Assembly (NCBI RefSeq): GCF_018616375.1
Contig: NZ_JAEQBB010000005.1
Location: 1-64,000 of the forward strand
Length of the DNA stretch: 64,000 nucleotides
DNA from: Exiguobacterium sp. J17977
GTDB lineage: Bacteria; Bacillota; Bacilli; Exiguobacteriales; Exiguobacteriaceae
Direction: 5' to 3'
The translations under genes were made by a program, and so were the position numbers. Of this stretch, positions 1 to 64,000 are shown piece after piece (position 1 is the stretch's first letter; each line of letters begins with the position of its first letter). The notes beneath the pieces are model-generated. The model had not been told where the DNA came from, searched no databases, and saw nothing but the letters and a program-made list of their open reading frames with translations.

Positions 1-83
1 GGCTCCGGGATTGCCTGCGGAAAGCGTGGGCGCCGGAAGGACGAGCGATTCTATTGATGTTAGTCAACAAGCTGAAGAAGTAG
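1..83 (+). CDS. C-terminal end of an unidentified protein (partial)
   Basis: The frame beginning at position 3 is open from the window edge to a TAG at 81-83 and encodes about 26 residues, ending in a hydrophobic then lysine-rich tail (ILLMLVNKLKK). An intrinsic terminator starts within its last codons, which supports a real gene end. It converges on the DedA-like gene. The fragment is too short to assign a family. Confidence 0.4.
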   Translation, partial: LRDCLRKAWAPEGRAILLMLVNKLKK

Positions 84-109
84 GCGCTCATCGGCGCCTA
101 CTTCTTTTT
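75..109. terminator. Bidirectional intrinsic terminator
   Basis: A 13-bp perfect stem (AAGAAGTAGGCGC with its complement) around a 6-nt loop, with a T-run on the + strand and A-rich flank for the - strand. It overlaps the 3' ends of both converging genes. Confidence 0.85.
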
Positions 110-754
110 ATAACGATTAAGTTGTCGTTTAATCGGTTCACGAAACACGGTCGCGACGAGCGTCAACACGATTAAAACCGCGAGGGCGAGCAAGACCATC
201 TTCACATCCCCGCTCGCGAGACTGCTGCCGAGAAAGTTGTTGGCGAACGCTCCCGGAATCATGCCGACCGTCGTCGCGAGCACGTAAGCCGGTAGTCGCA
301 CTTTCGCCAGCCCGGAGGCATAACTGACCAAGTCAAAGTTGACGAGCGGGATTAGGCGTAAGATCAACACATAGAAGAACCCGTCCTCTTCGATTTTATG
401 TTGGAGTTTCTCATAGCTACTCGCTTCGAAATGATGCAAAAAGCGGTCACCAAAGCGGATTGCCACGTAATACGCGACGAGCGCGCTGAGTGTAGCCCCG
501 ATGACCGTATAGACAACGCCGGCGAACGTCCCGAACGCCAAGCCGCCGGCGACGGACAAGACGGACGTCGGGAAGAGGATGAGCGGACGGAACGTGAACA
601 AGATGATATAGACGAGCGGGGCGAGCCATCCGAATTGAACGATATAATCCCGAATCTCCGCCGGTCGCAAATCAATCCATTGATAGAGGAACATCGCCGT
701 CCCGAACACGACCAAGACGATGGCAATAATCCACTGCGTTTTCCACTTGTTCAT
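98..754 (-). CDS. TVP38/TMEM64 (DedA-like, SNARE-associated) membrane protein
   Basis: A 218-residue polytopic membrane protein. It begins with a hydrophobic segment at about residues 8-26 and contains the glycine-rich core typical of the VTT/SNARE-assoc family (GGLAFGTFAG, followed by a YYVAIRFG segment), then the RLIPLVNFDLVSYASGL motif that resembles the conserved re-entrant segment of this family. The C-terminus is basic. The ATG at 754 is preceded by AGGAGGG, so the start is well supported. The family is linked to lipid scrambling and membrane homeostasis in bacteria (established knowledge); the substrate here is unknown. It is divergent from the DIP1984-like gene. Confidence 0.85.
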   Translation of the reverse strand: MNKWKTQWIIAIVLVVFGTAMFLYQWIDLRPAEIRDYIVQFGWLAPLVYIILFTFRPLILFPTSVLSVAGGLAFGTFAGVVYTVIGATLSALVAYYVAIRFGDRFLHHFEASSYEKLQHKIEEDGFFYVLILRLIPLVNFDLVSYASGLAKVRLPAYVLATTVGMIPGAFANNFLGSSLASGDVKMVLLALAVLIVLTLVATVFREPIKRQLNRYKKK

Positions 755-869
755 CGGTCGCCCTCCTCTCTTTCTTTCATCATATCGCCTCGTCTCGAAA
801 AAGTAACGCCTTCCTTTTTTTAGGAGTCACATTATGGTACGGTTAGAAAAAGCAGAAGGAGGAATCCCT

Positions 870-1379
870 ATGTACTTGGCAGATGCCATCAAACTGAAGA
901 GCCTGCTCCATAAGCAGATTGATAAATTGTTAGAAGAAGTCGAGCGCGTCGCGTTCATCGAACTCGAGAAAGACGAGCCGCTCCCGACGATTCAATCGCG
1001 CTCACTCGAGGATATCGAAGTCGAACTCGAGTCGATTCGTCGAGATATGCGTTGTCTCGATCGTCTCGTTTATGAGGCGAACTTGAAGACGGTAATCGAG
1101 ACGCACGACGGGCCACTCCCGCTCGTCGAGGCCATTGAGTTCGCGATTCAACTACGTGCTCAGGCCCGCATGTATCAAGAACTATCCGAGCGTCCGAAGC
1201 GCGAGTTTCAATACGGTTTTGGTGAAGGAACTGCCGTCATCAAGCATGCACTCTACGATCCGGAGCTATATCGCTTGAAAGCGATAGACGTCGAGAAGCG
1301 GGCGAACCGCATCTCAAACGCCATCAACGCGGCCAACTATCGCACGGAGATTGACTTTGACCCGAGTCGTTACATGTGA
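870..1379 (+). CDS. DIP1984/septicolysin-like coiled-coil protein
   Basis: The ATG at 870 is chosen because AGAAGGAGG lies 6-8 nt upstream; the frame is open further upstream but lacks a ribosome site. The 169-residue product starts MYLADAIKLKSLL and is strongly helical, with charged heptads through about residue 120. The pattern (MxLAdAl..r..l...I..L, later a DGxxLxEAi.x.x.LR segment) resembles the DIP1984 family, whose function is unknown. This assignment is by recall of the pattern and is tentative. No signal peptide or membrane segment is visible. Confidence 0.6.
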   Translation: MYLADAIKLKSLLHKQIDKLLEEVERVAFIELEKDEPLPTIQSRSLEDIEVELESIRRDMRCLDRLVYEANLKTVIETHDGPLPLVEAIEFAIQLRAQARMYQELSERPKREFQYGFGEGTAVIKHALYDPELYRLKAIDVEKRANRISNAINAANYRTEIDFDPSRYM

Positions 1380-1408
1380 CCTTGGCCCGGTGAGACTCCG
1401 GGTCAAGG
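1380..1408. other. GC-rich hairpin after the DIP1984-like gene
   Basis: CCTTGGCCCGG pairs with CCGGGTCAAGG across a 7-nt loop directly after the stop codon. No T-run follows, so it may be an mRNA-stabilising hairpin or weak terminator. The bases from 1409 to 1532 hold no gene I can support. Confidence 0.5.
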
Positions 1409-1532
1409 ATTGGCGCCATCACTTGTTCCTACGTCTAGGATGAGCATACGGCCATGGACCAACCAATTACCGATGACCGATGACACCTTTACTTGTCACT
1501 CGTTCCTAACCAGACACGATTCAAGTGCGCCG

Positions 1533-1567
1533 AAAACGCGCCGGGGAACATTCCCTGGCGCGTTTTT
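1533..1567. terminator. Bidirectional intrinsic terminator
   Basis: AAAACGCGCC and GGCGCGTTTT form a strong stem that continues through GGGAA/TTCCC, with five Ts on one side and four As on the other. It ends the hypothetical gene on the - strand and can stop readthrough from the + strand. Confidence 0.85.
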
Positions 1568-2055
1568 CACATGTGGTGATTATGATGGTCCTGATGATGC
1601 GAGCTTGAACGGCGGCGCGGTGCCGGCTCGTCGGCGAACTTCTCCCCGTCCAAAATACCGAGCCGTTTATATTGGCGGTCAATCCGCTCTTTCGTCTCGT
1701 CGTGTACGTGCGGCGACTCCATGACCAAATGATAACTGCCGAGTGCGACCCGGAACGGCTCCATCTGTGTCCGTTCGACCGGGAACGATGTCACATCCCG
1801 CAAGTAGTCGGCGAGCCGGTTGGCCGACTCGTCACTCGGATGGTCGGCCAGGTCTGACGCGAATTGTTGCATGTCTTTCAAGAGACTGTTCGTCTTCACT
1901 TGCTTACCGATGCCCCCAATTACAGCGAACACGATAATACCGATAATCAAGAAAAAGAAAATCGGGAAAATGATCGGCGCCCCACTAAAAAACGAATCCC
2001 CCATCCCCGTCGAATCGATGTAAACCTCTTCTCCAAATGCAAACGTATGGACCAT
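1567..2055 (-). CDS. Hypothetical single-pass membrane protein with His-rich tail
   Basis: A 162-residue protein of unrecognised family. The ATG at 2055 is preferred over an upstream in-frame start because AAGGGGG lies 6 nt upstream. The N-terminal 25 residues are polar, residues about 27-50 form one strongly hydrophobic segment (IIFPIFFFLIIGIIVFAVIGG), and the remaining part is soluble and charged, with an FPVERTQMEPF stretch. It ends in an arginine/histidine-rich tail (PRRRSSSHHQDHHNHHM) that could bind metal or anionic surfaces (inference). The layout suggests an extracytoplasmic short N-terminus and a cytoplasmic C-terminal domain. Confidence 0.65.
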   Translation of the reverse strand: MVHTFAFGEEVYIDSTGMGDSFFSGAPIIFPIFFFLIIGIIVFAVIGGIGKQVKTNSLLKDMQQFASDLADHPSDESANRLADYLRDVTSFPVERTQMEPFRVALGSYHLVMESPHVHDETKERIDRQYKRLGILDGEKFADEPAPRRRSSSHHQDHHNHHM

Positions 2056-2112
2056 GATGTTGCCCCCTTTTCCTATAAATACGGACGCAGTCCCATTTGG
2101 TTTCAAGACAAT

Positions 2113-2137
2113 AAAAAAACCGTGGCATGCGCCACGG
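2113..2137 (-). terminator. Intrinsic terminator of the acetyltransferase gene
   Basis: CCGTGGC-atgc-GCCACGG stem followed, in the - direction, by seven Ts. Confidence 0.85.
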
Positions 2138-2146
2138 CTTCAGCGG

Positions 2147-2602
2147 TCAGTTCAATTGTTTCTCCATCATGATTCGAGGCTCGTTATCCTCTGTGTACGC
2201 CCCCATGATGTCGTAGCCACACAACAGATTCAAAATGATGACCCCTTTGTTCGTGTTGCGCGCTTTCGTTCGAATCGAATGGAACCCTTGTGCTTTCACC
2301 CACTCGAGTTGCGTGTCCATCAGCTTGCGGCCAATCCCATGCTTTTGAAACTCAGGGTGGACGCCGCCGGCCCAGCTATAGAAGCGATACGGCTCGGCCT
2401 CATAACCGATTTTGAAGCCGACGAGACGCTCGTCTGAGAATGCGAGCAACACGAGCGGGTTGGCATGGCGATACAGCCGTTCTTTAAAACGCAGTTGATC
2501 GATGTCCCCGTATAACGTCCGATACAGGTTAAAGAATTCCTCTTCATAGTCTTTGAAATTCGTTGTCACATCTTTCACGATAAATGAACTGGTCGTACTC
2601 AT
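2147..2602 (-). CDS. GNAT-family N-acetyltransferase
   Basis: A 151-residue protein from the ATG at 2602, which has AAAGGGGA upstream; the open frame extends to 2689 but overlaps the 3' end of trmH. The GNAT core is visible: a beta strand LVLLAFSDERLVGFKIGYE, then motif A in the form GVHPEFQKHGIGRKLMDTQL, where the Q/R-x-x-G-x-G/A loop binds acetyl-CoA pyrophosphate, and a C-terminal ILNLLCGYDIMG segment. The acceptor substrate cannot be told from sequence. It lies directly downstream of trmH in the same direction and may be co-transcribed. Confidence 0.85.
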   Translation of the reverse strand: MSTTSSFIVKDVTTNFKDYEEEFFNLYRTLYGDIDQLRFKERLYRHANPLVLLAFSDERLVGFKIGYEAEPYRFYSWAGGVHPEFQKHGIGRKLMDTQLEWVKAQGFHSIRTKARNTNKGVIILNLLCGYDIMGAYTEDNEPRIMMEKQLN

Positions 2603-2660
2603 CTTTCCATCCCCTTTCAGTATATGGACAAGTTGCTCGTACGCCTGTACCTTTCGCCGT

Positions 2661-3425
2661 TTACTCCGTTTTTCCTGTCTCGCGCGCAAAAGCGGTCAAA
2701 CCTTTTTGCTTATATACGCCGAGTGACCGCTTCGGAAGACTCTTCACCATCCAATTTTTTAAGATGCGCTGTTTGTCTTCTGCCTTCAGTCCATAGCCGT
2801 CCGTCACGACGTGGCGCGCCCGCGTCGTCACATCGTATAACGAGATGGCGGCAGCGACCGAGATGTTCAAGCTTTGGACGTAGCCTTGCATCGGAATCAA
2901 ATAATTGCCGTCCGCTTTGGCGAGCGCCCGTTCCGATACGCCGTGATGTTCATTCCCGAATAAGAGCACGGTCGGTTTCGAGACGTCGATGTCCTCGAGC
3001 GGGACCGCCTCTTCACTGAGTGCCGTCGCGAGCACTTGATAACCGTCGGCCTTCAACCGATCGATTGCGTCCTCGATGGAAGGGTGTTCGACCACGTCGA
3101 CCCAACGATCAGCGCTCTTGGCAATAATCGAGTTCGGTTTGAACTTGGCTCGTCCTTCGACGACGTGCAATGTCTGGACACCGAACGCGTCCGCCGACCG
3201 GAGCACGGCCGACTGATTGTGTGGGTCATCGACCCCTTCCGTCAAAATCGTGATATGGTTCGTCCGTAAATCCAACACTTCCTGCATCCGTTTGACACGG
3301 TCTGGCATCAACATGCTATATAGCAGTCGGTCTTCTTCTAATAAAAGGCCCGACTGCAACAACTCCTCAAGCATGGTCGCCTGCTCTTCTTTTGATAATG
3401 CCGATGTCGTCTGTCTCCATCCCAT
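2661..3425 (-). CDS. trmH: TrmH-like tRNA (guanosine-2'-O) methyltransferase
   Basis: A SPOUT-class RNA 2'-O-methyltransferase of 254 residues. It shows the three SpoU motifs: DDPHNQSAVLRSADAFG (motif 1, with the catalytic Arg and Asn), VLLFGNEHHGVSE (motif 2), and IPMQGYVQSLNISVAAAI (motif 3, the knotted SAM site). The N-terminal RVKRMQEVLDLRTNHITIL segment matches the TrmH layout that methylates G18 of tRNA (established for the family). The ATG at 3425 is chosen, since AAAGGGG is 8 nt upstream and the further upstream TTG lacks a ribosome site. Confidence 0.85.
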   Translation of the reverse strand: MGWRQTTSALSKEEQATMLEELLQSGLLLEEDRLLYSMLMPDRVKRMQEVLDLRTNHITILTEGVDDPHNQSAVLRSADAFGVQTLHVVEGRAKFKPNSIIAKSADRWVDVVEHPSIEDAIDRLKADGYQVLATALSEEAVPLEDIDVSKPTVLLFGNEHHGVSERALAKADGNYLIPMQGYVQSLNISVAAAISLYDVTTRARHVVTDGYGLKAEDKQRILKNWMVKSLPKRSLGVYKQKGLTAFARETGKTE

Positions 3426-3543
3426 CGTTCTCGCCCCTTTCAACCTCTAGTATTGTAGCGAGATTCGTTCCGACTGACAAGCTAATGGAGGAACGAGTCA
3501 AATTGGGTTCGATTATGAAAATCTATGAAAATTAGGAAAACGG

Positions 3544-3592
3544 TTGCACAAAGTTATGCAATCGATTACAATCATCTATGCAAGCGATTGCA
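3544..3592 (+). promoter_or_regulatory. Sigma-A promoter with two LacI/MalR-type operators for the PTS gene
   Basis: TTGCAC (3544-3549), a 17-bp spacer and TACAAT (3567-3572) form the promoter. Two dyads of the pattern TGCAAnCGnTTGCA follow: TGCAATCGATTACA at 3557-3570, overlapping the -10, and the perfect TGCAAGCGATTGCA at 3579-3592, over the expected transcription start. Centres are 22 bp apart, two helical turns, which suits cooperative binding by a LacI-family repressor. The half-site matches MalR-like operators more closely than the CcpA cre consensus (recalled, not searched). Confidence 0.75.
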
Positions 3593-3646
3593 TTGACAGT
3601 CGCCATAGACAGATAAAAAGTTCCGCATAGGAAGGAAGCGTATCAC

Positions 3647-5275
3647 ATGAAACAACTCATCTCGTTCGACTTTTGGCAGAAACTCGGCAAGGCCTTAATG
3701 GTCGTCATCGCCGTCATGCCGGCCGCGGGTCTCATGATCTCGATCGGTAAATTGATTGGCATGTCAGCCGGAGACGTCAGCATCTTGCTCACGACGGCTC
3801 GCATCATTGAAGATCTCGGTTGGGGAATCATCGTCAACTTACATATCTTGTTCGCAGTCGCCATCGGTGGCTCGTGGGCGAAAGATAAAGCCGGCGGTGC
3901 CTTCGCTGCACTGATTGCCTTTATCTTGATTAACCGTGTCACAGGTGCCATCTTCGGCGTCAACGGAGCAATGCTCCAAGACCCGGAAGCGACTGTCCAG
4001 TCTCTCTTCGGAGCTGACCTTGTCGTCGCCGACTACTTCACATCTGTACTCGGTTCACCAGCTCTCAACATGGGCGTGTTCGTCGGGATTATCGCCGGTT
4101 TCCTTGGTGGAGCCCTTTATAACAAGTTCTATAACTTCAACAAATTGCCGAACGCCCTCTCGTTCTTCAACGGGAAGCGCTTCGTCCCATTCGTCGTCAT
4201 TCTCGGTTCGGTCGTTGCCGCCATCGCCTTGTCGATCATTTGGCCGACGATTCAAGGCGCGCTCAATAGCTTCGGTGAATGGATTGCCACATCACGCAAC
4301 ACGGCACCAGTCCTCGCGCCGTTCATCTACGGTGCGCTCGAGCGTCTCCTCTTGCCGTTCGGTTTGCATCACATGCTCACCGTACCGATGAACTACACGG
4401 AGCTCGGTGGCACGTACACGATTTTGACAGGTGCGACAGCCGGTTCGGTCGTTGCGGGTCAAGATCCGCTCTGGTTGGCTTGGGTCACAGACCTCGTTAA
4501 CCTTCGCGCCGCTGGTGATACAGCCGCTTACAACGCCTTGCTCGCTGACGTCGTACCGGCCCGCTTCAAAGTCGGTCAAGTCATCTTGTCGTTCGCTGCC
4601 TTGATCGGTGCCGCTTATGCGATGTACCGCAACGTTGACGAAGACAAGAAAGCACAATACAAACCGATGTTCTTGTCGGCTGGTCTCGCCGTCTTCTTGA
4701 CGGGTGTCACAGAACCAATCGAATTCATGTTCATGTTCGTCGCGCCAGTCCTTTACGTCGTCTACGCGCTCATGGCCGGTGCCGCCTTCGCTTTAGCGGA
4801 TGTCATCGATCTTCGTGTCCACGCGTTCGGTGCGATTGAATTGCTCACACGCATCCCGATGATTGTCAAAGCAGGGTTGCTCCAAGATTTGATTAACTTC
4901 TTCCTCGTGTCGGCCGTCTTCTTCTTCTTGAACTTCGGTGTGTTCAACTTCTTCATCAAGAAGATGAACCTTCCGACGCCTGGCCGTAACGGGAACTATA
5001 TGGAAGAAACAACTGAGAAATCGAACGTGACCGGCAACGAGCAGGTCATGGGGATTATCGCTCTACTCGGTGGGGAAGAGAACATCGAGGACGTCGATGC
5101 CTGCATGACGCGTCTCCGTGTCACAGTCAAAGACATGTCGCTCGTCTCAGAAGAGAGCGAATGGAAAAAGAACGGCGCCATGGGTCTTATCTTAAAAGAC
5201 CGCGGTGTCCAAGCAATCTACGGCCCGAAAGCCGACGTATTGAAGTCAGATATTCAAGACGTCATCGGTGCATAA
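3647..5275 (+). CDS. PTS EIICB transporter, glucose/maltose family
   Basis: A 542-residue sugar permease of the glucose superfamily of the phosphotransferase system. The membrane EIIC domain covers about residues 1-430, beginning FWQKLGKALMVVIAVMPAAGLM and containing the VTEPIEFMFMF motif of the substrate site. A linker leads to a C-terminal EIIB domain with the phosphorylated cysteine Cys486 in DACMTRLRV. No EIIA domain is present, so an EIIA from elsewhere must serve it. The MalR-like operators upstream suggest an alpha-glucoside such as maltose (inference); glucose or glucosamine are alternatives. A GGAAGG site precedes the ATG. Confidence 0.85.
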   Translation: MKQLISFDFWQKLGKALMVVIAVMPAAGLMISIGKLIGMSAGDVSILLTTARIIEDLGWGIIVNLHILFAVAIGGSWAKDKAGGAFAALIAFILINRVTGAIFGVNGAMLQDPEATVQSLFGADLVVADYFTSVLGSPALNMGVFVGIIAGFLGGALYNKFYNFNKLPNALSFFNGKRFVPFVVILGSVVAAIALSIIWPTIQGALNSFGEWIATSRNTAPVLAPFIYGALERLLLPFGLHHMLTVPMNYTELGGTYTILTGATAGSVVAGQDPLWLAWVTDLVNLRAAGDTAAYNALLADVVPARFKVGQVILSFAALIGAAYAMYRNVDEDKKAQYKPMFLSAGLAVFLTGVTEPIEFMFMFVAPVLYVVYALMAGAAFALADVIDLRVHAFGAIELLTRIPMIVKAGLLQDLINFFLVSAVFFFLNFGVFNFFIKKMNLPTPGRNGNYMEETTEKSNVTGNEQVMGIIALLGGEENIEDVDACMTRLRVTVKDMSLVSEESEWKKNGAMGLILKDRGVQAIYGPKADVLKSDIQDVIGA

Positions 5276-5277
5276 TC

Positions 5278-5311
5278 AACAGGCCAGCTCGTACGAGTTG
5301 GCCTGTTTTTT
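5278..5311 (+). terminator. Intrinsic terminator after the PTS gene
   Basis: AACAGGCCA/TGGCCTGTT stem with a six-T tail, between the PTS gene and the EEP gene. It may let only part of the transcripts continue into the downstream gene, which has its own ribosome site but no obvious promoter. Confidence 0.85.
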
Positions 5312-5327
5312 CTAAAGGAGGACTACC

Positions 5328-6119
5328 GTGAATATTTTAACGCTGAACTGTCACGCCTGGTTAGAGGACCGTCAACAAGAGAAAATCGACTCGATTGTCG
5401 AACGAATCGCGAGCGAGGAATATGACATCATCGCACTCCAAGAAGTGAATCAACATAAAGAAGCCCCGCTCATCGACGGCTTGATTCGAGAGAACAACTT
5501 CGCCTATGTGCTCGTCGAGCGTTTGAAAGAGCAAGGCGTCGATTACTACATGACATGGGACTTCGCCCATTACGGCTATGACATCTACGAGGAAGGCGTC
5601 GCCATTTTGTCGCGCACCCCGTTCGTGTCGACCGAATCGTTCTTCGTCTCCCAGACGACCGACCCGAACGATTACAAATCTCGGAAAATCGTCAAGGCGA
5701 TCGTGGACGGCATGGACGCACCGACGGCAATTTACTCGTGTCACCTCGGTTGGTGGCATGATGCCGACGAACCGGTGCGCCATCAGCTCGATGAACTGTT
5801 GCGCCGCGTCGAGGACGACGACCGTGCTTTGTTGCTCGGTGACTTCAATAACGACGCGTTCATCCGTGGCGAAGGGTACGACTACTTGATCGAGCACGGC
5901 CTCCAAGACTTGTTCCATTTGGCGACCGAGCGTGAAGGTGATGCGACCGTCCAAGGCAAGATTGCCGGCTGGGACGAGAACAAGCAGGCGCTTCGCATCG
6001 ACTTGATGCTGACAAACGCCCCGATTCACGTCTCACGCCATGCCGTCGTCTTTGACGGCGAGAACGGTCCGATCGTCTCCGACCATGCCGGTGTCGAAGC
6101 GACGGCATTCTGGCGCTAA
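5328..6119 (+). CDS. Endonuclease/exonuclease/phosphatase (EEP) family hydrolase
   Basis: 263 residues, starting at a GTG preceded by AAAGGAGG. Characteristic EEP motifs appear in order: LTLNCHAW near the N-terminus, IIALQEVNQH with the metal-binding Glu, SCHLGWWHD with a catalytic His, LLGDFNND with the Asp/Asn pair, IDLMLT, and the terminal SDHAG. This is a metal-dependent phosphodiesterase fold whose members act on DNA, lipids or sugar phosphates. No signal peptide is present, so it acts in the cytoplasm. Position behind the PTS gene hints at a role in sugar metabolism, but the substrate is not known. Confidence 0.85.
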   Translation: MNILTLNCHAWLEDRQQEKIDSIVERIASEEYDIIALQEVNQHKEAPLIDGLIRENNFAYVLVERLKEQGVDYYMTWDFAHYGYDIYEEGVAILSRTPFVSTESFFVSQTTDPNDYKSRKIVKAIVDGMDAPTAIYSCHLGWWHDADEPVRHQLDELLRRVEDDDRALLLGDFNNDAFIRGEGYDYLIEHGLQDLFHLATEREGDATVQGKIAGWDENKQALRIDLMLTNAPIHVSRHAVVFDGENGPIVSDHAGVEATAFWR

Positions 6120-6123
6120 TCAG

Positions 6124-6159
6124 ACCCTTTTCTTTCACAATGTGAGAGAAAAGGGTTTT
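6124..6159 (+). terminator. Intrinsic terminator
   Basis: ACCCTTTTCT and AGAAAAGGGT pair around a TTCACAATGTGAG inner hairpin, followed by TTTT. Confidence 0.8.
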
Positions 6160-6236
6160 GCTTTTGACGAAAATTCGGTATGGTTGGAAACGACTGATGT
6201 CTAACGACCATTCTTTTTTGAAAGTAGTGATTTCTT

Positions 6237-7418
6237 TTGACGACTTCTTCAACGCTCAGTCGGACCGACTGGACGCTTATTTTATCACTCGCCCTGCTCA
6301 CGTTTGTGCTCGGGACGAGTGAATTTGTCATCGTCGGGATTTTGCCTGATATCGCCGACGGTCTATCGATTTCGATTGCCACGGCCGGAACGCTCGTCTC
6401 GGCATTCGCCATCACGTTCGCCATCGGCACGCCACTGACGATGTCATTGACGAGCCATTTACCGAAACGAAAACTGATGCTCGTGCTCACCGCTCTGTTC
6501 ATCGTCTTCAACCTATTCAGCAGTCTCGCTCCGACGTACGGGATCTTGCTCGTGCTCCGGATGATGACCGCCGTCGTGACGGGCGTGCTCATCTCGCTCG
6601 CCATGCTCGTCGCCAGTGAATCGGTACCGACCGGGAAGCGCGGGATTGCCGTCTCGTTCATTTTCGGTGGCTTTACGATGGCGAACGTATTCGGCGTCCC
6701 GCTCGGTACGTTCATCGGCCAACGGACCGGATGGGAAACGACGTTCCTGTTGACGACCGCCTTAGGTGTCATCGCGCTCTTCGCCGTCTATCGCGTCGTC
6801 CCGAGTCAATTAACGAGCACCAAGACGTCGATTGCCGATCAATTGCGCCTCTTGACGAACCCGCGAATTTTAATCGCGTTCTTCATCCCGGCGTTCGGCT
6901 TCGGCGCGACGTACGTCGTCTATACGTACCTCGTCCCGATTTTGAAAAGTGTGCTCGGCGTCCCTATCGCATGGATCAGTCCAATCCTGTTCGCTTACGG
7001 GTTCATCTCCATCTTCAGCAATATGGCGGCCGGTAAAATCGCCAGTCACAATCCGATCGGTCGGCTCCGATACGTCTTCCTCATTCAAGCGCTCGTCTTG
7101 GCGGCGTTGTATGTGACGACGTCGAACGTGACGCTCGGCCTGATCAATATCGCGTTCATGTCGTTCATGGCGATTCTACTGACGACATCGACGCAAATCT
7201 ATTTGATCGACTTGGCCGAGAAGTTCAATCCGGACGCCAAAGGCCTGGCTTCATCGCTCATGCCGGTCGCGAGCAACGTCGGCATCGGTATGGGCTCAGC
7301 GCTCGGCGGGCTCGTCTATGCGAACGCACCCGTCATGACGCTCGCCCTCGTCGGGGGAGCCGTAGCACTCTTGACGGCATTGTTAACCACCGTCAGTTAT
7401 AAGCTCGACCAACGTTAA
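6237..7418 (+). CDS. MFS transporter, AraJ-like drug/sugar efflux type
   Basis: 393 residues and 12 predicted membrane helices. The N-terminal helix carries the LGTSEFVIVGILPDIADGL signature seen in DHA1-type AraJ/YdhP exporters, and the loop between helices 2 and 3 reads SHLPKRKLML in place of the usual G-R-R loop. The start is a TTG at 6237 with only a weak AAAGTAGTG upstream; no better in-frame start exists before the first helix. The substrate is unknown; members export arabinose, chloramphenicol-like drugs or purines. It is followed by a bidirectional terminator. Confidence 0.85.
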   Translation: MTTSSTLSRTDWTLILSLALLTFVLGTSEFVIVGILPDIADGLSISIATAGTLVSAFAITFAIGTPLTMSLTSHLPKRKLMLVLTALFIVFNLFSSLAPTYGILLVLRMMTAVVTGVLISLAMLVASESVPTGKRGIAVSFIFGGFTMANVFGVPLGTFIGQRTGWETTFLLTTALGVIALFAVYRVVPSQLTSTKTSIADQLRLLTNPRILIAFFIPAFGFGATYVVYTYLVPILKSVLGVPIAWISPILFAYGFISIFSNMAAGKIASHNPIGRLRYVFLIQALVLAALYVTTSNVTLGLINIAFMSFMAILLTTSTQIYLIDLAEKFNPDAKGLASSLMPVASNVGIGMGSALGGLVYANAPVMTLALVGGAVALLTALLTTVSYKLDQR

Positions 7419-7449
7419 AACAGCGTGCCCACGTCGGGCACGCTGTTTT
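7417..7449. terminator. Bidirectional intrinsic terminator
   Basis: AAAACAGCGTGCCC-acgtc-GGGCACGCTGTTTT, a perfect 14-bp stem including the A/T flanks, between two converging genes. Confidence 0.9.
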
Positions 7450-8153
7450 CATAACCAATCGATGATTTGGTCGATCGTCTCGTCTTGTTGCTCTTTGGCG
7501 CTGAGCGGGCTGTCGTTATCCCCATCCTGCGGTCCGTACATCCCAAAATTGGCGTGATTGCCGTCCTTAATCTGATGGAAGACGGCGTCATTCGGGACGT
7601 TGTCACGGCTCGCTTCGATATCAGCCGGTGTGGCCAGACCGTCGATTTCCCCAGAGACGGACAAGACACGCAGATTGCTATCCGCCATCGTACTGATTGG
7701 GTACGACGCGAGGAAGATGACGCCCTCGACTTGTTCCTCGTGTTCGAGCGCGTAACCGGACGCGGCCGAACCGCCGAGTGAATGCCCCCCGACGACCCAA
7801 CGCTCGATGTCTGGATGGGCGGCGATGATGGCATCTGCGGCATCGATATCGGCTATCCCGAGATTCAAGCGCAACGATGGGATGGCGACGAAGATTCCTT
7901 CTTCCGCTAACCTTGCTCCATAATAGGCGTACGCCTCTTTCTCGACTTTCGCTCCCGGATACAGGATGACACCAACCTCGCTGTCGGTCTGCCCAAACTC
8001 GAGACGATTGTCCACTTCCGTCGCCTCAGCCGCGTAACCGCGCGCTTCTTCCGTCGGTCCGTACGTCAGTTGCGTCCACACGAGGAAGCCGATGATGGCG
8101 ACCAAGATGACCCCTAATAGGCCAAGGCCAATCCACTTCAGTTTTTTCTTCAT
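7449..8153 (-). CDS. Membrane-anchored alpha/beta hydrolase
   Basis: 234 residues with an N-terminal signal-anchor (residues about 7-27) and an extracytoplasmic alpha/beta-hydrolase domain. The nucleophile elbow is GGHSLGGSAA, the acid is probably in SGEIDGL and the catalytic His in DGNHANFG, giving a complete Ser-Asp-His triad. The small size and the VILYPGAKVEKEAYAYYG motif fit the abhydrolase-5/dienelactone-hydrolase-like group found in Bacillales. The substrate is unknown; an ester or carbohydrate ester outside the cell is plausible. Divergent from the NCS2 gene. Confidence 0.85.
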   Translation of the reverse strand: MKKKLKWIGLGLLGVILVAIIGFLVWTQLTYGPTEEARGYAAEATEVDNRLEFGQTDSEVGVILYPGAKVEKEAYAYYGARLAEEGIFVAIPSLRLNLGIADIDAADAIIAAHPDIERWVVGGHSLGGSAASGYALEHEEQVEGVIFLASYPISTMADSNLRVLSVSGEIDGLATPADIEASRDNVPNDAVFHQIKDGNHANFGMYGPQDGDNDSPLSAKEQQDETIDQIIDWL

Positions 8154-8166
8154 TATATACCTCCAT

Positions 8167-8195
8167 TTGCATCCACTTCCCCGTCACGGTACACT
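8167..8195 (+). promoter_or_regulatory. Sigma-A promoter of the NCS2 permease gene
   Basis: TTGCAT at 8167-8172, a 17-bp spacer and TACACT at 8190-8195, ending 33 bp before the start codon. No PurBox is visible here, unlike at pbuG. Confidence 0.65.
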
Positions 8196-8228
8196 AGTAG
8201 TAAAAAAGGGAAATACCAGGGGGACACC

Positions 8229-9494
8229 ATGACCAAAAGTTCTGTAACCACGACGATTCAGTGGTTTATTTTTATTTTAGCTACAAACATTGTACCACCG
8301 CTCTCCATCGCTGCCTTATTCGAACTGTCGCCGGCCGAGACGATGACGTTCATCTCACGTTCACTGTTCGTCTTCGCACTGTTCAGCATCATCCAGACAC
8401 TGCTCGGACACCGTCTGCCGATTCTCGAAGGACCGGCCGGGATTTGGTGGGGCGTGTTCACGCTCTACGCCTCCATCGGTCCAGCGCTTTATGGAAGCGG
8501 ACAAGAGACGCTCCAGGCACTCGGGTTCATGCTGTTCTTGAGCGGTGTACTCGGTGTGATCATGACCGTCACCGGCCTGTTGCGACGGATGCTGTCGTTG
8601 TTCACCCCACAAGTTCTCGGGGTCTATATGATACTACTCGTCCTGCAACTGTCGGGTGCCGTCATCAAAGGCGGCTTTGGCGTGACCGAGGACGGTATCA
8701 ATATCGTTCAAGCCGTCGCGACGGCCGGTCTCGTGTTGTTCGCGCTCACGCTCGAGCGTAGCCGGTTCAAACAGTATGGACTCGTCATGACGCTCATCGC
8801 CGGATTTTGGTTGTTCAACTTGCTCGGACTCGGCAACCCGATCGTCCGTTCCGAGTCATTCTTCCTCGTCCCTGAACTGTTCCCGTTCGGAACGTGGGTG
8901 TGGGATTGGAACTTGCTCCCGACTGCGTTCGTCATTACGCTCCTGCTCATGACGAACGTCCTTGCCAATATCAAATTGATTGAGCGTATCGTCAGCTCGC
9001 GCGAGAAGCGTCAAATCGAAGGCAACGTCCCGGCGTCCGGCGTCGTCAGTGGCATCAGTCAGATGGTGGCGGGCATGTTCGGGACACCGGGACCGGTCGC
9101 CATCTCTGGAACGGCTGGTTTCTTATCTTCGACGGAGAGCGTCCATCGCTCACCCCATCTCGTGGCCCATGCTGTGATGATGGTGCTCGCCCTCATCGGT
9201 CCGTTCGTCTCGCTCATCGCGAGCATCCCGGCCGCCGTCGGATACGCCATCGTCACCCCGCTCATCGCGACGATGATTATCATCGGGATTAACGAGGCGG
9301 CGTTCGAATTGAATCAAAAGACGGCGTCACTCACTGTCGGGCTCCCGCTCGTCATCGGAGCCGGCGCGATGTTGCTCCCGCCTGGAGCAATGAACGATTT
9401 GCCGCCACTCTTGGCGACCGTGTTCTCGAACGGACTCGTCCTCGGAACAATCGTCGCCTTGACGACGGCCATCCTTAGCCGCATCCACGACTAA
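8229..9494 (+). CDS. NCS2-family purine/pyrimidine permease
   Basis: 421 residues, about 12-14 membrane helices. The NCS2 layout is recognised from the early NIVPPLSIAALFELSP segment (with a P-P in place of the usual Q-x-x), LPILEGPAGIWWGVF, and the MFGTPGPVAISGTAGFLSST motif that in this family forms the substrate-binding helix 10 region. The family imports nucleobases with protons. This member is divergent from PbuX and PbuG in the same window, so uracil, xanthine or another base cannot be fixed. It ends with a strong terminator shared with the RDD gene. Confidence 0.8.
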   Translation: MTKSSVTTTIQWFIFILATNIVPPLSIAALFELSPAETMTFISRSLFVFALFSIIQTLLGHRLPILEGPAGIWWGVFTLYASIGPALYGSGQETLQALGFMLFLSGVLGVIMTVTGLLRRMLSLFTPQVLGVYMILLVLQLSGAVIKGGFGVTEDGINIVQAVATAGLVLFALTLERSRFKQYGLVMTLIAGFWLFNLLGLGNPIVRSESFFLVPELFPFGTWVWDWNLLPTAFVITLLLMTNVLANIKLIERIVSSREKRQIEGNVPASGVVSGISQMVAGMFGTPGPVAISGTAGFLSSTESVHRSPHLVAHAVMMVLALIGPFVSLIASIPAAVGYAIVTPLIATMIIIGINEAAFELNQKTASLTVGLPLVIGAGAMLLPPGAMNDLPPLLATVFSNGLVLGTIVALTTAILSRIHD

Positions 9495-9526
9495 AAAAAC
9501 TGACCTCGCGCGAGGTCAGTTTTTTT
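9493..9526. terminator. Bidirectional intrinsic terminator
   Basis: Seven As, a 10-bp stem CTGACCTCGC with its complement, and seven Ts, between converging genes. Confidence 0.9.
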
Positions 9527-9908
9527 CGGTTACGTGCATATGGAACGCTGCATCGTGCGGCAAGACGGCACCATCTTCGGCCTCGAAGTGCGCACGGTCC
9601 TTGACGTAGGCAGCAATCGAAATCGTATCGCGGTGCAGTGCTCGTTTGAACGCCTGCTCGGCTGTGACAGGTGTCCCGTCGTCGTTTTTCAACTCAAGAC
9701 CCATCAGTTTATAGCCGAGCGTCTGTCCGCCGCGACGCATCTGACACGCCTCGAGCGCATAGGCGACGAGCGTCGGTGTGATGACGGTATGGACGAACTC
9801 GCTCTTCACTTTTTTACGGACGAGCTGTTCGACGCCGTAACTGACCAATCCAGCGATGACGCTATCAATCAATACGGCTTTCGTCCGTTTTTTCGTCAGT
9901 CGCTTCAT
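9516..9908 (-). CDS. RDD-domain protein
   Basis: 130 residues. The RDD signature is recognised from an early Asp in a hydrophobic stretch (KAVLIDSVIAGLVSYG) and the second-helix motif GGQTLGYKLMGLELKNDDG. This family normally has two or three membrane helices; here only two moderately hydrophobic segments are present and the second is charged (EFVHTVITPTLVAYALEACQ). The function is unknown; some RDD proteins exchange ions. Its ATG overlaps the stop of the upstream oxidoreductase gene by 4 bases (ATGA), so the two are translationally coupled. Confidence 0.75.
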   Translation of the reverse strand: MKRLTKKRTKAVLIDSVIAGLVSYGVEQLVRKKVKSEFVHTVITPTLVAYALEACQMRRGGQTLGYKLMGLELKNDDGTPVTAEQAFKRALHRDTISIAAYVKDRAHFEAEDGAVLPHDAAFHMHVTEKN

Positions 9909-10552
9909 TGGCTCATCCTCTGCATCATACCAGACGTCAACACTTCGATGCCTTGTCCTTCTTCGGCGGCCATAATCAAGGCACGCGCCACATGAAGCGC
10001 TTGAATCGGTGCGGCGTCTGGGAGTTTGTCGAGCAAGAACGGTTGGAGCGGACGGCTGACAACTTCGGCCGTCTTCTCGCCGAGACGGAACTCCTCACGG
10101 TCCCCGAGCAAGAGCGACGGTCGGGCGATAATCAAGTGTTCGAAGCCGAACACTTTAAGCCCGTTCTCGAGCTCACCTTTCACGCGGTTGTAGAAGAACG
10201 GTGACCGAAGTGACGCGCCTTGTGCCGAGACGACGGCATAACGTGTCGCCCCGTGTCGCTTCGCGACGCGCGCCACTTCGAGCGGCAAGTCGAGATCGAC
10301 ATGTTTGAACGCCTGACGTGAACCGGCGACGGCAATCGTCGTCCCGAGTGCACAGTAGACGTCATCAATGTGTGGCAACACCTCGTCCATCCCTTCAAAC
10401 CCGACGACTTCATGTAGTTTCGGATGACTCCATCGTTTCGAGCGGCGGACGATCATCCAAACTTGATCATACCGTTCTTGTTCGAGCAACTGTTCGACGA
10501 GTTCACGTCCAATCAATCCAGTGGCGCCAACGACAAGTGCAGTTTTCCCCAT
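9905..10552 (-). CDS. NAD(P)-binding atypical SDR (HTATIP2/YtfG-like)
   Basis: 215 residues with an N-terminal Rossmann motif GATGLIGRELV. DVYCALGTT forms the end of the fourth strand, and a Y-x-x-x-K equivalent is seen in FFYNRVKGELE, where the Tyr and Lys are spaced as in short-chain dehydrogenases. RPSLLLGDREEF matches the atypical CC3/HTATIP2-like subgroup. The substrate is unknown. The last codon overlaps the RDD gene by ATGA. Confidence 0.8.
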   Translation of the reverse strand: MGKTALVVGATGLIGRELVEQLLEQERYDQVWMIVRRSKRWSHPKLHEVVGFEGMDEVLPHIDDVYCALGTTIAVAGSRQAFKHVDLDLPLEVARVAKRHGATRYAVVSAQGASLRSPFFYNRVKGELENGLKVFGFEHLIIARPSLLLGDREEFRLGEKTAEVVSRPLQPFLLDKLPDAAPIQALHVARALIMAAEEGQGIEVLTSGMMQRMSQ

Positions 10553-10586
10553 GCTTGTTCCCCCTAGTTACGTAGTTCCTTTCAGT

Positions 10587-12559
<1,973 letters not shown>

Positions 12560-12560
12560 T

Positions 12561-12631
12561 CACCCGTAGTCGAACCATTTACGGTGGTTCGGTAGAGACT
12601 TGTGAGCCATATTCTCACGGATATACGAGTG
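12561..12631 (-). ncRNA. Purine riboswitch, guanine/xanthine-hypoxanthine class (xpt leader)
   Basis: Read on the - strand, the aptamer starts CACTCGTATA and ends GACTACGGGTG, with P2 (CCGTGAGA.. / ..TCACAAG) and P3 (GAACCA / TGGTTC), and the conserved junctions ATATGGC, GTCTCTACC and CCGTAAAT. The nucleotide that sets specificity, position 74 in the standard numbering, is a C in GACTA, which pairs with guanine and not adenine. Binding would stabilise P1, free the terminator and switch off xpt-pbuX. Confidence 0.96.
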
Positions 12632-12661
12632 CGAATCTTTTAGTTATATAAGATAGGACTT

Positions 12662-12689
12662 ATTCTAGACGATATTTTATAAATTGCAA
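12662..12689 (-). promoter_or_regulatory. Promoter of xpt-pbuX
   Basis: On the - strand TTGCAA (12689-12684), a 16-bp spacer and TAGAAT (12667-12662) place the transcription start near 12655, about 24 nt before the aptamer. Confidence 0.6.
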
Positions 12690-12779
12690 CCCGTTTTGGA
12701 AAAGACGGCTAAAAGTTCGATTTTTCTGAAACTGCTGTATACTAAAGATACTGGAAAAACGAGAGGAGCCACATCCATT

Positions 12780-13388
12780 ATGAAGCTATTCGTTTTAGGT
12801 GCCACCGGTCGGACCGGTCATCAGTTTGTCGATCAAGCCATCGAGCATGGTCATCATGTCACCGCTTTCGTACGGGAACAGAAAAAATTGATTCCGACCC
12901 CGCAACTTGAAATCATCGAAGGCGACGTCACAGACAGCGCCGCACTGACGAACGCACTCGCTGGTCATGACGCCGTCATCAGCTGTCTCGGAACCGACTT
13001 GAGCGATTCGGACTTCTTGGCCCGCGTCACCGATGCGCTCGTCCCGGCACTGAAAGCAAACGCCATCAATCGGGTCGTCTATCTCGCGTCGGCCGGAATC
13101 GACAAAGAGATTCCAGGTATCGCCGGCACGGTCGTCACGTTCATGCTTCGGAAACCGCTCCGTGATCACCGGGCCGCGGTCGATTTATGGCGCAACTCGT
13201 CGTTCGATTACACGATTGTGCGGCCGATGCAATTGACGGACGGTCCTCGGACGTCAGCGTATCGCACCTCCGTCGACAGCATTCCAGACAACGGGAAACA
13301 GATTTCACGGGCCGATGTCGCCCAGTTCATGCTGAACGCCGTTGAAGACCAACTCTTCATCCGCCAATCGGTCGGACTGGCGTACTAA
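12780..13388 (+). CDS. NAD(P)H-binding protein, YwnB/BVR-B-like atypical SDR
   Basis: 202 residues from the ATG at 12780 (GAGAGGAG lies about 13 nt upstream, a longer gap than usual). The N-terminus MKLFVLGATGRTGHQF carries the GxxGxxG Rossmann loop, followed by EGDVTD, AVISCLG and IVRPMQLTDGP typical of biliverdin-reductase-B/NmrA-like proteins. Catalysis in this subgroup is poorly known; redox-sensing roles are described for relatives. An extended -10 (TGTATACT near 12735) lies upstream and is divergent from the xpt promoter. Confidence 0.82.
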   Translation: MKLFVLGATGRTGHQFVDQAIEHGHHVTAFVREQKKLIPTPQLEIIEGDVTDSAALTNALAGHDAVISCLGTDLSDSDFLARVTDALVPALKANAINRVVYLASAGIDKEIPGIAGTVVTFMLRKPLRDHRAAVDLWRNSSFDYTIVRPMQLTDGPRTSAYRTSVDSIPDNGKQISRADVAQFMLNAVEDQLFIRQSVGLAY

Positions 13389-13402
13389 TTTTTTTGAATC
13401 CA

Positions 13403-13411
13403 TGCTACAAT
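13403..13411 (+). promoter_or_regulatory. Extended -10 promoter element of the ABC-F gene
   Basis: TGCTACAAT fits the TGnTATAAT extended -10 pattern, 37 bp before the start codon; no good -35 hexamer is visible. Confidence 0.45.
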
Positions 13412-13448
13412 ATCGGATAGTCAACTTTGAAGGGAACGAATAAGAAAT

Positions 13449-15002
13449 ATGAGTATATTAACAGTACAAAACTTGAGCCACGGTTTCGGTGACCGCGCCA
13501 TTTTGAATGACGTGTCTTTCCGTCTATTGAAAGGTGAACACATCGGCCTCATCGGAGCGAACGGTGAAGGAAAATCTACGTTCATGAACATCATCACACG
13601 TAAGCTCCAGCCGGACGAAGGCAAAATCGAGTGGGCGAAAAACGTCCGTGTCGGTTACCTCGACCAGCACGCAGTCCTTGAGCGAGGGATGACGATTCGA
13701 GACGTGTTAAAGAGCGCGTTCCAATACTTGATTGACACCGAGACACGCATCGGTGAGCTCTACATGGAAATGGGCGATGCGACGCCGGAACAGATGGACG
13801 ACATGCTCGCCGAAGTCGGCGAACTGCAGGAGATGCTCGATTCGAACGACTTCTATATCATCGATGCGAAAGTCGAAGAAGTAGCTCGCGGTCTCGGTAT
13901 TTTAGATGTCGGACTCGACCGTGACGTCACGGACCTCTCAGGTGGTCAGCGGACGAAAGTATTGCTCGCGAAATTGCTTCTCGAGAAACCGGATATCCTT
14001 CTCCTCGATGAGCCGACCAACTATTTGGACGAGGCCCACATCGAGTGGTTGAAGCGTTATCTCCAAAACTACGACAACGCCTTCATCTTGATTTCGCACG
14101 ATATCCCGTTCTTAAACAGCGTCATCAACTTGGTTTACCATATGGAGAACCAAGACTTGTCACGCTATGTCGGGGACTACGACAAGTTCATGGAAGTGTA
14201 CGAGATGAAACGCTCGCAGCTCGAATCGGCTTATAAACGCCAGCAGGCTGAAATCGCCGACTTGAAAGACTTCGTCGCCCGCAACAAGGCACGCGTTTCG
14301 ACGCGGAACATGGCGATGTCGCGCCAGAAGAAACTCGATAAGATGGACGTCATCGAACTGAGCGCAGAGCGTCCGAAACCAGAGTTCCGGTTCTTGCAGG
14401 CACGCACGTCAGGTCGTCTCATCTTTGACGCCAAAAATCTCGTCATCGGTTATGATGAGCCGCTCTCACGCCCACTCGACCTCCAAATGGAGCGCGGTCA
14501 GAAAATCGCCCTCGTCGGTGCGAACGGGATCGGGAAGACGACACTGTTGAAGAGCCTTCTTGGCATGATCAACCCGCTTGAAGGAACCGTCGAACGCGGT
14601 GAGTTCTTGGAGATCGGGTACTTTGAACAAGAAGCGGCCGTCAGCAACAACACGTGTATCGAAGAGATTTGGAGCGAGTTCCCATCACTCAACCAGCAAC
14701 AAGTCCGGGCCATGCTCGCGAAATGCGGTCTCATGACGAAGCATATCGAGAGTAAAATCGCAGTGCTCAGTGGTGGAGAGAAGGCGAAGGTCCGTCTCTG
14801 TAAACTCCAAAACAACGAATCGAACTTGCTCCTCCTCGATGAGCCGACGAATCACTTGGACGTCGACGCGAAGGAAGAGTTGAAACGTGCGTTGAAAGAA
14901 TATAAAGGCAGTATCCTACTCATCAGTCACGAACCGGAGTTCTATCAAGACATCGTCACCGACGTCTGGAACTGTGAATCGTGGACGACAAAAGTATTCT
15001 AA
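13449..15002 (+). CDS. yfmM: ABC-F ATPase, YfmM type
   Basis: 517 residues with two ABC domains and no membrane part. Domain 1 has GANGEGKST, signature LSGGQRTKV and LLLDEPTNYLD; domain 2 has GANGIGKTT, LSGGEKAKV and LLLDEPTNHLD, all intact. The interdomain linker (about residues 240-300) is helical and charged, as in translation-acting ABC-F proteins that bind the ribosomal E site. The N-terminus (LTVQNLSHGFGDRAI, LLKGEHIGLIGANGEGKSTFMNI in pieces) fits my recollection of B. subtilis YfmM, 518 aa. It likely resolves stalled ribosomes; antibiotic protection is not implied by sequence alone. Confidence 0.88.
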   Translation: MSILTVQNLSHGFGDRAILNDVSFRLLKGEHIGLIGANGEGKSTFMNIITRKLQPDEGKIEWAKNVRVGYLDQHAVLERGMTIRDVLKSAFQYLIDTETRIGELYMEMGDATPEQMDDMLAEVGELQEMLDSNDFYIIDAKVEEVARGLGILDVGLDRDVTDLSGGQRTKVLLAKLLLEKPDILLLDEPTNYLDEAHIEWLKRYLQNYDNAFILISHDIPFLNSVINLVYHMENQDLSRYVGDYDKFMEVYEMKRSQLESAYKRQQAEIADLKDFVARNKARVSTRNMAMSRQKKLDKMDVIELSAERPKPEFRFLQARTSGRLIFDAKNLVIGYDEPLSRPLDLQMERGQKIALVGANGIGKTTLLKSLLGMINPLEGTVERGEFLEIGYFEQEAAVSNNTCIEEIWSEFPSLNQQQVRAMLAKCGLMTKHIESKIAVLSGGEKAKVRLCKLQNNESNLLLLDEPTNHLDVDAKEELKRALKEYKGSILLISHEPEFYQDIVTDVWNCESWTTKVF

Positions 15003-15023
15003 TCCGTGTAGAGGAAGTGGCGT

Positions 15024-16154
15024 ATGGCTGGCCCGATTCAAGTAAACGAACGCATCGTTCTGTATGACATCATTCGAGGGTTTGCCCTGTGCGGCATCTT
15101 CCTCGTCAACATCCCAAGCATGCTCGGGAGCGACTGGATTTTCGGTAATCCGATGTATGAAGGAAGCGACCTCTTCGTCCGCACACTGTTCGATTTGTTC
15201 GTCCAGACAAAGTTTTACACGATTTTCTCGCTCTTGTTCGGAATCGGCTTCTCGATTTTCCTCGAGCGCTCATATGCGCGCGGGGATTCGGTCGCCCGTT
15301 ATATCCGCCGCATCGTCATCTTGTTTCTCTTCGGACTCGTTCACCTGGCCATTTGGTCGGGTGACATCTTACATACGTATGCGATGTGGGGCTTGTTGCT
15401 CCCGTTGTTTTATGGATTGAGTAACCGGGCGATTTTAACGTGGGCATGGGGCTTGTTGATCACAAGCTTTGTACTGTTTTATGGCTCATCAATCTATCTA
15501 GAATGGGCATTAGGCTATACGTCTATTGCAGGACCGTTCCCGACCGCATTCAATTCCGGATTCGGACCTTGGTTCGACTATCGCTTGGATAATGAGATTT
15601 TTGACATGTTCCAAAATTCGTTGTTCGCCGGTTTTGAAATCTTTAGCCTGTTCTTATTCGGCCTGTATATCGGACGGGAACGGAAGCTCCTCACGTGGAG
15701 CATCCGAGGGTTGACACGGACGGCCATCATCTGTGTAGTAGCGGCCCTTCCGTTCTTTGCAATCATCCTTTGGCACCATTACGGTGACGGTGCCGAATAT
15801 TCGGCGACAAATTCTGCCGCCGTCCTCGTCTCCGGCAAACTGCTCGCGACGGCGTACGTCTGTCTGTTCACGATTGCCGTCCGCAACGGGCGCGCATTCC
15901 GTCCGTTGCAGGCGCTCGGCCGCATGGCACTGACGAACTATTTGACGCACACCCTCGTCGTCGTCCTCCCGGTCATCGCCCTCGGCTACTACGGTCGCCT
16001 GTCGTTGACGGAAGGATTGTTCTTAAGTATCGCGATTTTGATTGCCCAAGCGTTCTTCTCGATGTGGTGGCTGAAATCGCATCGATACGGCCCGTTCGAA
16101 AAAGTATGGCGCATCGGAACGTATGGACTTCAAAAAAATAAGGATACCGCTTAA
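15024..16154 (+). CDS. DUF418 (YeiB-like) membrane protein
   Basis: 376 residues, about 9-10 membrane helices. The N-terminal D-x-x-RGFALCGIFLVNIPSM motif and the central QTKFYTIFSLLFGIGFSIFLERS segment define the DUF418 family, and the C-terminal part shows ALGRMALTNYLTH with G-P-x-E-K-x-WR near the end. The function is unknown; distant relation to acyltransferase-3 proteins has been suggested. It starts 21 bp after the ABC-F stop with a GAGGAAG site and is probably in the same operon. Confidence 0.88.
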   Translation: MAGPIQVNERIVLYDIIRGFALCGIFLVNIPSMLGSDWIFGNPMYEGSDLFVRTLFDLFVQTKFYTIFSLLFGIGFSIFLERSYARGDSVARYIRRIVILFLFGLVHLAIWSGDILHTYAMWGLLLPLFYGLSNRAILTWAWGLLITSFVLFYGSSIYLEWALGYTSIAGPFPTAFNSGFGPWFDYRLDNEIFDMFQNSLFAGFEIFSLFLFGLYIGRERKLLTWSIRGLTRTAIICVVAALPFFAIILWHHYGDGAEYSATNSAAVLVSGKLLATAYVCLFTIAVRNGRAFRPLQALGRMALTNYLTHTLVVVLPVIALGYYGRLSLTEGLFLSIAILIAQAFFSMWWLKSHRYGPFEKVWRIGTYGLQKNKDTA

Positions 16155-16184
16155 AGGCCGAACGATTTCGTTCGGTCTTTTTTT
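16154..16184 (+). terminator. Intrinsic terminator
   Basis: AAGGCCGAAC-gatttc-GTTCGGTCTT with a seven-T tail directly after the DUF418 stop codon. Confidence 0.88.
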
Positions 16185-16257
16185 GTGCAGGTAGGAAATC
16201 CCAGAAACTCATGCTATCCTAATTGAGGAAAACGCTTGCATGAACAAGGAGGAACGT

Positions 16258-17262
16258 ATGTCACAGTTAGCCATCGAGGTGAAAGGCCTCGTCAAACAAT
16301 ATAAAATCATGGAACGCGATGCCGGACTAAAAGGCGCCATCAAAGCCCTCTTCACCCGAAAATATCGTATCAAAGAGGCCGTCAAAGGCATCGACCTCTC
16401 GATTGCACCCGGCGAACGCGTCGGCTATATCGGGTTTAACGGTGCCGGGAAATCGACAACGATTAAAATGCTGGCTGGCGTGTTGCGTCCTGATGCCGGC
16501 TCGGTTCACGTCTATGGAATCGATCCGCATGAAGAACGAATCAAAAATGCTCGGCAAATCGGGGCCGTGTTTGGTCAGCGGACGCAACTGTTCTGGGACA
16601 TCCCGGTTCGGGAATCGTTCGACTTGCTTTGCGAGATTTATGAAGTACCGCGTGACGAATTTCAAGAGACAGTCGCCTGGTTCATCGAACGATTGCAACT
16701 CGAGTCGCTGCTCGACGTCCCGGTCCGTCAGTTGTCGCTCGGACAAAAGATGCGCTGCGAGCTCGCCGCCGCCTTCTTACATCGTCCGCGCGTCGTCTAT
16801 TTGGACGAACCGACAATCGGTCTCGATATCGACATCAAAGAGACGATTCGGGCGTTCATCCGTGAGATTAGCGATGCTTGGGGGACGACCGTCATCTTGA
16901 CGACACATGACATGCAAGACATCGAGGAAGTGTGTGACCGGGTCATCGTGCTCGATGAAGGGCGAATCATCTATGACGACCGCATCGAGACGCTCAAGCA
17001 GACGTTCAACAACGAGCGTACGCTTGAAATCACCCTCGACGAAGGAAGCACGTTCGAGTTGCCTCCGGCTGTGACAGGACGCGTCATGCGACTCGAGACA
17101 GAAGATGAGACGATTCAGCTCGCCTTCAACCACCATGAGATTTCGAGCGGACAACTGATTCGTGAAATCGTCAACTGCAATCAAGTGAAAGACCTGTCCG
17201 TCGTCGTGCCGAAAATGGAGGCGCTCATCCGGAATCTATATAAGAGCGGAGTGAGTGCATGA
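16258..17262 (+). CDS. ABC-2 type exporter ATP-binding protein
   Basis: 334 residues. The ATG at 16258 is chosen for its AAGGAGG; an ATG at 16240 lies upstream of that site. Walker A is GFNGAGKSTT, the signature LSLGQKMRCELAAAFLH, Walker B VVYLDEPTIGLD, and the H-loop LTTHDMQDIEEVCDR. The long insertion near the start (RDAGLKGAIKALFTRKYRIKEAVKGI) and C-terminal regulatory domain fit the group of ATPases that pair with DUF990/ABC-2 permeases, as found directly downstream. It powers an exporter of unknown substrate. Confidence 0.88.
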   Translation: MSQLAIEVKGLVKQYKIMERDAGLKGAIKALFTRKYRIKEAVKGIDLSIAPGERVGYIGFNGAGKSTTIKMLAGVLRPDAGSVHVYGIDPHEERIKNARQIGAVFGQRTQLFWDIPVRESFDLLCEIYEVPRDEFQETVAWFIERLQLESLLDVPVRQLSLGQKMRCELAAAFLHRPRVVYLDEPTIGLDIDIKETIRAFIREISDAWGTTVILTTHDMQDIEEVCDRVIVLDEGRIIYDDRIETLKQTFNNERTLEITLDEGSTFELPPAVTGRVMRLETEDETIQLAFNHHEISSGQLIREIVNCNQVKDLSVVVPKMEALIRNLYKSGVSA

Positions 17263-18053
17263 GGATTCGTAAATATATCGCGCTCGCCGTGTCGCAAATC
17301 AAAGTCGACATGGCGTATGCCGCCTGGTATTGGGCCAGTATGTTCTCGGTGACGATGCGCTTGTTCATCCTTTATTTCTTTTGGCAGGCCGTCTATGAGA
17401 ATAAGACGGACGTCTCGGGGATCGCACTTTCGACGATGTTGACGTATGCCATCCTCGCGACGATGCTCGATCAGTTCCGCGGCAGCGCCGGCCGTGAGCT
17501 CGCCCATCTGATTAAACATGGCGGTGTCGCCATCGAGTTGTTGCGCCCGTATCACTTGCTCGATAAATTGCTCGCTCAAGATCTCGGTGCCAAGACATCG
17601 ACGTTCTTTCGGGCGACGTTGCCGCTCCTCGTCATCGCGATGGTATTCATCGGTGTCGATCCGCCGACGTCGATTGAGGCCGCGTCCGCTTTCGCCGTCA
17701 GTGTCATACTCGCGGTGTTGCTGGCGACGCTAATCGACTTGCTCGTCGGGGTGTTATCGTTTTATACGGTCAACGTTTGGGGACTGTCCGTCCTGCAGGA
17801 AGCCGTCATCACCATCATGTCGGGCGCACTCGTGCCGTTGACGCTCTTCCCGGACTGGTTTCAAACGGTCAGCCTTTACTTGCCGTTCGCATCGCTCGTC
17901 TACGTCCCGGTCGCCATTTATACGGGTGAAATCGCAGCATCCGGCATTTGGCCATCCATCCTCATCCAACTTGGATGGGTCGCGGCGTTCTTCATCTTCG
18001 TGCGTCTATTGTTCGCCTATGCGGTTCGGAAAGTGACGGTGTTCGGAGGATGA
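17259..18053 (+). CDS. ABC-2 family exporter permease 1
   Basis: 264 residues, six predicted membrane helices, amphipathic N-terminal interface helix and the pattern MAYAAWYWASMFSVTMRLFILYFFWQAVY typical of ABC-2 type (DUF990-like) permeases. Its ATG overlaps the ATPase stop (ATGA) and its own stop overlaps the next start, so all three subunits are translationally coupled. It likely forms a heterodimer with permease 2. Confidence 0.85.
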   Translation: MRIRKYIALAVSQIKVDMAYAAWYWASMFSVTMRLFILYFFWQAVYENKTDVSGIALSTMLTYAILATMLDQFRGSAGRELAHLIKHGGVAIELLRPYHLLDKLLAQDLGAKTSTFFRATLPLLVIAMVFIGVDPPTSIEAASAFAVSVILAVLLATLIDLLVGVLSFYTVNVWGLSVLQEAVITIMSGALVPLTLFPDWFQTVSLYLPFASLVYVPVAIYTGEIAASGIWPSILIQLGWVAAFFIFVRLLFAYAVRKVTVFGG

Positions 18054-18841
18054 AACGATACGCAAAACTATATTGGTTATATGCCAAAAATCATTTCAAA
18101 GTGATGATGGAATACCGGATGGACTTCTTGATTGGGGTCTTGTCCGTCTTCGGTCAACAGTTCGCCGCCCTCTTCTTTTTATCAATCGTGTTTCGTCATA
18201 TCGAGTCGCTCAACGGCTGGGGCTTTTATGAAATCTTATTCATCTACGGCATCGCCTTTCTAGGCCGGGCCATCCACCATATCTTTTTCGATAACTTATG
18301 GACGATTGGCTGGCAGTACATTCGGACGGGAAACTTGGACCGGATTCTCATGCGCCCGGTCAATCCGCTGTTTCAAATCATCGCCGAGCGGGTGCAACAG
18401 GACGGCTTCGGTCAACTGTTGATTGGCGGGAGCGTCCTCTGGCTCGCCTCGAACGAACTCGGCATGGTATGGAGTGTCATGGACCTTTTTGTCCTCTTTG
18501 TCATGGTGCTCGCGAGCGGCATGATTTACATCGCGGTCAATCTGTTTTTCGCGACGTTCTCGTTTTGGATGATTGACAGTCTGCCGGTCGTCTTCGCCGT
18601 CTTCAGTTTGAGCGACTTTGCTCGCTATCCGATGACGATTTACTCAAAAGTCATCATGTTCGTGTTAACGTATATCATCCCATTCGGGTTCACCGCATTC
18701 TATCCGGCCATGTACTTTTTCGAGGGACGCGGCTTCACGCTGTTTGCATTGGCAACACCGATCGTCGCGGCGTTGAGTCTCATCCTCGCCTATCGTTTTT
18801 GGCTATTCGGGCTCCGGGCGTTCGCCAGTACAGGGTCTTAA
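18050..18841 (+). CDS. ABC-2 family exporter permease 2 (DUF990-like)
   Basis: 263 residues from the ATG at 18050 (overlap ATGA with the preceding stop, GGAGG just upstream). Six hydrophobic segments; the motifs MMEYRMDFLIGVLS, TIGWQYIRTGNLDRILMRPVNPLFQ and the R-x-P-x-x-I-Y pattern in SDFARYPMTIYS are typical of the DUF990 exporter permeases. With the two genes before it this forms a complete ABC-2 exporter (ATPase plus two permeases). Confidence 0.86.
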   Translation: MKRYAKLYWLYAKNHFKVMMEYRMDFLIGVLSVFGQQFAALFFLSIVFRHIESLNGWGFYEILFIYGIAFLGRAIHHIFFDNLWTIGWQYIRTGNLDRILMRPVNPLFQIIAERVQQDGFGQLLIGGSVLWLASNELGMVWSVMDLFVLFVMVLASGMIYIAVNLFFATFSFWMIDSLPVVFAVFSLSDFARYPMTIYSKVIMFVLTYIIPFGFTAFYPAMYFFEGRGFTLFALATPIVAALSLILAYRFWLFGLRAFASTGS

Positions 18842-18865
18842 CTCAATGGAGAAAGGAAGGATGAC

Positions 18866-19291
18866 ATGAATATCACAAAACAGTGGAATCAGGAAGATAG
18901 TGAATGGATTCGACAGCGATTGATTGAATACAATTCAGCTCAACTTCCCGAAGAAATCAAACACCCCGTTCAACAAGTCAGTTTTATCTTAAGAAATGAG
19001 GATGAAGACATCGTCGGTGGTGTAACGGGGACCATCTTTTGGCGGACGCTGCACGTCAACTTTTTATGGCTCGATGCGAGCATTCGCGGGTTAGGATATG
19101 GAAAACAATTGATGCGTGACATCGAGCAATTGGCTATCGAGCAAGCCTGCAGACTGATTCAACTCGACACGTTCAGTTTTCAGGCACCTGAATTTTACAT
19201 CGCCCTCGGCTATGAGGTCGTCGGTGTGATTCACGGCCATCCGACACCAGAGCACCAGCAGTATTACTTGAAGAAGTCGCTCGCTGTCTAA
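18866..19291 (+). CDS. GNAT-family N-acetyltransferase
   Basis: 141 residues, preceded by GGAGAAAGGAAGG. The GNAT core reads VGGVTGTIFWRTLHVNFLWLDASIRGLGYGKQLM, with the acetyl-CoA loop RGLGYG, and the C-terminal GYEVVGVIHGHP strand. It follows the ABC-2 exporter by 24 bp and may share its transcript, which could mean a resistance cassette pairing modification with export, but this is only inference. Confidence 0.85.
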   Translation: MNITKQWNQEDSEWIRQRLIEYNSAQLPEEIKHPVQQVSFILRNEDEDIVGGVTGTIFWRTLHVNFLWLDASIRGLGYGKQLMRDIEQLAIEQACRLIQLDTFSFQAPEFYIALGYEVVGVIHGHPTPEHQQYYLKKSLAV

Positions 19292-19300
19292 TCGAATATC

Positions 19301-19341
19301 AAAAAAGGCACGAAGCAGATGAATCTGCTCCATGCCTTTTT
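19301..19341. terminator. Bidirectional intrinsic terminator
   Basis: AAAAAAGGCA and TGCCTTTTT enclose an inner GCAGAT/ATCTGC stem, between converging genes. Confidence 0.85.
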
Positions 19342-19347
19342 CGTTTC

Positions 19348-20280
19348 TTAGTTCGTCGCCGCTGCTGTGAGCACCGGTACGATTTGCTTTTTACGTGAGA
19401 CGACACCAGGGAGTGTCGCAAGACCATCGACCAATTTGACGTTGAACGCCTGTTCGAATAGGTCAGTCTTCTTACCGACAACGAGTGCCTCCGAATCGTT
19501 CGTCAAGATGTTCGTAATGGCGAAGACAAACAAATCGAGTTCTTTGTCTAACATCTTCACGGCCATCGCCGCTTCGACTTCAGCTTTACGGCTCAACACA
19601 TCGTTCGCGTCGACCGTGTTCACTTGAGCAATCTCGATGCGGTAGTCGCCCATCGCAAACTCTTTCGCGTCGAGCGAGATGAGTTCTGGGATCGTCTTTT
19701 GGCTAAGGTCCGCTCCGGCTTTCAACATCTCGAGACCGTACGTCTCGATGTCTGTACCAGAGATAGCTGCGAGTTCTTTTGCCGCTTTGATGTCCTCGTC
19801 CGTGCATGTCGGTGACTTAAACAAGAGCGAGTCCGAGATGATCGCCGATAGCATCAATCCTGCCATGTCAGGCGCGATTTCGACACCGTGCTCTTTATAG
19901 AGTTTGAGCAAAATCGTCGCCGTGCATCCGACCGGCTCCGCCCGATAGTAGAGGGCATCCGCTGTTTGGAAGTTGGCGATGCGGTGGTGATCGACGACTT
20001 CGAGGATGCGTACGTCCGCGATGTCTTCCGCACTTTGTTGGAACTCGTTATGGTCGACCAAGATGACCGAGTTCGCTTCGTCTGATACGCGTTCCACGAG
20101 GCGTGGTGCCTTGACGCGGAAGTGGTCGAGCGCATATTGCGTCTCCCCGTTCACTTCACCGAGACGGATCGCCTCAGCGTCCATCCCTAACTTTTTCTTG
20201 AGCTCTGCGTAAGCGAGCGCCGAACAAATCGTATCCGTGTCTGGATTTTTATGTCCAAAGACTAGTACTGTACTCATCAT
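19348..20280 (-). CDS. ppaC: Manganese-dependent inorganic pyrophosphatase
   Basis: 310 residues, family II PPase of the DHH superfamily. Motifs: [13 protein letters not shown] (metal ligands His and Asp), [15 protein letters not shown] with the DHH signature, and the C-terminal SRKKQIVP of the DHHA2 domain that closes over the substrate. It hydrolyses pyrophosphate in the cytoplasm. Two adjacent ATG codons (20280 and 20277) follow GAGGAG; the first is annotated, the second is equally possible. Length equals that of B. subtilis PpaC (309). Confidence 0.95.
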
Positions 20281-20351
20281 ACATTCTCCTCACTATGATA
20301 GTTTTCCCTTATCCATTATACCGTCTATCCTTATTCTTTCAATTGCCAAAC

Positions 20352-20373
20352 AAAAAGAGCCTCGAGGGCTCTT
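20352..20373 (-). terminator. Intrinsic terminator of the small acidic protein gene
   Basis: AAGAGCC-loop-GGCTCTT followed by five Ts on the - strand; the stem begins in the stop codon of the small gene. Confidence 0.8.
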
Positions 20374-20506
20374 ATGCTTGTTCGTCTTCATCCGTCTCTT
20401 CGAGGTCCGAATGGTCACCCTTCGAATCTTCTTCGTGCGAAATATCCGGTTGATCTCGTTTCAACTTCTCTTGTTCTTCTTGTTCACGTTTGTCTTTGTC
20501 TGACAT
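20372..20506 (-). CDS. Small hydrophilic acidic protein, 44 aa
   Basis: A short reading frame from an ATG at 20506 with AAAGGATG upstream. The product (MSDKDKREQEEQEKLKRDQ..., ending ETDEDEQA) is almost entirely charged and probably disordered. It is supported as a gene by the ribosome site and by a terminator whose stem begins in its stop codon. No function can be assigned. Confidence 0.6.
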   Translation of the reverse strand: MSDKDKREQEEQEKLKRDQPDISHEEDSKGDHSDLEETDEDEQA

Positions 20507-20600
20507 CTGTCTCATCCTTTCGGTTTTGTCATGTCGTAGACTGTTCCCCGAGCTGGATGGCTTCAAACGGATGTATTCTTTCTGTTAACAAACTGTGATG

Positions 20601-20882
20601 TCACGCTTGAACGAATACGACCTCGTCGCCTCGAATCTCGACGTTAACGTCTTGTCCTTGGAACAACCATTCATCCTGTTCAGCCACGACGAAGCGAATC
20701 CCGTCCGCTTCCGTTTCGACCGCCGCGTTGTCGATATCTTCTGTGATGACACCCACTGAGAAACCGTGCGTCAAATCGGTCGAACCCCCATATTTGGCGA
20801 ATAAACGCACCGTCTGGCCAGCCTCGACTTCCATCTCATCTTTAAAAAATTGGAGTGCTTCTTCTGTCACGTTAATCTTCAT
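20601..20882 (-). CDS. HesB/YneR-like protein without cysteines
   Basis: 93 residues with the HesB/IscA-type fold pattern: MKINVTEEALQFFKDEM, VRLFAKYGGSTDLTHGFSVGV, and GIRFVVAEQDEWLFQGQDVNV. The Fe-S-binding cysteines of true A-type carriers are absent, as in the B. subtilis YneR-like subgroup (recalled). It therefore cannot ligate a cluster in the known way and its role is unknown. Confidence 0.8.
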   Translation of the reverse strand: MKINVTEEALQFFKDEMEVEAGQTVRLFAKYGGSTDLTHGFSVGVITEDIDNAAVETEADGIRFVVAEQDEWLFQGQDVNVEIRGDEVVFVQA

Positions 20883-20949
20883 CTGTCATCCTCCTCTCGA
20901 CTTCTGTCTCCATTCTAATCGTTTCAGAAAAGACGAGCGAGGAAGTTGC

Positions 20950-21909
20950 CTAGAGTGTCGTCCCCGGCAAATACGTGACCGTTAAACTGTTTGTGACCGA
21001 AGCTGCACCGTTCATTTCATCAAACGTCACGTCGAACAGCGTCCGGCCGATGTCTTCATTTGGCGAGTGCATTGTCGACAGACCGAATGCCTGACCGATC
21101 GGATGACCATCGAAGCCCAGGATGGCGACTTCACCCGGGATGCTGACGCCGCGACGGCGTAATTCCCCTAAAAAACCGAGCGCCACATAATCGGACGAGA
21201 AAAAGAGCGCTCGAGGACGCTCTTGTTGACGCAGAAACGCATCGGCCAGTCCGATTCCGTCCTCACTCGTCAAGTAGCCGGTCCAGACCCATCGCTCACG
21301 CGCAAGTTCGACTTCATCGAAGTACGCCTGCTGACGCGCGATTGAGCTTGGACTGTCTTGTCGTGACAACACGATGCCGATCTCGTTATATCCGGCTTGC
21401 ATCAACACGCGCAAACCGGCGACGAACGCGGTGTAATGATCGACGTGGACCGAAGAAATCGTCTGCGGCGCCCCGACGGTCGCGACCGCGATCGGAGCAA
21501 ACTGTCGATACGTTTCCATCTCATCGAATGACATCGTATGCGATAACAGAATCGCCCCATCGACTTCACGGTGCTTCAATAAATCAAGTGCTTGCCGCTC
21601 TTGGTCGAGTTGATACTCTGTCTGCCACATGACGAGTCGGTAATCTTTTGGGAGGGCAGCTTTCGCGAGCCCGTTGACGAACAGTCCATAATACGGATGA
21701 TCTAAATACGGCAAGACGACGACAAAGCGTTGCGTGCGACCGGTCGATAACGTCAGCGCCTGCTGATTCCGTAAATAGCCGAGCTCGGCCATCGCCTGTC
21801 GCACCCGTTCGCGTTTCTCTTTCGACACGTATGGGTGCTCATTGAGCACGCGCGACACCGTCGTCACGGATACGTCCGCATATTTCGCGATATCTCGAAT
21901 GTTCGCCAT
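20950..21909 (-). CDS. LacI-family transcriptional regulator
   Basis: 319 residues: N-terminal LacI HTH (MANIRDIAKYADVSVTTVSRVLNEHPYVS) with the hinge-region sequence LGYLRNQQALTLSTGRT, then a periplasmic-binding-protein-like effector domain (LFFSSDYVALGFLGELRRRG, AILGFDGHPIGQ). The effector is probably a sugar or related small molecule, but no catabolic gene is adjacent. It is the second gene of a two-gene operon with a perfect 18-bp palindrome in front, so it is likely autorepressing. It stops 11 bp after the small gene upstream. Confidence 0.9.
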   Translation of the reverse strand: MANIRDIAKYADVSVTTVSRVLNEHPYVSKEKRERVRQAMAELGYLRNQQALTLSTGRTQRFVVVLPYLDHPYYGLFVNGLAKAALPKDYRLVMWQTEYQLDQERQALDLLKHREVDGAILLSHTMSFDEMETYRQFAPIAVATVGAPQTISSVHVDHYTAFVAGLRVLMQAGYNEIGIVLSRQDSPSSIARQQAYFDEVELARERWVWTGYLTSEDGIGLADAFLRQQERPRALFFSSDYVALGFLGELRRRGVSIPGEVAILGFDGHPIGQAFGLSTMHSPNEDIGRTLFDVTFDEMNGAASVTNSLTVTYLPGTTL

Positions 21910-21920
21910 CCCGTTTCACC

Positions 21921-22154
21921 TCAATCTGTCAGTCTTTGCATATAGTGTACCCACTCTGACTCCTCACTGTCACCTTTCGCAATCACTTGTTTCCGGATGG
22001 CTTGGACGAGACGAAACCGTTCTTCGACGGGTAGATGAAGAAACTCGTCTTGGAAACGGGCGCACAACATTCTTCCGAGCGGCGTATACAACTGATTGAT
22101 GACGAGTTCGTAGACGATCCCACTACACCATGTCTTCCACGTTGTCGGATTCAT
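21921..22154 (-). CDS. Small conserved-looking protein of unknown function, 77 aa
   Basis: From the ATG at 22154, preceded by AAAGGAGGG; the frame extends upstream but has no ribosome site there. The product starts MNPTTWKTWCSGIVYELVINQ and contains PLGRMLCARFQDEFLHLP, mixed helical and amphipathic, with two cysteines. I do not recognise a family. It is co-transcribed with the LacI-type regulator 11 bp downstream, so it may be the operon's effector-linked partner or simply a fellow passenger. Confidence 0.65.
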   Translation of the reverse strand: MNPTTWKTWCSGIVYELVINQLYTPLGRMLCARFQDEFLHLPVEERFRLVQAIRKQVIAKGDSEESEWVHYMQRLTD

Positions 22155-22185
22155 GAGCTTTCCCTCCTTTGACTTAACCGTACAG

Positions 22186-22203
22186 TCTGAAACGCGTTTC
22201 AGA
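22186..22203. promoter_or_regulatory. Perfect 18-bp palindromic LacI-type operator
   Basis: TCTGAAACGCGTTTCAGA is a perfect palindrome centred on the CG step typical of LacI-family operators. It sits 32 bp before the start codon of the two-gene operon that ends with a LacI-family regulator, which suggests autoregulation. Confidence 0.78.
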
Positions 22204-22227
22204 GCAAGCACTATTTTTATTTCATCT

Positions 22228-22240
22228 ATTTCCGAACATT
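22228..22240 (+). promoter_or_regulatory. PurBox upstream of pbuG
   Basis: ATTTCCGAACATT matches the PurR consensus AWWWCCGAACWWT exactly, about 80 bp upstream of the pbuG transcription start. Confidence 0.75.
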
Positions 22241-22284
22241 CAACGCTTACATGAGAATATTTAAAGTTTTTTCACTCAAAATCA

Positions 22285-22313
22285 TTGACGACAGCCGACT
22301 CATTTTGTATAGT
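22285..22313 (+). promoter_or_regulatory. Sigma-A promoter of pbuG
   Basis: TTGACG (22285-22290), 17-bp spacer, TATAGT (22308-22313); transcription should start near 22320, giving a 70-nt leader that includes the second PurBox. Confidence 0.8.
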
Positions 22314-22340
22314 CATCAAGTTGATAACGTTAATTCGACG

Positions 22341-22366
22341 ATTGTCGAACGATATTGTTCGGAAAT
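22341..22366. promoter_or_regulatory. PurBox pair in the pbuG leader
   Basis: Positions 22354-22366 on the - strand read ATTTCCGAACAAT, an exact PurBox. It directly abuts a degenerate box (ATTGTCGAACGAT, 10 of 13) at 22341-22353 in the opposite orientation. The distance between central bases is shorter than the 16-17 nt usual in B. subtilis. Confidence 0.65.
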
Positions 22367-22390
22367 TACTAATCACAGGGAGTCCTACTC

Positions 22391-23680
22391 ATGAACTTAT
22401 TTCAATTGAAACAACATGGAACGAACGTTAAACAAGAAGTGATGGCCGGCATCACAACGTTCGTGACGATGGCTTACATCTCTGTCGTCAACCCGGCGAT
22501 TCTGTCAGACGCCGGTATCCCGTTCGCGCAAGCGTTCACGGCGACAATCATCGCCATCTTGATCGGTACGGGGCTCATGGCGTTTTACGCCAACCTTCCG
22601 ATTGCCGTCGCACCAGGGATGGGACTGAACGCATTCTTCGCGTATACGCTCGTCGCCCAGCAACAGATCGCGCCGTCGGCCGCGCTCGGCGTCGTCTTCG
22701 TCTCGTCGGTCTTCTTCTTGATTTTGTCGCTGTCACCGATTCGGACGAAACTGATTCAAGCCATCCCGGCGTCGCTCAAGCACGCCATCACGACCGGAAT
22801 CGGCTTGTTCATCGCTTCGCTCGGTTTGAAGTTGTCAGGCCTCATCGTCGCCGATGAAGCGAACCTTGTCCGTCTCGGAGACTTATCGTCGCCAAGCGTC
22901 CTGCTCGTCCTCGGCGGCTTGATCGTCTCGGCGCTCTTGTTCTCCCGGAACGTCCCGGGCTCGCTCCTCATCGGGATGGTGCTCACGGGCATCGCGGCCT
23001 TCTTCATGGGTCTCTTAAAAATTGAAGGCGTGACGGCGATGCCGACGTTGCCGGAAGGACTCATGGTCAACCCGCTCACGGCGTTCTCGGACGTCATCCA
23101 ATACGGCTTGTTCGGTGCGGTCTTGTCGTTCTTCCTCGTCACATTGTTCGATACGACGGGAACGCTCGTCGGTGTCGGAAAACAGGCCAACCTGTTGAAA
23201 GCGGATGGGACGATCGAGAACGGGCACCGTGCCTTGTTCGCCGATTCGCTCGCGACGATGGGTGGCTCGCTCGTCGGGACGAGCCCGTCGACGGCCTACA
23301 TTGAATCAGCTGCCGGTGTCGCCCAAGGCGGACGGACCGGTCTCACGACAGCGGTCGTGGCCGGTTTGTTCGGACTGACGTTGTTCTTCAGCCCGCTCAT
23401 CGGTGCCATCTCTGGTGTCGCCGCCATCACGGCGCCGGCGCTCATCATCGTCGGCGCGCTCATGTTAACGAACGTCCGCTATATCGACTGGACAGACTTC
23501 AGCGAATACTTCCCGGCGTTCATGACAATTCTCATCATGCCGCTCTCGGGTAGTATCGAACGTGGGATCGCCTTCGGGTTCATCCTGTATCCGATCTTTA
23601 AAGCGATGAACAAAGAGACGGTCCACCCGCTCATCTACTTGTTCGGCGCGCTATTCATCTTGGAAATGTTTTTCTTATAA
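22391..23680 (+). CDS. pbuG: Guanine/hypoxanthine permease PbuG (AzgA-type NCS2)
   Basis: 429 residues of the AzgA branch of NCS2. Signatures: [27 protein letters not shown], the [13 protein letters not shown] motif, [18 protein letters not shown] and [24 protein letters not shown], which carry the substrate-contacting Glu and Thr/Ser residues. It imports hypoxanthine and guanine. Its promoter carries exact PurR boxes, consistent with pbuG belonging to the PurR regulon in Bacillus. PbuO, a paralogue, is the main alternative name. Confidence 0.92.
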
Positions 23681-23690
23681 GTTAGATTCG

Positions 23691-23717
23691 GACCCTCGTC
23701 GACCGACGAGGGTTTTT
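23691..23717 (+). terminator. Intrinsic terminator of pbuG
   Basis: ACCCTCGTCG-acc-GACGAGGGT with a five-T tail. Confidence 0.85.
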
Positions 23718-23871
23718 CTGTTATTCAGCACGGGAACACTGTCGTATATCAGTTCTATCCTGAATATTGATTCATTATCATTTAGTTCTCAATTAGGTAG
23801 GATTTTACATTTATTTGAGAGATTCGTCCCATTTTTCTGTTTTGTGGCTGTTTGTTATGGAATAATAACTG

Positions 23872-23885
23872 TGAAACCGTTTACG
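23872..23885. promoter_or_regulatory. Catabolite-responsive element (cre) upstream of lutA
   Basis: TGAAACCGTTTACG matches 13 of 14 positions of the CcpA consensus TGWAANCGNTNWCA. It lies just downstream of an AT-rich stretch (TATGGAATAATAA) that may hold the -10, so CcpA binding would block lactate use when preferred sugars are present. Confidence 0.65.
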
Positions 23886-23918
23886 AATATAACTATGAAC
23901 AGGAAAGAAGGAATGGAC

Positions 23919-24656
23919 ATGCCTAAAGTGGCACTGTTCGTCACTTGTCTCTCTGATACGTTGTTCCCATCGGTAGGACAAGCGACGGTCGAACTATTAG
24001 AACATCTAGGTTGTGACGTCAGTTTCCCGTTTGAGCAGACGTGTTGCGGGCAGCCTGCCTATAACAGCGGCTACCATGAAGAGACGAAGAAGATTGCGAA
24101 GCATATGATTGAGACGTTCGAGAAGGCCGATGCCGATTATATCGTCGGCCCTTCCGGTTCATGTGTCATGATGATGCGCGACTATCCACACTTGTTCAAA
24201 GATGACCTTGCCTGGAAGATGCGGGCCGAGGCCCATGCGGCGAAGACGTTCGAGTTGACGCAGTTCATCGTCGACGTACTCGAATTGACGGACGTCGGGG
24301 CCAAGTTCCCGGCTAAGGCGACATACCACGCCTCGTGCCATATGACGCGCCTGCTCGGCATCGAGGCGGCACCGGGGCAGTTGCTCAAAAATGTCGACGG
24401 CTTGACGATGCTCCCGCTCGACAATGTCCACAACTGTTGCGGTTTCGGGGGAACATTCTCCGTCAAGATGCCAGACGTCTCGGTGCAAATGGTCGATGAG
24501 AAAGTTGAATCGATTTTGAACTCGGGAGCCGAGGTGCTCATCGGGGCGGACGCCTCGTGTTTGATGAATATCGGGGGACGCCTCCATAAACAAGGTCATC
24601 CGATTAAAGTGATGCATATCGCGGAAGTGTTGAATGAAGGGGTGAAACAAGCATGA
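23919..24656 (+). CDS. lutA: L-lactate utilisation protein LutA
   Basis: 245 residues. The ATG at 23919 follows GAAGGA; the upstream frame has no ribosome site. LutA carries two CCG domains: the first with [13 protein letters not shown], the second with [13 protein letters not shown], plus SCHMTRLLG. These cysteine-rich motifs bind Fe-S clusters or act as heterodisulphide-reductase-like sites. Together with LutB and LutC it oxidises L-lactate to pyruvate, feeding the respiratory chain (established in B. subtilis). Confidence 0.95.
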
Positions 24657-26062
24657 GCATGGGGATTCGGTTAGATGAGAAGTTTCAAGATCGACGCAAA
24701 GACGGAATTGATAATCCGTTCATGCGGCAAGCCGTCAGTTCGGCCCAGAACCGTCTGCGTGACGTACGGCTGCACGCGGCCGAAGAGTTAGGGGATTGGG
24801 AAGCATTTCGGGACCATTCGGAAGAGATTCGGCAACACGTGCTCGAGCATCTCGACTATTACTTATATCAATTGAGCGAAAATATCTCCAAACGAGGCGG
24901 TAACGTCTTCTTCGCCGAGACGCCGGAAGAAGCGAACCGGTACATCCGGGAAGTCGTCCGCGCCAAGAATGCCAAGCACATCGTCAAAGCCAAGTCGATG
25001 GTGACAGAAGAGATCGGCTTGAACGATGCGCTCCAAGCGGAAGGATGTATGGTCGTCGAGTCCGACCTCGGGGAATGGATTTTGCAACTCGATCACGAAC
25101 CACCCTCACATATCATCGCCCCGGCCCTGCACAAAGACCGTAACGCTGTCCATAAGACGTTCACGACGCATGGCTATGAAGGGTCGAACGACCCGACCGA
25201 GCTCGGACGTTACGCTCGCCGTGAGTTGCGGAAAGACTTTTTAAAAGCGGATGTCGGCATCACCGGCTGTAACTTCGCTATCGCCGAGAGCGGTGCCGTC
25301 GGGCTCGTGACAAACGAAGGAAACGGCCGCATGGTAACGTCGCTTCCGGACACGGTCATCTCGGTCATGGGAATGGAACGGATTGTGCCGTCGTATGAGG
25401 AGTTCGAAGTGCTCGTCAACATGTTATGCCGGAGCGCTGTCGGTCAACGCCTTACGTCATATATCACGACGTTTGCCGGTACGCGCGGCCACGGCGAAGT
25501 CGATGGACCCGAGGAGTTCCATCTCGTCATCGTCGACAACAAACGCTCTGGTATCCTCGGCACGCAATTCCAATCGGTGCTTCAATGTATCCGTTGCGCC
25601 TCCTGTATCAACGTCTGTCCGGTCTACCGCCACATCGGGGGCCATGCCTACGGCTCGATTTATTCCGGACCGATCGGTGCCGTGCTCGCCCCGCTCCTTG
25701 ACGGCTACGAAAACTATAAAGAGTTGCCATACGCCTCGAGCCTATGCGGTGCCTGTACGGAAGCCTGTCCGGTCAAAATCCCGCTTCACGAACTGTTGAT
25801 TGAGCATCGCCGGGTCATCGTCGAAGAGAAGAAACAATCACCGTTCGTCGAGCGCATCGCCATGAAAGGCTTCGCTGTCACGTCCTCAAGTCCGTTCTTA
25901 TTTGAAGCGGCCGAACACATCGCCCCTTATGCGTCGTCCCCGTTCACGAAAGCGGGACAAATCGACAAAGGGTTACCGGCATGGACAGATTCGAAAGACT
26001 TGCCACAACCGGCCAAGCAGACGGTACGGGATTGGTTCAAGAAACGGGGGGATGCAAAATGA
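24653..26062 (+). CDS. lutB: L-lactate utilisation Fe-S protein LutB
   Basis: 469 residues. The N-terminal LUD-type domain contains [12 protein letters not shown] and [25 protein letters not shown]; the C-terminal part has two 4Fe-4S motifs, [16 protein letters not shown] and [16 protein letters not shown]. The start at 24653 overlaps the lutA stop (ATGA), and [11 protein letters not shown] aligns with the known B. subtilis N-terminus MAMKIGTDAF. It is the electron-transferring subunit of the lactate oxidation complex. Confidence 0.95.
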
Positions 26063-26754
26063 ATCCAGGCACGATCACCAATCGCGAGGATTTTCTAAAA
26101 CGGATTGCGGGGCAACTCGGACGTGACGTCGACTTGACGCCGCCAAAACGAGCATATAAGCACCGGCCGCAAGACGAGGTGTTGAAAGACGCGTCCGACG
26201 AGGAACTGCTCGAGACGTTCCGTATGGTCGCGACGCGTATCCACACCGACGTCGTCGAATGCGAGTCGGCCAACCTCGACGATACGCTCCGCCTGTTGAT
26301 TGACCGGTATGAAGGAGAGGCCATCATCGCCGAGCATGATGACCGGATTCAGGCGTGGGCCCCCAACACGAGCGCATCGTTCGACTGGTGGGATGCGGAG
26401 CGACCGGAAGATAGCCGTGCCCTCGCCATAAAAGCCGATATCGGTATCACGATCGCCGATCAGGCACTTGCCGAGAGTGCGACGATCGTCCAGTACGCAG
26501 CTCCTGGGAAATCACGTACGGTCAGCTTATTGCCACGTGACCATATCGCTATCATCCCAAAATCGGTGCTCGTCCCACGGATGACGCAGGCGGCCAAACG
26601 GCTCAGTGCGTTAGATCGAGACGGGGACCTCGCGTCGCCAAACGGGGTCAACTTCATCTCGGGCCCATCGAACTCGGCCGATATCGAGATGAACTTGATT
26701 GTCGGGGTACACGGACCGATTCGTGTCGCCTACGTGCTCGTCCATGATCTGTAA
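26059..26754 (+). CDS. lutC: L-lactate utilisation protein LutC
   Basis: 231 residues with the LUD domain: [10 protein letters not shown]-type segment ([18 protein letters not shown]), [15 protein letters not shown] and the terminal [22 protein letters not shown], diagnostic of LutC/YkgG proteins. The ATG at 26059 overlaps the lutB stop (ATGA); upstream frame extension lies inside lutB. It completes the lutABC operon, which ends at a strong terminator. No LutR gene is adjacent. Confidence 0.94.
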
Positions 26755-26756
26755 AC

Positions 26757-26798
26757 AAAAAGACTCGCGCGTGAACAACTCACGCGCGAGTCTTTTTT
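26757..26798. terminator. Bidirectional intrinsic terminator
   Basis: AAAAAGACTCGCGCGTGA pairs with its complement across a 5-nt loop; six Ts follow. It separates lutC from the converging DUF4097 gene. Confidence 0.92.
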
Positions 26799-26803
26799 CA
26801 TGC

Positions 26804-27829
26804 TTATTCGACAGTGATGCTCCCATTCGAGCTCGTCAGTTTGAGTTCGACCGTCCCGTCGCCGAACGTTCGCTCGTTCGCCCGGTCTCCGAACAGTTCG
26901 ACTTTGCCGTTCCGTGTCTTGGCCCGGATGACGGCATCACGCGGATCTCGCTTCAGACGCACATCGATGCGACCGTTGCTCGTCTTCAGACGGACCGGAT
27001 GCTCGAGCGCATCGATGACACAGTCGATGCGTCCGTTCGATGTCTTTGCCTCGACCGTCCCAGTCACGTCATGAATATCGAGACGGCCGTTCGACGACTG
27101 AACCTCGAGACGATCGACAGTCGAGCCAAGCACTTCCACGCGTCCGTTCGACGATTGCGCGTCAAGGTCCTGGCCTGTCATCGACGTGAGACTGACTTTC
27201 CCGTTCGAAGAGCGGAATGAGCCTCGCTTAGCGCTAACGGTATGGGCCGTGATGGTCCCGTTCTCGCTCTCGACCTCGACCGATGCAGCCTCGAGATTGC
27301 GCACATCACAGGAGCCGAGACGATTTTTCAAGACGACCTGCTCATACGCATGGCGTGGCAGCTCGACGTGTAACACCGGTGCCTTGGTCACCGCCCAGGC
27401 AAACAAGTTCGACAGACCGAACCGGCGCTCCGACTCGATTCGAATCTCCAGGGTGTCCCCGACGATTTCCATCGTCACCCCATGATCCCGTTCCGTCTCG
27501 AGCGTGGCGTAGGCAAAGCCGTCATGAGACGGCACGACTTGGACGTGTGCTTGCAGGACGTTGATTGAGACGTTGCGAAACGCCACGTTCTGGCTTTTGA
27601 CAACGGCCGGTTCTTTGCGCACCTCAGACGAGGCCTCGTTTGATTCGAGCAACTCGCTCGCGAGCGCGCTTGGCGCCCCGAGTTCCTCAATCATCGCCGC
27701 ATCTGTCTTCCCGTCGATTCGTCCACTCGCAAAGTATTCCGACACATCCCGTAAAATGTCGACCCGCTCGATGACGCTCATTCCCATCAGTAACCGTTCG
27801 AGTTCCAATAAATATTGTTCTTCTGTCAT
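26804..27829 (-). CDS. HAAS-domain plus DUF4097 beta-repeat protein
   Basis: 341 residues. Residues about 1-65 form a helical HAAS/DUF1700-type domain (MTEEQYLLELERLLMGM, then IRD/YFASG and IEELGAPSALA), common next to PadR regulators. Residues about 80-341 form a right-handed beta-solenoid-like DUF4097 region whose turns repeat the motif S-S/T-N-G-x-[IVL]: SSNGKVSL, SSNGRVEV, SSNGRLDI, TSNGRIDC, TSNGRIDV, TRNGKVEL, SSNGSITV. There is no signal peptide or membrane segment. The gene is translationally coupled (ATGA) to padR and is likely its functional partner, as in LiaG/YvlB-type stress loci. Confidence 0.82.
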   Translation of the reverse strand: MTEEQYLLELERLLMGMSVIERVDILRDVSEYFASGRIDGKTDAAMIEELGAPSALASELLESNEASSEVRKEPAVVKSQNVAFRNVSINVLQAHVQVVPSHDGFAYATLETERDHGVTMEIVGDTLEIRIESERRFGLSNLFAWAVTKAPVLHVELPRHAYEQVVLKNRLGSCDVRNLEAASVEVESENGTITAHTVSAKRGSFRSSNGKVSLTSMTGQDLDAQSSNGRVEVLGSTVDRLEVQSSNGRLDIHDVTGTVEAKTSNGRIDCVIDALEHPVRLKTSNGRIDVRLKRDPRDAVIRAKTRNGKVELFGDRANERTFGDGTVELKLTSSNGSITVE

Positions 27830-28146
27830 TTGTCCGTTCCCCCTTCAATCAATTCGTTGACACCGGTCGTGAACGCTTCCCATTCCGCACGTAGTTCTGC
27901 CAAATGAGCTTTCCCCTGCTCTGTGATCGTGTAATACTTTCGCGGTGGTCCTTCTGCCGACTCCTTTAAGTACGTTGTGAAGTACCCGTCCGAGGTGAGT
28001 CGCCGCAGGAGCGGATAGACGGCCCCTTCCGAGATGGCGACTTTTGCCGAGATGGCTTGTACGAGCTCATACCCGTAGCGGTCATGCGTCTCGACGAGCG
28101 CGAGCACACATAAATTGAGTACGCCTTTCTTGAACTGAGGGTTCAT
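27826..28146 (-). CDS. PadR-family transcriptional regulator
   Basis: 106 residues from the ATG at 28146 (GAGGAGG upstream). Winged-helix PadR motifs: FKKGVLNLCVLALVETHDRYGYELVQAI, SEGAVYPLLRRLTSDGYF and GPPRKYYTITEQGKAHL. The last residues form the short dimerisation helix of the PadR-s2 subgroup. It overlaps the HAAS/DUF4097 gene by ATGA. An inverted repeat in its promoter is a candidate operator. Confidence 0.92.
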   Translation of the reverse strand: MNPQFKKGVLNLCVLALVETHDRYGYELVQAISAKVAISEGAVYPLLRRLTSDGYFTTYLKESAEGPPRKYYTITEQGKAHLAELRAEWEAFTTGVNELIEGGTDK

Positions 28147-28191
28147 TTCTTCGCCTCCTCTACTATACATTAAACAATAGCTTATCATTCA

Positions 28192-28212
28192 CTATTATTC
28201 AATAGATAATAG
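28192..28212. promoter_or_regulatory. Inverted repeat upstream of padR, candidate operator
   Basis: CTATTAT-tcaatag-ATAATAG, perfect 7-bp arms around a 7-bp spacer, 46 bp before the padR start codon. Further CAATAG/CTATT half-sites occur at 28174-28205. Confidence 0.5.
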
Positions 28213-28337
28213 TTAAATTTCCGCTTATTTCTTGATTGGTGGAAACAACTGGTTCAAATCTGTACAATGAAGGAACGACACTCGCAGGATATTTGTCACA
28301 GTAGGAACGTACGCAGTTCCAGGAAGGAACGGTCTTT

Positions 28338-30293
28338 ATGAAAGCATGGATTGACCAGCGGATCGGAAGACAGTTTTTATTCGTCTTCTATTTATTCATC
28401 GGACTGATCCTCCTTACCTCACTCGCCGTGTACATGTATACGGAAAACCGAATCGAACAAACGACGTCATCGCTCGAGAACATTAGTGAACGTCGCACGA
28501 ACGCGACTGAACTATTCGAGACGTGGCAGTCGATGCAATATGAAATGCGCGGGTATGTCATCCTCGGCGACGAGGCGATGCTCGCTCGCGTGAAAGAAAA
28601 ACAAGACTTAATTGAGATTCAGACCGCATGGTTCGAGACGAACGCGGTCACTGAAAAAGAGAAAACGTATGCAAGCGACGCGCGGACGCTCTTTTCGGCC
28701 TATCAACAACGCGTCATGCCGAGTCTAGAGCGATATGTCATCGCCAAACGCGAAGGGACGGTCACAGAACCGTTCTTGAAAATGCCGACGCTCGGTAAAG
28801 TGACACCGCAAGCGGAACCGCCTGCCGACCGCAAATTTAAAATCAACTCAAAAAGTGCAGCTGACATGAGTGCGAGCATCGTCGATATGGAGACGGTGTT
28901 CACCGAATACCGCAACTCGTTGAATGAAGAAGAGAATCAGTTGCGAGAACAACTCGCCACTCATACAAAGTGGGCGCAAGTGCTCTGGCTCCTCTCCCTC
29001 CTCGCCGTGTTGCTCGTCCTCTTTATCGCTGCTCGTCCTTACGTGAAACGATTAACCGGTCAACTTCAAGAGTTGATCGTCAACAGTGAACGATTGGCGG
29101 ATGAACGCATCATTCCGATTCCAGCGGCCGTATCTTCACGAAACGAGGTCGGACAATTGACGAACTCATTCCGTCAAATGGCCTCTTCGCTCGCGACACA
29201 ACGCAACCAAGTCGAGGAAGAACGCGAGAAAACGGCGCGCCTCCTGCACTCGATTCGTGATGCGGTCATTTATGTCGAGCATACGACACATGAGAAGTTC
29301 GCCAACCAGGCCCTCTTCATCATGTTCAATCAAGCCGCCACGAAACGGAACGAGATGGACTTGTATCGTTTGGATGCCGATTTAGAAGAACTTGGTTTCC
29401 AAGTCGATCAAAAAGACTCGTTCTTCTCATTCATGCGCCGCGCGTTTGATGGCGAGAGCATGGAAGAAAGTGTGACGTTCTCGATGAATCAAGAAGAACG
29501 CTTCATTCAGATGTATGCGGAGAAAATCCACTTGCGCGGCACCCGTCACGGCACGATGCTCGTTTTCCGGGATGTGACGCAAGAGACCGAGGTCGACCGT
29601 TTGAAAACGGAACTCGTGTCGACCGTGTCGCACGAACTGCGCACACCGCTCACGAGCATCATCGGTTTCACCGAGTTGCTTCGCTATCGGACGATGCCCG
29701 CGGAGCGCATCGATCAATATTTAGGGATGATTCACCAAGAGACGCTCCGTCTCGAAGACTTGATCTCCAACCTGCTCGATGTGCAACGGATGGAGTCCGG
29801 AAAACAGACGTACCATAGCCAACCCGAGAGCCTACATGCCATCTTGAAAGAGACGATTGCTATCCATCAAGGCGCGAGTGAACATCATCAGCTCGACCTC
29901 GAATGTGATACGAATCTATATGTATACGGTGATCGGGATCGCTTGAGTCAACTGTTCACGAACTTGCTCCACAACGCGATCAAATATTCACCAGAAGGCG
30001 GAAAAGTCGCCGTCTGCGTCACGAATGACAAGTCCGATGTCATCGAGATTTCGATTCAAGACACCGGCATCGGCATTCCGACGTCGGCGCTGCCGAAACT
30101 GTTCGACAAGTTTTATCGCGTCGACAACTCGGCTAGTCGTAAAATCGGTGGCACGGGCCTCGGCCTCGCCATCTGTAAAGAAATTGCCGAAGGACACGGC
30201 GGAACGATTCGCGTCGATTCGAGCGTCGGCCACGGCTCGACGTTCACCATCATCTTGCCCAAATACGCGGCGGAAGATCAACTAAGCAGTTAA
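28338..30293 (+). CDS. Orphan sensor histidine kinase with extracytoplasmic sensor
   Basis: 651 residues. Layout: membrane helix at about 12-32; an extracytoplasmic helical region to about 213 resembling CHASE3; second helix at about 214-235; HAMP at about 236-290 (KRLTGQLQELIVNSERLADERI...RNEVGQLTNSFRQM); a PAS-like domain at about 300-420; HisKA with phospho-acceptor His432 in STVSHELRTPLTSIIGF; HATPase with NLLHNAIKYSPEGG (N-box), DTGIGIP (G1) and GGTGLGLAICKEIAEGHGG (G2). No response regulator is adjacent, so its partner is elsewhere. Resembles WalK/VicK layout but is not next to walR. Confidence 0.9.
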   Translation: MKAWIDQRIGRQFLFVFYLFIGLILLTSLAVYMYTENRIEQTTSSLENISERRTNATELFETWQSMQYEMRGYVILGDEAMLARVKEKQDLIEIQTAWFETNAVTEKEKTYASDARTLFSAYQQRVMPSLERYVIAKREGTVTEPFLKMPTLGKVTPQAEPPADRKFKINSKSAADMSASIVDMETVFTEYRNSLNEEENQLREQLATHTKWAQVLWLLSLLAVLLVLFIAARPYVKRLTGQLQELIVNSERLADERIIPIPAAVSSRNEVGQLTNSFRQMASSLATQRNQVEEEREKTARLLHSIRDAVIYVEHTTHEKFANQALFIMFNQAATKRNEMDLYRLDADLEELGFQVDQKDSFFSFMRRAFDGESMEESVTFSMNQEERFIQMYAEKIHLRGTRHGTMLVFRDVTQETEVDRLKTELVSTVSHELRTPLTSIIGFTELLRYRTMPAERIDQYLGMIHQETLRLEDLISNLLDVQRMESGKQTYHSQPESLHAILKETIAIHQGASEHHQLDLECDTNLYVYGDRDRLSQLFTNLLHNAIKYSPEGGKVAVCVTNDKSDVIEISIQDTGIGIPTSALPKLFDKFYRVDNSASRKIGGTGLGLAICKEIAEGHGGTIRVDSSVGHGSTFTIILPKYAAEDQLSS

Positions 30294-30300
30294 TAAACAA

Positions 30301-30331
30301 AGGGAGGCTTCGCTTGACGCGGAGCCTCCCT
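30301..30331. terminator. Hairpin between converging genes (probable terminator)
   Basis: AGGGAGGCT pairs with AGCCTCCCT across a 13-nt loop. The T-run is weak on both strands, so termination efficiency is uncertain. Confidence 0.6.
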
Positions 30332-30335
30332 GTTG

Positions 30336-31193
<858 letters not shown>

Positions 31194-31208
31194 CTTTCCG
31201 CCTGTTTT

Positions 31209-31237
31209 TTGAATATTTTTGGTAAATCTACTATACT
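31209..31237 (+). promoter_or_regulatory. Sigma-A promoter of the CNNM/CorC-like gene
   Basis: TTGAAT (31209-31214), 17-bp spacer, TATACT (31232-31237); transcript would begin near 31244. Confidence 0.7.
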
Positions 31238-31292
31238 GAAACAAACTATTCGTTTTCAGGGATTCTCCTGAACGACATACGACTTAACGTTA

Positions 31293-31322
31293 ATGGAGGT
31301 GACTCCCCGATTTTTGGGGGAA
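31293..31322 (+). promoter_or_regulatory. Leader hairpin with an SD-like sequence at the start of the CNNM/CorC gene
   Basis: TGGAGGTGA at 31294-31302, an ideal Shine-Dalgarno, is followed within a few bases by TCCCC-gattttt-GGGGGA, a hairpin followed by ATTTTT. GGAG can also pair with CTCC 4 bases downstream. No canonical start codon sits at the right distance from the SD, so this stretch may be leader and not coding. Confidence 0.35.
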
Positions 31323-32648
31323 TTTTTGGACAGTCCCATGTTACTCAGCTTATTGATCGTCGCCTTGCTCATTTTTATGACCGCCTTTTTCGTGGCGGCC
31401 GAATTCTCCATCGTCAAAGTGCGCGGTGCCCGACTCGACCAACTCGTGCTCGAAGGGAACCGACGGGCCGCTGTCGCCAAGAAAGTGATTGAGAATCTCG
31501 ATGACTCGCTATCGGCCTCACAGTTTGGCATCACACTCGCAGCCCTCGGGCTAGGCTGGATTGGCGCGGACCAAATCGAAGGAATGATTCAACCGCTCGT
31601 CGACCGCTTGAACGTCTCATCGTCGCTCGCGACCATCCTATCTTTCTTGATTGCCTTCTTGCTGATTGCCTTTCTACACGTCGTCATCGGGGAACTCGTC
31701 CCGAAAACGCTTGCTGTGCATGAAGCCGAACGCTTGACGTTACTCGTCGCCCGACCGCTCTATTTCTTCACGAAATTACTGTATCCGTTTATCCATGTGT
31801 TGAACGGGACGGCCCGGTTGACGTTGCGCTTGTTCGGCGTGCAGACGACCGCACAAGAGACGGCGCACTCGGAAGAGGAACTTAAGATCATCATGACCGA
31901 GAGCTTCCGCAGCGGAGAAATCAACGAGAATGAGCTCGCCTACGTTCAAAACATCTTCTCCTTCGACGAACGGATCGCCAAGGACGCGATGGTCCCACGA
32001 ATGAACATGGTGACCATCGACGAAGAAGACTCGATTGAGACGATTATCGCTACCGTCCAAGAACATCAATACACCCGTTATCCGGTCACGCGTGAGGGCG
32101 ACCGCGATGACGTGCTTGGCTTCATCAACGCCAAACAGCTATTCACCGCTCAACTCGTCAAAAGCGATGCCCCGTTCGAGACGTTCATTCATCAGCTTCC
32201 GCTCGTGACGGAATTCACACCGCTCCAAGAAGCGATGGTGAAAATGCAGAACGCGCGGACGATGATGTGTCTCGTCATCGATGAGTACGGCGGTACGGCC
32301 GGTCTTCTCACGATCGAGGACATCCTCGAGGAAATCGTCGGAGAGATTCGTGACGAGTTCGACCGTGACGAACAGGCTGAAATCACCGAAGTCACACCCG
32401 GTCATTACCGCTTGTCCGGTCTCGTCTTGACGCAAGAGATTGAAGAACGGTTCGGCATCGAAATCGAGGATGACGTCGATACAATCGGCGGATTCGTCTT
32501 ATCGCAAAAAGCGAATGCCCGCACCGGTGAACGGTTCGTCTTACCGGGCGAACATGAACTGATCGTCCGTGAAATCGACAATCACCGCGTCGTTTTCGTC
32601 GATTTGATTTTAGCCCATAAAGACGAGATTCAACCTGAACTCGACTGA
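31293..32648 (+). CDS. CNNM/CorC (HlyC/CorC) family transporter-like protein
   Basis: Up to 451 residues. An N-terminal DUF21 membrane domain (MLLSLLIVALLIFMTAFFVAAEF; ASQFGITLAALGLGWIG), two CBS domains (MVPRMNMVTIDEEDSI..., and LVIDEYGGTAGLLTIEDILEEIVGEIRDEF) and a C-terminal CorC_HlyC domain (YRLSGLVLTQEIEERFG). Family members handle Mg2+ efflux or metal tolerance. The start is uncertain: 31293 (ATG, no ribosome site), 31326 (TTG after GGGGGA) and 31338 (ATG, best match with relatives that begin just before the first helix) are all in frame. Confidence 0.87.
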   Translation: MEVTPRFLGEFLDSPMLLSLLIVALLIFMTAFFVAAEFSIVKVRGARLDQLVLEGNRRAAVAKKVIENLDDSLSASQFGITLAALGLGWIGADQIEGMIQPLVDRLNVSSSLATILSFLIAFLLIAFLHVVIGELVPKTLAVHEAERLTLLVARPLYFFTKLLYPFIHVLNGTARLTLRLFGVQTTAQETAHSEEELKIIMTESFRSGEINENELAYVQNIFSFDERIAKDAMVPRMNMVTIDEEDSIETIIATVQEHQYTRYPVTREGDRDDVLGFINAKQLFTAQLVKSDAPFETFIHQLPLVTEFTPLQEAMVKMQNARTMMCLVIDEYGGTAGLLTIEDILEEIVGEIRDEFDRDEQAEITEVTPGHYRLSGLVLTQEIEERFGIEIEDDVDTIGGFVLSQKANARTGERFVLPGEHELIVREIDNHRVVFVDLILAHKDEIQPELD

Positions 32649-32659
32649 CTCAATGGACC

Positions 32660-32690
32660 GCCCTCCCCGATTTTTCGGGGAGGGCTTTTC
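32660..32690 (+). terminator. Intrinsic terminator
   Basis: GCCCTCCCCGA-tttt-TCGGGGAGGGC and TTTT, just after the CNNM/CorC gene. Confidence 0.88.
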
Positions 32691-32789
32691 GTGGAGCGGT
32701 CGAACTGTCGCTATATTTTCATGTCCTGTCGTGATATACTGCACATATGTTGCTAATTTGAGTGCGTGTCACTCATTGACACAACATCA

Positions 32790-32812
32790 CCGAACAGTTC
32801 ATCAATGTTCGG
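32790..32812. promoter_or_regulatory. CCGAACA/TGTTCGG inverted repeat in the exonuclease leader
   Basis: Perfect 7-bp arms around a 9-bp spacer, 29 bp before the start codon. The core resembles two inverted PurBoxes with 17 bases between central positions, but the flanks match the PurR consensus only partly (11/13 and 10/13). It could equally be an mRNA hairpin. Confidence 0.4.
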
Positions 32813-32840
32813 TCCAACAACTACAGAAAGAAGGTTACGC

Positions 32841-33833
32841 ATGGAACGTAAACTATTTTTAATTGACGGAAACTCCATGCTGGCCAGTGCCTACTATGGT
32901 GCCGCCGCGAGCCGAACGAAAAAAGGACGCGAGGTATCTAAAAACGATCGGAGTGCCGTCATCGGTATGACCGGCCTCATCCGGACGATTCTACGCAGAC
33001 ATCGTCCGACTCATTTTGTCGTCGTGTGGGACGTCTCACGTGAAACATTATGGCGCCGCGAGCTTTATCCAGGCTATAAACGCCGTCGCCGCCAGACACC
33101 ACCCGAGTTGAAAGCACAAATGGAACTCATGCGCCAATTGCTTGAAGAGAGCGGCATTCCGCAATATCAAGTCGAAGGCTATGAAGGTGAAGATTTGATT
33201 GCTCATATCGCTCGGAAGTTCAGCTGTAGCGCCCCTGTCGTCATCATGACGAAAGACAAGGACTTGCTTCAGCTCGTGAGCCCACGCATCACCGTCTGGC
33301 TTCAAACGCAAGAGCTGCAACAAATGCAGGCTCGATGCGACATCAAAGACAATCGCCCGCTCCCGCTCAAGCGACATCTCGAGATTCGCCCTGAGGAGAT
33401 TGCGGCATTGTACGAGGGATTGAAGCCAAAACAGCTCTCAGCAGTCAAAGCATTGACAGGAGACCGTTCAGACGGGATTCCACCTGTGGCCGGATTAGAT
33501 GAAAGTCAATCGGTCCAGTTAATCAAACGCTTCGGTTCGCTCGACAAGCTCTATACGGCGCTCAGCGTCAAAGGCGACAAACGACAATTGATCAATGAAA
33601 CGATCGCGGCACTGACGTCAGAAGAAGTGCCCCGTAACTTGAGACGCACACGTAAAAAGGCCGAGCGCAACATGGAGCTCGTCCGTCTCGATGTCACGGT
33701 GCCAGAACTTGAACATTTGAAACTCGCTCATCTTGAGCTCAGCATCAATTCAAAACGTGTCGAACAAGCGTATCAAAAGCGCGGCATTCGCCTCTCGTTT
33801 GATTCAAGTCAAAAGAAAATTTCAGCACGCTAA
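32841..33833 (+). CDS. 5'-3' exonuclease (Pol I N-domain-like, YpcP type)
   Basis: 330 residues from the ATG at 32841, which has AGAAGG upstream; the frame continues upstream through a hairpin and is not preferred. Flap-endonuclease family features: LFLIDGNSMLASAYYG, FVVVWDVSRETLWRRELYPGYKRRR (Mg-binding Asp and Arg), GYEGEDLIAHIAR, VIMTKDKDLLQLV and the helix-hairpin-helix GDRSDGIPPVAGLDE. No polymerase domain, so it is the stand-alone nuclease that removes RNA primers or flaps in parallel with PolA (known for YpcP). Longer than YpcP by about 35 residues. Confidence 0.9.
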   Translation: MERKLFLIDGNSMLASAYYGAAASRTKKGREVSKNDRSAVIGMTGLIRTILRRHRPTHFVVVWDVSRETLWRRELYPGYKRRRRQTPPELKAQMELMRQLLEESGIPQYQVEGYEGEDLIAHIARKFSCSAPVVIMTKDKDLLQLVSPRITVWLQTQELQQMQARCDIKDNRPLPLKRHLEIRPEEIAALYEGLKPKQLSAVKALTGDRSDGIPPVAGLDESQSVQLIKRFGSLDKLYTALSVKGDKRQLINETIAALTSEEVPRNLRRTRKKAERNMELVRLDVTVPELEHLKLAHLELSINSKRVEQAYQKRGIRLSFDSSQKKISAR

Positions 33834-33862
33834 AAAAGCGCGGACATTAGTCCACGCTTTTT
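33832..33862. terminator. Bidirectional intrinsic terminator
   Basis: AAAAAAGCG(C)GGAC-loop-GTCC(A)CGCTTTTT between converging genes. Confidence 0.85.
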
Positions 33863-34647
33863 ATATTGACCGTGATGCCGTCGTCATCGGTGAGCGACCA
33901 TTCCGATGTCGTCCCACCGAGTTCGCGATTCGTGGCCGCATCGACCAAGAGCGTCCACGCTTCCAGACCGGCCTCTTGTCCCATCGGTTGGCTCGGCCGG
34001 GCCCAGACGTTCGTTCCGATGTGGTGATGATAACCATCGGCCGCTAAAAATAAGGCACCCGGATATGAATCGGTCGTCACCGTGAAACCGAGACGATCTT
34101 GATAGAATAATTTTGCCGCTTCTAGGGAACGTACTTTGAAGTGTACATGTCCCATCGTCGTCCCGTTCGGCAGACCCGTGAACGGACGATCCGCTGCCGC
34201 CTCGAGCATCGATTCATACTCAACGGGGTCCGTCGACATCTTCACATGACCATTCGCTTCATATTCCCACTGCTCGCGGGGACGGTCGGCGTAGAGCTCG
34301 ATGCCGTTACCTTCCGGATCACTCAAATAGAACGCCTCGCTGACCAAATGGTCACCTTGTCCGACTTCGATTCGTTGTTCAATCAAGTGACGGAGAATCC
34401 GTCCGAGTTCGACGCGGTTTGGCAATAGGATGGCCATATGGAACAAGCCCGCTGTTCGTGGATTTGGACGCACGCCGCTCACTTCATGTAAGACGACGAG
34501 CGCCATTTCCTTCGTTCCGAGCGTGACGCGATGTTCTGACGTCTCGAGTACATCCATTCCGATGATGCGCTCATAATACGTTTTCATCGTTTCTAAATCG
34601 TTGACGCGCAACGTGACGGCGCCGAGTTTAATGTTTGTTAAGTTCAT
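33847..34647 (-). CDS. VOC-family dioxygenase-like protein (CatE-like)
   Basis: 266 residues with two vicinal-oxygen-chelate half-domains, each with beta-alpha-beta-beta-beta repeats. The first metal ligand is likely in GHVHFKVRSL (His) and others in HHHIGTNVW and WTLLVD regions, the pattern of Fe(II)-dependent catechol 2,3-dioxygenase CatE of Bacillus. FYLSDPEGNGIELYADRP is typical of VOC module ends. It is divergent from an HxlR-type regulator with a conserved redox Cys, as with CatR-catDE, so a role in quinone/catechol detoxification is likely (inference). Confidence 0.82.
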   Translation of the reverse strand: MNLTNIKLGAVTLRVNDLETMKTYYERIIGMDVLETSEHRVTLGTKEMALVVLHEVSGVRPNPRTAGLFHMAILLPNRVELGRILRHLIEQRIEVGQGDHLVSEAFYLSDPEGNGIELYADRPREQWEYEANGHVKMSTDPVEYESMLEAAADRPFTGLPNGTTMGHVHFKVRSLEAAKLFYQDRLGFTVTTDSYPGALFLAADGYHHHIGTNVWARPSQPMGQEAGLEAWTLLVDAATNRELGGTTSEWSLTDDDGITVNIKSVD

Positions 34648-34715
34648 CCTTGATCACCTCTATCCTCAGTATACCCGCTAAGTAGAATCGACAGAAGACG
34701 GCACAAAAAGGTGGT

Positions 34716-34736
34716 ATAGTTACCTAAAGGATACTT
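34716..34736 (+). promoter_or_regulatory. -10 and dyad operator in front of the HxlR-type regulator gene
   Basis: TATAGT at 34716-34721 overlaps the dyad AGTTACCT-aa-AGGATACT at 34719-34736 (6 of 8 positions symmetric). This resembles operators of HxlR/DUF24 regulators, and the placement over the -10 suggests autorepression. Confidence 0.55.
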
Positions 34737-34754
34737 TAGAGAGGAGTGAGACTG

Positions 34755-35081
34755 ATGCCACTGATTTCAAGTTGCGAAGTCGATACCGCGCTCGAGATGA
34801 TCACGGGAAAATGGAAACCGTCGATTTTACTCGCGCTCATCAATGAAGACACGTTACGGTTCAGCGAGTTGAAACGCTCGCTCCCGAATATCAGCCAAAA
34901 GATTTTGACGGCACAGCTTCGCGATTTAGAGGAGCAAGACATCATCATCCGCACCGTCTATCCCAAAGTGCCGCCCCGTGTGGACTATCGCTTGAGCGAG
35001 TATGGGAAGACATTGATTCCAGTGCTCGAGACGATGAACGCTTGGGGCATCCAACACGCAGAACGGATGCGCCAAAAATGA
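34755..35081 (+). CDS. HxlR/DUF24-family redox-type regulator
   Basis: 108 residues; the ATG at 34755 follows GAGGAGTGA, while an in-frame GTG at 34746 is inside that ribosome site. Winged-helix HxlR: CEVDTALEMITGKWKPSILLAL, RFSELKRSLPNISQKILTAQLRDLE, and VPPRVDYRLSEYGKTLIPVLETM. Cys7 aligns with the conserved N-terminal redox cysteine of YodB/CatR/HypR, which senses quinones or disulphide stress. Divergent from the VOC dioxygenase gene, its probable target. Confidence 0.92.
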   Translation: MPLISSCEVDTALEMITGKWKPSILLALINEDTLRFSELKRSLPNISQKILTAQLRDLEEQDIIIRTVYPKVPPRVDYRLSEYGKTLIPVLETMNAWGIQHAERMRQK

Positions 35082-35161
35082 TTGTCCACATGTGGATAAC
35101 TCGTTTCCGTATTCCCATCTATCACTTATCCACAGGAGGCTCACATGATTCGTTATCCACA
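35082..35161. other. Cluster of DnaA boxes
   Basis: Three exact TTATCCACA boxes: 35091-35099 (- strand), 35126-35134 (+) and 35153-35161 (+, inside the first codons of the next gene). A fourth, TTGTCCACA with one mismatch, is at 35082-35090 (+) and abuts the first head to head. Four boxes in 80 bp are far above chance. No dnaA/dnaN or AT-rich unwinding region is present. Confidence 0.8.
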
Positions 35162-36152
35162 ATTGACCGGACATCACTTCGGTGTGACGGCCCCTTCATC
35201 TGGCGTTCCCGCTGAATTGCACGGCCTGCTCCATGAAGCCGAGGCGACATTCAGCCGCCACGGGTTCACGCTCCAATTCGAGCCATCGGTCTGGACGCAA
35301 GACAAAGCAAAATCGGCACCGGCAAAAGTCCGGGCCGATGAATTGACGCGTTTGTTCCACGATGACGCCATCGATTTAATTATCCCGCCATGGGGCGGCG
35401 TCCTTTTGATTGAGTTGCTAGACTCGATTGACTGGGACGCGCTCCCGCCGAAATGGATGCTCGGCTATTCGGACGTCAGCTTATTCCTATTCGTGTATAC
35501 GCTCAAGACCGGCATCGCCTCTGCTCACGGGACGAACCTCGTCGACCTGCGCGGCGAAGAATGGGATGCGACGAGCTCACGTTGGCTCGACGTCGTTTCA
35601 GCGAAAGAAGGCGAGACGGTCATCCAGCTCGCCTCGGAACAGTTCCAAAAAGAGTGGCAACATGAGAACCCGAGCCCGCACGTCTATCATTTGACCGAAC
35701 CGACGGAGTGGAAATCACTCGGCGGGACAGAAGCGACCGGACGACTGCTCGGCGGCTGTATCGATGTCCTGATGCATACGATTGGTACACCGTACGGCGA
35801 CGTCGCCACGTTCCAACAGACCCATTTGAACGGGGAGCCGATCCTTTGGTATTTCGAAAACGCCGAGCTCGATGTCCCGGCACTCAAACGGACCCTGCTT
35901 CAAATGAAGTGGGGCGGTTGGTTCAATCATACGTCTGGCATTCTGTTCGGGCGTAGCGCGGCCCAACAGCCCGTCCAAGGCTACACGGCAGAAGACGTGT
36001 ATGCGGAACTGCAGTACTTGCTCGACGTCCCTGTCATTTACGATATCGACTGCGGGCACGTCCCGCCGCAAATGACACTCATCAACGGTGCCCACGCCTC
36101 GATTCAAGTCGAGGACGGCAAAGGGACACTCATTCAAACGTTCAAGGGCTGA
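35145..36152 (+). CDS. S66-family LD-carboxypeptidase / MccF-like peptidase
   Basis: 335 residues. Peptidase family S66: N-terminal GVTAPSSG, the nucleophile in GYSDVS (Ser109), a Glu in WYFENAE (Glu238) and His in DCGHVPPQM (His305), completing the Ser-Glu-His triad. The length and the WYFENAELDVPALKRTLLQM segment fit MccF-like proteins, which cleave microcin C-type nucleotide peptides, more than LdcA-type murein tetrapeptidases; both act in the cytoplasm. Two DnaA boxes lie in and just before the start. AGGAGG precedes the ATG. Its last codons form half of a perfect palindrome with the convergent gene. Confidence 0.87.
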   Translation: MIRYPQLTGHHFGVTAPSSGVPAELHGLLHEAEATFSRHGFTLQFEPSVWTQDKAKSAPAKVRADELTRLFHDDAIDLIIPPWGGVLLIELLDSIDWDALPPKWMLGYSDVSLFLFVYTLKTGIASAHGTNLVDLRGEEWDATSSRWLDVVSAKEGETVIQLASEQFQKEWQHENPSPHVYHLTEPTEWKSLGGTEATGRLLGGCIDVLMHTIGTPYGDVATFQQTHLNGEPILWYFENAELDVPALKRTLLQMKWGGWFNHTSGILFGRSAAQQPVQGYTAEDVYAELQYLLDVPVIYDIDCGHVPPQMTLINGAHASIQVEDGKGTLIQTFKG

Positions 36153-36173
36153 CGCGTCAGCCCTTGATTTTTT
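36142..36173. terminator. Bidirectional terminator built on a perfect 26-bp palindrome
   Basis: Positions 36142-36167 are a perfect palindrome (half: TCAAGGGCTGACG), followed by seven Ts on the + strand. It contains the stop codons of both converging genes, which both end AAG GGC TGA. Confidence 0.9.
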
Positions 36174-37347
36174 TGATGAGCGACATCAGATGGCTGCGGA
36201 AACGACCTTCCGGGAACAGACCCACTTCTCGTTCGATCAACGGGACCCATTCATCCCCACACCCGTGACTCGTTCCAATTAATAACCCTTCGAAATAAAT
36301 CGCTTGATCGACAAATCCATGCTTCGACCATTGATCATGATGCTCCAACAGTTTCAAAAACGATTGCCGGGCTGCCTCTGTCTCACCGGTCAAGGCGAAA
36401 TAGACACCTTTACTCATCTCGAACGCCGCGATGAATTCTGTATTTCCGTCTAGCAGTTGGTTCATGACCACAATCTGTTGATGGAGCAGCTCCGTCTTCC
36501 GATATTCAATCGCATAGAGCGCTTCCGTCATCGCCAAGCGTATTTTCATCGTCACGTCGTCCGTGAAATTCGTGTATTGTTTCGCTTTTTGCAGCGCATC
36601 GACAATCGCCGCTTCATCTTTCAAATAGAGGGCACAAATCGCAATCGTTCGATACACATCGTCGACCCGATAATACATTTTCGTTCGTTTCATATAATCG
36701 AGCGTGTCCTCGAGACGACGAATCGCGCCCGGTAAATCGTCGTCATACAACATATTTCGGAACACCATCAACATGCTGAATTCGACGCGGGTCTTCGTCT
36801 TCATGCTTCTCGAATCAATCAATTCAATCGTATCGATCCGTTCAATTGCCTCATCAAACCGATTCCACATAAGCAGATAAAACGCTTGGCTGATGCGGGC
36901 CATAATCAATTCTTCTTTCTCCTCGAGCCGCTCAAACACCGCGATTGCCCGATCATACCACTCCAACAGTTGTTGTTGATTCCCACTATAAAATACACTG
37001 TCCGCGAGTAACGTGTACGCCTTCCCTTGCCATACCGAGTTCATCTCAACGTCCACGTAAGGGAGGAGCGCCTTCTGAACGGCCTCGTCTTCCCATGAGT
37101 GGAGACCTCCTTGCGTATATTCAATCTCCTCGACGATTTTCTGTAAGTCCTCCTCGCGAGGATCGACGAGCAATGACTGTACCGACACGTCGAGTCGTTT
37201 CGCGATTTCACGAAGGCTGCGCATCGACGTCTCTGCTTTGCCGTTCTCAATCATACTGAGCATCGATTTCGTGATGATGCCTTCAGCGAGCTGGCTTTGC
37301 GTCAGTTTTTTTTCTTTGCGTAACGCTTTAATCCGTTGTCCAATCAT
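36157..37347 (-). CDS. HTH-TPR regulator (NprR/Rgg/RRNPP-like)
   Basis: 396 residues: HTH_3/XRE domain (MIGQRIKALRKEKKLTQSQLAEG, SMLSMIENGKAETSMRSLREIAKRLDVS), then about 330 residues of helical TPR-like repeats (e.g. AYTLLADSVFYSGNQQQLLEWYDRAIAVFERL; EMSKGVYFALTGETEAARQSFLKLLEHHD). This layout and length match peptide-sensing RRNPP regulators such as NprR and AimR (established for the group). No pheromone gene is visible alongside. Divergent from an MFS gene, with two matching 21-bp dyads in the shared intergenic region. Confidence 0.85.
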   Translation of the reverse strand: MIGQRIKALRKEKKLTQSQLAEGIITKSMLSMIENGKAETSMRSLREIAKRLDVSVQSLLVDPREEDLQKIVEEIEYTQGGLHSWEDEAVQKALLPYVDVEMNSVWQGKAYTLLADSVFYSGNQQQLLEWYDRAIAVFERLEEKEELIMARISQAFYLLMWNRFDEAIERIDTIELIDSRSMKTKTRVEFSMLMVFRNMLYDDDLPGAIRRLEDTLDYMKRTKMYYRVDDVYRTIAICALYLKDEAAIVDALQKAKQYTNFTDDVTMKIRLAMTEALYAIEYRKTELLHQQIVVMNQLLDGNTEFIAAFEMSKGVYFALTGETEAARQSFLKLLEHHDQWSKHGFVDQAIYFEGLLIGTSHGCGDEWVPLIEREVGLFPEGRFRSHLMSLIKKIKG

Positions 37348-37361
37348 AGAGCACCTCTTAA

Positions 37362-37382
37362 AAGTTAAATTTAATTGAACTT
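37362..37382. promoter_or_regulatory. 21-bp operator 1 of the HTH-TPR regulator (candidate)
   Basis: Arms AAGTT-A-AAT and ATT-G-AACTT are symmetric except for one pair; the site lies 15 bp before the regulator's start codon. Confidence 0.65.
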
Positions 37383-37416
37383 ATTGTATACAAATCGAGT
37401 GTCATCGTTTACTATA

Positions 37417-37437
37417 AAGTTAAATCAGATTGAACTT
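37417..37437. promoter_or_regulatory. 21-bp operator 2, upstream of the MFS gene (candidate)
   Basis: Same arms as operator 1 (AAGTTAAAT and ATTGAACTT) with a different 3-bp centre, in the same orientation, 55 bp away start to start and 20 bp before the MFS start codon. Confidence 0.65.
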
Positions 37438-37457
37438 AACTGTAAAGGAGAATCGAT

Positions 37458-38711
37458 ATGACGACCACTTCATCAAACTTGTATGTATTATTGCTCGGAA
37501 AATTCATGTCGTTGTTTGCATCCAGTCTCTTCACGTTCGTCGCGGGACTGACGGTTCTGACGACGTCCGGTTCGGGACTACAGTTCGCACTCGTCTTGCT
37601 TGCCGGCACAGTGCCACGTGTCTTATTATCTCCGTTTGCTGGGGCGTTTGCCGACAAACTGGATCGCAAGCGCGTGATCATTACGATGGAGTCCGTGAAC
37701 GCCTTATTATTTTTAGCTGCCGGCATCGCGAGTCTCGTCTGGACGTTCGGCGTTCCTGCTTTCTTGATTATCACATGTCTGCTCTCTGTCGTCTCGACTT
37801 TCTTATCCGTCACATTATCGAGTTCGATTCCATTCTTGTTCGACGAAGACGGACTCCAACGCGCCAATTCCCTCATTCAAAGTACCATCTCCATCTCAAG
37901 CATCGGCACGCCGCTGCTCGCCGGGGCACTGTTCACGTTACTTCCGGTATCAGCGTTTCTCTTCAGCTCGTCTCTCTTATTTATGATCGCCGCTCTTGTC
38001 GCCTCTCGTCTCCACTTTAAAGCGTACGACCATGTCCCCAGCGAGCAATCGACTTGGTCCGAGGTCCGGTCTGGCTTCCGCTACTTGAAACGCCAGCGCG
38101 TACTTTGGACGTTGACCCTCTTGGCCGCCTTGCTCAATTTCTTTTTTGTTGCCACCGAAGTGCTGTTCCCGATTGCCGCCCTACAAGAAATCGGCGTCAG
38201 CCCGCTTCAATTCGGATTTTTAGAAAGCATGTTCGCCGTCGGATTTTTAGTCGCCTCGCTCGCCCATGCATTGCCGGTCTTTCAAATCAAACATCGGCTA
38301 GCCACGACCCGAACCGCGCTCATCATTATGAGTTGCCTCTTTATCGGACCGGCCGTCCCGCTCTATTTCGACTTCTCAGTCACACCAGCTATCGTCTTCT
38401 TCGCTGGTTTCGCCTTATTAAGCGGGTTCTTCATCATCCGTGTCAATATCCCCATCCAGCTCTATTTACAGACGAACACGGAACCGAGTTATCTCGGTCG
38501 CGTGATTGGTGTCCTCGAATCCCTCGCGATGGGCATCACACCGTTCGGCTTCATCGTGTTTGGCCTATTAAGCGAATGGATGCCGGTCGCTTCACTCTAT
38601 ACGATTTGCATGCTCTGCCTGCTCACCATCACGTTGTTCGCGATGTATCGGATCCGTCACGACATCACTGCCGAAAAAGCCGCTGTGTCAGCGCAAGCAG
38701 AGAGTGCATGA
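37458..38711 (+). CDS. MFS transporter (MdfA/macrolide-efflux-like)
   Basis: 417 residues, about 12 helices. Motifs: LLGKFMSLFASSLFTFVAGL, PRVLLSPFAGAFADKLDRKRVIITME (motif A: G-x-x-x-D-x-x-D-R-K-R), typical of the MefA/macrolide-efflux-type MFS group found in Firmicutes. The C-terminal half has LSGFFIIRVNIPIQLYLQTNTEPSYLGRV. Substrate unknown. Controlled together with the divergent HTH-TPR regulator by shared operators; the GTAAAGGAG precedes its ATG. Confidence 0.87.
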   Translation: MTTTSSNLYVLLLGKFMSLFASSLFTFVAGLTVLTTSGSGLQFALVLLAGTVPRVLLSPFAGAFADKLDRKRVIITMESVNALLFLAAGIASLVWTFGVPAFLIITCLLSVVSTFLSVTLSSSIPFLFDEDGLQRANSLIQSTISISSIGTPLLAGALFTLLPVSAFLFSSSLLFMIAALVASRLHFKAYDHVPSEQSTWSEVRSGFRYLKRQRVLWTLTLLAALLNFFFVATEVLFPIAALQEIGVSPLQFGFLESMFAVGFLVASLAHALPVFQIKHRLATTRTALIIMSCLFIGPAVPLYFDFSVTPAIVFFAGFALLSGFFIIRVNIPIQLYLQTNTEPSYLGRVIGVLESLAMGITPFGFIVFGLLSEWMPVASLYTICMLCLLTITLFAMYRIRHDITAEKAAVSAQAESA

Positions 38712-38715
38712 ACGC

Positions 38716-38749
38716 AAAAAAGACATCGAACCTCAATTCGATGTCTTTT
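38716..38749. terminator. Bidirectional intrinsic terminator
   Basis: AAAAGACATCGAA-cctcaa-TTCGATGTCTTTT between converging genes. Confidence 0.88.
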
Positions 38750-39029
38750 CTGTAGATGGGAGGACTCGTTTCTCTAACAAAAACGGTCCGAACGGGATGA
38801 CGGATGCCATGACCGCGAGGACCAACACTTTGAAGCCCCAGCTGAAACGCCATGCCATATAGACGGCTGCCGCCACATAAGCGACGAACAGGAAACCGTG
38901 GGCCGCGCCGACGATGCTGACAGCGAGCGGCATACCCGCCAAATACTTAAGCGGCATCGCGATGAACAATAAGAGTAAGAAAGACATCCCTTCTGTGTAT
39001 CCGAGCCATTTAAAACGTGTCGCGTTCAT
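38733..39029 (-). CDS. DUF3817 small membrane protein (YdzA-like)
   Basis: 98 residues from the ATG at 39029, with AAAAGGAG upstream; an ATG at 39047 lacks a ribosome site. Three membrane helices; the DUF3817 features E-G-x-SFLLLLFIAMPLKYLAGMP and GAAHGFLFVAYV are clear. The role of this family is unknown. Its 3' end overlaps the terminator stem. Confidence 0.85.
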   Translation of the reverse strand: MNATRFKWLGYTEGMSFLLLLFIAMPLKYLAGMPLAVSIVGAAHGFLFVAYVAAAVYMAWRFSWGFKVLVLAVMASVIPFGPFLLEKRVLPSTEKTSN

Positions 39030-39111
39030 ATTCGTTCTCCTTTTCAATCGATGCTACGTCCATCGTAGCCGAAAGAGGTGATGTTTGTCACAAGAGAACG
39101 TCATAAAGTCG

Positions 39112-39615
39112 TTACGCTATTTGACGATTTGGTGAACGATGTAGCACTTTCGTTTCGACAAACTTGCGAAGGAACAATCCATCGACACCAAGTTTACCAG
39201 CATTGTAGCCGGCGACGAGAATGAGGACCGAGACGATTAACATCGTCGGGTTCGTGCTGACCGTACCTGAGAGCAAGAACGCCATGTTCATGACGAGACC
39301 GAAGAAAGCGGCGCTACGTGTGAGGGCACCGAGCAAGAGACCGAGGCCGACTAAAAATTCACCATATGGAATCAAAATATCGAAGAGCTGGGCGTTAGGA
39401 ATCGCAAAGTTTTCAAGGAATGCTGCCCACCAACTCGCTACGGCTGGATGTTCGCCGGTCGCCAGGGTCAGTGCGTTATTGAGAAAACCTTCTGAAGCGA
39501 ATCCGCCCGTGATTTTGCCCCAGCCTGCCGTGAGCCAGTGGTAGCCTAGCCAGAGACGAAGGACGGTCAATATACCGGTGGCGATGTTGTGGTTCTGCCA
39601 AAATTTTGTGAACAT
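39112..39615 (-). CDS. DoxX-family membrane protein
   Basis: 167 residues, four membrane helices. The DoxX pattern is seen in LRLWLGYHWLTAGWGKITGGF and GEFLVGLGLLLGALTRSAAFFGLVMNMAFL. In Bacillus such proteins are often induced by thiol/quinone stress. A TGTGA-N6-TCACA site in its promoter region hints at Fnr- or Rex-type redox control. ATG follows AGGAGGAAT. Confidence 0.85.
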   Translation of the reverse strand: MFTKFWQNHNIATGILTVLRLWLGYHWLTAGWGKITGGFASEGFLNNALTLATGEHPAVASWWAAFLENFAIPNAQLFDILIPYGEFLVGLGLLLGALTRSAAFFGLVMNMAFLLSGTVSTNPTMLIVSVLILVAGYNAGKLGVDGLFLRKFVETKVLHRSPNRQIA

Positions 39616-39653
39616 GATAATTCCTCCTTTGAATGAGTGAATGATAACTTATA

Positions 39654-39669
39654 TGTGATTACATTCACA
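39654..39669. promoter_or_regulatory. Fnr/Rex-like dyad upstream of doxX
   Basis: TGTGATTACATTCACA fits TGTGA-N6-TCACA, the consensus of Firmicute Fnr, and approximates the Rex site (TGTGAA-N4-TTCACA). It sits 39 bp before the start codon. The remaining bases to 39773 hold no gene. Confidence 0.45.
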
Positions 39670-39773
39670 ATATACCATCCATGTTCAACTTTTCACATAG
39701 GTTAGTACAAGAGTTCACGTTTCGTTCATATGTGTGTCACAGGTCAGTCACTTTTTGGAAATTGGTCAATTAC

Positions 39774-39799
39774 AAAAGACGTCCACGAGGGACGTCTTT
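39774..39799 (-). terminator. Intrinsic terminator of the general stress gene
   Basis: AAAGACGTCC-ctcgt-GGACGTCTTTT read on the - strand. Confidence 0.85.
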
Positions 39800-39806
39800 G
39801 TTGGAT

Positions 39807-40220
39807 TTACAGGTTCACTTCTTGAGGCGGCTGTCCTTTTTTATTCATCACGCGCATCGACTGTGGCTCGATTTTTAAGATGACGAGTTTTGGATCGTCC
39901 GGACCATCGAACCAGCCTTCGAGTTTCTCGTTCCAGACTTTCTCTTTCATCGATTCGTCATCGGATACCGTTGTCTCCCCCAAAATCTCGAGATACGTAT
40001 CCCCGACGCCATCGCCGTCATAGCCAATCAGAATATGCGTATATGGATTATTTTTCAGCTCATCTACTTTATCCGTGTCTTTCGACGTTGCCGTGTAGAG
40101 TGTGAGTTCATCATGGAAAAACGTCATATAACGGCTATGCGGTTTGCCTTTATAGACCGTCGCCATCGTGCCCACGTTACTATGATCTAAAATCTGTCTT
40201 GCCGTTTGCATTGCATCCAT
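39807..40220 (-). CDS. General-stress pyridoxamine 5'-phosphate oxidase-like protein (YdaG-like)
   Basis: 137 residues from the ATG at 40220 (AAGGAGG upstream). Split-barrel flavin-binding fold: ILDHSNVGTMATVYKGKPHSRYMTFFHDELTLYTATSKDTDKVDELKNNPYTHILIGYDG is the PNPOx-like pattern of general stress protein 26. Binds FMN or a related cofactor (inferred). The upstream region has a good sigma-B promoter, consistent with ydaG being a sigma-B gene in B. subtilis. Confidence 0.87.
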   Translation of the reverse strand: MDAMQTARQILDHSNVGTMATVYKGKPHSRYMTFFHDELTLYTATSKDTDKVDELKNNPYTHILIGYDGDGVGDTYLEILGETTVSDDESMKEKVWNEKLEGWFDGPDDPKLVILKIEPQSMRVMNKKGQPPQEVNL

Positions 40221-40257
40221 TCTGAAAAACCTCCTTGTGATAGTCACTCGTATATTG

Positions 40258-40282
40258 ATTCCCCTGGGACAAGTGATTAAAC
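40258..40282 (-). promoter_or_regulatory. Sigma-B promoter of the general stress gene
   Basis: On the - strand GTTTAA (40282-40277), 13-bp spacer, GGGAAT (40263-40258); only one mismatch from GTTTAA-N12-14-GGGTAT. Confidence 0.72.
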
Positions 40283-40293
40283 ACGCGGACAAC

Positions 40294-40321
40294 AAAAAAC
40301 CTGCTCGCCGAAGCGAGCAGG
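40294..40321 (-). terminator. Intrinsic terminator of the cold-shock gene
   Basis: CCTGCTCGC-ttcg-GCGAGCAGG followed by six Ts on the - strand. Confidence 0.92.
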
Positions 40322-40346
40322 TTATAAAATTCCTTAGAAAGGAAGA

Positions 40347-40547
40347 TTAGATTTTTTCAACGTTAGAAGCTTGTGGTCCACGAGCTCCGTCAGTGATTTC
40401 GAAAGTTACTGCTTGGCCTTCTTCAAGTGTCTTGAAGCCGTCGCCTTGGATTGCTGAGAAGTGTACGAATACGTCGTCTCCGCCTTCCATTTCGATGAAG
40501 CCGTAACCTTTTTCTGAGTTAAACCATTTTACTTTACCTGTGTTCAT
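40347..40547 (-). CDS. csp: Cold-shock protein (CspA/CspB family)
   Basis: 66 residues. RNA-binding OB fold with both RNP motifs: KGYGFIEM (RNP1) and DVFVHFSAI (RNP2), starting [14 protein letters not shown]. The ATG at 40547 follows AGGAGGG; the frame upstream is open but is leader. It acts as an RNA chaperone. The transcript has a leader of about 150 nt, which is typical of temperature-controlled csp mRNA. Confidence 0.96.
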
Positions 40548-40700
40548 AATGAACCCTCCTGAAATAAACGCTGTGCGTTCTAGTAGTGCCTTACTAGAAA
40601 AAACTGACCAAAAAAAAGCACAAACCTCTAGGATTATCTTAAACGAAAAATAATCCAAAGCGTTTTGTGAATTATGTTTCCAGCTATTCTTAATTAAGCA
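40548..40700 (-). promoter_or_regulatory. Long 5' leader of the cold-shock mRNA
   Basis: About 153 nt lie between the probable transcription start and the csp start codon, with no reading frame supported by a ribosome site. Long leaders in csp mRNAs fold differently at low temperature (established in other species). Here the leader contains an eight-T run and a CTAGTA-type inverted repeat. Confidence 0.55.
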
Positions 40701-40707
40701 CATATAG

Positions 40708-40736
40708 AATATACCATGGATAAATGCTTCTGTCTA
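40708..40736 (-). promoter_or_regulatory. Sigma-A promoter of the cold-shock gene
   Basis: On the - strand TAGACA (40736-40731), 17-bp spacer and TATATT (40713-40708). Confidence 0.7.
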
Positions 40737-40813
40737 CTAAATACTTCGGTTTGCTAAAAATACTTTTAAAACGGGTACATTCAATTGTAGTGAACGCTAG
40801 GAGGATGAACCAT

Positions 40814-42412
40814 ATGACCGCACACATTGATCGCTCGAATATCGCTGCCACCATCGCCCACCATTCGAATTGGGCGCTCGGTGATCTATTGAAAGAAACA
40901 CTTGATTGGCATGAAGCGACACGACAGGCGCACTATCCCGACCAAGCGAAAACCTATCTCTCCCACCTGCCGATGACCGAACGCATCATCCCGGTGACAA
41001 GTTCCTTACCCCTCGAGACAGTGGACGGAATCGTCCGCCCGGTATGGATGCGCCGGCTCGACGCCGAGCACTTGAACTTGAGACAAGCGACACGCCACTA
41101 TGTCGACGTCACCGAGTATGGGGCTATCGGGGATGGTTTGACCGATTGCACACTCGCTTTCCGGCTCGCTCTCCGGTCGAACCGTCACGTCCACGTACCG
41201 GCCGGCGTGTATATCGTCCGCGGCATCCGCATCCCGTCGAACTGTGTGCTCGAAGGCGCCGGCCAGCAGGAAACAATCATCAAGCTGTCGGACCGGGCCC
41301 CGAAACATCGACGGTTGCTTCGAAACGCGACCCCGTTCGCCGGCAATCATCATATTGAAGTCTCACATTTGACGCTCGATTGGAACGTGGAACGCCTCGG
41401 TGACGTCGATCGGACCTCTAGTGGCGATACCGCTTCGAGCGCGTTGACGTTCGCGCACGTCAAATTCGGCTGGATTCACCATGTCACGGCGAAAAACGCG
41501 GGACTGCATGCCTTCGATATCACATCTCCTCATTATCATTACTTAGGGGACGGGCTTCGCGCCAAAAAAGGGAGCCGGTACGTGTGGCTCGACCATTGCG
41601 AAGCGACGAATTACGGGGACGACGGCATTACAACCCATCATAGCGACGCCCTCTATATCACGAACTGTTACTGCCATCATCCACACGGACGCACGCACGC
41701 CCATGGCTTCTCGAACTCGAACGGAATCGAGATCGATGATGGGTCACGCCACGTCACACTCGTCAATAATATGAGCGAAGGTTGTTTCGGGGGCGTCGAA
41801 GTGAAGGCGCACGGGACGTCTTCAGCCGCTCACGACGTCCACATATTCGGACACTTTTCATATCACGACAATCGGTCGTTCAATTTCCGTCACATCTGCC
41901 ATCACTTGGCCGATGACCCGCAGTCGAAGACGGCTCGCTTCCTGTCGGGCACGAATCTCGTGTCGATGGAACCGATCCGCTCGAAGCTGTATACGAAATC
42001 TTCGGCACGCAGCCTCGTCGTGTCGGCGTATCAGGACGTATTGATTCATGGATTCACGGCCATCGGCAATCCGGATTACGACTATCGCGCCAATCCAGTC
42101 CTCGCCGTCCAATATAAATCCCGCAACGTACGCTTGAAACGGATTGCGACGAGCGGATTTGCTTCAGGTCGGGCCGACATTGAACTGTTTGGAGGCGACA
42201 ACCGGACCGACCACGTCACAATCGAGGACGTCATCTGTCGCAACTCGGCCCCGGTCGCCTTGAAAATTGGTGGCCAGTTGACGAATATCACACTCCAGCG
42301 AATCGAAGGCGAACAAAAAAGTGGAGATGTGCTCATCTCCACGAGTAGTCCAATCGAGGCCCACGACTTGTTTGCTTACGGGTTCTCAGACCGTGTACGC
42401 AACGACGCTTGA
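40814..42412 (+). CDS. Right-handed beta-helix protein (pectate-lyase-3 superfamily / GH28-related)
   Basis: 532 residues; the ATG at 40814 follows AGGAGG at 9 nt. No signal peptide. After about 100 residues comes the pectate_lyase_3 signature VDVTEYGAIGDGLTDCTLAFRLAL...VHVPAGVYIVRGIRIPSNCVLEGAGQQETIIKL, then repeated beta-helix turns (e.g. ALYITNCYCHHPHGR, HVTLVNNMSEGCFGGVEVKAHG, NITLQRIEGEQKSGDVLIST). The central part is unusually rich in histidine. Enzyme activity is likely on a polysaccharide, but without a secretion signal. The 3' end overlaps the convergent hemG-like gene by 37 bp. Confidence 0.8.
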   Translation: MTAHIDRSNIAATIAHHSNWALGDLLKETLDWHEATRQAHYPDQAKTYLSHLPMTERIIPVTSSLPLETVDGIVRPVWMRRLDAEHLNLRQATRHYVDVTEYGAIGDGLTDCTLAFRLALRSNRHVHVPAGVYIVRGIRIPSNCVLEGAGQQETIIKLSDRAPKHRRLLRNATPFAGNHHIEVSHLTLDWNVERLGDVDRTSSGDTASSALTFAHVKFGWIHHVTAKNAGLHAFDITSPHYHYLGDGLRAKKGSRYVWLDHCEATNYGDDGITTHHSDALYITNCYCHHPHGRTHAHGFSNSNGIEIDDGSRHVTLVNNMSEGCFGGVEVKAHGTSSAAHDVHIFGHFSYHDNRSFNFRHICHHLADDPQSKTARFLSGTNLVSMEPIRSKLYTKSSARSLVVSAYQDVLIHGFTAIGNPDYDYRANPVLAVQYKSRNVRLKRIATSGFASGRADIELFGGDNRTDHVTIEDVICRNSAPVALKIGGQLTNITLQRIEGEQKSGDVLISTSSPIEAHDLFAYGFSDRVRNDA

Positions 42413-42882
42413 GCCGCCTCGACGAGTTCATCGAGCATCGTCTCGTCTAAATTGAGCGAACTCACCGTCTGTTTTGCCATCATGCGGACGATGGCTTTGT
42501 CGAGAAAGCCCATCCGCTCGAAGTCATAGCCGTTGCCGACGACCTCGACGAAATAAGCGTGCACGCGCAACACTTCCCGATACGCGTCCTCGAGCTCCCG
42601 TTGCCGTTCGGCCGCGGTCGGCGTCCCGGCACATAGATAGAGGCCAAGTGGGCGTTTAAGCAATTGGGCTTCATGGATGTGCAACCAAGCCGTCATCTCA
42701 TCTTGGATTTTCCCCATCCGGATTGAACTGCCGACGATCACATGGTCGATCGTCGCCCATTCGACCTCCGGCTGTTCGACCACGTTTTGAACGTGGACGT
42801 TCCCTGGTAGCCGTTCGGCCAACAGATGGGCGACTTTCTCACTCGTCCCATAGCGGGTCGAGTAAGCAATTAACGTATTCAT
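42376..42882 (-). CDS. HemG-like flavodoxin (protoporphyrinogen oxidase family)
   Basis: 168 residues of the flavodoxin_5 type: MNTLIAYSTRYGTSEKVAHLLAERL (FMN phosphate loop), IDHVIVGSSIRMGKIQDEMTAWL (second FMN loop with the conserved GSSIRxG), and LGLYLCAGTP. Members are menaquinone-dependent protoporphyrinogen oxidases, but in Firmicutes close relatives with other roles exist. AAAGGGGG precedes the ATG. Overlaps the beta-helix gene tail to tail. Confidence 0.82.
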   Translation of the reverse strand: MNTLIAYSTRYGTSEKVAHLLAERLPGNVHVQNVVEQPEVEWATIDHVIVGSSIRMGKIQDEMTAWLHIHEAQLLKRPLGLYLCAGTPTAAERQRELEDAYREVLRVHAYFVEVVGNGYDFERMGFLDKAIVRMMAKQTVSSLNLDETMLDELVEAAQASLRTRSENP

Positions 42883-42954
42883 CGCGTTTCCCCCTTTCGG
42901 TCAGACTCTACTATCCCTATTCCCGAATCGGGTCACCTTTACTAACGACACAAC

Positions 42955-42982
42955 AAAAACTCGCCACGGAGGCGAGTTTTTT
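42955..42982 (-). terminator. Intrinsic terminator of the alpha-glucosidase gene
   Basis: AAAAACTCGCC-acgga-GGCGAGTTTTTT. Confidence 0.9.
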
Positions 42983-42984
42983 CG

Positions 42985-44634
42985 TCACACTTTATACACT
43001 TGCGCTTCGTACGGACGAAGCGTGAACGGCTCGATCGGTTCCATGTTCCCAATCACCCGCTCTTTCACGTCGAATGGGAGCTCACGCGTCACCGTCTCAG
43101 CTGAGAAGTTGCAGAGCGCGAGCCACGTCTCGCCTTCGAACGTACGTGTAAAGGCGTATACCGCTTCATCGTCCGGCAGCAACAGTTCATACTTCCCGTA
43201 AACGACAATCGGATGTTGTTTCCGGAGCTGAATCAACTGACGATAGTAATGGAAGAGCGAGTCCGGATCACGCCGGGCCGCTTCCGCGTTCACGGTCACA
43301 TAGTTCGGGTTGACCCCGATCCAAGGCGTGCCGGACGTGAAGCCGCCTTGCGCCTCAGCCGACCACTGGACCGGCGTCCGTGAGTTGTCGCGTCCGCGTG
43401 CGTGAATGCCGCGGAAAATCTCATCATGCGTCAACAATCCATTTGTCGTGTAATCCCGATACGCGTTGAGTGTCTCGATGTCACGGTACTCATCGATCGA
43501 GTCGAACGCCACGTTCGTCATCCCGAACTCTTCACCTTGATAGATGTACGGCGTCCCTTTCAACATGTGGAGAAGCGTCGCCAGCATCTTGCCGGAGACG
43601 ACACGGTACTCATCCGAGTCGTTCCCGAATCGTGAGATGGCTCGCGGTTGATCATGGTTGCTCCAATAGAGACTGTTCCAGCCATCTTCCTCGAGCCCTT
43701 CTTGCCAACGCGAGAAAATCGTCTTCAAGTCCGTCAACTTCCAGTCCGTCGGGTTCCATTTGCCGAAACTACCGTTGCCGACGTCGACGTGTTCGAAGTG
43801 GAACACCATGTTCAATTCGTCACGGTCTGTTCCCGTATAAAGCTTCGCCTCGTCGACGCTGACGCCCGGCATCTCACCGACCGTAATCGTATCGTATTTC
43901 GACAAGACCTCACGATTCATCTCCTGCATGAACTCATGGATGCGCGGCCCGTTGAAGAAGAACGGTGTGCCGTCCCCGTAACCCGTCCCCCGCGTCTCGC
44001 CGTCTGGGTAGCTCGGGTCTTTCGAGATCATGTTGATGACGTCCATCCGGAAACCGTCGACCCCTTTATCGAGCCAGTATGTCATCAAATCGTATACTTC
44101 ACGGCGCAACGTCTCCGACTCCCAGTTCAAGTCTGGTTGCTTTTTGCTGAACAGATGCAAGTAGTATTCGTCGCTCGCCTCATCGTATTGCCACGCACTC
44201 CCTCCGAAGAAAGCGCCCCAGTTCGTCGGCGGCTGACCGTTCTCGCCTTTTTTCCAAATGTAATAGTCCCGATACGGGCTGTCTTTTGAGGAGCGCGACT
44301 CCATGAACCATTGGTGCTCGTCCGACGAGTGGTTGACGACGAGGTCCATCATAATTTTGATGCCGTGACGATGCGCTTCTTCGAGCATCGCATCGAAATC
44401 GTCCATCGTCCCGAACTCATCCATGATGGCACGGTAATCGCGGATATCGTATCCGTTGTCGTCGTTCGGTGAATCGTACACCGGCGATAGCCAGATGACA
44501 TCGATTCCGAGTTCCGCCAAATACGACATCTTCTCGGTGATTCCAGGGATGTCCCCAATCCCGTCACCGTTCGAGTCATTAAAGCTGCGCGGGTAAATTT
44601 GATAGACGACCGCTTCTTTCCACCATTGTTTCAT
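42985..44634 (-). CDS. malL: GH13 alpha-glucosidase (oligo-1,6-glucosidase type)
   Basis: 549 residues, full GH13 fold with catalytic nucleophile Asp198 in GFRMDVIN, acid/base Glu254 in VGEMPG, and transition-state Asp328 in NHDQPR. Region I is MDLVVNHSSDEH. The valine after the nucleophile (DVIN) is a marker of alpha-1,6-active oligo-1,6-glucosidases. Cytoplasmic (no signal peptide); hydrolyses isomaltooligosaccharides, with trehalose-6-phosphate hydrolase as the main alternative. Next to an AraC-type regulator on the other strand. GAGGAGGA precedes the ATG. Confidence 0.88.
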   Translation of the reverse strand: MKQWWKEAVVYQIYPRSFNDSNGDGIGDIPGITEKMSYLAELGIDVIWLSPVYDSPNDDNGYDIRDYRAIMDEFGTMDDFDAMLEEAHRHGIKIMMDLVVNHSSDEHQWFMESRSSKDSPYRDYYIWKKGENGQPPTNWGAFFGGSAWQYDEASDEYYLHLFSKKQPDLNWESETLRREVYDLMTYWLDKGVDGFRMDVINMISKDPSYPDGETRGTGYGDGTPFFFNGPRIHEFMQEMNREVLSKYDTITVGEMPGVSVDEAKLYTGTDRDELNMVFHFEHVDVGNGSFGKWNPTDWKLTDLKTIFSRWQEGLEEDGWNSLYWSNHDQPRAISRFGNDSDEYRVVSGKMLATLLHMLKGTPYIYQGEEFGMTNVAFDSIDEYRDIETLNAYRDYTTNGLLTHDEIFRGIHARGRDNSRTPVQWSAEAQGGFTSGTPWIGVNPNYVTVNAEAARRDPDSLFHYYRQLIQLRKQHPIVVYGKYELLLPDDEAVYAFTRTFEGETWLALCNFSAETVTRELPFDVKERVIGNMEPIEPFTLRPYEAQVYKV

Positions 44635-44748
44635 GTTTCATCCTCCTCATACGTTCTGTCGATTTCATCGTACCCGCTCGTCGCCTTGATTTCTATCCAT
44701 GATATGATGAGAATATGCACGATTTTGCTATTAAGAAAGGATGATTTG

Positions 44749-45528
44749 ATGGAAATCGGCTTTTGTGGCTATTCGTATCATACAACGACCTACACTTTTC
44801 CTTTCCCGAATCGATTGGAGACGTATTTGATTCGTTTGCAGACGGAGGGCACGGCGCGCATCGTCGTCAATGGGAAGACGCATACGGCACGGCCTGGCGA
44901 TTTGTTGCTCGTCAAACCTGGTGACGAGTACGAACTGCATGTCGACACTCCGGCAAGCGGGGACTATCATCTCTTCTGTGATGGTCCGACACTCGATGCA
45001 TGGTGGGCGGCGATCGACCGTTCCCGCATCACGTCCATCTCAATCGACCCTCGCATGCTGTCACTCTGGCAGCATATCACCGAAGAGGCGCGACGCCCGA
45101 CGACTGAACAAAGTCCGGATTTGATTGAGACACTGATTGAAGCCTTGCTTCTCATGCTGGACCGTTCCGTCCAAGAAGTGCAAGCAAACGTGCGGCCCCC
45201 GGTCGTGTCACGCATGATGCGTTATATAGAAGGAAACGTCACAAGCGACTTCAAAGTGGCGGACGTCGCCGACGCGGTCGGGCTCAGTGTATCGCGGACC
45301 GTCCACTTGTTCAAAGAAGTGACGGGTATGACGATTGTCGCCTATGCCCAATCGATTCGACTCCAGCTCGCCGAAGAACAGATGCAGTACACCCAACACT
45401 CTCTCGAACGGATCGCCGAGCTGTCCGGATTCCGCTCCTATCCATATTTTCATCGAATCTTTAAACGAAAATATGGCGTCGCACCAGGGGTTTATCGCAC
45501 ACTTCAACAAAAAAACGAAAAAAAATAA
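44749..45528 (+). CDS. AraC-family regulator with cupin sensor domain
   Basis: 259 residues from the ATG at 44749 (AAAGGATG upstream). N-terminal cupin-like arm (residues about 20-90: TEGTARIVVNGKTHTARPGDLLLVKPGDEYELHV), C-terminal AraC domain with two HTH units: FKVADVADAVGLSVSRTVHLFKEVTGMTIVAYAQSIRLQLAEE and LERIAELSGFRSYPYFHRIFKRKYGVAPGVYR. Divergent from malL, so it likely activates alpha-glucoside use on sensing a sugar. It lies just before the surface-protein/sortase module but the same strand does not prove control of it. Confidence 0.9.
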   Translation: MEIGFCGYSYHTTTYTFPFPNRLETYLIRLQTEGTARIVVNGKTHTARPGDLLLVKPGDEYELHVDTPASGDYHLFCDGPTLDAWWAAIDRSRITSISIDPRMLSLWQHITEEARRPTTEQSPDLIETLIEALLLMLDRSVQEVQANVRPPVVSRMMRYIEGNVTSDFKVADVADAVGLSVSRTVHLFKEVTGMTIVAYAQSIRLQLAEEQMQYTQHSLERIAELSGFRSYPYFHRIFKRKYGVAPGVYRTLQQKNEKK

Positions 45529-45610
45529 AAAAAGAGTGATCCATTTTTTGAACCGCTCCGTTAGATGGGTGTAAACAACGACAACCACTCAAAAAAAGGA
45601 GCGATTACCC

Positions 45611-46951
45611 ATGAAGAAGAAAACAATGAACAAGATTGTAGCACCGGCACTCGCACTCGGCTTACTCGTACCATTGAATGCACAGGCAGCGGATCACGCG
45701 CCGACAGCAAGCACACCAGCAGGTGACTTACGAGCCACGCTCGACCAATTACTGTCTGAGCATTACGTCTTAGCCGTCACATCGATGATGAAAGCTTATG
45801 ATGGAGCACCTGACGCCGAAGTCGCGATGAAGGCCCTCGATCAAAACGCACTCGACATGACACCGGCCATCGCTTCAATTTACGGTGATGAAGGTGCAGC
45901 CCAGTTCGAAGAAATCTTCGCTGATCACAACGACTACTCAGCTGACTTCGTCGAAGCGGCTAAATCAGAAGACAAAGAGCTTCGCGCTGACGCTGAAGCT
46001 GAAGTCGATGAATTCGTCGAAGAGTTCTCAACATTCCTTGATGCAGCAACAGAAGGTAACTTACCAAAAGACGCAGCCGCTGACGTACTTGAGCTTCACG
46101 AAGACCAAGTTCTCTCAGTATTCGACAACTACGTCGCAGGTGATTACGAGTCGGCATACATGACGTACCGCGAAGGGTACAAGCTCATGTTCGACATCAG
46201 TAAAGCCCTCTCAGGCGCAATCGTCACACAGATGCCTGACAAGTTTGAAACTGCTGCTGACACACCGGCCGTCGAGCTTCGTTCAACATTGAACAGCCTT
46301 GCTGGTGAGCACTTCGCCCTCGCAGCAATCGGCATGCAAAAAGGCTACGATCAAGCAGAAGACTTCGACTACGTGAGCTGGGCTGAAGATCAGAACACAC
46401 TCGATTTCAAAGCAGCCATCGGTTCAGTCTATGGTGACGAAGGTGCGGCCCAATTCGAAAAAGTATGGAACGGGAACCACATCACAGCCCAAGGTGACAT
46501 CGTTGCCGCTACACTCGAAGGCGACGAAGCTAAAATTGAAGAAGCACGCATGAAGCTCGACCAGTTCGCTGTCGATTTCAGCACATTCCTCGATGCAGCG
46601 ACAGAAGGTAACTTGCCACAAGAAGCTGGCCAAGAAGCCATCAAACAACATGAGGCCCTCGTGCTTCAAACGTTCGATCAGTATGTAGCTGGTGATGCGG
46701 ATGCCGCTTGGATGTCATTCCGTGAAGGATACGCGTTCATGTTCGGTGTTGGTGAGACACTCGGTAACGCGATCGTGACACAAATGCCTGACAAGTTCGC
46801 TGAAACAACAATGCCTGAAGAGATGCCTGAAACAGGTCTCGGTGGTGCACAAGAACAATCAATGAACACGCTCTACGCTGGCCTTGCTGTACTTGGCGGA
46901 ATCTTACTCGCCTTCGTAACGCTTCGCAACCGTAAAGTGTCTGAACAATAA
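45611..46951 (+). CDS. Surface protein with duplicated helical domain and MPETG sorting signal
   Basis: 446 residues. Residues 1-26 are a signal peptide (cleavage after LNAQA). Residues about 39-205 and 222-395 are two similar helical repeats, each with the markers S/G-EH-[YF]-x-LA, an A/D-x-DQN, SIYGDEGAAQFE / SVYGDEGAAQFE, an internal N/D-H, FSTFLDAATEGNLP and AIVTQMPDKF; each repeat keeps three histidines at equivalent places. The C-terminus carries MPETG at 405-409, a hydrophobic helix and RNRKVSEQ, a sortase substrate signal with Met in place of Leu. AAAGGAG precedes the ATG. The next gene is a sortase, so the pair is probably a dedicated enzyme-substrate unit. Confidence 0.9.
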   Translation: MKKKTMNKIVAPALALGLLVPLNAQAADHAPTASTPAGDLRATLDQLLSEHYVLAVTSMMKAYDGAPDAEVAMKALDQNALDMTPAIASIYGDEGAAQFEEIFADHNDYSADFVEAAKSEDKELRADAEAEVDEFVEEFSTFLDAATEGNLPKDAAADVLELHEDQVLSVFDNYVAGDYESAYMTYREGYKLMFDISKALSGAIVTQMPDKFETAADTPAVELRSTLNSLAGEHFALAAIGMQKGYDQAEDFDYVSWAEDQNTLDFKAAIGSVYGDEGAAQFEKVWNGNHITAQGDIVAATLEGDEAKIEEARMKLDQFAVDFSTFLDAATEGNLPQEAGQEAIKQHEALVLQTFDQYVAGDADAAWMSFREGYAFMFGVGETLGNAIVTQMPDKFAETTMPEEMPETGLGGAQEQSMNTLYAGLAVLGGILLAFVTLRNRKVSEQ

Positions 46952-46971
46952 TTCAATAAGGAGGGAGCCCC

Positions 46972-47868
46972 ATGAACAAGCGCCATTTGTTTCTGGCGCT
47001 CTCTCTCTTTTGTTTTGGCTTCTGGACGTGGACGAGCGCCCAAGAATCGTCGTCACCACCTGTAGAAGAAAAACAAATAGAGGAGAGCCCAGATTTATCG
47101 GCTGAATTCTCACTTCTACAGGAAGAGGTGAAGAAGCTCCGATTAGCCGAGGAAGAGGAAAGTGCCAAGGCCGCGACACCCGTCCAACTTCAAATTCCTA
47201 AAATCAAGGTCGACACCGCAATCGAACAGGTCGGCGTACTCGACAACGGACAGATGGGCGTCCCAAAAAACGAGAACCAAGTCGGTTGGTTCGAGCCCGG
47301 CGTCAAGCCAGGCAGTAAAGGGAATGCCGTCATCGCCGGACATGTGGACAGTAAGACCGGCCCCGCCGTCTTCTATGAGCTCGATCAGCTGAAGACAGGC
47401 GATGACGTGACAATTATTGATGAGAATGGCAACACGTTGACGTTTCGTGTCACAAAAACAGAGAATTACGATACGAAAAATGCACCAATCGAAGATATCT
47501 TCGGGGCCACGTCGAGCCGACATTTGAATTTGATCACGTGTTCCGGTACGTTCGGTGACGGCGGTTATGACGAGCGTTTCGTCGTCTATACCGAGCTTGT
47601 CGATACCAAGATCAATACCGAAGTCGAACTTGACGCACCAACGAGCGTCGAACTCCGCGGGAACTTATTGACGTGGCATGCCGTCCGTGACGACGCCGTC
47701 ATCGGCTATCGCGTCTATGAAGTCGTCGACGGTGAAGCGACGCATATCGAAAGTATCCCGTCGCACGCCCGGAAGAGCATCGAAGTCACGAACGAGCAGG
47801 CAGCTTATTATGTGACAGCGATCGATCAACTCGGGAACGAGTCGAGTCCTTCTCAAGAGACGAAATAA
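46972..47868 (+). CDS. Class F-type sortase with C-terminal FN3-like domain
   Basis: 298 residues. An N-terminal signal-anchor (FLALSLFCFGFWTWTSA), a coiled-coil stalk (about 30-62), then a sortase beta-barrel (residues about 70-215): IPKIKVDTAIEQVG...GVPKNENQVGWF, catalytic His124 in AGHVDSKTGPAVFYEL, Cys190 in ITCSGTFGDGG and Arg202 in YDERFVVYTEL. The GHVDSxTGPAVF motif and the short loops match class F sortases. Residues about 220-298 (DAPTSVELRGNLLTWHAV...YYVTAIDQLGNESSPS) look like one FN3 domain, which is not usual in sortases. The gene follows its MPETG-bearing neighbour by 20 bp; AAGGAGGG precedes the ATG. Confidence 0.9.
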   Translation: MNKRHLFLALSLFCFGFWTWTSAQESSSPPVEEKQIEESPDLSAEFSLLQEEVKKLRLAEEEESAKAATPVQLQIPKIKVDTAIEQVGVLDNGQMGVPKNENQVGWFEPGVKPGSKGNAVIAGHVDSKTGPAVFYELDQLKTGDDVTIIDENGNTLTFRVTKTENYDTKNAPIEDIFGATSSRHLNLITCSGTFGDGGYDERFVVYTELVDTKINTEVELDAPTSVELRGNLLTWHAVRDDAVIGYRVYEVVDGEATHIESIPSHARKSIEVTNEQAAYYVTAIDQLGNESSPSQETK

Positions 47869-47874
47869 CCATAA

Positions 47875-47909
47875 AAGAACCCGCAGACGATTTATGTCTG
47901 CGGGTTCTT
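47875..47909. terminator. Bidirectional intrinsic terminator
   Basis: AAGAACCCGCAGAC and its complement around a 7-nt loop between the sortase and ABC ATPase genes. Confidence 0.92.
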
Positions 47910-47914
47910 ACGTT

Positions 47915-48622
47915 TTATACGAAACACGGAATCTGCGGGTTAAACGTCTTATTGTTCTCCGTCATGACCTGCTTTTTAATTTTGCCTTCTCCGAGATAGA
48001 CGATACGGTCGGCGAGCGCCTCCGCATCCTCTTCATCGTGGGTAACGAAGATGGTCGTCGTTCCCGTCTGTTTGAGGAGGCGGCGCAAATCGTCCCGAAT
48101 GCGATGTTGGAGCGACGTGTCCAAGTTGCTGAACGGCTCATCCAAGATGAGGAGCGATGGTTTCGGTGCCAACGCACGCGCGAGCGCGACACGCTGTTGC
48201 TGACCACCACTGAGCTCATACGGATAGCGATGACGGAACTCGGACAAGTTCACGAGCGTCAGCATCTCTTCGACACGCTCGTTCCGCTCTTTCCGGCTCA
48301 ATTTATGCAGACCGAAGCGGATGTTCTTCTCAACGGTCATATGCGGGAAGAGCGCATAGTCTTGGAACACCATCCCGACACCACGCTGTTCAGGCGGCAT
48401 GAACTGGCAATCGTCGCAACAGACACAGTCGTTGACGACGACGACGCCTTGATTCGGCATCTCAAGTCCTGCGATGAGGCGTAAAATCGTACTCTTCCCA
48501 GAACCGCTGTCACCGAGAAGCGAGACGATTTCACCTTTCGTGATCGAGATTGAGAATCCTTTAATCGTCTCGGCTTGCGCACCTTTATAGCTGAAGTGTA
48601 AATCGTTGATTTGAACAAACAT
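47915..48622 (-). CDS. fbpC: Ferric iron ABC transporter ATP-binding protein (FbpC-like)
   Basis: 235 residues. Walker A GDSGSGKST, signature ELSGGQQQRVALARAL, Walker B LLILDEPFSNLD, H-loop FVTHDEEDAEALADR; the standard importer ATPase layout of the Fe3+/spermidine/sulphate group but without the long C-terminal regulatory domain. An unusual cysteine cluster (Cys66, 68, 69 and 72 in NDCVCCDDCQF) lies before the Q-loop FQDYALFPHM. It is the last gene of the Fur-controlled iron operon and overlaps the permease stop by one base (TAATG). Confidence 0.9.
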   Translation of the reverse strand: MFVQINDLHFSYKGAQAETIKGFSISITKGEIVSLLGDSGSGKSTILRLIAGLEMPNQGVVVVNDCVCCDDCQFMPPEQRGVGMVFQDYALFPHMTVEKNIRFGLHKLSRKERNERVEEMLTLVNLSEFRHRYPYELSGGQQQRVALARALAPKPSLLILDEPFSNLDTSLQHRIRDDLRRLLKQTGTTTIFVTHDEEDAEALADRIVYLGEGKIKKQVMTENNKTFNPQIPCFV

Positions 48623-50268
48623 TAGTCGGCCTCCTTATCAAGCACCTTATGGAACACAAAGATCAACAGTCCGCTCATGAGCACGATGACGATTGAGGCG
48701 AGCGCGGCCTCATGTATCTTCTCGTCACTGACATATTTGAACGCCTGTGTGGCGAGCGTCGAAAAATTGAACGGCTGCAGGAACAGCGTCAGCGGCAATT
48801 CTTTCATAATATCGATAAAGACGAGGATGAACGCGCTCATGATTGCCCCTTTAATCATCGGGATGTCGACTCGGAAGAACGTCTGCACCGTCCCCCACCC
48901 GAGCATGCGCGACGCTTCCGTGAACGACTTGCCGACTTTCTCAAATCCACTCTCGATCGAGTTATAGCCGATGGCGAGGAAGCGGATGACGTAGGCGAAG
49001 ATGAGCATGATGAGCGTCGTCCTGAACACGAACGTCTGGCCTAAATCCAAGGCGAGCGCCACGTTCAGCACCCACTCATCAAGCAGCAAGAACAACGTGA
49101 TGACGGCGATGGCGATGGCCGCTCCCGGAATCGAATAGCCGAGCGTCGTCACTTTCGAGATGACGCGTGTCATGTTCGACGGGAACAGGCGCGTGTAGTT
49201 CGCAATGATGAGCGCGAACACGAGAATGATCACGGTCGCAATGAACGCCACGCTCACCGTGTTCCAGACGAGGCGGAAAAACTCGGCCGTGAACACTTGT
49301 TCGAACGTCAATACCGTCCAAGCGACGAGCTGCACGAACGGGATGAGGAACGCGACGGCGAAGATGGTCGCCACATAGCCGAACACGGCGTAGCGGTGCC
49401 ACCCGGTCAATTGTCTCGGCTTGAGCGGCTTCACTTTTGTCGTCGCATAGCTGAACTGCTTCCGCCCTCGGACGAGCCGTTCCATCGTCAAGATGGCGAT
49501 GACGAGAATCATGAGCGTCCCGGCGAGTTTGAGCGCCGAGGACGTATCTTTCATCCCGAACCATGTACTGAAGATGGCCGTGCTGAACGTCTGAATCCCG
49601 AAGTATTTGACGACCCCATAGTCGTTCAATACTTCCATCAAGACGAGGCTGACCCCACCGATGATGGCGACACGCGAAATCGGGATGACGACGGTGAAGA
49701 AGATGTCCCACGAGCCGCGGCCGAGGATACGGGCGTTCTCAATCATCGAGGACGATTGATTGTGCAGGAAGGCCCGCGTGATCGTGTAAATGTATGGGTA
49801 CAAGAACAGTGTGAAGATGAACACCGTCCCTTGAATCGTCATGATGTTGAAGTACGTCTGGTCGACGGTGATGCCGAACTCATTGCGCAGCGTCGTCTGA
49901 ATGACGCCCGTATAGTTCAAGATGCCGTGATACGTATATCCCCCGATGTAAGGCGGGATAGCGAGCGGTAAGATGAGCGCCCATTTGAAGAACCGACGGA
50001 ACGGAAAGTCATAGACAGTGACGAACCAGGCCAGGCTCGTCCCGATGATGGTCGTCAACAATCCGGTCGCGAGCATGATGAACAGCGTATTGCGCACGTA
50101 AGTCGGCAACAAGTACTCGCGGATGTGTTGCCAGTTGTCGTTGACCGGTGCGAACAGTTCGACCAAGACGACGACGCCTGGCAGGACGATGAACACCAGC
50201 GCGATAAAGCTGAGGATGGCCCATCCATTCAGTTGTCGTTTCAGCGCGTACCAGTTCATGTCGTACAA
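48622..50268 (-). CDS. fbpB: Ferric iron ABC transporter permease (FbpB-like, fused)
   Basis: 548 residues with two homologous halves of about six helices, each ending in the EAA-loop: SSSMIENARILGRGSWDIFFTVVIPI and SFTEASRMLGWGTVQTFFRVDIPMIKGA, as in the single-chain Fe3+ permeases of the FbpB/SfuB/AfuB type. It transports ferric ions delivered by the binding protein through the membrane. The start MYDMNWYALKRQ follows GGGAGTTG in the - direction; an internal ATG four codons in is an alternative. Confidence 0.9.
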   Translation of the reverse strand: MYDMNWYALKRQLNGWAILSFIALVFIVLPGVVVLVELFAPVNDNWQHIREYLLPTYVRNTLFIMLATGLLTTIIGTSLAWFVTVYDFPFRRFFKWALILPLAIPPYIGGYTYHGILNYTGVIQTTLRNEFGITVDQTYFNIMTIQGTVFIFTLFLYPYIYTITRAFLHNQSSSMIENARILGRGSWDIFFTVVIPISRVAIIGGVSLVLMEVLNDYGVVKYFGIQTFSTAIFSTWFGMKDTSSALKLAGTLMILVIAILTMERLVRGRKQFSYATTKVKPLKPRQLTGWHRYAVFGYVATIFAVAFLIPFVQLVAWTVLTFEQVFTAEFFRLVWNTVSVAFIATVIILVFALIIANYTRLFPSNMTRVISKVTTLGYSIPGAAIAIAVITLFLLLDEWVLNVALALDLGQTFVFRTTLIMLIFAYVIRFLAIGYNSIESGFEKVGKSFTEASRMLGWGTVQTFFRVDIPMIKGAIMSAFILVFIDIMKELPLTLFLQPFNFSTLATQAFKYVSDEKIHEAALASIVIVLMSGLLIFVFHKVLDKEAD

Positions 50269-50352
50269 CTCCCGTTCTTTCGTTCAGTCACTTCCTGTCC
50301 CATCATATCAGGTTCAACGCTCTCGTTGTACCGCTAGCGTGTCGAGAAACGC

Positions 50353-50388
50353 AAAAATCTTCGGCCTGAACGTTCGTTCAAGCCGAAG
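50353..50388 (-). terminator. Attenuating terminator between the binding-protein and permease genes
   Basis: CTTCGGC-t-TGAAC...GTTCA-g-GCCGAAG with an ATTTTT tail on the - strand. Placed inside an operon, it can make more binding-protein mRNA than permease mRNA. Confidence 0.75.
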
Positions 50389-50393
50389 TCTTC

Positions 50394-51464
50394 TTATTTC
50401 CAGCCCGCTTCGTTGAAGAGACGGATGGCTTCTTGTTGGTGCTCTCCAAGTGCCGAGAGGTTGATGTCCTGTTCTTTGAACTCACCCCATGATTGGAGGA
50501 GTTCGTTCGGTTCAACCGATTCGTTGACCGGATACTCATAGTTCGCGCTCGCGAACTGTTCTTGTGCTGACGGGTCAGACATGAATTCCATGAGTTTCTT
50601 CGCGTTGTCTGAGTTCTTCGATGCTTTTGTCATCGCGATTCCTGAGATGTTCACGTGTGTCCCCGTCGTGTCTTGGTTCGGGAAGAAGACGCCGAGTTGC
50701 TCAGCGACTTTCTTCTCTTCCGCGTCTTCCGAGTTCAACATGAGACCCATATAGTAGGTGTTCATGATGGCGACATCACCTTCACCGGCCACGACTGCTT
50801 TCGCTTGGTCACGGTCGTTCCCTTGTGGGTCGCGTGCAAAGTTGTTGACCATACCTTTCGCCCATTCTTTTGCCTGGTCGACACCGTTCACTTCGATGAA
50901 CGAGGCGAGGAGCGAGATGTTGTACATGTTCTCAGACGGACGGACGAGTACTTTGCCGTTCCACTGTTCTTCCGTGAGTGCTTCATACGTTGACAAGTCT
51001 TCTGGTTTTACGCGGTCTTTCGCATAGACGATGACGCGGGCCCGTTTCGTAAGACCGAACCATTCTTTATCCGTGTCACGGTATTTCTCAGGGACATTCG
51101 ACTCAAGCACGTCGCTATCGACCGCTTGCAGATGTCCCGCTTCTTTCGCTTGATACAAGTTCCCGGCATCCGCCGTGATGAAGAGATCGGCTTCCGTGTT
51201 GTCGCCTTCTGTGTTCAAACGCTCGAGCAACTCATCGCTCTTCCCTTCGACGACGTTGACTTTCACGCCTGTCTCTTCTTCGAACTGCTTGTAAAGCTCT
51301 TTATCGACATCATAGTGACGGCTCGAGTAAACGTTAACGACTTTTGACTCTTCTGCTGTCTCGTTGTCGCTTGAAGTCGTCGTTTCTTCTGTGCTGGCGC
51401 AAGCCGCAAGAAGCGATGTTGTGAGCGCAGCCGAGAGGCCGAGTGCCATGTACTTTTTGTTCAT
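50394..51464 (-). CDS. fbpA: Ferric iron ABC transporter substrate-binding lipoprotein (FbpA-like)
   Basis: 356 residues from the ATG at 51464 (GGGGGAT upstream; an ATG at 51479 is weaker). Lipoprotein signal with lipobox LLAAC at Cys22. Class II periplasmic-binding fold with VYSSRHYDVDKELYKQFEEETGVKVNVVEG and two Tyr-containing segments (e.g. MNTYYMGLMLN) that in relatives coordinate Fe3+ (Tyr-Tyr dyad). Attached to the outer face of the membrane. Upstream are two Fur boxes; an intra-operon terminator follows. Confidence 0.92.
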   Translation of the reverse strand: MNKKYMALGLSAALTTSLLAACASTEETTTSSDNETAEESKVVNVYSSRHYDVDKELYKQFEEETGVKVNVVEGKSDELLERLNTEGDNTEADLFITADAGNLYQAKEAGHLQAVDSDVLESNVPEKYRDTDKEWFGLTKRARVIVYAKDRVKPEDLSTYEALTEEQWNGKVLVRPSENMYNISLLASFIEVNGVDQAKEWAKGMVNNFARDPQGNDRDQAKAVVAGEGDVAIMNTYYMGLMLNSEDAEEKKVAEQLGVFFPNQDTTGTHVNISGIAMTKASKNSDNAKKLMEFMSDPSAQEQFASANYEYPVNESVEPNELLQSWGEFKEQDINLSALGEHQQEAIRLFNEAGWK

Positions 51465-51503
51465 TTCATAATCCCCCACTTATTCATCTCTATTAGTTGG
51501 TAA

Positions 51504-51518
51504 TGATAATTACTCTCA
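51504..51518. promoter_or_regulatory. Fur box 1 of the iron operon
   Basis: TGATAATTACTCTCA, 13 of 15 matches to TGATAATNATTATCA, downstream of the -10 of the fbpA promoter. Confidence 0.65.
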
Positions 51519-51524
51519 GTTACT

Positions 51525-51553
51525 ATCATCACTGATAATCATTCTCACGTCAA
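51525..51553 (-). promoter_or_regulatory. Promoter of the fbpABC operon with Fur box 2 in the spacer
   Basis: On the - strand TTGACG (51553-51548), 17-bp spacer and GATGAT (51530-51525). The second Fur box, TGATAATCATTCTCA at 51533-51547 (13 of 15), lies exactly between the two hexamers. Iron-loaded Fur would block RNA polymerase. Confidence 0.75.
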
Positions 51554-51561
51554 CCTTTTTT

Positions 51562-51575
51562 TGAAATCGTTTACC
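51562..51575. promoter_or_regulatory. Possible cre site between fbpA and tetR
   Basis: TGAAATCGTTTACC matches 13 of 14 positions of the CcpA consensus, but no carbon gene is adjacent, so it may be chance. Confidence 0.3.
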
Positions 51576-51619
51576 ATAGTTATAAACACATAACTTAACA
51601 GTTTTGACGTCATCATGTC

Positions 51620-51675
51620 TTGACTTCAAAATGACCAGCCCCCTATAGTAGAAGAGAACAAACCGTCTGGTCGGT
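51620..51675 (+). promoter_or_regulatory. Promoter and operator of the TetR-RND operon
   Basis: TTGACT (51620-51625), 18-bp spacer, TATAGT (51644-51649). Just downstream of the expected start, ACCG-tctggt-CGGT (51662-51675) is a palindrome typical of TetR-family operators, so the regulator would repress itself and the pump. Confidence 0.68.
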
Positions 51676-51693
51676 ACAGAAAGGAGGCATGAC

Positions 51694-52266
51694 ATGACAA
51701 ACCGATCAATGATCACGAAACAGAAATTGTTGGATGCCGCGACGGATATCATCATGGAGCATGGTGTGCATCATCTTACATTAGATGAAGTCGCCAAGAC
51801 GGCTGGCGTCTCGAAAGGTGGTCTCTTATATCATTATCCATCCAAAGAAGCGCTGTTGACCGCCATCGTCGAACGGCTTCAAACCGAGCAAAACGATTTG
51901 TACGAATCGCTTCAAGCCGACGGCAATGGTCCTGTCGAAGCGTTCGTCCGCCTGTTTGACGAGACGAAACTCCATCCCGAGCGTTCACCGATTCACATCG
52001 ACGCCGAGAAAATGATTGCCTTCTTGACGCTTTTCGCTGTCGACCAGGAATACGCGGAACGGTGGAAGCACGACCTCGACACGTTCTTCGCAGCGTTTCA
52101 ACAGACGAGCGACCCTGTCGAGACGATGATTATCCGTTATGCACTCGAAGGCATGATGATGTCCGAGCACTTCAACGTCGGCGTCGCCCCTCCCGCCTTA
52201 AAACACGACATTATCGCTCGCTTGATCGAGCGGGCCCGGAATATCGATTCGGGTAAAACAGACTAA
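51694..52266 (+). CDS. TetR/AcrR-family repressor of the RND pump
   Basis: 190 residues. N-terminal TetR HTH: MITKQKLLDAATDIIMEHGVHHLTLDEVAKTAGVSKGGLLYHYPSKEALL, followed by a helical ligand domain with no recognisable effector motif. Preceded by AAAGGAGG. The operator lies over its 5' leader and it is followed within 16 bp by the RND gene, so it probably senses a pump substrate. Confidence 0.92.
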   Translation: MTNRSMITKQKLLDAATDIIMEHGVHHLTLDEVAKTAGVSKGGLLYHYPSKEALLTAIVERLQTEQNDLYESLQADGNGPVEAFVRLFDETKLHPERSPIHIDAEKMIAFLTLFAVDQEYAERWKHDLDTFFAAFQQTSDPVETMIIRYALEGMMMSEHFNVGVAPPALKHDIIARLIERARNIDSGKTD

Positions 52267-52281
52267 GCCATCAGAGGAGAA

Positions 52282-55200
52282 ATGAACCCCATGCAGAAAA
52301 TCACGTCCTTCTCCGTCAACAACAAGTTCGCAGTCTGGTTGATGACGATCATCTTGACGGCCGCCGGAATTTTCGCCGGCTTGACGATGAAACTAGAAAC
52401 ATTGCCTGACATCACGACACCGACCGTCTCGGTGACGACGATTTATCCAGGAGCCTCACCTGAACAAGTGCTCGACGAAGTGAGCACCGTGCTCGAGGAA
52501 CGGTTGAAGAGCTTGAACGGGGTTGAACAAGTTCGATCGTCTTCGTTCCAGAACGCTTCAAACATTCAAATCGATTACGATTTCAGCACCGATATGGAAG
52601 AAGCTGAACAACTCGTCAAAGAAGCGCTCAGCAACGTCGAGTTGCCGGAAGCCGTCCAAGACCCGCAAGTGTCGCGTCTCAGCTTTGACGCATTCCCGGT
52701 CATCGGGGCAGCCGTCTCAGATGAGAGTCTCGATTTGGCCGAATTGACGAAATTGGTCGAGGATGAGTTACAACCAGCCCTTGAAGGGGTCGAAGGTGCT
52801 CAGACCGTCCAAATCGCCGGACAAGAGATTCGTCGTGTCGAGCTTCAGTTCGATGAGGAGGCACTCGCCGAATACAACTTGACGGAAGACACGGTCAAAC
52901 AGTTGATTCAAGCGAACGATGCCCGCATCGCGCTCGGCCTATATGAACTCGGCGATACGGAGCAAGCAGTCGTCATCGACGGGAAGTCGGAGACGCTCGA
53001 AGCGTTCCGCGATCTCCAAATCCCGTACTCACCCGCACAAACGGAACAGCCAGTTCCAGGTGCGCCAACGGAACTTCCGACTGGTGAGACCCCACAAGTC
53101 CCGACTGAAGTGCCAGGTGCCGTCCCACCTGCCAACGTCCCGACAACCGTCCCGACCGTCGCCTTGAGCGAACTCGCGACGATTGAAGACCGCGGCGTCG
53201 AGGAATCGATTTCACGGTCGAACGGGGAACGTTCCATCGGGATTCAAGTGACGAAAACACAAGACGCGAACACCGTCGACGTCGTCAACGCCGTCAAAGA
53301 TGTGCTTGCCGACTTCGAAGCCGACTATGACACGGCCAAAGTATCGGTCACGCTCGACCAAGGTCAACCGATTGAAGAATCGGTCGAGACGATGGTCTCG
53401 AAAGCGTTGCTCGGTGGTCTATTCGCCATCTTGATTATTCTCGTGTTCCTTCGTAACTTCCGCTCGACGATTATCGCGGTCATCTCCATCCCGCTCTCGC
53501 TCCTCATGGCGTTAATCGTCTTGAAACAGCTCGACATCACGCTCAACATCATGACGCTCGGCGCGATGACCGTCGCCATCGGGCGGGTCGTCGATGACTC
53601 CATCGTCGTCATCGAGAACATTTACCGTCGTCTCACCCGTCCGAACGAGACGTTGCGCGGTAAAGAACTGATTATCGCCGCGACGAAAGAAGTGTTCATT
53701 CCGATCGCGTCGTCGACGATCGTCACGATCGCCGTCTTCTTGCCGCTCGGTTTCGTCACAGGATTCGTCGGCGAGCTGTTCTTACCGTTCGCCTTGACCG
53801 TCGTCTTCGCCTTGCTCGCGTCGCTACTCGTCGCGATCACGGTCGTACCGATGATGGCCGACTCGTTCTTTAAGAACCGCGACAAATTGAAACCGGAAGA
53901 AGGACCAGGAAAGCTCGCTGAATGGTATCGCGGCGTCCTCAACTGGTCACTCAACCATAAACTCGTCGTCTTCGGACTCGCGACGCTTCTCTTAATCGGA
54001 AGTTTCGCCCTCGTCCCGGCCATCGGCGTCAACTTCTTGAACCAGGAGTCGGAGAAGACGCTTTACGTCACGTTCGACCCAGAACCGGGTCAAACGCTTG
54101 ACGATTCAATCGCGGCGGCCGAAATCGCCGAGACGTATTTCATGGAAGAGCAAGCGGACGCGACCGACGTTCAGTTCACGGTCGGTGGCGAAAACCCGCT
54201 CAACCCTGGGAACAACAAGCAAGGGATTTTCATCGTCCAGTATGACCCGGACACAGAAGATTTCGCCGATGTCAAAATCGCTGACGTCGAACGCTTGAAC
54301 GAACTCGCCTCTGGCGGTGAGTGGAAAGAACAAGACTTCGCCGGCGGTGCCGGAACGAGCGGTGTGACGTATAACGTCTATGCCAACTCACTTGAAGAGC
54401 TTGAAGCGATTGTACCGACGTTCATTGAGACGATTGAAGAAGAGACGGATTATGTCCGTCAAGCAACGTCTGACCTTCGCGAATCGTACGTCCAATACAC
54501 GTTCAACGTCGACCAGCAGGCTGCTGCTGAGGCAGGTGTCTCGGCTGCTCAGCTCGCCCAGACGATTGGACAGTTCCAAGCACAAGAAAGCCCGCTCTCG
54601 ACCGTGACAATCGATGGCAAGCAGCTCGGTGTCATCATTCCGACGGAACAAGTCACGTACGACAGCATCGACGACTTGCAGGAACAAGAAGTGACGACGC
54701 CGTTCGGCCCTCGCCCAATCTCGGACTTCATCGAAGTCGAGGAAGGCACGACACCGGATACGCTCGTCCAACGTGACGGGAAGCTCCTAGCTCGCGTCAA
54801 CGTCGAGCTCAGCACCGACAAAGCGACGGAAGCTTCGGCTGCCATCGAGGAACGTGTATCTGATATCGAACTCCCGACTGGTGTCTCGTATGACGTCGGT
54901 GGTGTAACCGAACAGATTCAAGAATCGTTCACCCAGCTCGGTCTCGCCATGCTCGCGGCCGTCGCCATCGTCTACTTGGTGCTCGTCATCACGTTCGGTG
55001 GTGCCGTCACGCCGTTCGTCGTCCTGTTCTCGCTCCCTTACGCGATTATCGGGGGACTTGTCGCTCTCCTCATCACGGGTGAGACGATTTCGGTATCTGC
55101 CTTAATCGGTGCGCTCATGTTGATCGGGATTGTTGTCACGAACGCCATCGTCTTGATTGACCGCGTCATTCATAAAGAAGCGGCCGGTTTCTCAACACGC

Positions 55201-55434
55201 GATGCCTTGCTTGAGGCAGCCGGTACGCGTCTCCGTCCGATTCTCATGACGGCGCTCGCGACGATCGGTGCCCTCGCACCGCTCGCCCTCGGCCTTGAAG
55301 GCGGCGCCTTGATCTCGAAAGGTCTCGGTGTGACCGTCATCGGCGGATTGACGAGTTCGACGCTGTTGACGCTCCTCATCGTCCCAATCGTGTATGAGTT
55401 CTTCGCACGGTTCCGTAAGAATAAAGAAGTGTAA
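52282..55434 (+). CDS. RND-family efflux transporter (SwrC/AcrB-like)
   Basis: 1050 residues. Typical RND/HAE1 topology: helix 1 (KFAVWLMTIILTAAGIFAGL), first large extracytoplasmic loop, helices 2-6 with IFAILIILVFLRNFRSTIIAVISIPLSLLMALI and TLGAMTVAIGRVVDDSIVVIENIYR (motif with the proton-relay Asp pair), a second large loop, and helices 8-12 ending with ALIGALMLIGIVVTNAIVLID. A proline-rich insert sits near residues 250-296 in the first loop. Like B. subtilis SwrC it lacks a linked membrane-fusion protein or outer-membrane channel. Exports hydrophobic compounds or lipopeptides. Confidence 0.92.
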   Translation: MNPMQKITSFSVNNKFAVWLMTIILTAAGIFAGLTMKLETLPDITTPTVSVTTIYPGASPEQVLDEVSTVLEERLKSLNGVEQVRSSSFQNASNIQIDYDFSTDMEEAEQLVKEALSNVELPEAVQDPQVSRLSFDAFPVIGAAVSDESLDLAELTKLVEDELQPALEGVEGAQTVQIAGQEIRRVELQFDEEALAEYNLTEDTVKQLIQANDARIALGLYELGDTEQAVVIDGKSETLEAFRDLQIPYSPAQTEQPVPGAPTELPTGETPQVPTEVPGAVPPANVPTTVPTVALSELATIEDRGVEESISRSNGERSIGIQVTKTQDANTVDVVNAVKDVLADFEADYDTAKVSVTLDQGQPIEESVETMVSKALLGGLFAILIILVFLRNFRSTIIAVISIPLSLLMALIVLKQLDITLNIMTLGAMTVAIGRVVDDSIVVIENIYRRLTRPNETLRGKELIIAATKEVFIPIASSTIVTIAVFLPLGFVTGFVGELFLPFALTVVFALLASLLVAITVVPMMADSFFKNRDKLKPEEGPGKLAEWYRGVLNWSLNHKLVVFGLATLLLIGSFALVPAIGVNFLNQESEKTLYVTFDPEPGQTLDDSIAAAEIAETYFMEEQADATDVQFTVGGENPLNPGNNKQGIFIVQYDPDTEDFADVKIADVERLNELASGGEWKEQDFAGGAGTSGVTYNVYANSLEELEAIVPTFIETIEEETDYVRQATSDLRESYVQYTFNVDQQAAAEAGVSAAQLAQTIGQFQAQESPLSTVTIDGKQLGVIIPTEQVTYDSIDDLQEQEVTTPFGPRPISDFIEVEEGTTPDTLVQRDGKLLARVNVELSTDKATEASAAIEERVSDIELPTGVSYDVGGVTEQIQESFTQLGLAMLAAVAIVYLVLVITFGGAVTPFVVLFSLPYAIIGGLVALLITGETISVSALIGALMLIGIVVTNAIVLIDRVIHKEAAGFSTRDALLEAAGTRLRPILMTALATIGALAPLALGLEGGALISKGLGVTVIGGLTSSTLLTLLIVPIVYEFFARFRKNKEV

Positions 55435-55436
55435 CG

Positions 55437-55476
55437 AAAAAGAGAGTTGACCCGATTTTGGGGTCGACTCTCTTTT
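55437..55476. terminator. Bidirectional intrinsic terminator
   Basis: AAAAGAGAGT-t-GACCC ... GGGTC-g-ACTCTCTTTT with loop between, after the RND gene. Confidence 0.88.
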
Positions 55477-55481
55477 GGCGT

Positions 55482-56219
55482 TCAGTAGCATTGCATGATG
55501 ATTTCCGCCTCTTCAAAGCGCTTGGCTCGGAGCGCTTCAGTCGGGATGAGGAAATAAAGGATGCCGGCGTCACCGAACATGATGTCGAGTTCTTCGCTTG
55601 AATCCATTTGGAATAGGAGGAACGGGTCACTGAATCGTCCCCCATGCGTTTCTTCAATCTCTTCAAACACATCATCTTGCACCTCGTCCGGATGCCCGCC
55701 TACCGCATGCGCCTCGTCCTCATCGAATAACTCCTCAAAGGCGGCATATTCATCCTCACTCATAAGATCAAATAAGTCGTGAGCGTTCTGCCCATAGCCC
55801 TCCTCGAATGTGATCGCCCTTTCCTTGAGCGCCTCGCCGACTCGGATCCGTTCAAGTGTCGTCGCTTCTGTATAGAAGACGCGCCAAAGGTGACGTTCGT
55901 CCCCATCCCCCCACGGTTGTTCGTCCAAATCATAGAAAAACGATAACATGCCTTCTTTCGGAAGCGCTTCGACCGATTCAAATCCAGCGAAGTCACTAAG
56001 TCGAAATTGCGCCAGAAACGTCAAGCTCTCTCCAGGGTGGTCCGACGCACTCGGCAAATCTGGATAGCCTCCAAATTTTGAATGACCAATCGCTACTTCT
56101 TCTCGTGTCGTTCGTGGTACAAACTTCAAGTTAACGCGCTTCGTGAACGCCGCCAAGATGTCATCCCCTTGTTCAAGCCCGTGCTGTTCAATAAATTGTT
56201 TGATTGATTGAAGTTCCAT
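55482..56219 (-). CDS. DUF1963 (YwqG-like) protein
   Basis: 245 residues. DUF1963 features: KFGGYPDLPSASDHPGESLTFLAQFRLSDF, GMLSFFYDLDEQPWG and a C-terminal part with GDAGILYFLIP. The family is widespread and of unknown function; YwqG members often lie near YwqJ/T7-type toxin genes, though none are seen here. No signal peptide. Strongly acidic. Confidence 0.87.
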   Translation of the reverse strand: MELQSIKQFIEQHGLEQGDDILAAFTKRVNLKFVPRTTREEVAIGHSKFGGYPDLPSASDHPGESLTFLAQFRLSDFAGFESVEALPKEGMLSFFYDLDEQPWGDGDERHLWRVFYTEATTLERIRVGEALKERAITFEEGYGQNAHDLFDLMSEDEYAAFEELFDEDEAHAVGGHPDEVQDDVFEEIEETHGGRFSDPFLLFQMDSSEELDIMFGDAGILYFLIPTEALRAKRFEEAEIIMQCY

Positions 56220-56370
56220 TCGAACACCTCATTCGGATATGATACAAGTAGTCTATCATACCGAACATGTGTACCCTTTATCATTTTTTATATAGCCTTT
56301 CTCTTGACCGAATGAATGAAACTTGAGAAGATTCTTACGTTTTGAACTTATTCGCGAAAGGATGTCACAT

Positions 56371-56727
56371 ATGCAACGTCTCATCAAATGGATCATCGGC
56401 CTTTCGCTCTTGTTTGGCTTGAGCGCACTCGGAAATTGGATCGTCGCTGCGCTTGATTTAAAAGTTCCTGGGAGCGTCATCGGCATGGTCCTTTTACTGC
56501 TCTTATTGATGACCAAATTGATCCGTGTCGAGTGGATTGAAGACAGCGCTGGTTTTTTGACAAAGCATCTCGCTTTCTTCTTTATCCCGATTGCGGTCGG
56601 ACTCATGTCTTACAGTGATTTATTGAAGGCGGAAGGTGTGCCACTGTTTGCCGCCTTGATCATCAGTCTATTCGTTGGTCTCATCGTCACCGCACTCATC
56701 TCTGGAAGACGAGGTGAAGCCTCATGA
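56371..56727 (+). CDS. CidA/LrgA-family membrane protein
   Basis: 118 residues; the ATG at 56371 has GAAAGG 10 nt upstream, while earlier in-frame ATGs (56362, 56323) lack a ribosome site. Four membrane helices; VPGSVIGMVLLLLLL and FLTKHLAFFFIPIAVGLM are the LrgA/CidA signature. With the coupled LrgB/CidB partner (overlap ATGA) it forms a holin-like membrane complex; in B. subtilis relatives (PftAB) transport pyruvate (established), so a pyruvate role is possible here. Confidence 0.9.
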   Translation: MQRLIKWIIGLSLLFGLSALGNWIVAALDLKVPGSVIGMVLLLLLLMTKLIRVEWIEDSAGFLTKHLAFFFIPIAVGLMSYSDLLKAEGVPLFAALIISLFVGLIVTALISGRRGEAS

Positions 56728-57398
56728 CATTATTTTGGGTGCTCGTCACCATCGGCGTCTACATGTTGAGCCGCAAACTATCGTTCAAATGGGCGTCCCC
56801 CTTCACAAACGTCGTCTTCTTGAGTACAGCGACATTGATTGTCATCTTGCTCTTGTCCGGACAGACGTACGACACGTACGCCCCGGCTCGAGACGCCATC
56901 ACGACGCTGCTTGGACCAGCCACGGTCGCACTCGGATTACCACTCTATCGCAACTTGCCTATCTTGCTCGCGCGTGCGAAACGGGCGCTCGGGGCCATCA
57001 TGCTCGGGACGCTGTCGACGATTTTCGTCGCTGTCGGGTTAGGGACCGCGCTCAAATTGACGGATCACGTCTTGCTCGCCTTGTCCGTCAAATCAGTGAC
57101 GTCACCAATCGCCTTAGAATTGGCGCGGCAACTACAAGGTGACGCCGCACTCGCCGCGTCGGTCGCCGTCGCTTGCGGAATCCTCGGGGCCATGCTCGGT
57201 CCGATGATTCTCACGCGCTTCAACGTGACCGACCCGTTCACGCGCGGACTTGCGCTCGGGACGCTCAGCCACGGCATCGGGACGGCTCAAGCTGCGACGG
57301 AACACCCATTATCCGGTGCGACAGGGGGAGCGGCAATGGGTCTGTCTGCCATCTTCACGTCATTTGTGTTGCCATTTCTACTTCCTCTTCTGTTTTGA
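56724..57398 (+). CDS. CidB/LrgB-family membrane protein
   Basis: 224 residues, about seven membrane helices, starting MTLFWVLVTIGVYMLSRK. Family motifs: LLGPATVALGLPLYRNLP and HVLLALSVKSVTSPIALELARQL, ending in GLALGTLSHGIGTAQAATE. Coupled to the cidA-like gene by the ATGA overlap. A strong terminator follows. Confidence 0.92.
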   Translation: MTLFWVLVTIGVYMLSRKLSFKWASPFTNVVFLSTATLIVILLLSGQTYDTYAPARDAITTLLGPATVALGLPLYRNLPILLARAKRALGAIMLGTLSTIFVAVGLGTALKLTDHVLLALSVKSVTSPIALELARQLQGDAALAASVAVACGILGAMLGPMILTRFNVTDPFTRGLALGTLSHGIGTAQAATEHPLSGATGGAAMGLSAIFTSFVLPFLLPLLF

Positions 57399-57419
57399 TT
57401 CGGGAAGAAATCGGGCACG

Positions 57420-57446
57420 AAGAGAGGCCATCGCGCCTCTCTTTTT
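57420..57446 (+). terminator. Intrinsic terminator
   Basis: AAGAGAGGC-catcgc-GCCTCTCTT with a five-T tail. Confidence 0.9.
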
Positions 57447-57527
57447 ATTTTCAAACAATTTCGATACTTTTCAAAACGGCTCTCATGCTAAACTAAATGA
57501 GAACAGATTCATCAGAGGAGGCAGACC

Positions 57528-58766
57528 ATGCAATCGAAATTGATTGAACGTTTAATCACGTATGCAAAAATTGATACACAGTCCGACTTCACGAGTGAGA
57601 CGACTCCGTCGACGGCGAAACAATGGGATTTGATTCGCCATCTCGAGACCGAATTGAAAGCAATCGGGCTCGAGGACGTCGAGACGGATGAGTACGGTTA
57701 CTTGTTCGCGACACTTCCGAGTAACGTCGACCATGATGTACCGACGATCGGCTTACTTGCCCACGTCGATACGGCGACCGACTTCACCGGGACGAACGTC
57801 AACCCGCAACTCGTCGCACATTACGAGGGTGGCGATATCGTCTTGAACGAGGCGCTCCAAGTCATCTTGTCGCCGCGTGACTTCCCGGAGCTCGACGGCT
57901 ATGTCGGACATACGCTCATCACGACAGACGGCACGACCTTGCTCGGTGCCGATGACAAAGCCGGTATGGCCGAAATCGTCACTGCGGTCGAATACTTATT
58001 GGCCCATCCGGAGATTCCGCACGGACCGGTCCGGATCGCCTTCACACCGGACGAAGAAATTGGACGCGGCCCGCACAAGTTCGACGTCGCTCGCTTCAAC
58101 GCCGACTTCGCCTATACGATGGACGGCGGTCCCCTCGGCGAACTCCAATATGAGAGCTTCAACGCCGCTGGTGCCACGGTCACGTTCCATGGGACGAACG
58201 TCCACCCGGGCAGTGCCAAAAACAAGATGGTCAACTCGATGAAATTGGCGATGGCATTCCACAACCGCCTTCCGGCTGATGAGGCCCCAGAGCATACGAG
58301 CGACTACGAAGGATTCTTCCATCTGAACGGTTTCTCTGGCGACGTGGAGACGACGACGCTGCAATACATTATCCGTGACCACGATCGCACGAAGTTCGAG
58401 GCGCGCAAAGCGTTGCTTGAAAAGCTCGTCGTCGAATGGAAACAGAAGTACGGCGAAGCACGCGTCGACTTAAAAATGGACGACCAATACTACAACATGG
58501 CCGAGAAAATCGAGCCGGTGAAACACATCGTCGACACGGTCGCCGACGTCATGCGCGAACTTGGCATCGAACCAAAAATCGAACCGATTCGCGGCGGGAC
58601 GGACGGTTCGCAACTATCGTATATGGGACTCCCGACCCCGAACATCTTCACGGGCGGCGAGAACTATCACGGCAAGTTCGAATACGTCTCCGTCAACAAC
58701 ATGGAAAAAGCGACCCACGTCATCATTCAGACGCTCCGCACGTTCGCCGAACGCGCGCGAGCATAA
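57528..58766 (+). CDS. pepT: Peptidase T (tripeptidase)
   Basis: 412 residues of family M20B. Metal ligands appear in [10 protein letters not shown] (His, Asp), [10 protein letters not shown] (bridging Asp), [11 protein letters not shown] (catalytic Glu pair) and [13 protein letters not shown]. The dimerisation lid spans about residues 208-320. Removes the N-terminal residue of tripeptides in the cytoplasm. The GAGGAGG before the ATG is strong. Length matches B. subtilis PepT (410). Confidence 0.95.
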
Positions 58767-58772
58767 TCTATG

Positions 58773-58821
58773 CGCCTCCAATCGTTCTCTTCTAGAATAG
58801 AGACATTGGAGGCGATTTTTT
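58773..58821 (+). terminator. Long hairpin: pepT terminator containing the osmC ribosome site
   Basis: CGCCTCCAAT at 58773-58782 pairs perfectly with ATTGGAGGCG at 58805-58814, extended inside by GT(T)CTCT/AGAGAC, followed by ATTTTTT. The GGAGG used for the next gene lies in the 3' arm, 9 nt before its ATG. Confidence 0.8.
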
Positions 58822-59268
58822 ATGAAGCATACGTTTCAAATGAACCTCGACTGGACCGGCGGACGTAACGACGTCGGAACGATCGAGGCCGAACGGTTAA
58901 AGACACAAATCTCGATTCCCCCGGAAATGGACGGACCGGGCATCGGGACGAACCCTGATGAGATGTTACTCGGCGCTGCCGCGACCTGCTATATCATCAC
59001 GCTCGCGGCGATGCTCGGCCGAAGTGAACTGCCACATCGCGGAATCACGATTGACGCCGAAGGCATCGTCGATGTGACGAACGGAGTCTTCACGTATGAG
59101 ACGATTCGATACATGACCCGTATCAACGTGCCGACAGATGCCACAGACCGTGATATCACGCTCGTCGAACGGATTGCCAAGAAAGCCAAGGACGGCTGCA
59201 TGATTTCACGCGCCTTGGCCGGCAACGTCACGTTCGAGCTCGACACGACGGTCACACGCGTCGACTGA
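58822..59268 (+). CDS. OsmC-family peroxiredoxin-like protein
   Basis: 148 residues. The two redox cysteines are Cys56 (AAATCYIITLA) and Cys126 (KDGCMISRAL), and the N-terminal barrel starts MKHTFQMNLDWTGGRNDVGTIEAERLKTQISIPP. Fits the OsmC/Ohr SACOL1771-type subgroup acting on organic hydroperoxides. Its ribosome site sits inside the terminator hairpin of pepT, which could make translation conditional. Confidence 0.87.
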   Translation: MKHTFQMNLDWTGGRNDVGTIEAERLKTQISIPPEMDGPGIGTNPDEMLLGAAATCYIITLAAMLGRSELPHRGITIDAEGIVDVTNGVFTYETIRYMTRINVPTDATDRDITLVERIAKKAKDGCMISRALAGNVTFELDTTVTRVD

Positions 59269-59270
59269 CG

Positions 59271-59993
59271 ATGTATCGCTTCACCCAACCGTTGCAGGAA
59301 GGTGTGATTGTAAACCGACGCAATCGGTTCGTCATGGACGTGTTGCTCGGCGACACGGTCGTCGCCTGCCACTGTCCGGTCACAGGCCGCATCGGTGACC
59401 TCGTGTTTGACGGAGTGCCTTGCCTTATCTCGACAACGAACGATTCGCGACGGAACACCACCTTCACAGTAGAAGCCATCTCGATTGATGCAGACGAACA
59501 ATGGATTGGGATTCACCAAGGTCGCGCCAACGATTTCGTCGCGTATTGTTTGGACACGGGCGCATTACCGGTCTTTCCTTACTCGAAACATGTGGAACGC
59601 GAGCAAGTCATTGGCACGTCACGACTCGATTTCAAAGTAGATGGTGTGTATATGGAAGTGAAGGCACCACTCACCGAGTTGTTCGTGACGCCTCTCCCCC
59701 GCTTTGAACGACGTGCGGTGACGAGACCGGTCGAGACCGAACGGTTGATTCGCCATCTCGAGACGTTGATTGCGACGTTGCCTGAAACCAAACGGGCCGT
59801 CCTGCTGTATGTCTTTTTATATGATGCGCCCGTCTTCACCGGCAATCCGAACCGGAAACAAGACGCGCGGATTCGTCAGCTGATTCGCGATGCGATTGCG
59901 GACGGGCTCGAAATATGGCAGTTGAACTGTCGCTTCACCGCAGAAGGGATCGTCCCGCTCCACTGTGCGGAGACAACGAGTCATTTCAAGTAA
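59271..59993 (+). CDS. sfsA: SfsA-family protein (sugar fermentation stimulation)
   Basis: 240 residues. The SfsA layout is clear: an OB-fold N-terminus (RRNRFVMDVLLGDTVVACHCPVTGRIGDL, where CH-x-x-x-TGR is the family marker) and a PD-(D/E)XK nuclease-like core: RLDFKVDGVYMEVKAPLTEL, with Asp/Glu/Lys in the catalytic positions. Nucleic-acid binding is shown for homologues (established). Begins 3 bp after the OsmC stop, so it is in the same transcript; no ribosome site is obvious, suggesting coupling. Confidence 0.85.
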   Translation: MYRFTQPLQEGVIVNRRNRFVMDVLLGDTVVACHCPVTGRIGDLVFDGVPCLISTTNDSRRNTTFTVEAISIDADEQWIGIHQGRANDFVAYCLDTGALPVFPYSKHVEREQVIGTSRLDFKVDGVYMEVKAPLTELFVTPLPRFERRAVTRPVETERLIRHLETLIATLPETKRAVLLYVFLYDAPVFTGNPNRKQDARIRQLIRDAIADGLEIWQLNCRFTAEGIVPLHCAETTSHFK

Positions 59994-60018
59994 AAAAGCC
60001 ATCGCGGATGGCTTTTTT
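59992..60018. terminator. Bidirectional intrinsic terminator
   Basis: AAAAAAGCCATC-gc-GGATGGCTTTTTT between sfsA and the SpoIIM-family gene. Confidence 0.92.
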
Positions 60019-60628
60019 ACTGTAATAACAGTGGGGTCACGTATGCCTCGATGACGGCCGAGATGGCAAGGAGCGGCACTGCGATGGAGAGAAACATCTT
60101 CACGCCTGCCACAAATAGCGCCTTGAACGTGACGTCCGTCTCTTTCCCGCGCAGTTTCTTCCACACGTAACGGTTGAGCGATAATCCCATCGCCGCTCCG
60201 AGTAGGATGGCCGAGATCTCTGTGATGCCGTGGGGCAAGATGCCGAGCACGATGACCCGAATCACGGATTCGCCGGCAAACCCGACGAGCATGGCGACCA
60301 GCCCGATGACAGCGGCATTGATGATGACGAACACGTACGGGATGAAGAGCGGAATCATCCCGAGCAAGAAGGCGAGTAGCGTGACACGCGTATTGTTCAC
60401 GAACAAGGCGATCATCGTCTCACGGGCGCTCGAATCGAACGTCAATCCCCTCGATTCAAACGTATCTCCGAGTTGCGCTAAAATCTCGTCTATTTGATCG
60501 GGTGCGATGAACGATTGAAACAAGAAGTACGACCCGACGCCCGTCACGAGGAAGATGACCCACAGACGGAAGAAATCTCTACGATAATAGTTCGACCACG
60601 CTTCTTTCAGCGGGAGCGTTGTTTTCAT
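60017..60628 (-). CDS. SpoIIM/DUF95-family membrane protein
   Basis: 203 residues, five membrane helices. The family signature is seen in NNTRVTLLAFLLGMIPLFIPYVFVIINAAVIGLVA and VIVLGILPHGITEISAILLGAAMGL. SpoIIM-type proteins are best known from the sporulation DMP complex, but the family is broad and present in non-sporulators. With no sporulation genes nearby a different membrane or cell-wall role is likely. A 203-residue length equals the typical SpoIIM size. Confidence 0.87.
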   Translation of the reverse strand: MKTTLPLKEAWSNYYRRDFFRLWVIFLVTGVGSYFLFQSFIAPDQIDEILAQLGDTFESRGLTFDSSARETMIALFVNNTRVTLLAFLLGMIPLFIPYVFVIINAAVIGLVAMLVGFAGESVIRVIVLGILPHGITEISAILLGAAMGLSLNRYVWKKLRGKETDVTFKALFVAGVKMFLSIAVPLLAISAVIEAYVTPLLLQ

Positions 60629-60761
60629 GACCGATTCCCCCTTTTGTTCTCTATACGAATCAGGTTGCTATTTGTTTCATTTTTACCCACAACTGCGCGT
60701 TTTCAAAAAACGTGATACAATACACGTCGTAAACAAATCAGAAAAACGAGGGATCCTATAC

Positions 60762-62387
60762 ATGATTACAGTAAATAACGTAAGTCTCCAATTCGGTGGA
60801 CGCAAGTTGTTCGAAGACGTGAACATCAAGTTCACACCAGGCAACTGTTACGGTTTGATCGGCGCAAACGGCGCCGGGAAGTCAACATTCTTAAAAATTC
60901 TTGCCGGTGAGCAAGACACGACGACAGGTGACGTCAGCTTCTCGCCTGGCGAACGCCTCGCTGTCCTTAAACAGGACCATTACGCGTACGAAGACCAAGC
61001 GGTACTCGAGACGGTCATCATGGGCCACGAGCGTTTGTATCAAGTCATGAAAGAAAAAGACGCCATCTATATGAAGGAAGATTTCTCTGACGAAGATGGT
61101 ATGCGCGCGGCTGAACTTGAAGGCGAATTCGCTGAGATGAACGGTTGGGAAGCCGAATCAGAAGCTGCTATGGTCCTTCAAGGACTCGGCATCACGGACG
61201 CGTCACACCACAAGCTCATGAGCGAACTCACAGGTGGCGAGAAAGTCAAAGTCCTCCTTGCGCAAGCATTGTTTGGCAAACCTGACATTCTTCTCCTCGA
61301 TGAGCCGACGAACGGTCTTGACCTTAAAGCGATTCAATGGCTCGAAGAGTTCTTAATCAATTTCGAAAACACCGTCATCGTCGTATCCCATGACCGTCAC
61401 TTCTTGAACAAAGTATGTACGCACATGGCCGACCTCGACTTCGGTAAGATTCAATTGTACGTCGGGAACTACGACTTCTGGTACGAGTCGAGCCAACTTG
61501 CTTCACGCATGGCCAACGACCAGAACAAGAAAAAAGAAGAGAAGATTAAAGAACTTCAAAACTTCATCGCCCGTTTCAGCTCGAACGCCTCGAAGGCGCG
61601 TCAAGCGACGTCGCGTAAGAAGTTGCTCGATAAAATCACGCTCGACGATATCCGTCCATCGTCACGCCGTTATCCGTTCGTCGGTTTCTCGATGGAACGT
61701 GAAATCGGGAACGACGTGCTCTACGTCGACAACGTCTCGAAGACAATCGATGGCGTCAAAGTACTCGACAACGTCACGTTCTCATTGAACAAGACAGACA
61801 AAGTCGCATTCGTCGGCCGTTCGGACGTCGCCATCACGACACTCTTCAAAATTATCATGGGTGAGATGGAGCCTGACGCAGGTACGGTCAAATGGGGCGT
61901 CACGACGACACAGTCGTACTTCCCGAAAGACAACTCAGAATACTTCGAAGGCTCGGATAAGAGCATCTTGGATTGGTTACGCCAGTTCTCACCAGCAGAC
62001 GAGTCGGATACGTTCCTTCGCGGTTTCCTCGGACGCATGCTCTTCTCAGGCGAAGAAGTCATGAAGAAAGCATCTGTCCTCTCAGGGGGAGAGAAAGTAC
62101 GTTGCATGCTCTCGAAAATGATGCTGTCGAACTCGAACGTCCTCGTCCTCGACGATCCGACGAATCACTTGGACCTCGAGTCGATCACAGCGCTCAACAA
62201 CGGGCTCGAGACGTTCAAAGGCGTACTCCTCTTCAGCTCGCATGACCATCAGCTCATCTCAACGATTGCCACGCGCATCATCGAAGTGACGCCGAACGGG
62301 ATTGTCGACAAAGAAGCGACGTATGACGAGTTCCTCGAGAACGAATCGCTCCAACAACAAGTCGAATCACTCTATCAGAACGCATAA
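60762..62387 (+). CDS. ykpA: ABC-F ATPase, YkpA/YbiT type
   Basis: 541 residues from the ATG at 60762 (GAGGGATCC upstream; the longer frame is not coding). N-terminus MITVNNVSLQFGGRKLF, domain 1 with GANGAGKST, signature LTGGEKVKV, and LLLDEPTNGLD; domain 2 has a degenerate Walker A at GRSDVAITT (from residue 352), intact LSGGEKVRC and VLDDPTNHLD, in which the catalytic Glu is Asp465. The strong match in recalled text to B. subtilis YkpA (540 aa) supports the name. Likely a ribosome-acting translation factor. Confidence 0.92.
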   Translation: MITVNNVSLQFGGRKLFEDVNIKFTPGNCYGLIGANGAGKSTFLKILAGEQDTTTGDVSFSPGERLAVLKQDHYAYEDQAVLETVIMGHERLYQVMKEKDAIYMKEDFSDEDGMRAAELEGEFAEMNGWEAESEAAMVLQGLGITDASHHKLMSELTGGEKVKVLLAQALFGKPDILLLDEPTNGLDLKAIQWLEEFLINFENTVIVVSHDRHFLNKVCTHMADLDFGKIQLYVGNYDFWYESSQLASRMANDQNKKKEEKIKELQNFIARFSSNASKARQATSRKKLLDKITLDDIRPSSRRYPFVGFSMEREIGNDVLYVDNVSKTIDGVKVLDNVTFSLNKTDKVAFVGRSDVAITTLFKIIMGEMEPDAGTVKWGVTTTQSYFPKDNSEYFEGSDKSILDWLRQFSPADESDTFLRGFLGRMLFSGEEVMKKASVLSGGEKVRCMLSKMMLSNSNVLVLDDPTNHLDLESITALNNGLETFKGVLLFSSHDHQLISTIATRIIEVTPNGIVDKEATYDEFLENESLQQQVESLYQNA

Positions 62388-62388
62388 G

Positions 62389-62419
62389 AAAAACGATCGG
62401 CCGCGGCCGATCGTTTTTT
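62389..62419. terminator. Bidirectional intrinsic terminator
   Basis: AAAAACGATCGGCC and GGCCGATCGTTTTTT pair without mismatch around a tiny loop. Confidence 0.93.
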
Positions 62420-63167
62420 ATTTGACCTCGACGGTCTCCATGATGTGTTCATGGATGTCGTGTCCTTTTGTCACATGGACTTGAACGTTATACGTACCGG
62501 CCTCAGGGAATGTATGCTCACCCGCATAGTTTCCGCCTTCCGTTTCTTCGAGTTTCACCCACTCGTGTTTGTCTGCACCGTCTTTAAACACTTCAAGTTG
62601 AACATCCGCACCTGTCAACGCCTCATGCTCAATCTCGACGTTCACGGTGAACGGTTGGGCTTCCTCGGCGACCGCTTGTGTCGGGTCGAGGACGATGTCC
62701 GCTCCGGCGTGATGGTGATGATCTTCTTCAGCCTCTGCTTCCGCCGCTGTCTCTGGATGACCGACCGTCACGTTCATCGTCGGCATCGTATGCATCGACC
62801 GAGCCGTTACATGCACTTGAACCGTATAGACCGCTTCTTCGGCAAACGACGTCTCCACCTCATATACGCCGTCTTCTGTGAGCGTCGCTTTTGTCATCTC
62901 GCTCTCTTCCTTGGCACCGTTCTTCCAGACTTCGAACTTAATTTCGTCGGCGTCATCGACCGCTTTCCCGTCTTGTGTGACGCGAACCGCCAATGTGACC
63001 GCCTCGTCTTTATCGGCTGTCGCCGGCACGTTCAATTCTGCTTCTACCGGCTCCATCGATGGCGTGGTCTCGGCGCTTTTTGTTGTCTCATCTGTCCCGC
63101 ACGCTCCGAGAACGAATAGACCGACCAGTCCAAACGTTACACCCAATCGTTTCATCATGTTGTTCAT
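62418..63167 (-). CDS. FixH/YtkA-type lipoprotein with two domains
   Basis: 249 residues with lipobox LGAC (Cys23). Two YtkA/FixH-like immunoglobulin-type domains: residues about 38-137 (VRVTQDGKAVDDADEIKFEVWKNG... YTVQVHVTARSMHTMP) and about 155-249 (VNVEIEHEALTGADVQLEVFKDG... YNVQVHVTKGHDIHEHI), joined by a linker with EEDHHHHAG. Each domain ends in a His-rich strand with Met/His (HTMPTM; HDIHEH), suggesting copper or another metal (inference). Attached outside the membrane. GGGGGAT precedes the ATG. Confidence 0.85.
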   Translation of the reverse strand: MNNMMKRLGVTFGLVGLFVLGACGTDETTKSAETTPSMEPVEAELNVPATADKDEAVTLAVRVTQDGKAVDDADEIKFEVWKNGAKEESEMTKATLTEDGVYEVETSFAEEAVYTVQVHVTARSMHTMPTMNVTVGHPETAAEAEAEEDHHHHAGADIVLDPTQAVAEEAQPFTVNVEIEHEALTGADVQLEVFKDGADKHEWVKLEETEGGNYAGEHTFPEAGTYNVQVHVTKGHDIHEHIMETVEVK

Positions 63168-63197
63168 ATTGAATCCCCCTATTCAATCGCTTACATT

Positions 63198-63379
63198 CTT
63201 CACACATTGTTCATGATAGCACCCTTTTTTCGGAAATGTGTGAGGATTGTGTGATATTTTCCGAGTTTACCACTCATAAATTGAACACAAATTTTGAGAG
63301 ATATTATCCAAAAAATCCTTTGCCTTATTTTAGGATTGGACGATGTTTGCCATCAAAAGGGGGTATATAAAATATATAC
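63198..63379. promoter_or_regulatory. Intergenic region with inverted repeats upstream of the deacetylase gene
   Basis: The 278 bp between the two genes (63168-63445) contain TCACACAT near 63197 paired with ATGTGTGA near 63236, and a perfect palindrome GTATATA-aaa-TATATAC at 63363-63379. No clear sigma-A promoter could be placed with confidence; a weak TTGAAC/TATTAT pair lies near 63283-63309. Confidence 0.4.
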
Positions 63380-63445
63380 ACAGCTCAATATATGGAAAGC
63401 CTTAACATCAAGATACATACACCCAAGAATGGAGGCGAAACCAAA

Positions 63446-64000
63446 ATGAAGAGCAGGTTCGTACGTGTGTTAATGGCCTTGTTGATCATGTTGGCACCGT
63501 TAGTCGCTTATCCAAAATCGGCCGATGCCGCCGCGTCGAAATTCATCACGAGCGTGAACACGACGAGTAAAGTCGTTGCGTTGACGTTCGATGACGGAGC
63601 GGATGGTGCGAATACGAATAAGATTTTGGACATACTTGCCAAGAATAATGTCAAAGCCACTTTCTTTTTGACTGGATCGGGCGCCAATAACCATCCCCAA
63701 TACATCAAAAACATCGCCGCTAAAGGTCACCAATTCGGTAACCATTCGTATACCCATCCAGACTTCACAAAGTTGACCGCCACGCAGATGAAATCGGAAC
63801 TCGATCGGACGGAAGCGAAAGTCAAATCGATTACCGGTAAAACAACAAAACCAATTTTCCGGGCCCCATTCGGCGCCGTTAACAGCGCCGTGTTGAGCGG
63901 GGTCGGTGCTGCCGGCTACGGATACACGATTCAATGGAACATCGATACCGTCGACTGGAAAGGTGTCACCGCTAGCCAAATCAATACGAAAGTACAAGCG
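63446..64000 (+). CDS. Secreted polysaccharide deacetylase (NodB domain), 3' end outside the window
   Basis: 185 codons are present and the frame is still open at the edge. A signal peptide (MKSRFVRVLMALLIMLAP...DAAA) leads to a NodB domain: TFDDG (Asp49, Asp50) with the catalytic base and metal ligand, HSYTH (His100, His104) as metal ligands, and the RAPFG motif with the arginine. Removes N-acetyl groups from peptidoglycan or chitin oligomers outside the cell. GGAGG precedes the ATG at 63446 by 10 nt. Confidence 0.92.
   Translation, partial: MKSRFVRVLMALLIMLAPLVAYPKSADAAASKFITSVNTTSKVVALTFDDGADGANTNKILDILAKNNVKATFFLTGSGANNHPQYIKNIAAKGHQFGNHSYTHPDFTKLTATQMKSELDRTEAKVKSITGKTTKPIFRAPFGAVNSAVLSGVGAAGYGYTIQWNIDTVDWKGVTASQINTKVQA

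Follow-up and report, generated by a model that had tools for sequence, protein, structure and literature searches.

Genes and features at the locus

The locus comprises two adjacent open reading frames (ORFs) on the + strand of the window, by which we mean the whole 64,000-nucleotide stretch of Exiguobacterium DNA that was analysed. They occupy positions 45611-46951 and 46972-47868 with a gap of 20 bp, in agreement with the placement of both genes in the initial annotation. The features of the two genes and of the upstream region are as follows.

45536..45564, + strand: predicted ECF-type promoter, GTGATCCA-N15-CGTTAG (-35, -10), with the start codon 46 nt downstream
45611..46951, + strand: double helical-repeat histidine protein, predicted to be wall-anchored, 446 aa (ORF, AlphaFold2 model, family alignment)
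45611..45691, + strand: signal peptide, residues 1-27 (read by eye; pLDDT is low at residues 1-28)
45716..46231, + strand: repeat 1, residues 36-207, with His51, Asn79, Tyr91-Gly92, His106, His163 and Met193
46265..46783, + strand: repeat 2, residues 219-391, with His234, His290 and His347
46823..46948, + strand: sorting signal MPETGLGG, then a hydrophobic stretch and a basic tail
46972..47868, + strand: class F-like sortase with an FN3-like tail, 298 aa
47179..47610, + strand: sortase domain, residues 70-213, with His124, Cys190 and Arg202
47635..47865, + strand: FN3-like C-terminal domain, residues 222-298 (strand-rich model; fibronectin profile match)

ABC transporter genes adjoin the pair in the window, an arrangement common only to the four Exiguobacterium loci compared.

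The repeat protein and its family

The product of the first gene had been described as a secreted protein of two repeats ending in MPETG, and this description stands: all the features of a sorted wall protein (a signal peptide, recognised by eye, followed after the repeats by the PxTG motif, a hydrophobic stretch and a positively charged tail) can be read in the 446-aa sequence. The Gram_pos_anchor profile scored 16.7 bits in the genome scan, below its cut-off of 20. The structure of the repeats, a prediction of which had been proposed as a check, was modelled with AlphaFold2 from an input alignment of 40 sequences. Both repeats are all-helical in the model, with pLDDT values of 81-98 per ten-residue block over residues 31-400. 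The protein has seven histidines, H29 and six within the repeats (51/106/163 and 234/290/347). The claim that the three histidines are equally placed in each repeat is borne out by their spacings, 55/57 in repeat 1 and 56/57 in repeat 2. According to a residue count made by hand along the helices, H51, N79, H163 and M193 may lie at about the same height, with H106 further away.

We found no Pfam family for the window protein in the Pfam scan, and none of the family members scanned gave a convincing Pfam match over the repeats. Nor was there a trustworthy PDB sequence match to the repeats. A search for similar folds (Foldseek, VIA) returned no match, from which it does not follow that the fold is novel.

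To see which residues are kept, we aligned 199 repeats from 102 proteins of the fetched loci; the set was not thinned, 191 of the repeats are distinct, and many are closely related. H51, Y91 and H163 are invariant (199/199), and G92 varies once. The H106 position is His in 188 repeats and Gln in 11; at the N79 position 187 repeats have Asn, 11 have His and one has Asp; Met occupies the M193 position in 183 of the 199. In an alignment of 11 sequences, H51, N79, YG, H106 and H163 are also retained by the single-repeat relatives, which come from Bacilli, Nocardioides, Methylocystis and Bradyrhizobium; conservation of the histidines spans three phyla. Judged by sequence conservation, the histidine pattern is more than chance, since it is both this regular within the repeats and retained, with all three residues, in the single-repeat proteins of Nocardioides, Methylocystis and Bradyrhizobium. 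The placement of this invariant polar set inside the predicted helices suggests a ligand site.

In the class, 141 of 398 genomes sampled have a match to the family profile, with single-repeat forms included in the count. For the comparison of gene neighbourhoods we used a set of 81 rows, from which near-identical Exiguobacterium loci and other duplicates were left out. The sorting signal is present in 58 of these rows; in the other 23 the double repeat occurs without it. Annotated records name members of the family 'copper amine oxidase' or 'glycosyltransferase'. The former name probably comes from PF07833, which is present in 4 of the 40 relatives scanned, including the signal-less L105, L106 and L108; it was not found in L109, which is also signal-less. 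Thus, the 'copper amine oxidase' proteins of Planococcus plasmids share the double repeat with the window protein and probably owe their name to PF07833, a domain that the window protein lacks. The identification of the window protein itself as a copper amine oxidase was considered and ruled out, as neither PF07833 nor a catalytic amine oxidase domain was matched.

The sortase and its FN3-like tail

The 298-aa protein matches the Pfam Sortase family with an E-value of 8.4e-26, and sortase folds were matched as well. Among NCBIfam sortase classes the best match is class F (NF033748; 149.2 bits, 7e-44), followed at a distance by class E (1.6e-12). We refer to the window sortase as class F-like because its score lies below the curated cut-off of 166 bits, which none of the 398 class genomes reaches among the matches listed. 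With this reservation, the earlier assignment to the class F type with a complete catalytic triad was upheld: class F remains the best class, and H124, C190 and R202 are invariant in a 24-sequence alignment. Transpeptidation at MPETG is the predicted activity of this enzyme. The window sortase has in common with class F sortases the catalytic His/Cys/Arg and a core of about 150 residues; it differs from NF033748 members in its sub-threshold score and in its FN3-like tail. Class F sortases were first studied in Propionibacterium/Cutibacterium acnes, as cited in two papers (PMC13257024, PMC13251363). The motif reported for the P. acnes enzyme is LPXTG (PMC13257024), in contrast to the MPETG of the window sortase's partner.

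The C-terminal tail was also correctly recognised as FN3-like. A profile built from 20 tail sequences matches fibronectin chains in the PDB (E = 2.5e-6), and the last ~80 residues are strand-rich in the model, with pLDDT of 87-95 per ten-residue block. No Pfam domain was found in the window sortase's own tail, and fn3 was matched in only 3 of the 20 tails. The adhesion-type role that had been attached to the added domain gained no support.

The FN3-like tail is not an ordinary part of class F sortases, as the initial annotation had implied. Of 42 sortases from repeat-gene loci, 26 have it; of 19 sampled elsewhere, picked by hand among the matches listed, none does. Fusion is not universal even next to repeat genes, since the tail is missing from 15 of the 41 paired sortases; one of these is L111, in which the sortase gene is split. 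We then placed 62 class F-like sortases on a tree, 42 from repeat-gene loci and 20 from elsewhere, leaving out near-identical loci and the split sortase of L111. (The tail scan away from repeat loci covers 19 of those 20; the L121 sortase, which ends with the sortase domain, was left out.) The presence of the tail in 26 sortases requires 6 changes on this tree versus 20 for shuffled labels, and a single origin of the tail may fit it. All 26 tailed sortases adjoin repeat genes; as 42 of the 62 were sampled for being at such loci, the link between tail and repeat protein rests on the comparison of 26/42 with 0/19. The tailed sortases accompany one of the two main clades of repeat proteins, the one that includes the window protein.

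Pairing of the repeat protein with the sortase

A same-strand sortase gene lies within 500 bp of the repeat gene in 41 of the 58 signal-bearing rows versus 0 of the 23 signal-less ones. It is downstream of the repeat gene in 40 of the 41 paired rows, at distances of -41 to 294 bp. At L230, which lacks a complete signal, a sortase gene is found 1.5 kb away. The pair is thus not always adjacent: of the 58 rows with a signal, 17 lack a sortase gene in the 500-bp range.

A degenerate PxTGxGG search of the genome gave four DNA matches, two of which are in-frame C-terminal sorting signals. They belong to the repeat protein and to a DUF4397 protein, each encoded beside its own class F-like sortase. 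Other LPxTG-type candidate proteins are present in this genome. The pair formed by the DUF4397 protein and its sortase (C2 in this genome; L121) has the same gene layout as the window pair and carries a related sorting signal, APDTGQGG. It differs in having DUF4397 domains in place of the helical repeats and in lacking the FN3 tail. Next to the 19 sortases away from repeat genes we recognised seven DUF4397 partners with MPxTG or APxTG and three short signal-bearing ORFs, and for nine no partner was recognised. The first letter of the ten recognised signals is M or A in nine cases and L in one.

These data bear on two claims of the initial annotation. That the substrate has a non-LPxTG signal is correct, as MPETG is present; that this sets the pair apart is not, because partners of these sortases mostly have signals that begin with a letter other than L. 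The description of a dedicated, self-contained module is supported for the sortase-substrate unit, given the retained adjacency, the lack of paired sortases in signal-less rows and the finding of only two in-frame PxTGxGG signals in the genome, each beside its own sortase; 'self-contained' misses the predicted control by an ECF sigma factor described below.

A conserved predicted promoter and its probable link to an ECF sigma factor

The sequence GTGATCCA-N15-CGTTAG at 45536-45564 is the sole perfect copy of this motif in the genome. An earlier candidate promoter, TGAACC-N16-GTAA, was present in four Exiguobacterium sequences and hardly elsewhere, and was dropped in favour of the upstream GTGATCC...CGTTAG. 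We scored the motif over its seven -35 and six -10 letters within 200 bp upstream of genes. Of the 85 repeat genes, 60 are preceded by a match that scores at least 11/13, compared with a single one of 398 other ORFs. The 60/85 is not an independent test, since the scored set includes the sequences in which the motif was noticed; the control ORFs were taken from 38 of the loci, with duplicate loci left out, and some of them may not be genes. The remaining 25 of the 85 repeat genes score 10 or less. The same threshold was reached before 0 of 16 other class F-like sortase genes (of the 19 sampled, three were dropped by a filter). It was also reached before 0 of 7 DUF4397 genes in other genomes, and nothing above 11/13 precedes that of L121; in this respect, too, the DUF4397 pairs differ from the window pair. 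Single-repeat relatives lack the motif, with scores of 8-9 in 9/9. The shuffle null used for the motif preserves only single-base content. In the organism's own genome there are 13 matches with at most two mismatches and 10 for the reversed control, so that two-mismatch matches are in general mostly chance, and the copy before the sigma operon, described next, counts for its position. The controls, the genome-wide search and this copy are better tests of the promoter than the 60/85.

The only RskA_C gene of this genome follows an ECF-type sigma gene (C24 operon). A copy of the motif with two mismatches lies 41-69 nt upstream of the start of the C24 sigma gene, which means that here a predicted two-part promoter is shared by the target, with its perfect copy at 45536, and the sigma operon. 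The C24 sigma factor is homologous, with scores of up to 219 bits, to products of sigma genes beside repeat genes elsewhere. The latter have the motif at a score of at least 11 in 5 of 27 cases (other ORFs, 1/398) and of at least 10 in 12 of 27 (other ORFs, 19/398). Homologues of the anti-sigma factor lie within 3 kb of the repeat gene in 26 of the 81 rows. Sigma, anti-sigma and copper-type neighbours were called by similarity to seed proteins. A Pfam check of ten proteins, seeds or relatives of them, identified a sigma-70-family factor together with an RskA-type anti-sigma near the repeat gene at L062 and an RskA-type anti-sigma at L107.

At the level of genomes, RskA_C is present in 113 of 297, and 71 of the 84 double-repeat genomes listed are among those 113; a Fisher test of this co-occurrence treats genomes as independent, though they are related. 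Of the 13 double-repeat genomes outside the RskA_C set, G051, the genome with the split sortase, is without RskA_C, and the other 12 were either not sampled or lack it; 11 Exiguobacteriaceae outside the RskA_C rows were counted as not sampled in one version of the analysis and as misses in another. Conversely, 42 RskA_C genomes have no double-repeat gene among the matches listed. G001, the only congener without a repeat gene, is also without RskA_C.

A known case of an ECF sigma factor with an RskA-type anti-sigma is SigK-RskA of Mycobacterium tuberculosis (PMC7406223). As in that system, the RskA_C gene here adjoins a gene for a small sigma-70-family factor. Unlike it, the present system belongs to Bacilli, has GTGATCCA-N15-CGTTAG as its predicted promoter and a sortase operon as its apparent target.

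Neighbouring genes bearing on a ligand

A copper-type gene lies within 4.5 kb of the repeat gene in 9 of the 81 rows; the other 72 have no such neighbour. In at least 12 genomes of another genus of Exiguobacteriaceae, CopC is encoded 130-150 bp after a second repeat gene, accompanied by CopD and YtkA in the one such locus that was scanned with Pfam. G161 has two PF00127 genes, with two repeat copies at distances of less than 0.5 kb, and a third repeat copy adjoins a CopC-like gene; these three near-identical copies are possibly one duplicated event. A cupredoxin gene is found within 3 kb of the repeat gene at both plasmid and chromosomal loci of Planococcus, and CopC- and CopD-like genes about 4 kb from it in G204. 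Among the matches listed, 37 of the 50 CopC genes compared are away from any repeat gene, and we count the proximity of CopC to repeat genes as one event because 12 of the 13 near ones come from one genus (the other is that of G204). The window's own genome has no PF00127 match and, among the matches listed, no CopC. At single-repeat plasmid loci of Methylocystis, Nocardioides and Bradyrhizobium the genes within ~8 kb include NnrS, ctaD, fdxA or DUF2249, neighbours that presumably point to respiration or nitric oxide handling.

On the strength of the copper-protein genes that adjoin this minority of relatives, we put a metal forward as the leading guess for the ligand. A metal or metal cofactor is a tentative assignment with somewhat less than even chances, and copper in particular is rather doubtful.

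Proposed function and alternative explanations

We read the two genes as a single operon that an ECF sigma factor for envelope signalling switches on as its output and that supplies a sortase-mounted wall protein with ligand-site repeats, a reading to which we assign a probability of roughly 0.55. On an envelope signal, the RskA-type anti-sigma encoded elsewhere in the genome would free the sigma factor, which would then read the promoter at 45536. The pair is viewed as sigma output because of the conserved promoter, the co-location with sigma and anti-sigma genes and the co-occurrence with RskA_C, and control of the operon by an ECF sigma factor is, on these grounds, probable. The 446-aa protein would next be secreted, cleaved at MPETG by the sortase of the following gene and joined to the cell wall. 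This mounting by its own sortase is very probably what takes place: the two genes are adjacent, the catalytic residues are intact, and relatives that have no signal have no sortase next to them either. Our guess for the FN3-like tail is that it probably positions the sortase or its dedicated substrate. Finally, each repeat displayed on the wall would hold one ligand site made up of His51, Asn79, His106 and His163, as conservation suggests. As the ligand we would first guess a transition metal, with copper ahead of iron or haem; the protein would buffer or relay it at the surface.

Other explanations differ in which of these steps they challenge. If the adjacent sortase were a general housekeeping enzyme of the class F type, the pairing would be incidental. 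The signal-bearing rows without a nearby sortase, whose proteins must use another sortase or none, and the further LPxTG-type candidates of the genome would fit such a role, which we nevertheless regard as very improbable: both in-frame C-terminal PxTGxGG proteins of the genome adjoin their own class F-like sortase, signal-less relatives have none at up to 500 bp, and the repeat family is the only one beside which FN3 tails were seen, albeit in a sample drawn mostly from such loci. The repeat protein might instead be a sensor of the sigma pathway that binds the signal at the wall and acts on the anti-sigma. This would account for the sigma and anti-sigma genes near the repeat gene in many loci and for the strong co-occurrence with RskA_C; it is improbable, as the repeat gene itself has a sigma-type promoter, like members of a regulon, and wall anchoring would keep the protein away from a membrane anti-sigma.

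The nature of the repeats leaves somewhat more room. The protein could play a structural or adhesive part in the wall, with histidines that merely stabilise helical bundles, which agrees with the wall anchoring, the duplication of the repeat and the lack of a Pfam enzyme or metal domain in the window protein. For a purely structural role it would be unusual that a few polar residues stay invariant across three phyla in a sequence that mostly drifts, which makes this explanation unlikely. Haem can be ligated by His and Met in helical bundles, and M193, kept in most repeats beside the histidines, would suit a surface protein that binds haem or responds to a gas instead of handling copper, as would the NnrS, ctaD, fdxA or DUF2249 genes near single-repeat plasmid relatives. 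Still, the three neighbourhoods examined differ from one another, and the window protein has no cysteine and hence no CXXCH motif. No haem-protein fold match stands out either, which excludes nothing; overall, we consider haem or gas binding rather unlikely, a little more so than a purely structural role.

Implications

There is precedent for sortase-substrate pairs, for class F sortases, for FN3 domains and for ECF/RskA pairs. In the open-licence PubMed Central literature we found no description of their combination, of the repeat family, of the sortase with its FN3 tail or of the predicted promoter, which does not imply absence from print. In the broadest and doubtful form of our proposal, Bacilli would possess a regulon of the ECF sigma/RskA type that has not been described before, and its main output would be a histidine-site protein of a new domain family, displayed on the wall by its own FN3-tailed class F-like sortase and handling copper or another metal at the cell surface.

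Within the class the helical repeat is widespread, no member scanned has a convincing Pfam match over the repeats, and annotated members go by the names 'copper amine oxidase' or 'glycosyltransferase'. The FN3-tailed sortase may serve as a tool enzyme with an unusual motif. A 2026 paper describes the part that class F sortases play in physiology as still unknown (PMC13251363). At this locus, in a culturable environmental Exiguobacterium, a class F-like sortase comes with a defined partner and with a promoter and a regulator that are both predicted; if the proposed regulon is real, class F-type sortases would gain a physiological role and an inducer.

Sortases of the same genome and the surroundings of the pair

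The genome of Exiguobacterium sp. J17977 codes for three sortases, including that of the window. The other two are located on contigs C2 and C5:

C2 (locus L121), 5449-6904: DUF4397 protein and class F-like sortase, a second substrate-sortase pair besides that of the window
C5 (locus L001), 1477-2091: third sortase

In the C2 pair, the DUF4397 protein bears an APDTGQGG signal and is followed by the class F-like sortase, which is devoid of the FN3 tail. An LPMTG-type signal is present on a protein encoded by contig C23 (loci L066 and L123), where none of the three sortases is located.

In the window, the gene at 44599-45528, which we take to code for an AraC-type regulator, ends 7 nt ahead of the predicted promoter at 45536. 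The sortase gene is followed at 47915-51479 by convergent genes, presumably for an iron-type ABC transporter. The ECF sigma/anti-sigma operon on contig C24 has an additional short ORF upstream:

C24 (locus L234), 6361-6747, minus strand: ORF of 128 aa, similar in sequence to ECF sigma factors

Repeat genes and their neighboring sortases

In locus L111 (6222-6867), the sortase frame adjoining the repeat gene is broken into two ORFs, and the corresponding genome, G051, also lacks RskA_C; together, the split frame and the missing anti-sigma domain possibly reflect decay of the system. Pseudalkalibacillus-type members (L048, L049, L059 and L061) have both the sorting signal and the promoter with one mismatch, and no sortase match was found within about 6 kb. 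A single genome, G161, harbors three near-identical repeat genes (L182, L183 and L184), two adjoining cupredoxin genes and one a CopC-like gene; no sortase was found in the fetched 13 kb. These three copies look like a recent duplication. On a small plasmid (12.3 kb) of Planococcus lenghuensis (L166), a gene annotated as class F sortase follows that of a repeat protein.

Single-repeat relatives and proteins without a sorting signal

The promoter motif is absent from the single-repeat relatives L115, L116, L117, L120, L162-L164, L167 and L168. Annotated plasmid copies of such relatives are recorded as glycosyltransferase or hypothetical proteins. Outside Bacilli, genes near single-repeat relatives include NnrS, ctaD, fdxA and sigma factors.

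The sorting signal is missing from the repeat proteins of genome family f4 (L105-L108 and L195-L206), which we assume to be Paenibacillus-like. Since these signal-less proteins are split between two separate branches of the tree, the wall anchor may have been swapped more than once.
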